Assembly: GCA_021646405.1 (NCBI GenBank)
Contig: SOER01000033.1
Location: 1 to 38,723 of the forward strand
Length of the DNA: 38,723 nt
Source of the DNA: Candidatus Loosdrechtia aerotolerans
GTDB lineage: Bacteria > Planctomycetota > Brocadiia > Brocadiales > Brocadiaceae
Direction of reading: 5' to 3'
Shown: one piece after another, positions 1-38,723 of the stretch
Numbering within the stretch: the stretch's first letter is position 1
Layout: every line of letters starts with the position of its first letter
Made by a program: the position numbers and the translations under genes
Notes under the pieces: generated by a model
Database searches by the model: none
Seen by the model: only the letters and a program-made list of their open reading frames with translations
What the model was told of the DNA's origin: nothing

Positions 1-135
1 CCGCTTATCACGACCGGCTCTCTTAGCTTCTTCTACTCCTTGAGCTTCTCACTCACTGAGCTGACTTGGTTCTCTTCACTTAGCTCGCACACCTTTACTT
101 CTCATCTCTCAAAGAACATGTTGCCTTGCGGACAA
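1..135 (-). other. Possible rRNA-operon leader running off the left edge
   Basis: No protein reading frame is convincing here. Read on the minus strand downstream of the promoter at 143-170, the transcript contains TGTTCTTTGA (118-109), which resembles the boxA antitermination element found in ribosomal RNA leaders. A purine-rich, GAGA-type stretch follows to the window edge. No rRNA body is visible, so the assignment to an rRNA operon is an inference from promoter strength and the boxA-like box. A leader for some other stable RNA is equally possible. Confidence 0.3.
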
Positions 136-142
136 CAACTAT

Positions 143-170
143 AGTATACCCCATTTTCCTTGTTTTTCAA
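143..170 (-). promoter_or_regulatory. Sigma70-type promoter reading left
   Basis: On the minus strand TTGAAA (170-165) is followed by 16 bases and TATACT (148-143). This is a near-consensus -35/-10 pair and would start transcription near 136. The -35 lies inside an imperfect inverted repeat at 151-180 (a 12-base-pair stem with one bulge), so the same DNA could also bind a regulator. It drives the leader at 1-135. Confidence 0.5.
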
Positions 171-226
171 GGAACAATGGTCCATTTTACTCAAAAAGTT
201 TTATTATATATGAAAAAGCAATAAAG

Positions 227-244
227 TCAAACAAAATTGTTTGA
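227..244. repeat. Perfect 8-bp inverted repeat (operator-like palindrome)
   Basis: TCAAACAA and TTGTTTGA flank two A residues, followed on the plus strand by a short T run. It sits in the 290-base gap between the leftward promoter and the 3' end of the slipin gene. It could be a weak terminator or a protein-binding site; the sequence alone does not decide. Confidence 0.3.
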
Positions 245-383
245 TTTTTAATATTACCTTAATTTTGAATCCGCCGAGGGAAGATTTTTATTACCTATGC
301 GATAATATTTACCGCACATAAAGAAATGCCTTCCAAAACAACCGGAAAGTATAGGATTATACTATGAATCTTAAAATAGTCAA

Positions 384-408
384 GTGCAGGAAAAAAATTT
401 TCCTGTAC
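384..408 (-). terminator. Hairpin downstream of the NfeD-slipin operon
   Basis: GTGCAGGAAAA (384-394) pairs with TTTTCCTGTAC (398-408) across a three-base loop, with one G-T wobble. It lies about 55 bases past the slipin stop codon on the minus strand. Transcription leftward reads U-rich but not uniformly U after the stem, so it is a probable but imperfect intrinsic terminator. Confidence 0.45.
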
Positions 409-462
409 TATTTACCCATTGCAAATACCCTGTGTCTTTAAAAAGTACTCTTTATTAAGAGA

Positions 463-1365
463 CTATTGTTCTTCATCTCTTTTGATAGGCTTTTCTTTGA
501 AAATTTCAGCGACCCCTGCAATACTCCCAAGGATACCTGCAGCTTCATATGGCAAAAATAATTTTGTCGCTTTACCATCGGCGATCTTTTCAAGAGCTTC
601 AAGGTATTTTATGGCAATCAGATCATTAGTAGGTTTACCACTATGAATAGCATTAAATACTGTCTGTATTGCTTCTGCTTCACCTTTTGCTATAGTTAAT
701 TTTTGGTACTTGTCAGCTTCAGCAACCTTTTTTATTGCCTCCGCTTGCCCTTCTGCTTTCAGGATGGCAGATTGTTTAAGCCCCTCTGCTTCAAGAATCG
801 TTGCACGTCTTTCCCGCTCCGCTTTCATTTGGCGATGCATTGCCTCCGTAACATCTCTGGGCGGTTCTATTCTTTGAAGTTCAACCCGTGTAACCTTTGT
901 ACCCCATTTATCAGTAGCGGCATCGAGTATCTCACGTAATTTAGTATTTATGATCTCTCGTGAAGTAAGTGTTTCATCCAGGGTTAAATCACCGATCAGA
1001 TTTCGCAAGTTTGTCTGTGCAAGTTTAGTAATTGCCAGATAATAGTTGGTAACATTATACGTAACCTGGACAGGATCGGTAACCATATAATAAATTACCG
1101 CATCAACCTCGACAGCAACATTATCCTTGGTGATTACTGCTTGTGGAGGAACGTCAACCACCTGTTCCCGTGTATCTACCTTAATCATCCTCTCAATAAA
1201 AGGAACGATAATCGTAAGCCCGCTATCTACCGTACGCTGATATTTTCCCATTCTCTCAATTAATCCTTTTTGCCATGGTCTTACGATCTTTATTCCAGTA
1301 GCAGCAATTACAAATACAAGAATCGCTAAAATAACAAACACTATCATCATACCTGATATCGCCAT
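463..1365 (-). CDS. Slipin / stomatin-like SPFH-domain membrane protein
   Basis: This 300-residue protein has one N-terminal membrane anchor (about residues 5-25), then an SPFH/band-7 domain (about 27-190). The domain carries the family signatures [34 protein letters not shown] and [15 protein letters not shown] long charged Ala/Glu-rich coiled coil follows (about 185-235) and then a short tail. Such proteins form oligomeric rings or membrane microdomains and typically work with the membrane protein NfeD, which is the gene directly upstream (46-base gap, same operon). The ATG at 1365 is preceded by AGGAG at good spacing. The order TM-SPFH-coiled coil and the length match QmcA/slipin-type members. 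The exact cellular role (membrane quality control, fluidity) is not determinable from sequence. Confidence 0.9.
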
Positions 1366-1411
1366 TGCTTGTTCTCCTAAATGGTATTAATAAAATTTAA
1401 CCACAGAGAAT

Positions 1412-1855
1412 TTAAGGAAATTTCAATATTCTAACGACAAGGTGTGTCCCAACCACCTTTACCACTTCAATTTTTTCCCCTGCCGGTATTACCTCGCCGG
1501 TATCGCTATCCGCTCTCCAAACTTCATCTCTTGTTTTAACGGTACCTGTATGTTTTATGTTATCTATCTGCTCCAATACTATTCCCTTTTGACCAATAAA
1601 TCGGTCGGCACCAACTCCTGAAGGCCCTTTTTTGGTAAACCGTTCGGCAAATCTCCTCGAAAGGACAAAAAGACTGGCAGAGATAATGATAAATGCTATC
1701 CACTGCCAACCAACGTTGAATCCTAAACCCGATAAGATCCCAGCAACGGCAGCCCCAATGCCAAACCACAAAAGGAAAAAACCAGCGGTAAATATTTCAC
1801 TAATAACAAATATGGCAGCCATAATCATCCATAGCCACCACAGATCGCTAGCCAT
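1412..1855 (-). CDS. NfeD-family membrane protein
   Basis: This 147-residue protein has two to three hydrophobic segments in its first 65 residues (WWLWMIMAAIFVISEIF, a Gly-rich FGIGAAVAGILSG segment, WQWIAFIIISASLFVLS). A soluble C-terminal domain (about 80-147) has the OB-fold pattern of NfeD, including IGQKGIV, the GTVKTRDEVWRA stretch and IPAGEKIEVVKVVGTHLVV. It is the short NfeD type without a ClpP-like protease domain, which classically pairs with an SPFH partner. The slipin gene follows it in the same transcription unit. An AAGGAG site lies 7 bases before the ATG, and a promoter sits just upstream at 1880-1908. Function is thought to be modulation of the SPFH assembly. Confidence 0.85.
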   Translation of the reverse strand: MASDLWWLWMIMAAIFVISEIFTAGFFLLWFGIGAAVAGILSGLGFNVGWQWIAFIIISASLFVLSRRFAERFTKKGPSGVGADRFIGQKGIVLEQIDNIKHTGTVKTRDEVWRADSDTGEVIPAGEKIEVVKVVGTHLVVRILKFP

Positions 1856-1879
1856 CTTATGTCTCCTTAATATATTACT

Positions 1880-1908
1880 TATATACTAAAAATCTCATCC
1901 TGTATCAA
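1880..1908 (-). promoter_or_regulatory. Promoter of the NfeD-slipin operon
   Basis: On the minus strand TTGATA (1908-1903), a 17-base spacer and TATATA (1885-1880) precede the NfeD start codon. The predicted start site near 1873 leaves a leader of only about 18 bases carrying the AAGGAG ribosome site. Spacing and box quality are good. Confidence 0.5.
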
Positions 1909-2051
1909 GGATAACAGGCATACAAAATAATCTCTTTTCTCTTTACCATCGTATTTGTTATATTGTTATTTTCACCATTAAATATATGTACAGTTCCAAT
2001 ACTTAATCAATATAAATCTGCGAAAGAAATCTGTTTTAGGCAAAAGCAGTA

Positions 2052-2848
2052 ATGGAGCATGATGAAAACAAACCCTATATGACTTTTATGAGATTAAAAA
2101 ATAAAGTCGCTCTTATTACCGGAGGGGGAACCGGAATAGGTAAAGCAATCGCAACACTCTTTGCCAGAGAAGGTGCCTCTGTGGTTGTTGCTGGTAGGAG
2201 AAAAGGGCCTTTAGAGGAGACTGTTTTCCAAATACGGGACTCAAATGAAAACGCTATTTTTGTTGCCGGTGATATCTCAAAAGCACATGATGCTCAGCAT
2301 ATAGTCCAAAAAACAGTAGAAGTATTTGGAACGCTGGATATTCTTGTTAATAATGCTGGCGTCAACTATAAGCCAGATACAACGAGTAAAACAATGGAGG
2401 AGGCATGGGATACAACTCTTGCAGTTAATTTAAAAGGTATTTATCTGGTTTCCAAATATGCCATTCCTGAATTATCCAAGGAGGGAGGGGCCATTATCAA
2501 TATTTCCTCTGTTGCAGGTTTAAAAGGGTTTCCGGGGGCTATTGCTTATACCACTTCAAAGGGTGGTATAATTAATATGACAAGAAGTATGGCATTGGAA
2601 TTAGCACCCGATAAGGTGAGGGTTAATTGCATTTGTCCTGGTATTGTAGATACAGACATGTATAGAAATCCATAAAAACCTCGAAAAACCCTGAGGTATT
2701 ACATGAACAGCTTGTACAATCATACCCAATCGGCAGAATTGGAAAACCGGAAGATATTGCTTATGGTGCACTCTTCCTTGCTTCAGATGAGGCAGAATGG
2801 ATTACAGGGGTTATATTACCAATTGACGGTGGCTTTACAGCAACGTAA
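2052..2848 (+). pseudogene. Short-chain dehydrogenase/reductase (FabG-like), broken by a one-base frameshift
   Basis: The first 207 codons encode a classical SDR: cofactor loop TGGGTGIG (about residues 23-30), NNAG motif, ISS catalytic serine region and YTTSK catalytic Tyr/Lys. The frame then stops at 2675, just after [12 protein letters not shown]. In the frame of position 2693 the missing C-terminus continues as [22 protein letters not shown] to the family ending [11 protein letters not shown] and a stop at 2846-2848. The whole span is 797 bases, one short of a multiple of three, so a single lost base around 2666-2690 (an A-rich stretch) explains the break. It is either a recent pseudogene or a sequencing error. 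If intact it would be an NAD(P)-dependent oxidoreductase of about 265 residues; the substrate is unknown. The start could also be the internal ATG at 2088 (MRLKNKVALITGG), a typical family start. Confidence 0.75.
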
Positions 2849-2853
2849 TCTTA

Positions 2854-3600
2854 AAATTTTTTGTTCCTCAATACTTCTATCGTCTTCCCATTTCTCCATA
2901 CAGAAAGAAATTCATAGAGGAAATCGCTGAACGGCAACAGGCGGAAGATGAGCTAAGGATGCTTATTAAAAACCTTCCACAGAGAATATTTTACAAAGAT
3001 AAAAACTTCGTATACAAATTTTGTAATAAAAATTATGCCAAGAATTTACACACGGAACCGGATGAAATTGTAGGGAAAACGGACTACGACCTTTATCTAA
3101 AGAACTAGCTGAGAAATACCGGGAGGAAGATAGATTCATTATTACATCAGGACAGGTGACAGATACAGAAGTGGTATATAGAGAGCATGGCATGAGATAA
3201 TCATTCACAATCAATTGTGCTCAGATATTATTTAATAAGAGTAGTAAGGGGAGCAGAGAAAAAGATATTTCGGGTCGGATTATCAAGGAAGGAAACCGTA
3301 TAGCCAATATAGTTTTATAATCTTCTCTGTTATGCAAGACGTGATGAGAATGAGAGACCGAGCATGATCCATATAAGCGAAATAGTATCTGAAACATTTG
3401 CTTTAACTGAAACACAATTACGAAAAGATGGCATTATCATAAAGTTACATATTGAAAAAAAATACCAAACATAGTTGTTTACCCAAAGCAGATTCAACAA
3501 GTCTTTTTGAATATTAATAGATAATGCCCGGTATGCATTAAATCAGAAATATCTAGGATCCCATGACAATAAGGCCCTTGAGATCCTTTTGTATAATTCC
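2854..3600 (+). pseudogene. Remnant of a PAS-domain sensor histidine kinase
   Basis: Translated pieces in shifting frames make a decayed kinase. The first segment is a coiled linker (ERQQAEDELRMLIKNLPQ) leading into a PAS domain (FYKDKNFVYKFCNKNYA, PDEIVGKTDYDLYLK), which stops near 3108. A frame change continues the PAS (SKELAEKYREEDRFIITSG). After about 3200, pieces of the dimerisation/ATPase part appear: RIIKEGNRIANIV, then LLCYARRDENERP, then SEIVSETFALTETQLRKDG, then IPNIVVYPKQIQQVFLNI, then DNARYALNQKY (an N-box-like motif). At least four frameshifts separate these pieces. The phospho-accepting H-box region is absent, implying an internal deletion, and the rest of the ATPase domain is lost. 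It follows the broken SDR gene directly, so the two decayed together or one event started the decay. It cannot give a working kinase. Confidence 0.75.
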
Positions 3601-3687
3601 CATCCCCCTTTTCATATTTTAGTAAAATATAAATATTGAAATAAAGAATAAGAAATTATTAACTATGAAGTTTAAAGAGGAAACCTT

Positions 3688-3813
3688 ATGAAAACTTTAA
3701 AGAAAGAGGCAATTGATGCAACTTTTAAATTGCCAGACACAGCAAACATTGATGATATTATGTATCGTATTTACGTAATTGATAAGGTCAGAAAAGGACA
3801 GGATGCCGAATGA
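3688..3813 (+). CDS. Small antitoxin-like protein, truncated at its C-terminus
   Basis: This 41-residue reading frame has a good ribosome site (AGAGG 7 bases before ATG). The sequence (KKEAIDATFKLPDTANIDD, then IMYRIYVIDKVRKGQDAE) resembles the N-terminal part of small putative antitoxins that accompany RelE/ParE-type toxins and read like LPDxAxxDDIMYxLYVxxKI. Family members usually continue with an E-V-xx-EELKxE-type tail. Here that tail appears one frame over just past the stop (EVSKIELKK), pointing to a frameshift. No toxin gene follows: the tRNA terminator begins 19 bases downstream. It is best read as an orphaned, clipped remnant of a toxin-antitoxin locus. The family assignment is from memory of the motif and moderately sure. 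Confidence 0.5.
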   Translation: MKTLKKEAIDATFKLPDTANIDDIMYRIYVIDKVRKGQDAE

Positions 3814-3831
3814 AGTTAGCAAAATCGAATT

Positions 3832-3864
3832 AAAAAAGGGTTACAGCAATCGCTGTAACCCTTT
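3832..3864 (-). terminator. Intrinsic terminator of the tRNA gene
   Basis: AAAGGGTTACAGC (3835-3847) pairs perfectly with GCTGTAACCCTTT (3852-3864) around a four-base loop. On the minus strand the stem is followed by a run of T, giving a classical terminator nine bases past the tRNA 3' end. On the plus strand it also ends with an AT-rich tail and may serve the small antitoxin-like gene. Confidence 0.8.
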
Positions 3865-3872
3865 AATTTTAG

Positions 3873-3949
3873 TGGTAGCGGGGGTGGGATTTGAACCCAC
3901 GACCTCCGGGTTATGAGCCCGACGAGCTGCCAGACTGCTCTACCCCGCG
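3873..3949 (-). tRNA. Initiator tRNA-fMet (CAU)
   Basis: The 77-base cloverleaf reads CGCGGGG at the 5' end and ends in an encoded CCA. Acceptor positions 2-7 pair with CCCCGC but base 1 (C) faces U at position 72. The unpaired 1-72 position is a hallmark of bacterial initiator tRNA. The anticodon arm is UCGGG-CUCAUAA-CCCGG: it carries anticodon CAU and the three consecutive G-C pairs that direct the tRNA to the ribosomal P site. The T arm has GGTTCAAATCC. It supplies formyl-methionyl-tRNA for translation initiation. A promoter (4002-4029) and terminator (3832-3864) show it is a single-gene unit. Confidence 0.95.
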
Positions 3950-4001
3950 TCATTATTTTTAAAACTTGTTTGCCTCCACCGTATACTTATATCTATTTAG
4001 T

Positions 4002-4029
4002 ATTTTAACGATAATACAACATATGTCAA
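4002..4029 (-). promoter_or_regulatory. Promoter of tRNA-fMet
   Basis: On the minus strand the consensus -35 TTGACA (4029-4024) is followed by 16 bases and TAAAAT (4007-4002). The predicted start near 3995 gives a leader of about 45 bases before the mature tRNA 5' end, which RNase P would remove. Confidence 0.55.
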
Positions 4030-4055
4030 CACTAATTTAAAAAGAATAAAAAGTT

Positions 4056-4084
4056 TTTATTTCCGTAATATATTCTGTTACAAT
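4056..4084 (+). promoter_or_regulatory. Weak candidate promoter of purD
   Basis: TTTATT (4056-4061), a 17-base spacer and TACAAT (4079-4084) lie about 50 bases before the purD ATG. The -10 is good but the -35 matches poorly, so confidence is low. No PurR-like or riboswitch structure was recognised in the leader. Confidence 0.3.
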
Positions 4085-4136
4085 AATTAAAATTAATGAG
4101 TAATCAGGACACTAAACTAAACAAAACAAAATACGA

Positions 4137-5414
4137 ATGAAGATATTGATTATTGGAAACGGGGGAAGGGAACATGCCCTTGCCTGGAAGATCGCACAAT
4201 CACCTCTGGTAAAAAAAATATACTGCGCACCAGGTAATCCTGGAATAGCAGAAATTGCAGAATGTGTGGACATTGAGGCAGATAATATTGAAGGTCTTTA
4301 TAACTTTGCATTGAAACAAAAAGTGGACTTCACGATCGTCGGTCCGGAAGATCCACTCGTAGCCGGTATTGTTGATAGGTTTCGGGATGGAAATCTTGTG
4401 ATATTCGGACCGAACAAACGGGCAGCAATTATTGAGGGAAGCAAGATTTTTGCAAAAACCCTCATGAAGAAGCATGGAATTCCCACGGCAGAGTTTAAGG
4501 TATTCGATGACATAAAACTTGCAAAAAAGCATATTTCAACGTCTGATTTCCCTTTGATTATTAAGGCTGACGGGTTAGCCAAAGGCAAAGGCGTCTCTGT
4601 CTGTAAGACTATAGATGAAGCCAACAAATATATAGACGATATTATGAGAGATAAGATCTTCGGACCCGCGGGAGATAAAATCATTATTGAAGAATTCCTT
4701 TCAGGAAAAGAGGTTTCAATCCTTGCTTTTACTGATGGGAAAACAATCGTCCCCCTTTCACCTGTTCAGGATCATAAAGCGGTCAACGATGGAGATAAAG
4801 GACCAAACACCGGGGGGATGGGCGCATATACACCTGTACCTCAAATCACCCTGGAATTGCAGTGTGCTATAGAGGAAGATATCCTTGTACCCGTAATTCA
4901 TGCAATGAAAAGGGAAAACCGACTTTATAGAGGTATTATTTATGCGGGATTGATGATTACCAGTACCGGACCAAAAGTACTTGAGTTTAATGCAAGGTTC
5001 GGGGATCCAGAAACGCAAGTTCTTCTTGTACAAATGAAAACCGATTTGGTTCCACTTCTGTTAGCAACCACAACAAGCAAATTAGAGGATGAGAAAATCG
5101 AATGGAATAACGGTGCCTCTATTTGCGTCATTATGGCCTCCAAAGGTTACCCAGATAAATATGAAAAGGGACTTGAAATATCAGGACTTGAAAAATTGAA
5201 AGGGCTTGATGATGTTTATATTTTTCATGCAGGAACCACTATAAGAGACGGGAAGATCATAACGAACGGCGGACGTGTTCTCGGGGTAACAGCACGAGGG
5301 AAAAATATTCAAAATGCACAAGAAACGGTCTACGATGCTATTCAAAATATCAATTTTGAGGGAGCACATTATAGAAGAGATATTGGTGCAAAGGTTATTT
5401 ACCAAAAGAGTTGA
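4137..5414 (+). CDS. purD: Phosphoribosylamine-glycine ligase (GAR synthetase)
   Basis: This enzyme joins glycine to phosphoribosylamine using ATP, the second step of de novo purine synthesis, in the cytoplasm. The 425 residues match the usual monofunctional length. The N-terminal domain starts KILIIGNGGREHALAWKIA. An ATP-grasp core follows with PLIIKADGLAKGKGVSV (about residues 137-153), EEFLSGKEVSILAF, the signature HKAVNDGDKGPNTGGMGAY and the metal-binding segment LEFNARFGDPETQ near residue 285. The C-terminal domain contains GGRVLGVTARG. There is no clear Shine-Dalgarno site before the ATG, only A-rich sequence. It stands alone rather than in a pur operon; the mla genes follow after about 135 bases. 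Confidence 0.97.
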   Translation: MKILIIGNGGREHALAWKIAQSPLVKKIYCAPGNPGIAEIAECVDIEADNIEGLYNFALKQKVDFTIVGPEDPLVAGIVDRFRDGNLVIFGPNKRAAIIEGSKIFAKTLMKKHGIPTAEFKVFDDIKLAKKHISTSDFPLIIKADGLAKGKGVSVCKTIDEANKYIDDIMRDKIFGPAGDKIIIEEFLSGKEVSILAFTDGKTIVPLSPVQDHKAVNDGDKGPNTGGMGAYTPVPQITLELQCAIEEDILVPVIHAMKRENRLYRGIIYAGLMITSTGPKVLEFNARFGDPETQVLLVQMKTDLVPLLLATTTSKLEDEKIEWNNGASICVIMASKGYPDKYEKGLEISGLEKLKGLDDVYIFHAGTTIRDGKIITNGGRVLGVTARGKNIQNAQETVYDAIQNINFEGAHYRRDIGAKVIYQKS

Positions 5415-5424
5415 CCCGAACTTG

Positions 5425-5436
5425 GACCCCGGGGTC
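5425..5436. repeat. REP-like palindrome in the purD-mlaE gap
   Basis: GACCCCGGGGTC is a perfect 12-base palindrome inside TTGGACCCCGGGGTCAGAT, immediately after purD. GC-rich palindromes ending in GGGGTCAGAT-type sequence are familiar from REP elements mobilised by IS200-like (RAYT) transposases, but no transposase is present in the window. It may alternatively act as a weak transcription stop; no T tract follows. Confidence 0.4.
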
Positions 5437-5549
5437 AGATACTCAAATTTTAGCAGTTCGTATTCTTATTAAGTTTGTTATTGCTCAGTACCCTCTCTCC
5501 TCATAAGAAATCCTTAGACAATTCAAACGATAAATCCTCTTATTCTCTT

Positions 5550-6326
5550 ATGAATATTTTATTGTTTATTGATGTTACTATTAAGAATTTTATTTTGTCA
5601 GTAGGACAGGCAGTCCTCTTAGCAATAAAAGGATTTACGGGTATCTTTTTACCACCGTTCAATCTAAGGCTTGTGCTCTATGAAATTGATAATTTCGGAT
5701 TGGGCTCACTCTTGCTGGTTGATCTCATTGCACTTTTCACAGGAATGGTAATGGCCCTTCAGACTATTTATGGACTGAGTATGTATGGTGCAGAAATGTA
5801 TGTTGGCAGTGTGGTCTCACTCTCCCTTGTCAGGGAGCTAGGTCCTGTGATGGCCTCTATTATGGTAGGTGCACGGGTAGGCTCCGGTATTGCTGCAGAA
5901 ATCGGTTCTATGCAAGTAACAGAACAGATCGATGCCATGCGCGCTTTGGGGGCGAGCCCCATCAAGAAACTCGTGACCCCAAAAATGATTGCAGCTATGA
6001 TTGCCCTTCCGCTCCTCACTGTTACAGCTAACGTTGTTGGTGTTTTTGGAGGAATGATTGTTGCATTGTTCGAACTTGATATAGATAGTGTTTTTTATAT
6101 CAATTCCATTTTAACAACGATTACGGTTTCAGATTTATTAAGTGGCATCTCAAAGACGGTATTTTTCGGATTAATTATTGCCGTAATTGGTTGCCATTTT
6201 GGATTGAAAACTACAGGAGGTACAACCGGTGTTGGACGTTCTACTACAATTACTGTTGTAACCATATCAATCCTGATCCTGATTTCAGATTTTTTCTTAA
6301 CAAAATTATTTTTCATTCTATTTTAA
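5550..6326 (+). CDS. mlaE: MlaE-type ABC transporter permease (lipid asymmetry)
   Basis: This is the inner-membrane permease of a retrograde phospholipid/MCE transport system. It is 258 residues from the ATG chosen here. Five or so membrane spans carry the family signatures GSLLLVDLIALFTGMVMALQ, SLVRELGPVMASIMVGARVG and the conserved EIGSMQVTEQIDAMRALG coupling helix, then TPKMIAAMIALPLLT near the middle. The frame is open upstream to a TTG at 5475, adding 25 polar residues not typical of the family, so the internal ATG is preferred; neither start has a clear ribosome site. The ATPase gene follows after 9 bases and the MCE protein after it, forming one operon. Confidence 0.9.
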   Translation: MNILLFIDVTIKNFILSVGQAVLLAIKGFTGIFLPPFNLRLVLYEIDNFGLGSLLLVDLIALFTGMVMALQTIYGLSMYGAEMYVGSVVSLSLVRELGPVMASIMVGARVGSGIAAEIGSMQVTEQIDAMRALGASPIKKLVTPKMIAAMIALPLLTVTANVVGVFGGMIVALFELDIDSVFYINSILTTITVSDLLSGISKTVFFGLIIAVIGCHFGLKTTGGTTGVGRSTTITVVTISILILISDFFLTKLFFILF

Positions 6327-6335
6327 TGAAGGTTA

Positions 6336-7079
6336 ATGAAGGAAACAATTATTGAGTTTAAAGACGTACATAAATCGTTTAATGGATTATTCGTTCATAA
6401 CGGGATAAACTTGTCTATACGGAAAGGCGAGATTATATCCCTCCTTGGAGGGAGTGGATCGGGGAAAAGCGTCCTCCTTAAAGAATTAATCGGACTTCTA
6501 AAACCAGACAACGGTGAAATTACCGTGATGGGTAAAAATATAGTCCAAATGAATGAAGAAGCATTAATGGAGTTACGAGAGCATGTAGGAATGGTATTTC
6601 AAGGAGCCGCGCTCTTTGATTCACTTACGGTATATGAAAACGTTGCTTACCCATTACGAGAGCATTTAAAATTGACAGAACGGGAAATAAGTGAACGTGT
6701 GGCCGAGAAACTTTACCTTGTAGGACTGATAGGCATTGAACGTAAGATGCCGGATGAATTAAGCGGCGGTATGAAAAAACGCGTTGGAATTGCAAGGGCA
6801 ATAGCAACTGATCCTAGTATTATCCTGTACGATGAACCTACAACAGGATTAGATCCCATGACTGCCCAGCGCATCAACGAGTTAATCATTGATTTACAGA
6901 AGAAACTGGGGGTAACTACCATTGTAGTGACCCACGACCTTCAATGCGTAAAAACCGTTTCTAATCGAATCGCCATGCTCTACAACGGAAAGATAATTAC
7001 TGTTGGTACATGGGACGAACTTTTACAATCAAAAATTCAAGTAGTAAAAGATTTTATTAGTGGAAATATTTGTATATAA
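6336..7079 (+). CDS. mlaF: MlaF-type ABC transporter ATP-binding protein
   Basis: This 247-residue ATPase powers the MlaE permease. Walker A is GGSGSGKS (residues 38-45), the Q-loop is GMVFQGAALFDSLTVYENV, the ABC signature is LSGGMKKRVGIARAI, Walker B is IILYDEPTTGLDP and the switch histidine sits in VVTHDL. The FQGAALFDSLTV and LSGGMKKR wording is characteristic of the MlaF/Ttg2A group rather than of general importers. An AAGG ribosome site overlaps the short gap after mlaE, and translation is probably coupled. MlaB, the STAS partner found in enterobacteria, is not present here. Confidence 0.93.
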   Translation: MKETIIEFKDVHKSFNGLFVHNGINLSIRKGEIISLLGGSGSGKSVLLKELIGLLKPDNGEITVMGKNIVQMNEEALMELREHVGMVFQGAALFDSLTVYENVAYPLREHLKLTEREISERVAEKLYLVGLIGIERKMPDELSGGMKKRVGIARAIATDPSIILYDEPTTGLDPMTAQRINELIIDLQKKLGVTTIVVTHDLQCVKTVSNRIAMLYNGKIITVGTWDELLQSKIQVVKDFISGNICI

Positions 7080-7097
7080 GTATAAAAAGAGGTTTAT

Positions 7098-7913
7098 ATG
7101 GCAAAAAAACATTCCGCTGAATTACGGGCAGGGGTTTTTACCCTACTCCTGTTAATGGGATTTGCTGCCATGATCTTTATTCTCGGCAGTCGTAAAGGGT
7201 ATTTTAGACCGCAGATTACCCTTACAGCAAAATTCTTGAATGTGTATGGCTTACAAGTAGGTGCCCCGGTAAGATATATGGGTGTGGGAATAGGTCATGT
7301 AACCGATATCATTTTACCCAACCAATCCTTACATCCTGAAATTGAGGTAATATTTCAGATAGATAAATCGGCCAAGAAAAATATAACAAAAGACTCTGTT
7401 GCTACTATTAAGTGGTTAAGCTATGTGACCGGAGATTCTTATGTAGAGATTGCAGCCGGAGCGCACCATGAACCTGAAGTAAAAGATGGAGATACAATAA
7501 AAAGTGCAGAACCACTGGATTATACTTCTGCGCTTGAAAATAGTATTCGTGTCGTCGAATCATTTTCAAATATTTTAAAAAAAATAGAAAAAGGTAAACT
7601 GGTAGAATCATTCAATGCTATATCAGCTTCGTTACATGAAAACCTGAATGCACTTCAAAAGAGCGACGGGTTACTTCATGCCCTTATTTATGATCAAAAA
7701 GGTAAACAACTCCTTGATAACTTAACCACTACATCTGAATCCCTTAAGGGAATCGTAACAGAGATTGAAGAAGGAGAGGGTACCCTTGGTGCCCTCATAA
7801 CAGATCCTACCATCTATGAAAGCTTAAATAGCCTCTTAGGTGGTGCAGAACGAAGTTTCATTTTACGCACCTTAATTAGAAAAAGCATCGAAAAGGGAGG
7901 ACGCGGGAAATAA
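7098..7913 (+). CDS. mlaD: MlaD-type MCE-domain substrate-binding protein
   Basis: This 271-residue protein has one N-terminal transmembrane anchor (about residues 11-30). A single MCE domain (about 38-118) contains YGLQVGAPVRYMGVGIGHV and VATIKWLSYVTGDSYVEI. The rest is a long, probably helical periplasmic tail (120-271), longer than in E. coli MlaD. MCE proteins assemble as hexameric rings that channel lipids between membranes. It completes the mlaE-mlaF-mlaD operon (18-base gap, AAGAGG ribosome site before ATG). No periplasmic shuttle (MlaC) or outer-membrane partner (MlaA) is seen nearby; these may be elsewhere or replaced by the extended tail. Confidence 0.88.
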   Translation: MAKKHSAELRAGVFTLLLLMGFAAMIFILGSRKGYFRPQITLTAKFLNVYGLQVGAPVRYMGVGIGHVTDIILPNQSLHPEIEVIFQIDKSAKKNITKDSVATIKWLSYVTGDSYVEIAAGAHHEPEVKDGDTIKSAEPLDYTSALENSIRVVESFSNILKKIEKGKLVESFNAISASLHENLNALQKSDGLLHALIYDQKGKQLLDNLTTTSESLKGIVTEIEEGEGTLGALITDPTIYESLNSLLGGAERSFILRTLIRKSIEKGGRGK

Positions 7914-7965
7914 ATCATTTTTTCTGTCCTGAATTACAGAAATCTTGGTTCTACACAAAAACACT

Positions 7966-8877
7966 ATGATGGATTTTAAACTTGAACCCGAAAAAATAGA
8001 TTCCCTTATCCAGTTAGCTATTCAAGAGGATATTGGAATAGGTGATATCACAACAAAAGGTTTGATCCCAGGCAATTTAATGATAGAAGGGGCATTTATT
8101 GCAAAAGAGAATGGAATTATTGCCGGCCTGCCCGTTGTTGAATATTTTTTTTCAAGACTCAATACCAGTACTCTTTTTAAGGAATGGGTGAAAGATGGAT
8201 CCCAGATTAACAAGGGCGAGATTATTGCTACCATAAGTGGTAACGCAAGGACATTACTCTCTGGCGAACGAATCGCCTTGAATTTCCTTCAAAGGCTCTC
8301 AGGTATTGCGACGTTAACATCACAATTTGTTCAGCATATAAAGCCTTTAAAAACTGCAATTATGGATACAAGAAAAACTATTCCTGGTTGGCGATATTTG
8401 GAAAAGTATGCGGTAGTTAAGGGTGGTGGAGTGAACCATAGGACGGGCCTCTATGATCAAATACTCATAAAAGATAATCACCTTAACATCATGAAAAACA
8501 GGTTGTTGTACGATATTCCCACCCATACCAGCATTATTGAAAAAGCAGTATCCCTGGTACGACAAAAAATAAAATCAGGTATCTCAATTGAGGTTGAAAC
8601 AAGAACACGAGAAGAAGTAGAGGATGCCCTCAAGGCAGGAGTAGATATAATCCTCTTTGATAATATGGATATTGTACAGTTAAAAGAGGTTGTCAGGATT
8701 GTAAGAGAATGGAAATCTACAAAAGGCATACATTCGCCTCTTACTGAGGCATCCGGAAATATTACCTTAGAAAATGTGCACCTTATAGCTCAAACAGGTG
8801 TGGACAGGATCTCTATTGGAGCTATAACCCACTCTGCAAAAGCACTGGATATCTCGCTAGAGATATCTGGTTACTAA
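7966..8877 (+). CDS. nadC: Nicotinate-nucleotide pyrophosphorylase (quinolinate phosphoribosyltransferase)
   Basis: This enzyme converts quinolinate and PRPP to nicotinate mononucleotide with loss of CO2, the last dedicated step of de novo NAD synthesis. Motifs visible are EDIGIGDITTKGLIP near the N-terminus, LSGERIALNFLQRLSGIAT, MDTRKTIPGWRYLEKYAVVK (substrate-binding), GGGVNHRTGLYDQILIKDNH, IEVETRTREEVEDAL, ILFDNMD and DRISIGAITHSAKALDISLE at the C-terminus. The frame opens at a TTG (7945), but the ATG at 7966 or 7969 fits the family better, giving 302-303 residues. It follows mlaD by about 50 bases and may be cotranscribed. nadB lies on the other strand at 27366-28973; nadA is not in the window. 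Confidence 0.95.
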   Translation: MMDFKLEPEKIDSLIQLAIQEDIGIGDITTKGLIPGNLMIEGAFIAKENGIIAGLPVVEYFFSRLNTSTLFKEWVKDGSQINKGEIIATISGNARTLLSGERIALNFLQRLSGIATLTSQFVQHIKPLKTAIMDTRKTIPGWRYLEKYAVVKGGGVNHRTGLYDQILIKDNHLNIMKNRLLYDIPTHTSIIEKAVSLVRQKIKSGISIEVETRTREEVEDALKAGVDIILFDNMDIVQLKEVVRIVREWKSTKGIHSPLTEASGNITLENVHLIAQTGVDRISIGAITHSAKALDISLEISGY

Positions 8878-9181
8878 AAACCAACCGGAGAGCGGTTATG
8901 GTAACAACGTCTGTTCCATCATACCCCGAATCCCCTTGTACATCCACCGTCTTCAGTATTTTCTTGATAAATATCCTATATCATTTTATACTTAGTAAGC
9001 TAGAAATAGATACAAAGATTATTGAAAAAACATGAGAAATTTTATGTATATTTGGTTAATTACCATATGCAATTTGTATGCTTATTATTTGAAAAAAAAC
9101 TTTGATAGTGTCTGATGACAGAGAGCAGCATACAATTTGTAGGTACATTTACGATATTATTTTCAGCAAAAGGGATACTGC
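8878..9181. other. Noncoding gap between nadC and the S41 protease gene
   Basis: I see no gene in these 304 bases. A small imperfect stem (AACCG/CGGTT, 8885-8899) follows nadC but lacks a T tract. Two similar AT-rich boxes, CAATTTGTATGC (about 9069) and ACAATTTGTAGGT (about 9132), recur 63 bases apart and could be regulator sites. The last bases carry AAAAGGGA, the ribosome site of the protease gene. No -35/-10 pair stood out clearly. Confidence 0.5.
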
Positions 9182-12100
9182 ATGAAACCAAAATTTATCT
9201 CTAAATATTTACCGGCCATATTTATCTTCTTATTTTCGTTCACCTTTTTTTTCACCACCCCTGTAAAGACCTTTGGTTTAGAACCTTTTTTTGAAAGAAC
9301 GAGAGAAAAAGAAGACACCAACTACAAATTTCGTCTTTCAGGTATTGTCATGTCCTATGTCAACAGATTGTATGTAGATCCGGAACGTATCAAACTTCTG
9401 GAAATGCTGAACGAAGCCCTGGCATGGGAAGAAAGAGTGATCCCGGAGGTCTTGACTGATTTTTCAGAAAGCACAAATACCGTGACGGTTACTGTAGATA
9501 ATATCTCAAAAACGTATGATCTATCCAATATTCGCCGGTCTAAAGATATGATTAATATCTTGCGCGATGCCCTTACCTTTATCAATACACAACGTCAACC
9601 TGATGAAAATCTTGCCGTACATGACGTTGAATACACTGCAATCAATGGAATGCTTACTCACTTAGATCCTCATTCAATTATCTTTCCGCCAAAAGAATTT
9701 AATGAATTTAAAATTGGCACTACAGGAAAGTTTGGCGGGCTCGGCATGGTTGTTGGTCTAAGGGATGGACAGTTAACCGTAATATCCCCTATAGAGGGCA
9801 CCCCGGCTGCAAGGGCTGGTGTAAAGGCTGGTGATAAGATTGTTGAAATTGATGGAGAATCTACCATTAGTATGAATCTTGCAGAATCCGTTGGGAAATT
9901 GCGGGGAGACCCGGAAACAAAGGTATCACTATCAATTTTATCCGAGAAGGCTACTCAACCGAAACTATATACCCTAAAACGTGAGGTCATTAATATTCCT
10001 ACCGTTGAATCTGCTTCGTTAGGTAACGGAACAGGGTATATAAAAATACGGAATTTCCAGGACGATACATCCCAAACCCTCACCAAGCATCTGGAAAACT
10101 TAAAGACTTCTGATGAGTTAAAAGGATTGATTATTGACTTACGAAACAACTCGGGAGGACTTTTGGATCAAGCGGTAGAGGTTGCGGATACATTTCTTGA
10201 TAGTGGCGCTATTGTCGTTACCGTTGGTCCCGGCGGCCATCCAAGAGAAATACAGGATGCGAGAAAAACTCAAACTGACGAAATTTCATATCCAATTGTA
10301 GTACTCGTCGATGCAGGAAGCGCATCAGGCGCAGAGATTGTTGCTGGAGCACTGAAAGAAAACAACCGTGCGGTAATTGTTGGAGACAGAAGCTTTGGGA
10401 AAGGTTCAGTGCAACAACTTATTGAGCTTATGGACGGTTCTGCATTAAAATTAACTATTGCAAAATACTTAACTCCTTTACTTACTGACATTCAATCGGT
10501 TGGCATTACGCCGGATATTCAGCTTACCCCGGTAACCATTTTGAAAGACGATATTAATCTGTTTCGAGGTCATACGGCCCTTCGTGAAGAAGATCTCAAA
10601 CAGCACCTGGAGGAACACCCGAAAGGTGAAACCCCTTTCGCTACCCTCAAATTTTTCCAGGAAGCCGATGAGAAAAGTAAAACTGATGATTCAGAAGCAG
10701 AAGAGGTAGGTGATCCCTACAAACTGCCCGACTTTGATAAAGATTTCCATGTCATCTTTGCAAAGAAGCTCCTTACAAAAGCCTCTCATCTGCAGCGGGA
10801 AGCATTCTTGCAAAACTCCTTGCCTATCATAGAGGAAACAGCTCGATTAGAGGAGGAGAAAATCGCACAGGCACTTCAGAAATTAGATATTGATTGGTCT
10901 AAAGGTACAATAGCAGGAAATGCTCAGTCAGCAGTATCTTTTTCCACGATACCATCAAGTGGGCAAGCAAAAGCTGGAGATAAAATAACAATCACCGTAA
11001 AGGTAACAAATGTCGGCGATGTACCGCTGTATCAACTGCGGGGTATTTCATCGAGCAAGAATGGGCTTTTTGACAAACTTGAGTTCATTCTGGGAAAGAT
11101 AGACAAAGGAGCTACAAAATCATACTCCACAATGGTAAATATCCCAAAAAATGCATTAGACAGAAAGGACGAGATTGTTATTAAATTTGAGGAGTTTAAT
11201 AACAATGCCCCTCAGGATATCAAGATAAATGTTATTACAAAAGCATTGCCAAGACCAGTTTTTGCTTATTCCTATCAAATCCTTGATAGCGAAAAAACAT
11301 CTCCTGTCAATAACGGAGACGGCTTAATTCAGACAGGTGAAAATATTGATCTCCTGGTAAGTGTAAAAAATGTCGGTGAAGGCTTCTCGGAGAAAAACGT
11401 TGTTACCTTAAGAAATTTAAGCAATAAAGATGTTCTTATAAAAAATGGCCGGGAAGAAATTGGTACATTAAATCCGGGAGAGAGGAAAGAGGTAAAATTA
11501 TCTTTGTTTGTGAAAGATACATTCTCCCTGGACAATTTTAGTATGGATTTAATTATTTCTGATATCATTTTCGGAACGTCCCTTTCCAATAAACTAAAAT
11601 TTCCTGTTATTGGAACAAAACCTAAATTAACACCTGCAACTACCAATGTAAAGATAACCAGGAATTATACTCCGCTCTATGGGGGAATGTCTTTTGACTC
11701 ACCGGTTGTATCTATGATGACTGAGGGAATGGCGCTAATTTCCGATATAAAAGGTAATGATTGGTTCCGCATAACATTATCAGAAGATCGGTTTGGATGG
11801 GTCTCTGCTAAAGATGTTGTTGAGGTTAGTACTGCTGAAAGCAGGGTAAGTAATATAGAGCCCTATCTACAACGGATCCCACCGACCATTACTTTAGGGA
11901 AATCCTTACCGAGTCTGTTACTCGAAAATGATCAGTTGCCCTTATCTGCAATCATCGAGGATGATTCACATGTAAAACATGCCTATGTTTTAGTAAACAA
12001 CGATAAGGTTTTTTTCAAATCGAACAAAGATACAATGCTCAGAGAACGCTGCCGGCTTGAGATCAACAAAGATTTACCGCTAGAAGAAGGCCCTAATGTA

Positions 12101-12190
12101 ATAACGATAATCGCACGTGACGACCAGGATTTGGTTGCCATTCAATCATTTGTTACAACAAGTAGCATTACGATTGCAAAAGGGTTATAG
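9182..12190 (+). CDS. Large secreted S41-family C-terminal processing protease with extra beta-sandwich domains
   Basis: This is a 1002-residue protein, more than twice the usual CtpA length. A signal peptide (residues 1-32) is followed by a helical region and a PDZ domain (about 180-265, GGLGMVVGLRDGQL, AARAGVKAGDKIVEIDG). The S41 catalytic domain (about 270-455) has Ser382 in DAGSASGAEI and Lys407 in SFGKGSVQ, exactly 25 residues apart as in known Ser/Lys dyads. A long Lys/Glu-rich linker follows. Two CARDB-like beta domains (about 585-690 and 690-815, each with VTNVGD or VKNVGEG), an SH3-like segment (about 825-890, GWVSAKDV) and a final beta-sandwich (about 905-1002) make up the tail. The layout recalls the large MXAN_5808-type peptidases of myxobacteria. 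It probably processes envelope proteins in the periplasm. The gene is monocistronic, with an AAAAGGGA site before the ATG and a hairpin after it. Confidence 0.9.
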   Translation: MKPKFISKYLPAIFIFLFSFTFFFTTPVKTFGLEPFFERTREKEDTNYKFRLSGIVMSYVNRLYVDPERIKLLEMLNEALAWEERVIPEVLTDFSESTNTVTVTVDNISKTYDLSNIRRSKDMINILRDALTFINTQRQPDENLAVHDVEYTAINGMLTHLDPHSIIFPPKEFNEFKIGTTGKFGGLGMVVGLRDGQLTVISPIEGTPAARAGVKAGDKIVEIDGESTISMNLAESVGKLRGDPETKVSLSILSEKATQPKLYTLKREVINIPTVESASLGNGTGYIKIRNFQDDTSQTLTKHLENLKTSDELKGLIIDLRNNSGGLLDQAVEVADTFLDSGAIVVTVGPGGHPREIQDARKTQTDEISYPIVVLVDAGSASGAEIVAGALKENNRAVIVGDRSFGKGSVQQLIELMDGSALKLTIAKYLTPLLTDIQSVGITPDIQLTPVTILKDDINLFRGHTALREEDLKQHLEEHPKGETPFATLKFFQEADEKSKTDDSEAEEVGDPYKLPDFDKDFHVIFAKKLLTKASHLQREAFLQNSLPIIEETARLEEEKIAQALQKLDIDWSKGTIAGNAQSAVSFSTIPSSGQAKAGDKITITVKVTNVGDVPLYQLRGISSSKNGLFDKLEFILGKIDKGATKSYSTMVNIPKNALDRKDEIVIKFEEFNNNAPQDIKINVITKALPRPVFAYSYQILDSEKTSPVNNGDGLIQTGENIDLLVSVKNVGEGFSEKNVVTLRNLSNKDVLIKNGREEIGTLNPGERKEVKLSLFVKDTFSLDNFSMDLIISDIIFGTSLSNKLKFPVIGTKPKLTPATTNVKITRNYTPLYGGMSFDSPVVSMMTEGMALISDIKGNDWFRITLSEDRFGWVSAKDVVEVSTAESRVSNIEPYLQRIPPTITLGKSLPSLLLENDQLPLSAIIEDDSHVKHAYVLVNNDKVFFKSNKDTMLRERCRLEINKDLPLEEGPNVITIIARDDQDLVAIQSFVTTSSITIAKGL

Positions 12191-12220
12191 TACGCTCTTC
12201 TAACATCGTCACTTAAATAC

Positions 12221-12252
12221 GGCTGGTTCAATCGCAGATGATTGAACCAGCC
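12221..12252. terminator. Shared hairpin between convergent protease and sat operons
   Basis: GGCTGGTTCAATC (12221-12233) pairs perfectly with GATTGAACCAGCC (12240-12252) across a six-base loop. It is placed 30 bases past the protease stop and about 75 bases past the sat stop on the other strand, so it can serve both transcripts. Neither side has a strong T tract, so it may act as an mRNA 3' end stabiliser or factor-aided stop rather than a classical intrinsic terminator. Confidence 0.6.
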
Positions 12253-12325
12253 AGAATAACCATGTCTTATAAATGCCTGCAAAAGAAACAGAAAGTATAA
12301 AACGTTTACAATTTGAGCATCTTTT

Positions 12326-13498
12326 TTATTGTTTTACATCCTGATAATATTCACTGAGTATACTTGCCACTTCTGGTCTTGTAAAGGTAGGAGGCGGTGC
12401 TTGTCCTGTACTCAACATCCTGCGAACTTCTGTTCCGCTAAGGATTGCGTGATTTGCTGAATCATGAGGACATGTCTTGTAAGAGGCCATACCATTACAT
12501 GCGTTACAGTAAAATGTATGGTCAAAGAATAGCGGTGTGATTCCTATTTCGTGAGGATCAAATTCATCAAAAATGTAATGTGCATCAAACGTTCCATAAA
12601 AATTACCGACACCGGCATGATCCCTGCCTACAATAAAATGAGTACAGCCGTAGTTTTTTCTCACGATGGCGTGGAAGATTGCTTCTCTCGGACCTGCATA
12701 TCGCATTGCAGCAGGGAAAACTGCTAACATCGCCCTGTCTTTCGGATAGTATTTCTCGAGAAGAACTTCATAACTCCTGATTCTCACAGGTGCTGGAACA
12801 TCATCGCTTTTTGTCTCTCCCACTAACGGGTGTAAGAGGATTGCATCTACTACCTCTAAGGCGCATTTCTGGATATATTCGTGGGCGCGATGGACAGGGT
12901 TCCGGGTCTGAAATCCAACAATCCGTTTCCATCCTTTTTTTGCAAACGCCTCTCTTGTTTCGGCAGGGTCTAACCGATATGTCAAAAAATCACCCGGTTT
13001 TGTCCTGTTGACAACGCTTACTTTGCCTCCCAGAAGATAATCCCCCATTTTATAAACGTACTCTACACCGGGATGCTTTCTGTCATCGACACCATAAATC
13101 TCCAGCGATTCTTTTTGTTTATTATGATGATATATTTCTTCGAGGTGTAAAATTGCAATTACCTCATTGGCCTGATCTACGAGTGCTACATCTTTACCAG
13201 GTGTAAGGCCTTCAACCTCTTCCTTCGTAGCAGAGAGAGTAACGGGAATTGACCATGGCAGACCATGAGACAATCTCATATTATCCACCACGTTATCATA
13301 GTCTGCTTTACCCATAAAACCCTCTAAAGGACTCATTGCCCCAACAGCAATCATATCAAGATCAGACATTTCACGAGGACTCAGCTGGATTTTTTTCATA
13401 TCATAATGAGTAGCCTTATCAAGCAGTAGTTCGCGCTCCTCCATGGATACGATTTTATTTATCAGTTTCCCTCCGTGAGGAGCTATATTTTTAACCAT
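12326..13498 (-). CDS. sat: Sulfate adenylyltransferase (ATP sulfurylase), dissimilatory-type homo-oligomer
   Basis: This enzyme interconverts sulfate plus ATP with adenosine-5'-phosphosulfate (APS) and pyrophosphate. The 390 residues show QTRNPVHRAH (197-206) and GRDHAGVG (291-298), the two nucleotide-binding motifs, plus MRYAGPREA. A C-terminal zinc-type cluster CNACNGMASYKTCPH (Cys331, Cys334, Cys343) is found in the Sat type of sulfate reducers and thermophiles. There is no APS-kinase domain. It is the last gene of an aprA-aprB-sat operon: its AAAGGAG ribosome site overlaps the aprB stop. Together with AprBA it can activate sulfate and reduce APS to sulfite, or run in reverse to make ATP from sulfite oxidation. 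No dsr genes are nearby to show which. Confidence 0.95.
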   Translation of the reverse strand: MVKNIAPHGGKLINKIVSMEERELLLDKATHYDMKKIQLSPREMSDLDMIAVGAMSPLEGFMGKADYDNVVDNMRLSHGLPWSIPVTLSATKEEVEGLTPGKDVALVDQANEVIAILHLEEIYHHNKQKESLEIYGVDDRKHPGVEYVYKMGDYLLGGKVSVVNRTKPGDFLTYRLDPAETREAFAKKGWKRIVGFQTRNPVHRAHEYIQKCALEVVDAILLHPLVGETKSDDVPAPVRIRSYEVLLEKYYPKDRAMLAVFPAAMRYAGPREAIFHAIVRKNYGCTHFIVGRDHAGVGNFYGTFDAHYIFDEFDPHEIGITPLFFDHTFYCNACNGMASYKTCPHDSANHAILSGTEVRRMLSTGQAPPPTFTRPEVASILSEYYQDVKQ

Positions 13499-13504
13499 TT
13501 TTTA

Positions 13505-13834
13505 TCAATCTCCTTTCACATGTTTTGCTTGAATAACAAATTCTTCCTGATGCCCCCTGGCATCCCAGACAGTCCAGATTGTCTTATCACGTTTTAATCG
13601 TACTTTCAGCGAAGCACCATTACTACCAATTTGAAAAGGGAGCCTTAACTCAATCGCCTGAACAGGACATTCCTTTACACAGCATGCGCAAGTCCAGCAG
13701 GCAGATTGGTCACGGATTGCCGCTTTCATACTCTCTTTACGGTAACACAGGTTTCCTGGACAAATACGCTCGCAGCGTCCCTCAGGCAATCCTTTACATC
13801 CGTTACAGACGTTTTCATCAATAAAGATACTCAT
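13505..13834 (-). CDS. aprB: Adenylylsulfate reductase beta-type subunit (two 4Fe-4S clusters), short form
   Basis: This 109-residue iron-sulfur protein has two cysteine sets. The first is Cys10, Cys13, Cys21 and Cys25 (ENVCNGC, RICP), and the second is Cys46, Cys49, Cys52 and Cys56 (CWTCACCVKECP). Together they match the two 4Fe-4S clusters that pass electrons to the FAD of AprA. A C-terminal beta region follows (LKVRLKRDKTIWTVWDARG). Canonical AprB of sulfate reducers has about 150 residues with a tail that wraps AprA; that tail is missing here. This short form is known next to AprA-like proteins in some non-sulfate-respiring anaerobes. The ATG lies one base past the aprA stop, and sat follows. 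The electron donor is unknown; no QmoABC genes are present. Confidence 0.85.
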   Translation of the reverse strand: MSIFIDENVCNGCKGLPEGRCERICPGNLCYRKESMKAAIRDQSACWTCACCVKECPVQAIELRLPFQIGSNGASLKVRLKRDKTIWTVWDARGHQEEFVIQAKHVKGD

Positions 13835-13835
13835 A

Positions 13836-15509
13836 TCAGCATAAAGGTCTTTCTATCATTTTTATCTCATCGGTATGGATATTATAGAGAGAATTCACAA
13901 ATACCAGCCATCTCTTATCATCCCTGTTAGGATAATCTAATCGGGTTTGATAACATGCCCACCGTGTCTCCTTTCGGTAAATCAGATGTTCTACCAATAC
14001 CCTGGCTACATCGATCCTGTCAATACACTCTAAAGCTTCAACAAGGGTATAATTATCTTCTGCTGCAATATCCCGTACGTGTTCTTGTAAGCCTTTGAGT
14101 AATCGCCTTGCCTCTAATAACCGCTCTTCATGAAGTGCATAATTCATGGAAATACCACCTGCACATTCGTCCATGATCTTTTGAAGACGTTCTCTCACTT
14201 CCACTGGTGATAACCCAAATTTCTTTGTTAAAGGGGACAAGACTCGAGTCTTCTCTTTCTGTATGAATTCATGATCTACGTCCTCGAGGCAATTTCCCTT
14301 CACATCCTCTAAGGCTGTTGCAGCAGCGATACGCGCCTCAACCCAACTCCCGCTTACATATTTCTTTGGTGCACCGCCAGCAACCTCTCCTGCTGCATAA
14401 AGGCCCGGTACGGTTGTCCTCCTTCCTTTATCTATCCAATAGCCTGCCTGACAATGACCTCCAACAATGAACGGCTCTGTTCCCTGTATCTCCACGGGTC
14501 TTCTCCTGGGATTCATATCATCACTTGCCCATAATAAAACAACTTGAGGGTTCATATTGAGAAAGGCCTCTTTTAACTTTCTTTCTTGCGCTTCATCTAA
14601 GGTTGTTGTATCCAAAAAGCACGGTCCCCGCCCAGCTTTTGTTTCTTCTACAGTAGCTAAGAGCCTGTGGTGTGTTAAACACCTGTTTCCGCCCAGGTGT
14701 TTATAATAGAGCGCTAAATAATCTTCGCCCAGGGCATTAATCTGCTTTGCGTATGCACCAACAGCAATAGTGCCCGTCGGGGCATGTACATCTTTTACAC
14801 GCAGTGCGATAAACCGATTCTCGAAGCTGGTCATTTCAGCACCAATTCGTATTCCCATAGCATATCCTGTTCCAGCGTTCCACGGACAATACCATGTAAG
14901 GTGACGTGCCTCACCCGTGTTATTCGGCCTGTAGATCCCGGAGGCTCCTCCGGTAGCTACGATAACAGCTTTTGCCCGCACAACATAGAACATACCGTCT
15001 CTTATTCCATATCCAAATGCGCCACAAACATGCTTGCCATTATAAATAAAATTTGTCGCCACAACACGATTCAATACGCGGGCAGGGGTCTTTCGCACAG
15101 CTCCTGCAAGAATAGGCTTTAGCCGTTCACCAAGGATACGTATACTGCGTTTCCCTTTCCTTTTATATGTACCATCTTCATTCTTCTCAATGGGAAGCCC
15201 CATCTCTTCAACATCTCTAACAACTTCATTCAGACCCTGTGCAATATCATATACGAGATCTTTTCTTATAATCCCTTCAAACTGCCGTTCTATGTATGAC
15301 ACATGTATATCAGGAGTCTGACCCGGATTCAGATAGGCGTTGATGGCATTTAATCCCATCGCCAGGCATCCGCTCCGCTCAATATGTGCCTTCTCCATAA
15401 TGACAACCCTGCAATTGGGAGACCGTTTGTAAATTTCTACAGCAGCAAAACACCCCGCTGCCCCACCACCAATAATCAGTATGTCAGTATCTATATACAC
15501 AACACTCAT
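13836..15509 (-). CDS. aprA: Adenylylsulfate reductase alpha-type flavoprotein
   Basis: This 557-residue protein belongs to the succinate dehydrogenase/fumarate reductase flavoprotein superfamily. The FAD-binding GGGAAG lies at residues 14-19, with MEKAHIERSGCLAMGLNAIN following as in AprA. FAD contacts include VIVATGGASGIYRPNNTGEA and GLYAAGEVAGGAPKKYVSGSW. The RPNNTGEA and WASDDMNPRRRP stretches are AprA-like rather than SdhA-like. It reduces APS to sulfite and AMP, or oxidises sulfite in reverse, with AprB as electron partner. It is shorter than the roughly 620-660 residues of sulfate-reducer AprA, in line with the short AprB. It is first in the aprA-aprB-sat operon. No strong ribosome site precedes the ATG, and the upstream 486 bases contain only an AT-rich inverted repeat. 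Confidence 0.88.
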   Translation of the reverse strand: MSVVYIDTDILIIGGGAAGCFAAVEIYKRSPNCRVVIMEKAHIERSGCLAMGLNAINAYLNPGQTPDIHVSYIERQFEGIIRKDLVYDIAQGLNEVVRDVEEMGLPIEKNEDGTYKRKGKRSIRILGERLKPILAGAVRKTPARVLNRVVATNFIYNGKHVCGAFGYGIRDGMFYVVRAKAVIVATGGASGIYRPNNTGEARHLTWYCPWNAGTGYAMGIRIGAEMTSFENRFIALRVKDVHAPTGTIAVGAYAKQINALGEDYLALYYKHLGGNRCLTHHRLLATVEETKAGRGPCFLDTTTLDEAQERKLKEAFLNMNPQVVLLWASDDMNPRRRPVEIQGTEPFIVGGHCQAGYWIDKGRRTTVPGLYAAGEVAGGAPKKYVSGSWVEARIAAATALEDVKGNCLEDVDHEFIQKEKTRVLSPLTKKFGLSPVEVRERLQKIMDECAGGISMNYALHEERLLEARRLLKGLQEHVRDIAAEDNYTLVEALECIDRIDVARVLVEHLIYRKETRWACYQTRLDYPNRDDKRWLVFVNSLYNIHTDEIKMIERPLC

Positions 15510-15995
15510 AACTTTTGTAACGATAAAAGCTTATAGAAAACAACAGTTAAGCCATCGTTATTAGTTCAGGAGATAAAATATACCTTCTTGAAAATTTAAA
15601 AGATTCTTAAATTTTATATGATACTCGTGTTTTATTATTGTGTCAATTCTAAAACAGCTTATAGAGAAGAGGAGAAGGGTATGCTCTCCATTCAATCTGT
15701 TAGATATTCTTTTCCGTCACAGAGGAGTAACACATTTTATAAAATAAAACAACATAGATTATGGTCTCTAACAACCTCGATTGTATCTAATATTTCTACG
15801 GAAATAATTGAAAAAAATTTGACTTATTTTTCTAAATGTAATAAAGTAAACAACCCTTAAATATCGCTTATAACATGTATTTAGGGATAGAGCTTATACT
15901 TTTCGGGTATGATTATCTGTTTAAATCAAACAAGATATCATATCAGCATGAAAATTGTTTTATAAGAGTTTGAAGAATTAAAACAGATCTCGTAA
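15510..15995. other. Divergent noncoding region between aprA and the GlcD-type gene
   Basis: These 486 bases separate two outward-facing operons and should hold both promoters. A perfect 9-base inverted repeat, AAAATTTAA (15591-15599) and TTAAATTTT (15607-15615), sits about 80-105 bases upstream of aprA and may be an operator. A frame at 15681-15860 would encode 59 residues starting MLSIQSVRYSF after an AGGAG-like site, but its composition is not convincingly protein-like and I recognise no family. GGAGA/TCTCC around 15671-15688 can fold over that ATG. A TATACT box lies near 15896 without a good -35. Confidence 0.35.
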
Positions 15996-17396
15996 ATGAA
16001 TACAACGGTACATACAAAATCAAAAATAACCGAATGGGTAAATGTATTTAGTCAGCTTATAGGAAGGGAAAACGTACTCTCTACACTTGAAGATCGGCTA
16101 TGCTATGCATGTGATGGTTCCAAGCAAAAACATATACCAGATGTTGTTTTACAGCCGCACACTACTCAGCAGGTATCCCATATAATGCAGTTTGCGAATG
16201 AAAAGAAGATACCTGTTTATCCACGCGGCGCAGGCTCGGGACTTACGGGCGGGGCAGTTCCGGTAGAGGGCGGGATTGTATTAGATTTCACTCAAATGAA
16301 CCGAATACTGGATATCATTCCAGAAGATCTTACCGCTACGGTCGAACCCGGGGTTGTTACTCATACATTACAAAAGGAAGTTGCCCGTTATAAACTCTTT
16401 TATCCGCCAGATCCCGCAAGTGCGGCATTCTCCACCCTTGGTGGAAATGTAGCAGAATGCTCAGGCGGAATTACCGGTTTGAAGTATGGTGTTACAAGGG
16501 ATTATATCTTATCACTAGAGGTAGTTCTTGCGGACGGGAATATTATTCACACCGGAAGAAAAACATTAAAAAATGTTACGGGTTATGATCTTACCCGGTT
16601 GTTTGTCGGTTCAGAAGGTACGTTAGGAATTTTTACGCAGATAACAGTAAAACTGCTTCCGCTCCCGGAAAAGATTCAAACGCTTTTGGCCTTTTTCTCA
16701 TCTCCCCAGGATGCCGTAAAGGCCTCAAATCAAATCATCTCAAACAATCTTCTCCCCAGAGCCCTTGAGTTTATTGATAAATCAAGTATTCGCTGTATAC
16801 AAGGATATAAAAAAGAAATCAAAATACCATCGGATGTACATGCGATCCTTCTTGTTGATGTTGATGGGAGGGAGGAGAGCGTACAAACAGAAATATCTCT
16901 GGTAGAGAAAATACTCACAGGAAATCATACACTTCATGTCATTTCTGCGAAAGATAATAAAGAACGCGATATACTCTGGGAGGTCAGACGTGCTCTATCT
17001 CCGGCACTGTATACTATAGCGCCTTTTAAAATCAATGAAGATATTTGTGTTCCACGAAGCCGAATACTGGAAATGCTACAAAGAATAGATACTGTTTGTG
17101 AACAATATCCTTCCTTGCAGATTGCCAATTTTGGGCATATTGGAGACGGTAATATCCACGTTAATATCATGTATAAAGATAAAAGCCAAAGATTACTGGC
17201 AGAGAAGGCGATAGGAGAAATCCTGCGTAATACTGTGGAACTTGGTGGAACAATTTCCGGGGAACACGGTATCGGAAACGTAAAATCGGAGTATGTACCG
17301 GTTGAAATACCCCTTCGCGAATTGAACATCATGAAAGATATTAAAAACTTACTAGATCCAAATGGGATATTAAACCCGGGTAAGATATTTCAATAA
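15996..17396 (+). CDS. glcD: FAD-linked (S)-2-hydroxy-acid oxidase, GlcD family
   Basis: This 466-residue flavoprotein has an FAD-binding PCMH domain near the N-terminus (YPRGAGSGLTGGAVPVEGG and LDFTQMNRIL, about 75-105, then GGNVAECSGGITGLKYGVTRDY and VGSEGTLGIFT). The C-terminal substrate/FAD-oxidase cap carries the metal/substrate motif GHIGDGNIHVNI and SGEHGIGNVK. Family members oxidise glycolate or D-lactate to keto acids, donating electrons to quinone or a ferredoxin-like partner. GlcE and GlcF subunits are absent here, so it may act alone like D-lactate dehydrogenase or use an unlinked partner. The substrate cannot be fixed from sequence. No clear ribosome site precedes the ATG. An aminotransferase gene follows after 40 bases, perhaps cotranscribed. 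Confidence 0.88.
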   Translation: MNTTVHTKSKITEWVNVFSQLIGRENVLSTLEDRLCYACDGSKQKHIPDVVLQPHTTQQVSHIMQFANEKKIPVYPRGAGSGLTGGAVPVEGGIVLDFTQMNRILDIIPEDLTATVEPGVVTHTLQKEVARYKLFYPPDPASAAFSTLGGNVAECSGGITGLKYGVTRDYILSLEVVLADGNIIHTGRKTLKNVTGYDLTRLFVGSEGTLGIFTQITVKLLPLPEKIQTLLAFFSSPQDAVKASNQIISNNLLPRALEFIDKSSIRCIQGYKKEIKIPSDVHAILLVDVDGREESVQTEISLVEKILTGNHTLHVISAKDNKERDILWEVRRALSPALYTIAPFKINEDICVPRSRILEMLQRIDTVCEQYPSLQIANFGHIGDGNIHVNIMYKDKSQRLLAEKAIGEILRNTVELGGTISGEHGIGNVKSEYVPVEIPLRELNIMKDIKNLLDPNGILNPGKIFQ

Positions 17397-17436
17397 AAAG
17401 ACCAATGTAACAACTTGAAGGAGGGAGAAATTTTAT

Positions 17437-18624
17437 ATGACGTTATCAAGAATTGCCAGAGAAGTAAAAACGTCAGCGACACTTGCTATTACAACGAAAG
17501 CAAAGCAATTAGCCGCACAGGGTATTGATATAATGAGTTTTGGTGCGGGAGAACCGGATTTTGATACTCCGGAAAATATTAAAGATGCAGCTATCAAAGC
17601 TATTAAAGATGGCTATACGAAATATACACCTACTTCAGGGGCACCTCCCTTAAAAGAGGCTATCTGTGAAAAACTCTATCATGATAATACCCTGCAGTAT
17701 AGCCCCTCACAAGTTATTGTATCAGCAGGGGCAAAGCAGTCTATTCTTAATATTGTTCTGGTTTTGTGTGACACGGGGGACGAGGCTATCATTCCTTCTC
17801 CCTACTGGGTCAGTTATCCTGAAATGGTAATTATGGCAGGAGCTACTCCGGTGTTTCTTAAAACCACCGATAAAGAACATTTTAAAATTACGAAAGAATC
17901 CCTCGCCAGGGTTATTACACCAAAATCTAAGCTGCTCTTCATAAATAGTCCCAGCAATCCAACAGGAATGGTTTATACAGAGAAAGAACTCCGGGAAATC
18001 GTATGTTTTGCCGTAGAAAAAGGACTCTACATTATTTCTGATGAAATATATGAAAAGATTATATTTGATGGGATGAAGCATGTCAGCCCGGCAAGCTTTA
18101 GTGATGAATGCTACAGGAAGGTTATTACGGTAAATGGGTTCTCGAAAATATACTCTATGACAGGATGGCGTTTGGGATATGCAGCGGGTCCAGAGGAAAT
18201 TATTAAAGCAGCAGTAAATATTCAGGATCACACTACATCCGGTGCCAGTTCTATTACTCAAATGGCAGGGTTAGAGGCGTTGAAGGGCAGCCAGAATTCG
18301 GTAGCTACCATGGTTTGTGAATTCGATAAGCGAAGAACATATATTGTCTCACGCCTGAATGCCATGCAGGGTATTTCATGTTTACTTCCTCATGGTGCTT
18401 TCTATGTATTTCCAAAGGTATCGGATCTCTTTAACAGAAGAATTTCAGGACGGACGGTAACAGATTCCTTTGACTTGGTAAATCTCCTGCTTGAGAAAGC
18501 ACACGTTGCTTTTGTTCCCGGTGCTCCCTTTGGATCCGATGGGTATATAAGGATCTCTTATGCCACTGCTATGGAAAATATTGAACAGGGGATGGACCGG
18601 TTTGAGAAATTCCTGAATAGCTGA
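17437..18624 (+). CDS. Class I pyridoxal-phosphate aminotransferase (aspartate aminotransferase type)
   Basis: This 395-residue enzyme of the AspAT-Ib type moves the amino group between aspartate (or a related amino acid) and 2-oxoglutarate. Visible landmarks are the N-terminal FGAGEPDFDTPENIKDAA, YTPTSGAPPLKEAI, SAGAKQSILNI, NSPSNPTGMVY, ISDEIYEKI, the PLP-binding Lys237 in GFSKIYSMTGWRLGY, and the C-terminal arginine in GYIRISYAT. A strong AAGGAGGGAG ribosome site precedes the ATG. It follows the GlcD-type gene and ends 13 bases from the convergent BNR-protein gene, with no terminator between. It could equally be an aromatic or prephenate aminotransferase; the family is secure, the substrate less so. 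Confidence 0.92.
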   Translation: MTLSRIAREVKTSATLAITTKAKQLAAQGIDIMSFGAGEPDFDTPENIKDAAIKAIKDGYTKYTPTSGAPPLKEAICEKLYHDNTLQYSPSQVIVSAGAKQSILNIVLVLCDTGDEAIIPSPYWVSYPEMVIMAGATPVFLKTTDKEHFKITKESLARVITPKSKLLFINSPSNPTGMVYTEKELREIVCFAVEKGLYIISDEIYEKIIFDGMKHVSPASFSDECYRKVITVNGFSKIYSMTGWRLGYAAGPEEIIKAAVNIQDHTTSGASSITQMAGLEALKGSQNSVATMVCEFDKRRTYIVSRLNAMQGISCLLPHGAFYVFPKVSDLFNRRISGRTVTDSFDLVNLLLEKAHVAFVPGAPFGSDGYIRISYATAMENIEQGMDRFEKFLNS

Positions 18625-18637
18625 CAAAGTATCTTTC

Positions 18638-19543
18638 TTATGCAATGACCACACACCGGACTGGTGGAAGATCCCTTGCTGCAACAGTCCAGCGCTGCCC
18701 TTTATCTGAAGAAATAAATACAAAACCACCTGAGGTACCAAAAGCTATACAAGAGTTTGATGCAGCCAAACAAAACGTATCGATGTTATCTGAAAACCAT
18801 TCGGGTAAACCCTGCCAGCATCTCTCAAGAGATACATTCTCATCTAAAGCCCCCCGATAAATAGCTGCACGGTCTGTTGACGGACCTGTAGAGGCAGAAA
18901 CAAAAACTGTTCTATTCGTAACAGCAATGGCTCTGAGGTAATGAGCGTGCAGTCCGGTGGTAATAAACTGCCATGATTCACCACCGTTATCACTAATAGC
19001 AAGCCCTGAGGCTGAAGCTGCAAGGAGAAGTCCTGAATCCGGATCAAAGACAACCTGGTGAACATCAGCATGGATATCAATAATCGGCTGCCATGATCTT
19101 CCTTCATCAGGAGAGCGTAGTATTCCACCTACATGAACATTTACATACAGAATACCTGAAGGATCTGACGATATAGACCGGACATCAGGCGCCCCGCCCC
19201 ATGGGGTAAACCAGTGATCTCTCCCTCGTGCCTTCTCAAAAGAATGAACGAGTTCGAGGGTTTTACCCCGTAAGGTAAAAAGATGTGCTTCTGATGTTCC
19301 CACAAAAAGCTTTTCTTCTGTAGTTACTAACAAACAATTTGCTCTCACGTTGTCGACTGATACTACATGGTTCCATGAGTCTCCGGCATCTGACCTCCAT
19401 ATCTCCCGGTGATTAATAATACCCCACCAATGAGAATTATGATTCGTCAGAGATCTTACTTCGTGTCCTGCAAACCGGACCTCCAGGTTTTCATTCAACG
19501 TATAGAGTCCATTTTCTGTACCAATGAGAATTTTCTGTTCCAT
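18638..19543 (-). CDS. BNR-repeat / beta-propeller protein of unknown function
   Basis: This 301-residue protein has repeated Asp-box (BNR) motifs of the type SxDxGxxW: SDAGDSWNHV, SPDEGRSWQPI, SDNGGESWQFI and SSDKGQRWTV. They are spaced along a beta-rich chain, as in sialidase, sortilin or YCF48-like propellers. No signal peptide or membrane span is seen from the ATG chosen here (MEQKILIGTENGLYTL). A longer frame opens from a TTG at 19597, adding 18 residues. The fold suggests a scaffold or ligand-binding role, cytoplasmic unless an unrecognised export signal exists. Catalytic residues of sialidases were not found. It is convergent with the aminotransferase gene and appears to be a single-gene unit. 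Confidence 0.7.
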   Translation of the reverse strand: MEQKILIGTENGLYTLNENLEVRFAGHEVRSLTNHNSHWWGIINHREIWRSDAGDSWNHVVSVDNVRANCLLVTTEEKLFVGTSEAHLFTLRGKTLELVHSFEKARGRDHWFTPWGGAPDVRSISSDPSGILYVNVHVGGILRSPDEGRSWQPIIDIHADVHQVVFDPDSGLLLAASASGLAISDNGGESWQFITTGLHAHYLRAIAVTNRTVFVSASTGPSTDRAAIYRGALDENVSLERCWQGLPEWFSDNIDTFCLAASNSCIAFGTSGGFVFISSDKGQRWTVAARDLPPVRCVVIA

Positions 19544-19770
19544 ACGGTATTTTACTTTCACATCTACATTCTCAGTTAAAACAAACGGTGTTAACAATCG
19601 TTTTCTGCCTTGCTTTATTATAATGTGAATACAGGAATAATTGAAACGAAAAAACAGATTAGATTTTTCTGAACAAATTTAATTTTTTCGCAGGAAGGGA
19701 AAAATACTTACTCCTTAAAAGATACATTTTAGCTTGCCGGGTATAAGCACTGTTCATGATCAGAAATTAC

Positions 19771-19799
19771 TTGGATTACTTATGAAAGTTCGTTACAAT
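19771..19799 (+). promoter_or_regulatory. Promoter of miaB
   Basis: TTGGAT (19771-19776), a 17-base spacer and TACAAT (19794-19799) form a good sigma70-type pair. Transcription would begin near 19806. The -10 box overlaps a TTG at 19799 that would otherwise be the longest possible start of miaB. That rules the TTG out if the promoter is real. Confidence 0.5.
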
Positions 19800-19867
19800 T
19801 GCCAGTTATAGATTCATTTAACGGAACCATACGGTTTAGAAAAAAAATTTCTTTATCTTATAGAGTA

Positions 19868-21235
19868 ATGATTCATTCTGCCAATTTTCATCATAGAGAC
19901 CAGCACTATAAAACTGTCTTCTTTGAAACCTTCGGATGCCAGATGAATAAGCTCGATGCCGAACTTTCATTAGGATTGTTACAGGAAGAGGGATATAAAA
20001 TCGTTGACAATGTCGATAAGGCCGATGTTATTTTATTCAATACCTGTAGTGTTCGTCAGCGTGCCGAGGATAAAGTATATTCCCATTTAGGAGCCCTCAG
20101 GATATTGAAAAAGAAACACCCGGATATTATCGTGGGGGTCCTTGGATGCATGGCGCAAAAAGACGGCGAAGCAATATTTAAACGTATGCCACATGTGGAT
20201 CTGGTCTGTGGGACACGCATGTTTTCACGGTTGCCTGAGCTCATTTTAAAGATTAGAAATCATGGTTCACATGTCATAGCCATCGATGAGGACCATATCG
20301 TTAATATAAAGCGGGCCATAACGTACCGCCCCAATACCTATCAGGCATTTGTTACCGTAATGCGGGGCTGCGATAACTTTTGTTCTTACTGTATCGTACC
20401 GTATGTACGCGGCCGGGAAATCAGCAGAACGATCGAAGATATAAAAGAGGAAGTACGGGCCCTTATCTCAAACGGTTGCAAGGAGGTAACACTTCTTGGG
20501 CAAAATATTAACTCCTACGGAAAAAGCTTGAATACTACTACAACATTGGGGGATCTGCTTTCTGAACTGAACGATTTAGACGGGCTAGAGAGAATTCGGT
20601 TTGTGACATCACACCCTACAGATATGTCCCGCGATCTCATTCGAACCATGAGTCGCTTAGAAAAGGTTTGTGAACATCTGCACATGCCTGCGCAATCGGG
20701 TTCAGACCGAATACTCAAAGAGATGCGCAGGGGATATGTATCAAATTATTATCGTGAGTTAATCCATTTCGCAAAAGAACACATTCCTCACCTTACCGTA
20801 GCCAGTGACTTTATCGTAGGTTTTCCGGGTGAAACAGATGAGGATTTTCAAGAAACAGTACAGCTCATGGAGACTTTACGTTTCCAAAACTGTTTTATAT
20901 TCAAATATTCGCCCCGAACCGGTACAAGGGCAGCCGAGTTAAAAGATGATGTTCCCGATGAGGTTAAAAAATCAAGAAACCTAAAGTTGTTGGAACTTCA
21001 AAAGCGCATCAGCCTTGAAAAGAATAAAAAGCTGATAGGAAAACAGGTGCAGGTGCTTGTCGATGGTGCTAGTAAATCAGATCCGAACAGGTTGTCCGGC
21101 CGGACAAGACAAAATCATATCGTTGTCTTCAGTGGTTCAAAAGACCTCATTGGAGAATTGGTTGATATAAGAATACACGAAGTAACGGACCTTACTTTAT
21201 ACGGTACATTGAAAAACAGCCCTTATCCCGCGTAG
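19868..21235 (+). CDS. miaB: tRNA-2-methylthio-N6-dimethylallyladenosine synthase
   Basis: This radical-SAM methylthiotransferase adds a methylthio group to i6A37 in tRNAs reading UNN codons. From the ATG at 19868 it has 455 residues, typical of MiaB. The N-terminal UPF0004 domain has three cluster cysteines in ETFGCQMNKLDAE, FNTCSVRQRAEDK and VLGCMAQKDGE. The radical-SAM core has GCDNFCSYC (Cys168, Cys172, Cys175) in MRGCDNFCSYCIVPYVRGRE, plus HMPAQSGSDRILKEMRRGY. A C-terminal TRAM domain for RNA binding ends the protein (VLVDGASKSDP to LTLYGTL). NTCSVRQRAEDK places it in MiaB rather than MtaB or RimO. The start was chosen over a TTG at 19799 because of the promoter overlap. folC follows 144 bases later. 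Confidence 0.95.
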   Translation: MIHSANFHHRDQHYKTVFFETFGCQMNKLDAELSLGLLQEEGYKIVDNVDKADVILFNTCSVRQRAEDKVYSHLGALRILKKKHPDIIVGVLGCMAQKDGEAIFKRMPHVDLVCGTRMFSRLPELILKIRNHGSHVIAIDEDHIVNIKRAITYRPNTYQAFVTVMRGCDNFCSYCIVPYVRGREISRTIEDIKEEVRALISNGCKEVTLLGQNINSYGKSLNTTTTLGDLLSELNDLDGLERIRFVTSHPTDMSRDLIRTMSRLEKVCEHLHMPAQSGSDRILKEMRRGYVSNYYRELIHFAKEHIPHLTVASDFIVGFPGETDEDFQETVQLMETLRFQNCFIFKYSPRTGTRAAELKDDVPDEVKKSRNLKLLELQKRISLEKNKKLIGKQVQVLVDGASKSDPNRLSGRTRQNHIVVFSGSKDLIGELVDIRIHEVTDLTLYGTLKNSPYPA

Positions 21236-21379
21236 GAGGCAAAGTCCCCCTTTAAGGCCTGCCGAAAAACAGGAAAGCCAATAAAATTCCTTCTGTCGTG
21301 GCAAATTACTGTAAATTCAATACACTAAATTCACGGGAATCAAGACTTCAGAATAACCGCTAGAATAACGGAATGAATT

Positions 21380-22843
21380 GTGAACAAGAAGAATACAACT
21401 GGTTTTCAATCATATGAAGCAGCACAGGCATTTCTCTATAAGGCGATCGATTACGAAAAATTGATCAGTTATCAATATAATGCATCAACATTCAACCTGG
21501 ATAGAATGGTAAAGATGCTTGAGCACACAGGAAGTCCGCACAGAACATTTCCAAGCATTCATATAACGGGTACAAAAGGAAAGGGCTCTACATCTATCAT
21601 GATTTCAACTATTCTGGAATATGCTGGTTTCAAGACGGGGCTTTTTACTTCTCCCCATTTGGTTGATCTCAGGGAACGTATTCAAATACACTGTCGAAAA
21701 ATACCTGAAACCAACTTTACCAGCATCCTTGCCGGGCTTCAGCCGTACATTCAACATTTACGTAATACCAATCCATCTGCCTCTCCTACCTTTTTTGAAA
21801 TCCTGACTGCTATATGCATGCTTTATTTTAAGAAAGAGCAAGCAGAGATAGCCGTTCTCGAGGTGGGATTAGGCGGACGCCTTGACTCAACAAATGTTGT
21901 AATACCACTGGTATCGATTATTACCAATATCGGTTTTGATCATACAGCTATCCTGGGTAATACCCTCTCAAGTATTGCTCATGAAAAGGCAGGGATCATT
22001 AAACAGGGTATTCCCGTTGTTTCTGCTGTAGAAGATCCTGAGGCCCTTGCTGTAATAGAGAAGACATGCAGGGAAAGAAATGCTGAGTTGCATCTTCTCG
22101 GAAGGGACATATGGATTGAAGAGGTACACTGTATTAATACAGAAAAACAACTATTGTCACACCGAAGCCAGAGTATCCCCTGTAATCCTCCCCACCCCCT
22201 TTTTCCAAAAAGGGGAACAGGAAAGATGAATAGAAAAACCGGAGGGTCTGTATGTACCATAAAGACGGGGCAGCATACCTATACTGATATCTTTTTGCCT
22301 CTTGTCGGCACTCACCAGGTAAAGAACTGTGCCCTTGCCATTGCTGCGTTAGATATACTCCGGGAGAGGGGTTACATCTCGGTTCATGAGGAGATTGTCC
22401 GAAATGCTCTTGCTCAGGTATCCTGTCCTGCACGAATTGAGATTATTGGAACAAATCCGCTGATAATACTGGATTATGCCCATACTGTAGATTCCATGAG
22501 GTTTCTGAAGAAATCGTTAATTGAGAACTTCACATACAATAAATTATTCCTGGTTCTGGGTTTATCACAGGACAAGGATCTGGATACCATTTTAACGGAA
22601 ATCGTTCCTGTAAGTAATGAAGTACTTGTCACCAGGAGTAAGAATCCACGTGCTGCAGAACCTGATGATTTGTATCAGAGAATAGAAAGGCTTTGTGGGA
22701 AACAATCGGGGATATTCGATACTATCCAAAACGCTGTACATGCTGCACAACAGATGGCATCAAAAAAGGACTTGATTTGTATTACTGGTTCTGCCTACAT
22801 TGCAGGTGAAGCCATGCAGATCTTAAAAACAACGGTATTGTAG
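21380..22843 (+). CDS. folC: Bifunctional dihydrofolate synthase / folylpolyglutamate synthase, with an in-frame insertion
   Basis: This Mur-ligase-family enzyme adds glutamate to dihydropteroate and folates with ATP, supplying folate cofactors. It starts at GTG, and 487 residues is long for FolC (usually about 420-440). Motifs are SYQYNASTFNLDRMVKMLE, ITGTKGKGSTSIMI (P-loop), LFTSPHLVDLRERIQI, EVGLGGRLDSTN, TNIGFDHTAILG, HEKAGIIKQGIPVV, LPLVGTHQVKN and LDYAHTVDSMRF. Residues about 260-290 are an extra, Pro/Arg/Lys-rich stretch (SQSIPCNPPHPLFPKRG). It is encoded by a palindromic DNA repeat (22196-22215) not expected in the family, and it falls in a surface loop before the LPL-G-HQ-N motif. 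The reading frame is kept, so the enzyme is probably functional. It fits the one-carbon theme of the metF-metV genes downstream on the opposite strand. Confidence 0.92.
   Translation: MNKKNTTGFQSYEAAQAFLYKAIDYEKLISYQYNASTFNLDRMVKMLEHTGSPHRTFPSIHITGTKGKGSTSIMISTILEYAGFKTGLFTSPHLVDLRERIQIHCRKIPETNFTSILAGLQPYIQHLRNTNPSASPTFFEILTAICMLYFKKEQAEIAVLEVGLGGRLDSTNVVIPLVSIITNIGFDHTAILGNTLSSIAHEKAGIIKQGIPVVSAVEDPEALAVIEKTCRERNAELHLLGRDIWIEEVHCINTEKQLLSHRSQSIPCNPPHPLFPKRGTGKMNRKTGGSVCTIKTGQHTYTDIFLPLVGTHQVKNCALAIAALDILRERGYISVHEEIVRNALAQVSCPARIEIIGTNPLIILDYAHTVDSMRFLKKSLIENFTYNKLFLVLGLSQDKDLDTILTEIVPVSNEVLVTRSKNPRAAEPDDLYQRIERLCGKQSGIFDTIQNAVHAAQQMASKKDLICITGSAYIAGEAMQILKTTVL
22160..22250. repeat. Palindromic element inserted in frame in folC
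   Basis: The core is CCCCTTTTT (22196-22204), CC, AAAAAGGGG (22207-22215), a perfect 9-base hairpin flanked by CCTCCCCA. Similar CCCCCTTT-type sequence occurs in noncoding DNA after miaB (GTCCCCCTTTAAGGCC, about 21244-21259), suggesting a dispersed short repeat family. Inside folC it adds about 30 residues without a frameshift or stop. The outer boundaries given are approximate, judged from where FolC similarity breaks and resumes. Confidence 0.5.
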
Positions 22844-22860
22844 ACCGTTTTATACCTTTA

Positions 22861-22906
22861 TAAATTTCCAATTTCCAATCTCCAAATCATACTGTTTGGA
22901 ATTCAG
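22861..22906 (-). repeat. Dispersed AT-rich repeat, copy 1
   Basis: Read on the minus strand, ATTCCAAACAG is followed by TTTGGAGATTGGAAATTGG. The same string, with few changes, occurs on the plus strand at 31018-31075. Both copies contain CCAAAC and GTTTGG-type inverted segments able to form a small stem. It lies in the gap between the convergent folC and metF genes and could shape their 3' ends. Confidence 0.6.
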
Positions 22907-22958
22907 GACAAGAAATTTCCTTAACTTGATAAAAAACCTCTTGAATGTCAGATATATC

Positions 22959-23903
22959 TTATGTTAATGGGACTGGTCTGGGATATAATCGTGCTCGTTG
23001 AACGATTTCAGGAACGGCCTCTTCCCATTCGACTGCCATGATATGAACACCGGCTACGCCTTTGATTTCTCTTACCTGTTCTATTACCTCGAGGCAGATT
23101 TTCATGCCCTCCTCTTTTCCCTTCTTTGCAGCAGAGGCAGCTGTCATACGGTTCATTACCTCATCGGGCACGTCCATGCCGGGCACATTATATTTCATAT
23201 GTTTGGCCATACCTGCAGACTTGAGTGGAGCTACACCTGCAAGGATAAACACCTTTTCGTGAAGACCCATACCGGTAACCATCTTCATCCACTCTTTAAA
23301 TTTAGCCACATTGTAAATAATTTGTGTTTGAATGAAGTCAGCTCCTGCAGCAATCTTCTTGGCAAGCCTTATAGCCCGGAATTTAAAGGGGTCTGCAAAG
23401 GGGTTTTCCGCAGCACCAATAAAAAATTGTGGTTCAGATACTTTTAATTCCTGGCCGGACTGAAACTTCTTTTCGTCACGAAGGGTTTTCACTATTTGAA
23501 TAAGCTGTACTGAATCTACATCAAAAACACCTTTTGCCATAGGATGATCTCCGAATTTCTGATGATCACCGGTAAGGCACAGAAGGTTTTTTAACCCCAG
23601 TGCAGCAGCTCCCAAAAGGTCGCTCTGGATAGCAATGCGGTTTCTGTCGCGGCACGTCATTTGAATAATCGGCTCTAATCCGGCATCCATAACGATACGG
23701 CCAGAGGCAATGCTGGACATACGCACCACTGCTGTCTGGCAATCGGTGATGTTGAAGGCGTCCCCATAACCTTTCAATATTCCAGCCTTTTTTTCTATTA
23801 CAGAGCGGTCGGCACCTCGAGGTGGACCCAATTCCGCTGTAACGGCAAATTGTCCGCTCTGGAGAAGTTTTTCTAGATTACTACCTGATTTTATATTAGT
23901 CAT
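22959..23903 (-). CDS. metF: 5,10-methylenetetrahydrofolate reductase
   Basis: This 314-residue TIM-barrel flavoenzyme reduces methylene-THF to methyl-THF. Visible features are the N-terminal FAVTAELGPPRGAD (active-site Glu region), NITDCQTAVVRMSS, IIQMTCRDRNRIAIQSDLLG, LCLTGDH (FMN/FAD-side motif), IGAAENPFADPF, the GADFIQTQIIYN substrate segment and VFILAGVAPLKSAGMAKHM. The length and wording match the MetF that works with MetV in acetogens rather than the E. coli NADH-dependent enzyme. The ATG overlaps the upstream metV stop (ATGA), giving tight translational coupling. It is the last gene of a three-gene operon whose first gene is a large flavin/FeS protein (24674-26746). It would serve the methyl branch of the reductive acetyl-CoA pathway or methionine supply. 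Confidence 0.95.
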   Translation of the reverse strand: MTNIKSGSNLEKLLQSGQFAVTAELGPPRGADRSVIEKKAGILKGYGDAFNITDCQTAVVRMSSIASGRIVMDAGLEPIIQMTCRDRNRIAIQSDLLGAAALGLKNLLCLTGDHQKFGDHPMAKGVFDVDSVQLIQIVKTLRDEKKFQSGQELKVSEPQFFIGAAENPFADPFKFRAIRLAKKIAAGADFIQTQIIYNVAKFKEWMKMVTGMGLHEKVFILAGVAPLKSAGMAKHMKYNVPGMDVPDEVMNRMTAASAAKKGKEEGMKICLEVIEQVREIKGVAGVHIMAVEWEEAVPEIVQRARLYPRPVPLT

Positions 23904-24577
23904 TGTTTTTTCATAACCAGATGTTCAAGTACCATCTTTCGCGGGTGGTTTTCCGCACCGGTAGTCCAGTCCTTGGGTGGAACAATCGTTTCCATTGTTT
24001 TTAAAAGTTGCTGGGTATCCAACTGATCATAGATCTGATTCCATACACAGGGGGTTTCCTGTGATACCTCACACCTTCCATTTTGAGAACCGCCGCATGG
24101 TCCGTTCATAAGACTTTTTGCGCACCGGCTTACCGGACATAATCCTCCCGTAGTCCCCAGGATACAATTACCACAGCCCGAGCATCGCTCCCAAAAAATC
24201 CCCTGTTCAGCAGGGCCACCCATAAAGGTGGTGTTTAACCCGGGGAAGATCCTTATATGGGGAAACCTTTCGGCCAGGTATTGTACGCCAACACCACAGG
24301 CAATGGAGAGAACGGCATCGCAGTCCTTAATAATATCTTCAATGGCATCAATAAATTCCCATTCACATTGCCGGAGTGTTGAATTCTCTGCAATTTCTAA
24401 ATGTTTACCCTCTTGTTTGGCAGAAAGCCGAAGTTGTGCAGCAAGCTCTGTGACCTGCTTTTCACCACCGGTATGGCATATCGTTACACACGAACCACAG
24501 CCGAGCACACAGACCTTTTTACATCCAGAAAGCATCTGCTTAATTTCTTGAAATGGTTTTGATGCAGCTACAATCAT
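23900..24577 (-). CDS. metV: MetV: zinc/iron-sulfur partner of methylene-THF reductase
   Basis: This 225-residue protein of the MTHFR C-terminal (methylene-THF reductase zinc-binding) type is very Cys-rich. An N-terminal set (VCVLGCGSCVTICHTGG, QCEW) precedes a middle Rossmann-like part (DAVLSIACGVGVQYL). A C-terminal cluster domain has CSGCGNCILGTTGGLCPVSR, then CAKSLMNGPCGGSQNGRCEV and the PCVWNQIY motif. In Moorella and related acetogens MetV forms a complex with MetF and carries the electron input from HdrABC-MvhD. Here it overlaps metF by four bases and follows, after 96 bases, a single protein that fuses the equivalent electron-input domains. Metal content cannot be read from sequence: both 4Fe-4S and zinc sites are plausible. 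Confidence 0.9.
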   Translation of the reverse strand: MIVAASKPFQEIKQMLSGCKKVCVLGCGSCVTICHTGGEKQVTELAAQLRLSAKQEGKHLEIAENSTLRQCEWEFIDAIEDIIKDCDAVLSIACGVGVQYLAERFPHIRIFPGLNTTFMGGPAEQGIFWERCSGCGNCILGTTGGLCPVSRCAKSLMNGPCGGSQNGRCEVSQETPCVWNQIYDQLDTQQLLKTMETIVPPKDWTTGAENHPRKMVLEHLVMKKQ

Positions 24578-24673
24578 GATAATAATCCACCACGAAATTT
24601 ATGGATATGTTCAAATAGTTTAAGCAACTTTATAGTTTTTGCTACGTTTAATCCAAACTATCATCCAATTATA

Positions 24674-26746
24674 TTATATATGTCTTAATTCTTCGACCAT
24701 TTTACCGGCAAGGTCAATAGTCTCTTTATCATTCTGTGAAGAAACAAAGTGGGTTTGAAACCGCCTGATATCCATCCCCAAATCGTTAAGAAGTTGTGTT
24801 GTAAACCTTGCCCGTTTTTCAACCCACTCCTGCTCCTTGCAGAAATGACAGGTATTGTCCTTACAGGCAGTTACCAGCACTCCATGGGCGCCTAATTCAA
24901 AGGCCCTCATATATAATACCGGATCTACCTTTCCGAGTCCCAACACACCAACACGCCTGGTATGAGAAGCGAGGAGATCGTTTCCCGTATCAATTATATC
25001 CCCGTTGTATGCGCCATATTGACAATAAAAATTGATAATGAGCGGTTTTACACCCTGAATAGATACGTCTTGAAAAACAGCTTCAAGGGCATCTTTACCT
25101 CGATCCTCTAAAGGGGTTTTAAAGCTAATAGCCTTCGCAGGGCACTCTACAACACATAAGCCACATGATTGGCAATCACCATCAATATAAGCTGTGGTAT
25201 TTCCCTTCTTGATTTTTGGTACCTCAAATGGACATATTCTCACACAGGTAAGACATCCCACACAGAAGTTGTTATCTACGACAGCACCAGCGCCGCAGTT
25301 CATACATCTCTGCGCTTCTTTAACAGCCGCACTGAGAGGAAAACCGAGTTCTACCTCATCAAAATTATGTAACCTTTTATCTGAAGGCATACCAGGCATC
25401 TCTTGCTTCTGTTCCTTCTTGATAAAAGTGACTCTTGACGAAGCAAGATCAGGTACAACGGGTTTGTCATTCCATTTCTCATCTTTTATAGCCGCATTTC
25501 TTAAGGCATTATGGATAGCAATCGCCGCCTTCTTACCCTGCGCCATACCTTCGGTCATGGTTCCGCGACCCAGGACAATATCACCTCCTGCATACACACC
25601 GGGTACAGAAGTACTGAAGGTATGCGGATTAACAATAAGAGTACCACCCCGTGTAATTTGAATACCTTCTTGTCCTTTTAAAAACGCAAGGTTCGACGTC
25701 TGTCCTATAGCAAGGATAATCGTATCGGCCCCTATAACAGATTCCGACCCCTCATAAAACGCAGGGTTGAATCGCCTCTGTTCATCAAAGACATGCTTTA
25801 CTTTCAGTACCTCCAGACCCGTTACCTGTCCATCGTTTCCGAGGATGCGTTTCGGCCCTACAGAATTATATAACACTACTCCTTCATGGAGGGCCTCTTC
25901 AATCTCAAAATCGGTTGTCGGCATTTCTTTTCGGGATTCAAGGCAAGCAACAGATACCTTATCTGGCTTCAGACGCAGGGCTGTTCGTGCACAATCCATT
26001 GCAACAGCACCTCCACCGATTACCAGTACGTTCTTTCCGATCCTAGCGTATCCTGTCCTGTTTACCTCATGCAAAAACGATATACCTTTCAGAACCCCCC
26101 CGAGATGTATCCCTTCGATATTTAAGGTACGACTCTCCAATAATCCTACTGCAATGAAAACAACGGCGTATCCATCTTTTTTCAAACTATCAAAGGTAAC
26201 GTCGGTACCAAGGGTTGCATTATATCTAATCTCAACCCCTAATTTTTTAATGAATTCAACCTCCTTATCAAGGTGTACTCTCGGTAACCGGTACGCCGGT
26301 ACCCCCATGCGGAGCATTCCGCCAGGTGTTGGATTAGATTCAAAGATGGTACATGAATATCCTAAAAGGGTAAGGTCATTAGCAGCGGCAAGTCCTGCAG
26401 GACCTGCACCGATGATAGCGATCCTTTCCGGATGTTTTTCGGTAGTAAATTTTATGATCTGTTCTGAAAAGTTATCCCCGAGAAAACGTTTCAGCCATGC
26501 AATTGCAACCGGCGCATCAATACCGTTTCGCCGGCATTTTGTCTCACAGGGATGGGTACAAATACGACCGCAGGATGATGGAAACGGATTTCGTGATCTT
26601 ACAAGTTGAAAGGCCTCATGAAAGCGTTCTCTAGCAATAAGCTGGACATAATCGCGGGCATCCTGCCGGATAGGACAGGCCATGATGCATGGTGCTTCCT
26701 CGTTTATTCGTTTATCAAACCCTGTACATCTTTTTTCTCGTACCAT
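24674..26746 (-). CDS. Flavin/iron-sulfur electron-input fusion: GltD-like NAD(P)H module, two 4Fe-4S clusters and MvhD domain
   Basis: The protein has 690 residues. An N-terminal helical Fe-S domain (Cys20, Cys24, Cys59, Cys63, Cys67, Cys71) precedes a GltD-like flavoprotein with two dinucleotide folds: IIGAGPAGLAAA (FAD, 111-122) and VIGGGAVAMDCARTA (NAD(P)H, 242-256), with GVYAGGD closing the FAD site. After a linker and a CMNCGAG pair (481-487), a two-cluster ferredoxin segment follows (Cys495/498/501/505 and Cys525/528/531/535). The last 125 residues resemble MvhD/FlpD, the delta subunit of F420-non-reducing hydrogenase and partner of HdrA (INFYCQYGAY, Cys575; VTACKDNTCHFC, Cys628/633/636). 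Directly upstream of metV-metF, it is probably their electron donor, replacing separate HdrABC-MvhD subunits. Whether it bifurcates electrons is unknown: the HdrB/HdrC active-site domains are absent. Confidence 0.88.
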   Translation of the reverse strand: MVREKRCTGFDKRINEEAPCIMACPIRQDARDYVQLIARERFHEAFQLVRSRNPFPSSCGRICTHPCETKCRRNGIDAPVAIAWLKRFLGDNFSEQIIKFTTEKHPERIAIIGAGPAGLAAANDLTLLGYSCTIFESNPTPGGMLRMGVPAYRLPRVHLDKEVEFIKKLGVEIRYNATLGTDVTFDSLKKDGYAVVFIAVGLLESRTLNIEGIHLGGVLKGISFLHEVNRTGYARIGKNVLVIGGGAVAMDCARTALRLKPDKVSVACLESRKEMPTTDFEIEEALHEGVVLYNSVGPKRILGNDGQVTGLEVLKVKHVFDEQRRFNPAFYEGSESVIGADTIILAIGQTSNLAFLKGQEGIQITRGGTLIVNPHTFSTSVPGVYAGGDIVLGRGTMTEGMAQGKKAAIAIHNALRNAAIKDEKWNDKPVVPDLASSRVTFIKKEQKQEMPGMPSDKRLHNFDEVELGFPLSAAVKEAQRCMNCGAGAVVDNNFCVGCLTCVRICPFEVPKIKKGNTTAYIDGDCQSCGLCVVECPAKAISFKTPLEDRGKDALEAVFQDVSIQGVKPLIINFYCQYGAYNGDIIDTGNDLLASHTRRVGVLGLGKVDPVLYMRAFELGAHGVLVTACKDNTCHFCKEQEWVEKRARFTTQLLNDLGMDIRRFQTHFVSSQNDKETIDLAGKMVEELRHI

Positions 26747-26806
26747 AAATTAGCTTCTCTATATATTTAACAGTTTTACCGTCATTGATAAGTTGAAAAA
26801 ACGCCC

Positions 26807-27220
26807 TTATTCCCCCATTGCTTTTATAATAAGCTTTTTACTGCGCTGACCATCAAATTCAGCGTAAAACACCTGCTGCCATGGTCCAAGGTCTAATTTC
26901 TCATCTGTCACAGGCACAATTACCTGATGTCCAATAAGAAGGTTCCTGAGATGTGCATCTCCATTTACCTCTCCTGTTCTGTGATGATAGTAATCATGAC
27001 CTTCCGGAATCAACTTCAAAAGCCATTCTTCGATATCCCGATGAAGCCCGGGTTCGGCATCATTAATGAAAACTCCTGATGTGATATGCATGGCAGAAAC
27101 CAGGACCATACCTTCCCGAATACCGCTCTTTTCAAGCACCCTGATTACATCTCTGGTAATATTAATGAATTCACGGCGTTTTTTTGTATGAAAGGTCATG
27201 TAGTCTGTAAGAAATTTCAT
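26807..27220 (-). CDS. YjbQ family protein (secondary thiamine-phosphate synthase-like)
   Basis: This 137-residue protein of the UPF0047/YjbQ family is a small compact enzyme fold that forms trimers. Conserved features are [20 protein letters not shown], the [19 protein letters not shown] core with several His residues, [10 protein letters not shown] and [17 protein letters not shown]. coli YjbQ shows a weak thiamine-phosphate synthase activity, but the true cellular role is unsettled. The frame opens at a GTG (27235) with a short Ser/Asn extension. The internal ATG gives the usual family N-terminus ([15 protein letters not shown]). A promoter lies about 65-95 bases upstream (27286-27314). 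It precedes the MetVF operon by 60 bases on the same strand and may read into it. Confidence 0.88.
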
Positions 27221-27285
27221 AGAGGAATTACTCACTAAATTGTAATGAATAGCTCATGGATTTTAAAGAGGCCTATAAACGTCTT

Positions 27286-27314
27286 AATTTAATGGTTAAA
27301 GTAAGGATTGTCAA
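27286..27314 (-). promoter_or_regulatory. Promoter of the YjbQ gene (and possibly the MetVF operon)
   Basis: On the minus strand a consensus TTGACA (27314-27309), a 17-base spacer and TAAATT (27291-27286) precede the YjbQ gene, giving a leader of about 60 bases. No terminator is visible between yjbQ and the flavoprotein gene 60 bases downstream, so readthrough into the MetVF operon is plausible. Confidence 0.5.
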
Positions 27315-27365
27315 GAAAAATGACCGCTTTCCTGCAAGATTTAACGGTATTGAATTGAGAAAAAA

Positions 27366-28973
27366 TTATTCTTTTATTATAATATGTCTTCTCCAGTGTC
27401 TATTATCCGTTTGTGGATAATCAGTACGGTGATGAACACCGCGCGATTCTTTTCGTTTTTGAGCAGAAGATACGATAAGTTTTGAAACCAGGAGCATATT
27501 CTGAAGTTCCCATCCGGCTGGTACAGAGAATTCTTTATCCATAACATAACTACACCACATCTCGATCATTTCCCCTGCTTCGAGGAGGTGTCTCTCATCC
27601 CGTTCGATCCCTGCATCTCTCCACATAAGACTCTTGAGGGAGTTTCCAATATCGTTAAGATTTAACCAGCTTATTTTTGATAAACCTAAAGACTCATTGA
27701 CGGCGTAAGGTAAGAATTCATGTTTCTTCCTGTGTATTGATTTACCGGCATCTGTTCCTGCTCTATACCCTGTCACCAGTCCTTCAAGGAGGGAATTGCT
27801 TCCAAGACGATTAGCCCCATGCATACCCGTACAAGCCACCTCACCACACGCATAAAGCTGTTTGATCGTAGTTCTGGCGAAACGATTCACCTTGATTCCA
27901 CCGATCATATAATGAGCACTGGGCCGGACAGGAATAAGATCCCTGGCAATATCAATTCCGAAAGAAGCACAGATTTCATTGATCTTAGGGAAGCGCGCAT
28001 AGAGCCGTTCTTTTGGAATATGACGGACATCGATATATACATTGGTATGATCGGTTTTCTGGATTTCCCGTAAAATGCTCTGACTTACTACATCTCTTGG
28101 TGCAAGCTCCGCGCGGGGGTGGTATTCCGGCATAAATCGTTCGCCTTTTCTGTTTCGTAATATCCCTCCCTCTCCCCGCACAGTTTCTGAGATAAGGAAT
28201 CTTGCCGCCCCTGCGATATACAGTGTCGTGGGGTGAAATTGAATAAATTCCATATCCTGTATCGTGGCACCCGCCCGATATGCCATTGCCACTCCGTCTC
28301 CGGTAGCAACACCCGGATTTGTCGTCTCCCGGTAAACCTGGCCGCATCCTCCTGTAGCCAGGATTGTACGTTTTGCCCAGATCAACATGCATCCCTTTTG
28401 TGCATGCCAGGCAACCGCACCGTGACAAAAGGTATCTTTTGTAATGAGATCAACCGTAAACGTATGCTCAAGGATTTTTATATTCTTATTCCCTTTTACG
28501 ACGCGTATAAGGGTATGTTCAACCTCTCTCCCCGTAGAATCACCCTGAGCACGTATGATCCGGGAAAAACAGTGCCCACCCTCCTGCGTAAAAATCAACT
28601 GATTGCCTTCCATATCGAATTGTGCACCGTGCTGAATGAGATCTTTTATGCGCTTCGGCCCTTCGCTAATAATAGTCCTTACTGCAGCAGTGTCACTCAA
28701 ACCCTGACCTGCTACCAAGGTATCTTTTACATGTTTCGCAACGGAGTCTTTCGCAGAAAGTACCCCTGCAATACCTCCCTGTGCATAGGCAGTATTACTC
28801 TCATCAATGGTATCTTTCGTAATGACAAGTACTGAACAGTGCTTTGCAGCCTGGATAGCAGCATTAAGACCTGCAACTCCGCTCCCGATTACGAGTACGT
28901 CAGTAAAGACATGCGAGGTGGTATGGCTATCAAAGGAGATGAGATAGCGTTTTGGTCGTATGTGTTTTTTCAT
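27366..28973 (-). CDS. nadB: L-aspartate oxidase
   Basis: This flavoenzyme oxidises L-aspartate to iminoaspartate, the first step of de novo NAD synthesis. In anaerobes fumarate rather than oxygen takes the electrons. From the ATG at 28973 it has 535 residues, the family length. Motifs are DVLVIGSGVAGLNAAIQAA (FAD fold near the N-terminus), SNTAYAQGGIAGVLS, EGGHCFSRIIRAQGDSTG, TILATGGCGQVYRETTNP, EFIQFHPTTLYI, LISETVRGEGGILRN, SAHYMIGGIKVN and the C-terminal FAD motif HGANRLGSNSLLEGL. QGG, ETVRGEGG and HGANRLGSNSL separate it from fumarate reductase. A longer frame from a GTG at 29096 adds 41 residues but no family resemblance. It is divergent from the uxs gene. With nadC at 7966-8877, two of the three quinolinate-route genes are in this window. 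Confidence 0.95.
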   Translation of the reverse strand: MKKHIRPKRYLISFDSHTTSHVFTDVLVIGSGVAGLNAAIQAAKHCSVLVITKDTIDESNTAYAQGGIAGVLSAKDSVAKHVKDTLVAGQGLSDTAAVRTIISEGPKRIKDLIQHGAQFDMEGNQLIFTQEGGHCFSRIIRAQGDSTGREVEHTLIRVVKGNKNIKILEHTFTVDLITKDTFCHGAVAWHAQKGCMLIWAKRTILATGGCGQVYRETTNPGVATGDGVAMAYRAGATIQDMEFIQFHPTTLYIAGAARFLISETVRGEGGILRNRKGERFMPEYHPRAELAPRDVVSQSILREIQKTDHTNVYIDVRHIPKERLYARFPKINEICASFGIDIARDLIPVRPSAHYMIGGIKVNRFARTTIKQLYACGEVACTGMHGANRLGSNSLLEGLVTGYRAGTDAGKSIHRKKHEFLPYAVNESLGLSKISWLNLNDIGNSLKSLMWRDAGIERDERHLLEAGEMIEMWCSYVMDKEFSVPAGWELQNMLLVSKLIVSSAQKRKESRGVHHRTDYPQTDNRHWRRHIIIKE

Positions 28974-29083
28974 GTAAAAGCAATTGTATCCATAAAACCG
29001 GTATTTGTCAAAAATTTCAGATAAAAAGCGAGAAGCCGGTAAGGCCCCGTTAAAAGATTTCAGTTTTATTATCAATAAAAATA

Positions 29084-29113
29084 TTGTAGAATTCACCGCA
29101 ATTGCTCTATAAT
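29084..29113 (+). promoter_or_regulatory. Promoter of the UDP-glucuronate decarboxylase gene
   Basis: TTGTAG (29084-29089), an 18-base spacer and a perfect TATAAT (29108-29113) lie 40 bases before the ATG. A second TATAAT at 29116-29121 lacks a -35. The region is shared with the divergent nadB gene. Confidence 0.5.
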
Positions 29114-29152
29114 GTTATAATTACAACTTTTGATAAGGAGGGTTAATTCCCC

Positions 29153-30118
29153 ATGAGGACAGTAATTACTGGTGGAGCAGGATTTATTGGATCACATTTA
29201 TGTGACTATTTAATAGAAAAAGGACACGAGGTTATCTGTATCGACAGTTTGCTTACCGGCAAGGCTGAGAATATCGGCCATTTGATAGGAAATAATCATT
29301 TCCGTTTTATAAAACATAATGTAAGCGATTATATCTATATTGACGGGCATGTGGATAATGTGCTCCATTTTGCCTCACCGGCGAGCCCCTCTGACTACCT
29401 GGAGCTGCCTATTCAAACCTTAAAAGTTGGTTCCCTTGGCACCTTAAATAGCCTGGGACTGGCTAAGTTGAAAAGGGCAAAGTTCCTTTTGGCATCTACC
29501 TCTGAGGTGTACGGAGACCCACAAATACATCCACAACGAGAGGATTACTGGGGCCACGTAAACCCTGTTGGCCCCCGGGGGGTTTATGATGAAGCAAAGC
29601 GATTTGCAGAAGCAATGACAATGGCATATCACCGATACCACAAAATTGATACCAGAATAGTGCGGATATTTAACACCTATGGACCCCGGATGCGAATTAA
29701 TGACGGACGTGCACTGCCCAATTTTATGTATCAGGCATTACGGGCTAAGGATATAACGGTTTTTGGAAATGGCTTGCAGACAAGAAGCTTTTGCTACGTT
29801 TCAGACCTGATTCGCGGTATCTACCAATTACTTATCTCTGATGAACACGAACCGGTAAATATCGGAAACCCAGAAGAAATATCTGTTCTTCAACTGGCAA
29901 AAGAGATAGTGGCACTTACCGGCAGCAAGAGTAAAATTGTATTTAAAACTCTCCCTGTTGACGATCCCAAGGTCCGACAACCCGATATTTCTAAAACAAA
30001 AAAGATTTTAGGATGGGAACCTCATGTTTCACGGGAAGATGGATTACGGAATACATGGATATATTTTCAGGATGTACTGCAGAAAACAGACGATGCCTCT
30101 GTTAACAAGAGCACCTGA
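29153..30118 (+). CDS. uxs: UDP-glucuronate decarboxylase (UDP-xylose synthase type)
   Basis: This 321-residue extended short-chain dehydrogenase uses bound NAD to convert UDP-glucuronate to UDP-xylose, a precursor for polysaccharides. Motifs are [17 protein letters not shown] (NAD fold at the N-terminus), [55 protein letters not shown] (catalytic Tyr and Lys in YDEAK), [26 protein letters not shown] and [36 protein letters not shown] is distinctive for Uxs against UDP-glucose epimerase or dTDP-glucose dehydratase. A strong AAGGAGGG ribosome site and a promoter at 29084-29113 precede it. The following flavodoxin-fold gene is 50 bases downstream. It probably feeds cell-surface glycan synthesis with the mutase and glmS genes further on. 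Confidence 0.93.
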
Positions 30119-30167
30119 ATTTTCCAAAAAAGTATAAAAGTTTATAAAGACTTTTCTTGAGGAATAT

Positions 30168-30746
30168 ATGAAAAAGGTAATTGGTATCTTTGGCAGTCCA
30201 CGACCTGACGGAAATTCTGATATCTTACTTAACCAGGCATTACAAGGGGCTATGGCTGGTGGTGCCAGTGTTGAAAGGATCATGATCCGTAATTTACAAA
30301 TTGCACCGTGTAATTCCTGCAATGCCTGCTTTGAAAAAGGGGTCTGTGCTATCGGTGACGACATGCAGAAGGTTTATCCACAACTTGTAGCTGCAGATAG
30401 TATTCTTGTGGCGTCCCCCGTTTATTTTATGGGTGTAACTGCTCAATTAAAGGCACTTATCGATCGTTGTCAAAGTTTTTGGGCGCAAAAGTATATCCTT
30501 AAATTGCCGATCAGGGAAGACAAAAGGATCGCCCGTGGCTTTTTTATTGCTACCGCCGCCCGAAGTAATGGAGACAATTTGTTTGCTGGTGCAGTGAAAA
30601 CAATGAAGTCGTTCTTTCATGTGCTGGATGCCCGCTATACCGGTGACATGTTATGTTCAGAATTAGAAGAAAAAGGGGCTGTACATGAAAGAGATGGATT
30701 GTTACAGCAGGCATTCAATGCAGGAAGGCAAATGTTTAAGGTTTAA
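30168..30746 (+). CDS. Flavodoxin-fold NAD(P)H-dependent FMN reductase / iron-sulfur flavoprotein type
   Basis: This 192-residue protein has the FMN-binding phosphate loop GSPRPDGNSDILL (about residues 9-21). A Cys cluster CNSCNACFEKGVC (about 47-59) of the iron-sulfur flavoprotein (Isf) type follows, then VASPVYFMGVTAQLKALIDR and ATAARSNGDN flavin contacts. Isf proteins carry one 4Fe-4S cluster and FMN. They shuttle electrons from ferredoxin to oxygen, peroxide or other acceptors in anaerobes. The compact C-x2-C-x2-C-x6-C pattern fits. The gene follows the uxs gene and is followed by a repeat-rich gap. No SD consensus beyond GAGGAA before the ATG. The physiological partner is unknown. Confidence 0.85.
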   Translation: MKKVIGIFGSPRPDGNSDILLNQALQGAMAGGASVERIMIRNLQIAPCNSCNACFEKGVCAIGDDMQKVYPQLVAADSILVASPVYFMGVTAQLKALIDRCQSFWAQKYILKLPIREDKRIARGFFIATAARSNGDNLFAGAVKTMKSFFHVLDARYTGDMLCSELEEKGAVHERDGLLQQAFNAGRQMFKV

Positions 30747-30749
30747 GGT

Positions 30750-30862
30750 TCAGGATTCAGGATTAAAAGCGTTGGCAAAAGGGCTGTTTGGTGGTTATGA
30801 AGGTTCAGGGCGGTCAGCCTCGCTCCTCATATACATCAAGCTTAAGAACAGTGCTGTATTTT
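30750..30862 (+). repeat. Dispersed degenerate element with an LKAL-KGLF-GYE reading frame, copy 1
   Basis: After a GGTTCAGGATTCAGG run the DNA can encode LKALAKGLFGGYEG. A related string lies at 34632-34712 (LKALTGGLFYGYEM) and a more decayed one at 38405-38515 (VKGLGKELLEGYEE). All three sit just past the 3' ends of genes. They may be remnants of a small gene or of a repeat that happens to be open. Function unknown. Confidence 0.4.
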
Positions 30863-30882
30863 TTTAGAGTTTGATCGTAGGT

Positions 30883-30970
30883 GTGCGCAGGCTAAAGACC
30901 TGCGGCTACATGGGGTTGCTTTTGGCAACTTGTTGCCATAAAATGTAGCCGCATCCCTTTAGGGTGCGCC
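30883..30970. repeat. Imperfect 28-bp inverted repeat element (REP/MITE-like)
   Basis: The left arm (30883-30911) contains GCAGGCTAAAGACCTGC and GGCTACAT. The right arm (30943-30970) contains ATGTAGCC and GCATCCCTTTAGGGTGC. The arms pair with one another and each also folds on itself. An inner GGCAACTTGTTGCC stem lies between them. No coding capacity. It resembles the widespread GGCTAAAGCC-type palindromic repeats of bacterial intergenic DNA; a GGCTTTAGCC hairpin at 38673-38690 may be a relative. Confidence 0.65.
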
Positions 30971-31017
30971 CTATATTGAAGCACCAAATAACAAATAACA
31001 AATAAATACCAAAAAAC

Positions 31018-31075
31018 AAATTCCAAACAGCATGGTTTGGAGATTGGAAAATTGGAATTTGGAATTTGGAATTTA
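31018..31075 (+). repeat. Dispersed AT-rich repeat, copy 2
   Basis: ATTCCAAACAG, a short spacer, then TTTGGAGATTGGAAAATTGG, followed by three tandem TTGGAATTT-like units. It matches the minus-strand copy at 22861-22906. The tandem tail is extra in this copy. Confidence 0.6.
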
Positions 31076-31333
31076 TCAGGATGTTAAAATTGCACAATGA
31101 ATTATCCTGCAGAATGATTTCTATTGTATCGAATTACAACAAAATGACAAACTGTACATTGAGCATAAAACTTTCTGTACTACAATCCATCAAGTTCTTG
31201 TTTTTTCTGCGTGTTTTTTAAAATGCATAACAGTAAAACATTGGCTAGATAGACTTATGTAAAGTTTGGAGCATTGAGTTTTTTGTCATTTGACATTGTT
31301 TCGTATTTCGATATTCGTATTTCGAATTTGGTT

Positions 31334-31348
31334 GCGGCCAAAGGCCGC
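31334..31348. repeat. GC-rich hairpin
   Basis: GCGGCC (31334-31339), AAA, GGCCGC (31343-31348) form a perfect six-base stem 48 bases before the mutase ATG. It is in a position to affect transcription or translation of the mutase gene, but it could be one more intergenic palindrome. Confidence 0.35.
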
Positions 31349-31395
31349 GCCAGGATGTTTTTGACACTATCTGTATTGGTTTGGAGAAAATATGC

Positions 31396-32925
31396 ATGAA
31401 AAAAGAACAGATTACCATAAAAACTGAAGGAAAACAGTATCGCTGTCCGGGCGAACCATATACAATTACTGAATCTATATGCAGGGGTAGACAAAAGGCA
31501 AGTTATCCTAAATGCAATGTCTGCTTAAGTAAGGTAGAACCAGAAACCAATAGCAAATCAGGATCCGAGCCTCGATTGTCTATGGATATTTTTAAGAGTT
31601 ATGATATTCGCGGAAAATACCCTACTGAACTTGACGACCTTACGGCACGAAAGATCGGGACTGCTCTCGCTCAATTTTTTAAGCAGGAAAACCCACAGGC
31701 CAGGAATATTGTCGTGGGCAGGGACATGAGATCTTCTTCCAAATCACTCGCCAATGCACTGATTGAGGGTATATGCACATCGGGGTTGAATGTTATCAAT
31801 ATCGGGGTTGTTTCAACGGAAATGGTGTACTTTGCAGTGGGAAATTACCAGCATGATGGAGGTATTATGGTTACTGCTTCGCATAATCCTGCTGAATATA
31901 ACGGTTTTAAATTGTGCAGAGAACAGGTCATTCCTGTTAGTTTTGAAACCGGTATAGACCGCATTGCAAAATTCACCAGGCAGTACCATCCACCGCGGGG
32001 AGAGCAACCCGGCAAGGTTATCCTGAACGATATTTTTAAAGACTATAAGAAGCATATCCTTAAATTCGCACGCAACCTTCGACACCTCCGTATTGTAGTA
32101 GATGCGGGAAACGGTATGGCCGGGAAGGTAATTCCCTTTGTTTGCGAAGGACTTCCCATAGAAATTATTCCGCTCTATTTTGAGCTCGATGGGAACTTTC
32201 CAAACCATGAAGCCAATCCTCTCAAGATTGAAAACCTCCGTGACTTACAGGAGAGGGTACGTGCAACACGGGCAAACGTGGGAATTGCATTTGACGGAGA
32301 TGCGGACAGATGTACTTTTGTGGATGAAATAGGACGGGTAATCGGATGCGACAGCATTACCGCACTCCTTGCGAAATATCTGCTGGAAAAGGAAAAAGAA
32401 GCAACCATTGTATATGATCTTCGTTCGAGCTGGGCTGTGCCTGAGGAGATAAAATCTGCCGGTGGTATACCACACCGGGAACGGGTTGGTCATGCGTATA
32501 TAAAGGCTGCATTGAGGGAGAAAAATGCCATTTTTGGAGGAGAATTGTCGGGCCATTACTATTTTAAAGACAACTACTATTCAGACTCGGGGATGATTGC
32601 CTTTCTGATGGTTTTAGAAATTTTAAGTACGAAACGTGCTCCTTTCTCAAATATCATTGCACCGTTTAAGCGGTATTACTCTACAGGAGAGATTGACTTT
32701 GAAGTTAATGATAAGGATGCAAAGATTGATGAAATTGCAAAAGAATTTTCAGACGGAAAGCAGGACTACCTGGATGGTATAACAGTGGAGTATAAGAACT
32801 GGTGGTTCAACGTGAGGAAGTCTAATACCGAGCCATTGCTTCGGCTCAATCTGGAAGGAAAAACGAAAGAGGCTATGGAAAAAGGAAAAAAGTTAGTAAC
32901 AAACATTATTGAAGGGAAATCATGA
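31396..32925 (+). CDS. Phosphomannomutase/phosphoglucomutase with an N-terminal four-cysteine extension
   Basis: This 509-residue hexose-phosphate mutase interconverts mannose-6-P/1-P or glucose-6-P/1-P for glycan precursors. The mutase proper starts near residue 68 (DIFKSYDIRGKYP). The phosphoserine loop is VTASHNPAEYNG with Ser162, the metal loop is FDGDADRCTF, the sugar loop includes GGELSGHYYF, and the C-terminal phosphate loop is RKSNTEPLLRLNLEG. About 65 extra residues at the N-terminus carry Cys17, Cys29, Cys40 and Cys43 (C-x11-C-x10-C-x2-C), a likely zinc-binding knuckle not usual in this family. The ATG at 31396 is preferred over TTG 31381 because GGAG lies 9 bases before it. The stop overlaps the next gene's start (ATGA), so the mutase and the HEAT protein are coupled. 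Confidence 0.93.
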   Translation: MKKEQITIKTEGKQYRCPGEPYTITESICRGRQKASYPKCNVCLSKVEPETNSKSGSEPRLSMDIFKSYDIRGKYPTELDDLTARKIGTALAQFFKQENPQARNIVVGRDMRSSSKSLANALIEGICTSGLNVINIGVVSTEMVYFAVGNYQHDGGIMVTASHNPAEYNGFKLCREQVIPVSFETGIDRIAKFTRQYHPPRGEQPGKVILNDIFKDYKKHILKFARNLRHLRIVVDAGNGMAGKVIPFVCEGLPIEIIPLYFELDGNFPNHEANPLKIENLRDLQERVRATRANVGIAFDGDADRCTFVDEIGRVIGCDSITALLAKYLLEKEKEATIVYDLRSSWAVPEEIKSAGGIPHRERVGHAYIKAALREKNAIFGGELSGHYYFKDNYYSDSGMIAFLMVLEILSTKRAPFSNIIAPFKRYYSTGEIDFEVNDKDAKIDEIAKEFSDGKQDYLDGITVEYKNWWFNVRKSNTEPLLRLNLEGKTKEAMEKGKKLVTNIIEGKS

Positions 32926-33815
32926 TGCTTACTTTATATCGTATCATAAAAATCTGTGCATACCAGGGCTCACTTGCAACACTGATATCTTTATCTGTTT
33001 TTCTGTATAGTCACTATCAAATACTCCTGGCAGAGACATTATCTGATCAGGGAATTCTCGAAATCAAACTGAGCGACGGACGATTATCGGCAAAGGTAAG
33101 AAATTCCCCGCTTAAAGATGTTTTAGAGGAGGTCATGGAGCAGGGTAAATCAAGGATTTGGGTTCATGATTCGATTCAGGATACCACTGTTACCGTAGAG
33201 TTTGAAAACCTGCCTGTCAGTGAAGGAATTCATAAGATCATGAAAGATAAGAATTATGTCTTTATTTACGCACCCGCCGAAGTAAAAGAAGGAACACTCT
33301 CTCTTATGGATAAAAGCAGCAGCGGTAAATCCGATATTTCTTATAAAAGACAGAGTGATCCTTTTCCAGAGACGACGGAAGCACCGCATACAAGGTATTC
33401 ATTACCTATTGATAATATGCAGAACGAAAAATCTTCATTTGAATCCCTTGTAAGAAACGCATTAGAAAGTGAGAGGGAAGAAGAAAGGGAAGAAGCTGTT
33501 ATTGCCTTAGGAGAAAGTATGGATAAAAAGGCAATAGAGGTCCTGTCGAAGGTACTGGTGAATGATCCTGATGAGGACATACGATTAAGTGCTATTGATG
33601 CCCTGCTAACAATTGGCGATAGCAGCGTTGTTCCATCTCTCGCGGCCGGGCTGAAAGACAAACGGTCCGTAGTACGTGAAAGTGTGGTGGAGGCGCTCGG
33701 TGCAATAGGCGGTGAGGCTGCTCTCGAATTAATTAAAGGTGTAATGAATGATGAGGATGAATACGTGAGAGGGCTGGCGAAAGAAATAATTAATGAATAT
33801 GACACATATCAATAA
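32922..33815 (+). CDS. Secreted or membrane-anchored HEAT-repeat protein with an STN-like domain
   Basis: This 297-residue protein has an N-terminal hydrophobic segment (about residues 15-36, LATLISLSVFLYS), a signal peptide or anchor. Residues about 45-120 look like an STN/secretin N-terminal type module (LKDVLEEVMEQ, VTVEFENLPVSEGIHKIM, YVFIYAP), which in secretins and TonB receptors mediates periplasmic contacts. A polar linker follows, then HEAT-like or PBS-lyase-type repeats (about 175-297): EEAVIALGESMDKKAIEVL, DIRLSAIDALLTIGD, SVVRESVVEALGAIGG, YVRGLAKEI. It is probably a periplasmic scaffold. The gene overlaps the mutase stop by four bases and precedes a membrane protein gene, suggesting a shared envelope task. 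No enzyme motif was seen. Confidence 0.75.
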   Translation: MMLTLYRIIKICAYQGSLATLISLSVFLYSHYQILLAETLSDQGILEIKLSDGRLSAKVRNSPLKDVLEEVMEQGKSRIWVHDSIQDTTVTVEFENLPVSEGIHKIMKDKNYVFIYAPAEVKEGTLSLMDKSSSGKSDISYKRQSDPFPETTEAPHTRYSLPIDNMQNEKSSFESLVRNALESEREEEREEAVIALGESMDKKAIEVLSKVLVNDPDEDIRLSAIDALLTIGDSSVVPSLAAGLKDKRSVVRESVVEALGAIGGEAALELIKGVMNDEDEYVRGLAKEIINEYDTYQ

Positions 33816-33831
33816 TGTCCTGATTTGACCA

Positions 33832-34566
33832 ATGAAGATTCCTAAGAATATCGAATTTTTTTTTGTTTTAATTTGCACTTCGCTGCTCTGTCTGTTCTTA
33901 GAGCACCTAATCCATGCTGAGTTTCTCCTGCATCTGGCCGCAATACCACTTGAAGTATTGCTGGGAATGTTTATCGTAGAGAGATTTTTGAGAAAAAGAG
34001 AAGCGAAAAATAAACGAAGACAACTTATGTATATAAAAAGTTACCTGTTTCGTTCAGAAATGCTCAACCTCTTCATCGCCAATTTTGCAGCATTAAGATT
34101 CCCTCCTATAACGATGTCAAAGATAAAAAATGCAACGTTAGAAGAATTAAAATTGATGCGAAAAGATGCAAATACCATAGAATACAAATCCCTGGAATTA
34201 ATGGAACCTGTAATTAACGAATACATTAACGCTGAGCCCGTATGGCATAATTTTAAAGAACGGGCAATTACCCATAACTTCGAAGAAACTTTTCATGATA
34301 TGATTTATATCCTCCATTTTGTTCACGATGTTAAAATATTTAAAAGTAATAATCCCGATAAGTTATTTATCTATGAGGCGGACAAAAGGATTTTAATGAT
34401 GGAAAAAGTGCGTAAAGTTCTGGGAGATGGTATCAGAAAATTTCTGGATTACGTAATTGAATTAAAGATAAAACACCCTGAAATGTTTTACGATCTTATC
34501 TCCGATTATGAATTATCATTCCAAATAAGAAGTATGCAATATCCTGACCTTGGTGAGAAAAAATAG
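33832..34566 (+). CDS. Hypothetical membrane protein
   Basis: This 244-residue protein belongs to no family I recognise. Two hydrophobic stretches near the N-terminus (about residues 8-26, FFFVLICTSLLCLFLEHLI, and 29-50, LLHLAAIPLEVLLGMFIV) form a membrane hairpin. A basic stretch (RKREAKNKRRQ) follows, predicted to face the cytoplasm. The remaining 180 residues are charged, mostly helical and lack Cys; they include LRFPPITMSKIKNATLEEL and HNFEETFHDMIYILHFVHDV. The gene begins 17 bases after the HEAT-repeat gene, so it is probably the third gene of the mutase operon. Codon use looks like that of its neighbours. Confidence 0.7.
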   Translation: MKIPKNIEFFFVLICTSLLCLFLEHLIHAEFLLHLAAIPLEVLLGMFIVERFLRKREAKNKRRQLMYIKSYLFRSEMLNLFIANFAALRFPPITMSKIKNATLEELKLMRKDANTIEYKSLELMEPVINEYINAEPVWHNFKERAITHNFEETFHDMIYILHFVHDVKIFKSNNPDKLFIYEADKRILMMEKVRKVLGDGIRKFLDYVIELKIKHPEMFYDLISDYELSFQIRSMQYPDLGEKK

Positions 34567-34631
34567 ATACAAACAAAAATAATCTGTTTGTCCTGCCAAA
34601 CTGGAGAAAAGAGTTAATAACTGTGCTGGAA

Positions 34632-34712
34632 ATGAATACGAGTGAGAGGTTAAAAGCATTAACGGGAGGACTGTTTTACGGTTATGAAATGTACAACCGG
34701 TATTTTTCTTAA
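34632..34712 (+). other. Tiny reading frame, copy 2 of the LKAL-type element
   Basis: ATG at 34632 opens a 26-codon frame with ERLKALTGGLFYGYEMYNR and a stop at 34712. It resembles the coding piece at 30750-30862. There is no clear ribosome site. It lies between the membrane protein gene and the 3' end of lpxD. I do not claim a functional peptide. Confidence 0.3.
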
Positions 34713-34723
34713 AGATACAATCA

Positions 34724-35746
34724 CTATTCCTTAACGTGCAGTCTTATAAGCTTTTTCATAATCGCATACACCTCCGGTAGTTTTTTTATTATTATCTGAA
34801 TACGCTTCTCTTCCTGAATGGGCCTGGCAGGAGAACCCCATACAACAGAACCAGGCTCCAGACTTTTGTAAACATTGGATCCGCCACCAATAACACAATT
34901 ATCGCCAATTGTTACATGGTCAGTAATCCCCACATCCTCCGCAACCATTACATTTTTCCCGATCTTTGTGCTTCCGGCAATCTTGGCATACGCAATGAGC
35001 ATCGTATTGTCTCCTATGGTAACATTATGCGCAATGTGTGAATGATTGTCTATTTTTACTCCATTTCCAATAATCGTTTTATCAAGCGCAGCACGACAGA
35101 TCGTTACATTGGAACCAATTTCAACGTCATCCCCAATCTCAACCACACCTATCTGGGGTATCTTGTTATGCCTGCCATCTTTTTGAAGATAGCCAAAACC
35201 ATCGTCCCCGATAACACTGTTGCTATGGACAATAGCCCGCTTCCCAATAGTAACACCCTCACGAATGGTAACGTGTGCATAAATGAGAGAGTCATCACCA
35301 AGAAAACTCTCCCTGCCAATAAACGTATTTGGATAGATAGTAACGTTGTTTCCTATCGTCACATAATCTTCAATAATCGTATATGCCCCGATAGAGATGC
35401 CACTTCCTATACAAGCCTCTTTACTGACGATAGCCGCCGGATGAATGCCGGCCGGACGCCGAAAACGCTCTTTTGCTACGGTCTCCATAAACCGGGTAAA
35501 AGCAAAAAACGGATTTTCTATTACAATGTATGGCTTTTCCAGTGCCTGAATCTCGCGGTGTACAACGAGTGCGGAGGCTTTTGTTGCAAGGGCTTGCGGG
35601 ATGAGTGTGTCATCTTTAATGAACGTTATATCCCCCTCTTTCGCTGCTTCTATACTGGCAATACCGGTTACGATGACATCAGCATTGCCGATCGTCTTTC
35701 CACCAACGATCGATTGAACTTGATGTAAGGTATATTCCATTTTCAT
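34724..35746 (-). CDS. lpxD: UDP-3-O-(3-hydroxyacyl)glucosamine N-acyltransferase
   Basis: This enzyme adds the second acyl chain in lipid A synthesis, so the organism builds a lipopolysaccharide-type outer membrane. From the ATG at 35746 it has 340 residues, exactly the family length. The N-terminal uridine-binding domain has TGIASIEAAKEGDITFI. A left-handed beta-helix of hexapeptide repeats follows (IGSGISIGAYTIIEDYVTIG and many similar), including the catalytic His region DNHSHIAHNVTIGDNTMLIA and IGDDGFGYLQKDGRHNKIPQ. A short C-terminal helix ends it (KLPEVYAIMKKLIRLH). The longer start at 35833 is excluded because a promoter (35805-35833) overlaps it. It is a single gene here, not linked to lpxA, lpxB or fabZ. 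Confidence 0.95.
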   Translation of the reverse strand: MKMEYTLHQVQSIVGGKTIGNADVIVTGIASIEAAKEGDITFIKDDTLIPQALATKASALVVHREIQALEKPYIVIENPFFAFTRFMETVAKERFRRPAGIHPAAIVSKEACIGSGISIGAYTIIEDYVTIGNNVTIYPNTFIGRESFLGDDSLIYAHVTIREGVTIGKRAIVHSNSVIGDDGFGYLQKDGRHNKIPQIGVVEIGDDVEIGSNVTICRAALDKTIIGNGVKIDNHSHIAHNVTIGDNTMLIAYAKIAGSTKIGKNVMVAEDVGITDHVTIGDNCVIGGGSNVYKSLEPGSVVWGSPARPIQEEKRIQIIIKKLPEVYAIMKKLIRLHVKE

Positions 35747-35804
35747 TGATGTGTATATTCGACAAGTATTTTTTATACTACAAGCAAAGAACATTAATGA
35801 ACGC

Positions 35805-35833
35805 ATCGTATCATAATTGCACATTCCTGTCAA
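35805..35833 (-). promoter_or_regulatory. Promoter of lpxD
   Basis: On the minus strand TTGACA (35833-35828), a 17-base spacer and TACGAT (35810-35805) give a predicted start near 35798 and a leader of about 50 bases. This supports the internal ATG at 35746 as the real lpxD start. Confidence 0.6.
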
Positions 35834-35859
35834 ATTTAGACTGAAAAAAAAGAGTAGAA

Positions 35860-35929
35860 CATCTAAAAGAAAGCAGGGATGACAGGAAAAGAGAATCTTT
35901 TTTCCTGAATTTCCTGCTTTCCTCAGATG
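35860..35929. repeat. Long imperfect hairpin between lpxD and glmS
   Basis: CATCT, AGAAAGCAGG and AGGAAAAGA on the left pair with TCTTTTTTCCT, CCTGCTTTCCT and AGATG on the right, spanning 70 bases with small internal loops and a three-base centre. It lies upstream of the lpxD promoter and is not followed by a T tract in either direction. It could be a relic of a mobile element or an RNA structure of an unrecognised transcript. Confidence 0.5.
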
Positions 35930-36192
35930 CTGTAGTTATCATTCTCATAAGAATTGAAACCGAATCTTGAGGAGCACAACAAGAAGGTCTGTTAAGAGGT
36001 TGATTTTGTTAACTTTTTTATTGACAATTACAACAATAAAAAATAATAATAGGTCAGAGGCATAGAAGAAATGAAAAGGTAAGAGGTTTCCCGATAGTTT
36101 TAAGAACCCTGTTTCCCAAGTCCTATTCAGCAGGATAATATTACACCATATACGCACATTTCTGAGATATCATCCTTGTAAGTTTTGTCGTA

Positions 36193-36362
36193 ATAATGCA
36201 GTTTTTGAAAAACTATCCGATGCGTTCGTCAATGTTACCGTAGGGGCAAGGTATTTGCTTGGTTAGCATAGTATATGTCCTTATATAACAGGCAAATACT
36301 TCGTCTTGTGTAGACCGAAAAAAATCCCGGTTCTTGTTGAAAGTTTTCAAAAACTGCATTAT
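36193..36362. mobile_element. MITE-like element with 20-bp terminal inverted repeats
   Basis: ATAATGCAGTTTTTGAAAA (36193-36211) is mirrored by TTTTCAAAAACTGCATTAT (36344-36362), near-perfect arms enclosing about 130 bases with no open frame. The inside carries a second inverted pair, AGGTATTTGC (about 36250) and GCAAATACTT (about 36292). The size, long terminal inverted repeats and lack of genes fit a miniature inverted-repeat transposable element. No target-site duplication is obvious. A large structured RNA in the glmS leader region is the alternative. Confidence 0.55.
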
Positions 36363-36434
36363 CACGTTTTACCAGGTCTTGAAAGAGTTTATAAAGGGAC
36401 TTTCTGTGTTATCTTTAGGCATACATAAAGCAAA

Positions 36435-36486
36435 TACAGTAACAAAGCACCTACAGGTTGATTACTGTAATAGCGCTTCATACTAA
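36435..36486 (+). promoter_or_regulatory. Candidate glmS promoter with overlapping operator
   Basis: TTGATT (36458-36463), a 17-base spacer and TACTAA (36481-36486) lie just before the AAGGAG ribosome site, implying a very short leader. An inverted repeat, TACAGTAA (36435-36442) and TTACTGTA (36462-36469), overlaps the -35 box and may be a repressor site. No glmS ribozyme fold was recognised. Confidence 0.4.
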
Positions 36487-36505
36487 ATTTTAAGGAGAAA
36501 ATTAC

Positions 36506-38332
36506 ATGTGTGGAATTGTTGGGTATGTCGGATGTAAGGAAGCAGTTAAAATTTTATTAGACGGTATCAAAAGGCTTGAATACCGCGGATATGACTCCTC
36601 CGGAATAGCATTTATTGAAGATGGTATCATGAAATGCGAAAAAGCTGTGGGGAGGATTGCAGAATTAGAAAAAAAACTTTTGGGAAATAATTTTCGTACA
36701 CAATCAGGGATCATCCACACACGCTGGGCAACCCATGGTGCTCCTACCACAGAAAATGCACATCCGCATACCGACTGTAACAACGAAATTGCCGTAGTGC
36801 ATAATGGAATTATCGAAAACTATCACTATTTAAAATCGAAATTAGAACAGGAAGGACATATTTTTATCAGTGAAACAGATACCGAGATACTGGCTCATCT
36901 TATTGAAAAACATTTTCATGGTAATCTGGAAATGGCCGTTATGGAGGCACTGAAAGAGGTAGAGGGAACATATGGAATTGCAGCAATTTCTACAAAAAAT
37001 CCACAAAAAATTGTAGCGGCAAGAAAAGGATCACCACTGATATTGGGAATTGGAAATCAGGAGTATTTTATCACATCGGATGTCTCCGCTTCGCTCGAAC
37101 ATACCCGGGATGTAATTTACCTTGATGATAACGAAATAGCCATCATCACACCGGATACGTATGAAACAAAAACGATCCAGAATATTCCTACCTATAAAAA
37201 AGTTGAAGAAGTGCTCTGGAATATCGATATGATTGAAAAGGGAGGATATGAGCATTTTATGCTCAAAGAAATCCATGAGCAGCCCCAGGCCCTGTACAAT
37301 ACTATGCGGGGAAGGGTAGACAATACCACCGGATCTATAAAATTGGGCGGATTAATCAATTTTGAGAAGGAACTTCGAAAAGCAAGGCGTATTATCATCG
37401 TTGCGTGCGGTACATCATGGCATGCAGGACTTACCGGTGAATATATGCTGGAAGAGTTCGTACGCATACCGGTTGAGGTTGAATATGCATCCGAATTCAG
37501 GTATCGAAATCCTATTATTGAACGGGATACGGTAGTAATCGCCATAAGTCAGTCCGGTGAAACAGCAGATACCCTGGCAGCAATGCGGGAGGCAAAGAGC
37601 AAGGGTGCCACGGTACTCTCTATTTGTAACGTTGTTGGGAGTACTATAGCAAGGGAGGCTGATTGTGGCATCTACCTCCACATTGGTCCGGAAATTGGTG
37701 TGGCATCCACGAAGGCCTTTACAGCACAAATTACCGTATTCTATCTGTTTACCCGGTTTATGATGGATTTAAGAAATATATCCGCTTCCACACATTCTGA
37801 TATAGGGAAGGAAATCTTATCCATACCGGAAAAAATCCAGCATATTCTTACAATGGAAGAGGATATTGTTGAGCTTGCGGGGATATACAAAGATACTGAA
37901 CATGCCCTTTATCTGGGAAGAGGATACAACTACCCCGTGGCGCTTGAAGGTGCCTTAAAACTAAAAGAGATATCATATATTCATGCAGAAGGATATCCTG
38001 CAGCCGAAATGAAGCACGGACCGATAGCACTTATTAATAAGGACATGCCGGTGATTTTTATTGCTATAAAGGACAGTGTTTATGGCAAGATCCTGAATAA
38101 TATAGAAGAGGTTAAATCAAGAAGCGGAAGGGTAATTGCGATTGCAACTGAGGGTGATAACCAGCTTGCAGAAAAAGCTGATCACATCTTTTATATACCG
38201 AGAACCTCTGAAGTCCTGACACCCATCCTCTCGGTAATTCCTCTCCAACTGCTGGCCTACCATATGGCAGTTATGAGAGGATGTGATGTTGATAAACCAA
38301 GAAACCTTGCAAAGAGTGTAACGGTTGAATAA
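36506..38332 (+). CDS. glmS: Glutamine-fructose-6-phosphate aminotransferase (isomerizing)
   Basis: This enzyme makes glucosamine-6-phosphate from fructose-6-phosphate and glutamine, the entry to peptidoglycan and lipid A precursors. The 608 residues match the family. The N-terminal glutaminase starts MCGIVGYVG, so Cys2 becomes the nucleophile after Met removal; RLEYRGYDSSGIAF and HTRWATHGAPTTENAHPH follow. Two SIS sugar-isomerase domains come next (about 285-415 with VACGTSWHAG and ISQSGETADTLAAMREAK, and about 455-595 with LGRGYNYPVALEGALKLKEI and HAEGYPAAEMKHGPIALI). It ends in DKPRNLAKSVTVE, the standard tail. AAGGAG precedes the ATG at ideal spacing. It stands divergent to lpxD, another glucosamine-pathway gene, across a 760-base gap. 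Confidence 0.98.
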   Translation: MCGIVGYVGCKEAVKILLDGIKRLEYRGYDSSGIAFIEDGIMKCEKAVGRIAELEKKLLGNNFRTQSGIIHTRWATHGAPTTENAHPHTDCNNEIAVVHNGIIENYHYLKSKLEQEGHIFISETDTEILAHLIEKHFHGNLEMAVMEALKEVEGTYGIAAISTKNPQKIVAARKGSPLILGIGNQEYFITSDVSASLEHTRDVIYLDDNEIAIITPDTYETKTIQNIPTYKKVEEVLWNIDMIEKGGYEHFMLKEIHEQPQALYNTMRGRVDNTTGSIKLGGLINFEKELRKARRIIIVACGTSWHAGLTGEYMLEEFVRIPVEVEYASEFRYRNPIIERDTVVIAISQSGETADTLAAMREAKSKGATVLSICNVVGSTIAREADCGIYLHIGPEIGVASTKAFTAQITVFYLFTRFMMDLRNISASTHSDIGKEILSIPEKIQHILTMEEDIVELAGIYKDTEHALYLGRGYNYPVALEGALKLKEISYIHAEGYPAAEMKHGPIALINKDMPVIFIAIKDSVYGKILNNIEEVKSRSGRVIAIATEGDNQLAEKADHIFYIPRTSEVLTPILSVIPLQLLAYHMAVMRGCDVDKPRNLAKSVTVE

Positions 38333-38404
38333 ATCAAAGTTAATATGGGACCTGGTACAGAGCGATCTCCTCTTCCCTCCCCTTGATCCCATATGCATTG
38401 AACT

Positions 38405-38515
38405 ACTCAGGTTCAATGTTCAGAGTTCAGGGTTAAAGGCTTGGGAAAAGAATTGCTTGAAGGGTATGAAGAACACATGACAGCCAGCTTCACTCCTCCC
38501 TGTGTCTTAAACCGC
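38405..38515 (+). repeat. Decayed copy 3 of the GTTCAG / LKAL-type element
   Basis: AGGTTCAATGTTCAGAGTTCAGGGTTAAAGGCTTGGG (spread over 38409-38446) parallels the start of the copy at 30750, and GACAGCCAGCTTCACTCCTCC parallels GGTCAGCCTCGCTCCTC there. The coding piece is degraded. It follows glmS, as the other copies follow genes. Confidence 0.4.
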
Positions 38516-38541
38516 AAAAACCTTTCAAGATTCTTCGCTGC

Positions 38542-38577
38542 CGAGATTCTTCGCGGAGTGAAAAATCTCGTCTTTTT
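38542..38577 (+). terminator. Likely glmS terminator
   Basis: CGAGATT (38542-38548) pairs with AATCTCG (38564-38570), followed by TCTTTTTA. It lies about 210 bases past the glmS stop, so it would leave a long 3' tail. A direct repeat AGATTCTTCGC precedes and overlaps the first arm (about 38528 and 38544). Confidence 0.45.
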
Positions 38578-38672
38578 ATGGTGTTAAGAGAGCATCTTAT
38601 ACTGAATAAATGAAAATTCCTCTACAATCAAGTCAGGCCTTCGGCGACTTTTGTCTGTCGTAAAGATGCAGG

Positions 38673-38690
38673 GCAAGGCTTTAGCCTTGC
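38673..38690. repeat. GGCTTTAGCC hairpin at the right edge
   Basis: GCAAGGCT and AGCCTTGC flank TT, a perfect eight-base stem. The central GGCTTTAGCC motif resembles the arms of the element at 30883-30970. The last 130 bases of the window show no gene. Confidence 0.45.
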
Positions 38691-38723
38691 TTTCCCGCCA
38701 GAATACCTGTACGGGGAGGCAAC

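Follow-up and report, generated by a model that had tools for sequence, protein, structure and literature searches.

A GltD-ferredoxin-MvhD fusion as predicted NADH-oxidising subunit of a three-subunit methylene-THF reductase in an anammox bacterium

In the anammox bacterium Candidatus Loosdrechtia aerotolerans (Brocadiaceae), a 690-residue protein that joins a GltD-type flavoprotein, a ferredoxin domain and an MvhD domain in one chain is probably part, together with MetV and MetF, of a three-subunit methylene-THF reductase that serves the acetyl-CoA pathway, draws its electrons from NADH and does not bifurcate them. The genes were found in a 38,723 nt stretch of DNA, contig SOER01000033.1 of assembly GCA_021646405.1, which is called the window below. 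The functional link between the fusion and MetVF and the use of NADH are well supported; a physical complex with direct contact, an electron path through the fusion to MetV-MetF, NADH specificity and the absence of bifurcation are predicted features of the system. The energy balance of the acetyl-CoA pathway hinges on which compound donates the electrons for reducing methylene-THF. The arrangement looks like a fifth, undescribed way of powering a methylene-THF reductase, outside the published types I-IV, and if so almost all anammox bacteria would have it, as would scattered members of several mostly uncultured lineages, and the donor at the methylene-THF step would be settled for organisms responsible for much of the removal of fixed nitrogen.

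Gene arrangement and domains of the fusion

The coordinates of the three genes and of the domains and motifs of the fusion are presented in Table 1. All Pfam domain matches in the fusion, MetV and MetF exceeded the curated cut-offs. The original prediction, a fusion of GltD, 4Fe-4S and MvhD parts directly ahead of metV and metF, was correct for the domains and their order as seen in open reading frames and Pfam matches, but 96 bp separate the stop of the fusion gene from metV, and the protein probably holds four [4Fe-4S] clusters rather than two, one pair in the C-terminal ferredoxin domain and another in the N-terminal domain of the GltD part. A promoter and terminator scan, whose counts were near those of shuffled sequence, gave no terminator-like site in the 96-bp gap. 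The ATGA overlap claimed for metV and metF was seen in the ORF coordinates, and the adjoining PF02219 and PF12225 genes form the core of a MetVF-type methylene-THF reductase. The annotated neighbours of metVF were the fusion, yjbQ, nadB and folC.

Table 1. Positions in the window of the fusion, metV, metF and the domains and motifs of the fusion.
Feature	Position	Strand	Basis	Remark
GltD-ferredoxin-MvhD fusion, 690 aa	24674..26746	(-)	ORF, Pfam, structure model	Proposed NADH-oxidising electron-input subunit, methylene-THF reductase
GltD N-terminal [4Fe-4S] domain (Fer4_20), residues 16-96	26459..26701	(-)	Pfam	
FAD and NAD(P)H Rossmann domains (Pyr_redox_2), residues 108-403	25538..26425	(-)	Pfam; model match to Nfn/Stn GltD-type subunits	
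CLE at the NADP(H)-binding YRR position, residues 268-270	25937..25945	(-)	Motif comparison; PMC7596348	
CMNC site (C481, C484), residues 481-484	25295..25306	(-)	Invariant in 62/62 fusions	
Two-[4Fe-4S] ferredoxin domain, residues 489-540	25127..25282	(-)	Pfam	Relative of HdrA C-terminal ferredoxin domain
MvhD/FlpD domain, residues 570-689	24680..25039	(-)	Pfam	
metV, 225 aa	23900..24577	(-)	ORF; DUF5981 (PF12225) above curated cut-off	Fe-S partner of MetF
metF, 314 aa	22959..23903	(-)	ORF; MTHFR (PF02219) above curated cut-off	Methylene-THF reductase catalytic subunit

The Fer4_20 domain retained C20, C24, C63, C67 and C71 and lacked the usual N-terminal CxxC; the CMNC site may supply substitute CxxC ligands for the distal GltD cluster. 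Within the ferredoxin domain Pfam placed Fer4 at residues 489-509 and Fer4_9 at 495-540, and an HdrA2 profile model spanned residues 487-689. In the MvhD domain C575, C628 and C633 were kept and the fourth cysteine of solved MvhDs was replaced by G578. Fusions of Brocadiales have an MvhD domain without one canonical cluster cysteine; the final relay step to MetV may therefore be changed or lost, which counts against the proposed electron path.

A structure model of the fusion built with 43 sequences had a confident fold (pLDDT 88.7, pTM 0.88) and superseded a poor earlier model built with 19 sequences (pLDDT 68). Its top structural matches, over residues 13-554, were NfnA of NfnABC and StnC of StnABC (Z 38-42), and the GltD-type fold of the Nfn/Stn NADP(H)-binding subunit was present.

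Distribution and linkage to metVF

The fusion was kept in 52 of 59 genomes of the order Brocadiales and was also found in Chloroflexota, Actinomycetota, Desulfobacterota and others; an arrangement common to an order and to several phyla excludes chance. Among full-length fusions in named genomes of several phyla, metV and/or metF adjoined the fusion at 59 of 61 loci, the genes often overlapping or nearly touching, which supports the earlier proposal that the protein is a condensed electron-input arm for MetVF. At one of these loci (L074) the order was CODH, acsB, acsC, fusion, metV, metF and an acsE-like gene, which places the fusion inside a CODH/ACS operon.

The fusion was thus not mostly found away from metVF, yet among 8 fusions sampled evenly from one other phylum, 3 had no metVF within 1.5 kb. 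Both unlinked loci in the set of 61 belong to Ca. Anammoxibacter, where metV and metF both lie apart from the fusion and one metV is kept elsewhere in the genomes, and in Scalindua-type genomes metV is apart from the fusion. These cases count against the favoured reading, and at two loci (L124 and L125) fusions apart from metVF were beside methyltransferase-type genes, as might be expected if the fusion were a separate NAD(P)H oxidoreductase whose gene only happens to be in the metVF operon. Given the linkage across several phyla, and with no other consistent partner gene seen across the loci examined, we regard such a separate enzyme as very improbable.

Two kinds of apparent longer fusion were rejected. 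A 922-aa open frame in G316 suggested a single-chain fusion-MetV protein and was found to be separate ORFs, and long MetV frames that hinted at MvhD-MetV fusions were upstream extensions or overlaps in other frames.

Electron donor and proposed path

In the mechanism that we favour, the FAD in the GltD domain would accept a hydride from NADH. Single electrons would then move along the four predicted [4Fe-4S] clusters, first the GltD pair and next the pair in the ferredoxin domain, and so reach the MvhD domain at the C-terminus. The MvhD domain would dock on MetV and pass electrons on to MetF, and MetF, with MetV as its Fe-S partner, would reduce methylene-THF at its own flavin. With E0' of about -320 mV for NADH and about -200 mV for methylene-THF the reaction would release about 23 kJ/mol and would not require bifurcation. 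Acetyl-CoA synthase is present in the genome, which favours this reading.

Judged from sequence motifs, NADH is probably the electron source for MetVF via the fusion. The YRR motif binds the phosphate of NADP(H) in NfnB, and in DsrL its absence is associated with use of NAD(H) (PMC7596348). YRR is read by all five of the best PDB relatives of the fusion, whereas 58 of 62 fusions have LE at 269-270. The GltD insert of Moorella HdrA reads CLES, like the fusion in the window, and NADH oxidation by this subunit has been demonstrated (PMC8760232); the CLE that the fusion shares with the Moorella protein at the YRR position therefore predicts NADH as donor. NADPH feeding the same electron path appears quite unlikely in view of these residues, although YRR is carried by most f2-family relatives of the order and by L070, so the scaffold can take NADPH, and the second nucleotide motif of the fusion is GGGxxA, a form tied to NADP by some authors (PMC7483475, PMC12054007) and counting by that rule against NADH.

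Hdr proteins in the genome and electron bifurcation

A search of the whole genome with Moorella HdrA matched only the GltD part and ferredoxin segments, and the TrxR-type modules of HdrA, which carry the bifurcating flavin, were absent. The sole FlpD domain in the genome was the C-terminus of the fusion, with no separate MvhD subunit, and the single CCG protein, of 435 aa and Fer4_8-CCG-CCG layout, was encoded on another contig beside unrelated genes. With no HdrA, no other FlpD and only one CCG protein, a Moorella-type (type IV) complex cannot be made; the expected absence of HdrB/HdrC was thereby borne out.

In NfnAB the flavin that bifurcates is a GltD-type FAD, which counts against a non-bifurcating reading, and the fusion model resembles Nfn and Stn subunits. 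Bifurcation at the GltD FAD would send one electron pair via MvhD-MetV-MetF to methylene-THF, while the second pair would leave through the ferredoxin domain and reduce ferredoxin or a different carrier of low potential, providing the ferredoxin on which CODH/ACS and pyruvate synthase depend. Bifurcation or confurcation has been proposed for type IV enzymes (PMC9430772, PMC13040438), and CO2 fixation in anammox bacteria involves ferredoxin-dependent enzymes (PMC8027424). Nevertheless, the HdrA modules of the known bifurcating flavin are missing, Pfam gave only one flavin site in the fusion, ORFs and Pfam matches in the window gave no second NAD(P)-binding partner gene near it, and NfnA and StnC work in complexes with further flavin subunits, whose genes were not beside the fusion. 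For DsrL, which is a GltD-ferredoxin protein of similar build, the description is of simple electron transfer between NAD(P)H and an acceptor (PMC7596348). We therefore consider bifurcation at this flavin unlikely. Slightly more doubtful is a minimal bifurcating methylene-THF reductase in which the 690-residue chain couples NADH oxidation to reduction of both methylene-THF and ferredoxin; if true, it would give low-potential electrons for CODH/ACS in anammox bacteria without HdrA.

Confurcation of quinol and NADH, where the MvhD end would take electrons from a membrane component with NADH as co-donor, would follow what has been suggested for MvhD in Sporomusa ovata, where 75% of the protein is in the membrane fraction, and the menaquinol/NADH confurcation proposed for type IV (PMC9430772, PMC13040438). 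The genome lacks the HdrA flavin to which confurcation is ascribed, and fusions of Brocadiales have a degenerate MvhD cluster site, which makes this scheme highly improbable.

Comparison with known systems

Methylene-THF reductases are divided into four types (I-IV), a scheme repeated in April 2026 (PMC13040438). Searches of mostly open-access journal papers on anammox with MetF/ferredoxin, and on MetVF with GltD/FlpD, gave no account of the architecture of the fusion. The closest system is type IV (HdrCBA-MvhD-MetVF) of Moorella thermoacetica and Sporomusa ovata, which shares MetV and MetF and where an MvhD-like gene is usually just upstream of metV, as is the MvhD domain of the fusion. Because a GltD insert is also present in Moorella HdrA (PMC9430772), the fusion can be seen as a trimmed relative of the known complex, made up of this insert (46% identity), the last ferredoxin domain of HdrA and MvhD; the CLES motif is also common to both. 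The fusion system differs in lacking HdrB, HdrC and the TrxR-type flavin modules of HdrA and in having GltD, ferredoxin domain and MvhD in a single chain. The puzzling type IV complex thus gains a trimmed natural counterpart, with a similar predicted route for NADH and a similar MvhD module but no HdrA bifurcating flavin or HdrBC, and a comparison of the two would directly test what HdrABC adds.

Type III (RnfC2-MetVF) of Acetobacterium woodii consists of three proteins in which an NADH-oxidising Fe-S flavoprotein feeds MetVF, as the fusion would do here; RnfC2, however, is not derived from GltD, HdrA or MvhD, and no rnfC2 was found among the neighbours of metVF. The MetVF core is also that of type II (Eubacterium callanderi, Thermoanaerobacter kivui, Clostridium ljungdahlii), which has no extra subunit and uses reduced ferredoxin as donor in vitro (PMC8760232), whereas metVF here has a linked fusion gene.

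Among other GltD proteins, DsrL has the same GltD body, linker and two-[4Fe-4S] ferredoxin domain and serves its partner enzyme as plain donor or acceptor, with YRR or its replacement setting NADP or NAD use (PMC7596348), but it ends with the ferredoxin domain where the fusion continues into FlpD, and its partner is a sulfite reductase (DsrAB). NfnA and StnC, of the bifurcating transhydrogenases NfnABC and StnABC, share the RCxxCG site after the GltD domain; they differ in reading YRR, in their length of 950-1,180 aa, and in having further subunits and no FlpD, and no NfnB/C, StnA/B or NfnS genes were found among the annotated neighbours in the window. In a tree of GltD domains, in which many forks were open, f2-type and some other fusions fell apart from the main group, and the Moorella insert was placed inside that group with modest support (92).

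Locus and composition of the fusion

The original prediction had placed three open reading frames in this region and had assigned domains to the fusion; all three frames were found at those positions (see table) and domain search recovered the claimed domains. The end of the fusion gene is separated from metV by 96 bp, in which a promoter and terminator scan found no terminator-like site, while metV and metF overlap at ATGA. The yjbQ and nadB genes lie upstream and are kept across Brocadiaceae, with no evident tie to folate chemistry.

Coordinates of the features discussed
Feature	Position	Strand	Description
fusion	24674-26746	-	690-residue GltD/ferredoxin/MvhD (FlpD) protein
metV	23900-24577	-	Fe-S partner of MetF
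metF	22959-23903	-	
yjbQ + nadB	26807-29096	-	upstream of fusion
sat cluster	12326-15509	-	sat, aprB-like gene, flavoprotein gene

A confident structure model of the fusion was obtained from 43 sequences (pLDDT 88.7, pTM 0.88). Among known structures it most resembled the GltD-type subunits of two complexes, NfnABC and StnABC (Z 38-42, covering up to residues 13-554); this shows the fold and a common GltD-ferredoxin arrangement, not function. The last 200 positions of the NCBIfam HdrA2 model aligned with residues 487-689 (2e-35), and the ferredoxin domain and MvhD therefore form a tail as in HdrA-MvhD fusions; in those proteins the tail is attached to the TrxR-like flavin module of HdrA, whereas here it sits on a GltD body. 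When Moorella HdrA (1,487 aa) was searched against the whole window genome the fusion was the top match, over the GltD insert 162-632 (46%) and the last ferredoxin domain 1412-1475 (48%), and the TrxR-like flavin regions had no match anywhere in that genome. The fusion thus corresponds to the NADH-entry and ferredoxin-tail parts of the type IV methylene-THF reductase (MTHFR, HdrCBA-MvhD-MetVF), joined to MvhD. Since the genome also contains no second FlpD domain and a single CCG protein (Fer4-CCG-CCG layout), this organism cannot have a type IV enzyme, as far as a 99.4% complete assembly can show. The assembly is 3.26 Mb, and the window lies on its contig 26. Acetyl-CoA synthase is present in the genome.

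Four MTHFR types are recognised (PMC8760232), as restated in April 2026 (PMC13040438), and what has been reported for Actinobacteria and Chloroflexi are clusters resembling that of Moorella, not the fusion chain (PMC7325909, PMC5736913). No description of the fusion architecture was found in the literature searched, which lacked preprints and many subscription papers. Fusion-MetVF is proposed to work like type III (RnfC2-MetVF) and is built from type IV parts; judged by the components that define the two types it belongs to neither, and we regard it as a so far undescribed form of MetVF-type MTHFR.

Fe-S cluster sites and proposed mechanism

Cysteines were traced across 62 fusions. Both [4Fe-4S] sites of the ferredoxin domain are fully kept, as are C20, C24, C63, C67 and C71 of the GltD part (one row is truncated there). 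The usual N-terminal CxxC of GltD proteins is missing; a CxxC pair, C481/C484, is invariant, has an equivalent in NfnA of NfnABC and probably completes the distal GltD cluster. Of the MvhD cysteines, C575, C628 and C633 occur in nearly all fusions, and the fourth cysteine position is non-Cys in all but three Anaerolineales-type fusions. These three (L063, L064, L068), unlike those of Brocadiales, have all four (FxCRYC ... GC...GEC). Brocadiaceae fusions have an additional C636, and those of Scalindua and Anammoxibacter an additional cysteine a few residues beyond that position; either may or may not substitute for the fourth cysteine.

Electrons would pass from NADH through FAD, four [4Fe-4S] clusters and the MvhD domain to MetV, the MetF flavin and methylene-THF. 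Potentials of -320 mV for NADH (PMC6295475) and -200 mV for methylene-THF (PMC9430772) give a computed energy release of about 23 kJ/mol. Plain transfer would then be enough, and it would spare ferredoxin. MvhD as the docking end is supported by its position next to MetV, which fusion loci have in common with type IV loci, and by the finding that MetF is pulled down with S. ovata MvhD (PMC9430772). Fusion-MetV contact, the electron path and an absence of bifurcation are inferred.

Nucleotide donor

A YRR motif binds the phosphate of NADP(H) in NfnB, and DsrL kinetics associate YRR with NADP(H) and its loss with NAD(H) (PMC7596348). YRR is also present in the five closest PDB chains. The window fusion has CLE at this place (residues 268-270); LE occupies 269-270 in 58 of 62 fusions, and four have YRR. 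In Moorella, NADH oxidation is reported for HdrA (PMC8760232), whose GltD insert has CLES. A GGGxxA motif in the fusion is a weak sign against NADH. On these motifs the donor is predicted to be NADH in anammox fusions and NADPH in most of family f2 of the same order. Seven loci (L025, L026, L027, L058, L059, L061, L070), comprising most family f2 fusions and one unrelated fusion, have YRR, not CLE; in the GltD tree they branch separately, which would fit a change of donor to NADPH or a replacement of the GltD part.

Conservation and gene neighbourhood

The window belongs to Brocadiaceae; relatives include Ca. Kuenenia, Scalindua and Anammoxibacter. Of the order's 59 genomes, 52 contain the fusion (in one of them cut by a contig end), and most genomes without it are incomplete. 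The usual Brocadiaceae order is nadB, yjbQ, fusion, metV, metF, and families f2 and f3 keep the last three as one group. The Scalindua family has metF beside the fusion and metV at another site; in Anammoxibacter both genes are away from the fusion.

When 84,980 species genomes were scanned, 80 best loci were obtained, in which metV and/or metF adjoin 59 of 61 full-length fusions, not an unbiased rate because the loci were picked by similarity. Such fusions occur in Planctomycetota, Chloroflexota, Actinomycetota, Desulfobacterota-type Deltaproteobacteria, Spirochaetota, Armatimonadota and others. At one locus (L074) a CODH/ACS operon includes the fusion, flanked by acsC and metV, and at another (L067) two proteins take the place of the single chain, a GltD-ferredoxin protein of 563 aa and an MvhD of 134 aa, followed by metV and metF.

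The phylum of L096 (deltaproteobacterial) was sampled evenly: of 297 genomes, eight had a strong fusion match, five of these adjoining metVF, and 209 had metV; most of the 30 metV loci examined, those closest to Moorella metV had MvhD and HdrA instead of the fusion, which is a minority form in this phylum. Among 294 sampled Planctomycetota genomes, 43 had metV and 23 a strong fusion match.

One Chloroflexi genome (G333) carries two different fusion-metV-metF sets (L064, L123). Stand-alone fusions at L124 and L125 lie near genes resembling, by eye, trimethylamine-type methyltransferases and corrinoid-activating proteins. In sulfate-reducer-like genomes (L085, L089, L093) a free GltD-type protein separates HdrA/MvhD genes from metV; the parts are the same but unfused. 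Elsewhere in the window of this anammox genome, sat (ATP sulfurylase, 390 aa) is clustered with genes for two further proteins, one small, ferredoxin-like and aprB-like (109 aa), the other a flavoprotein resembling adenylyl-sulfate reductase alpha (557 aa).
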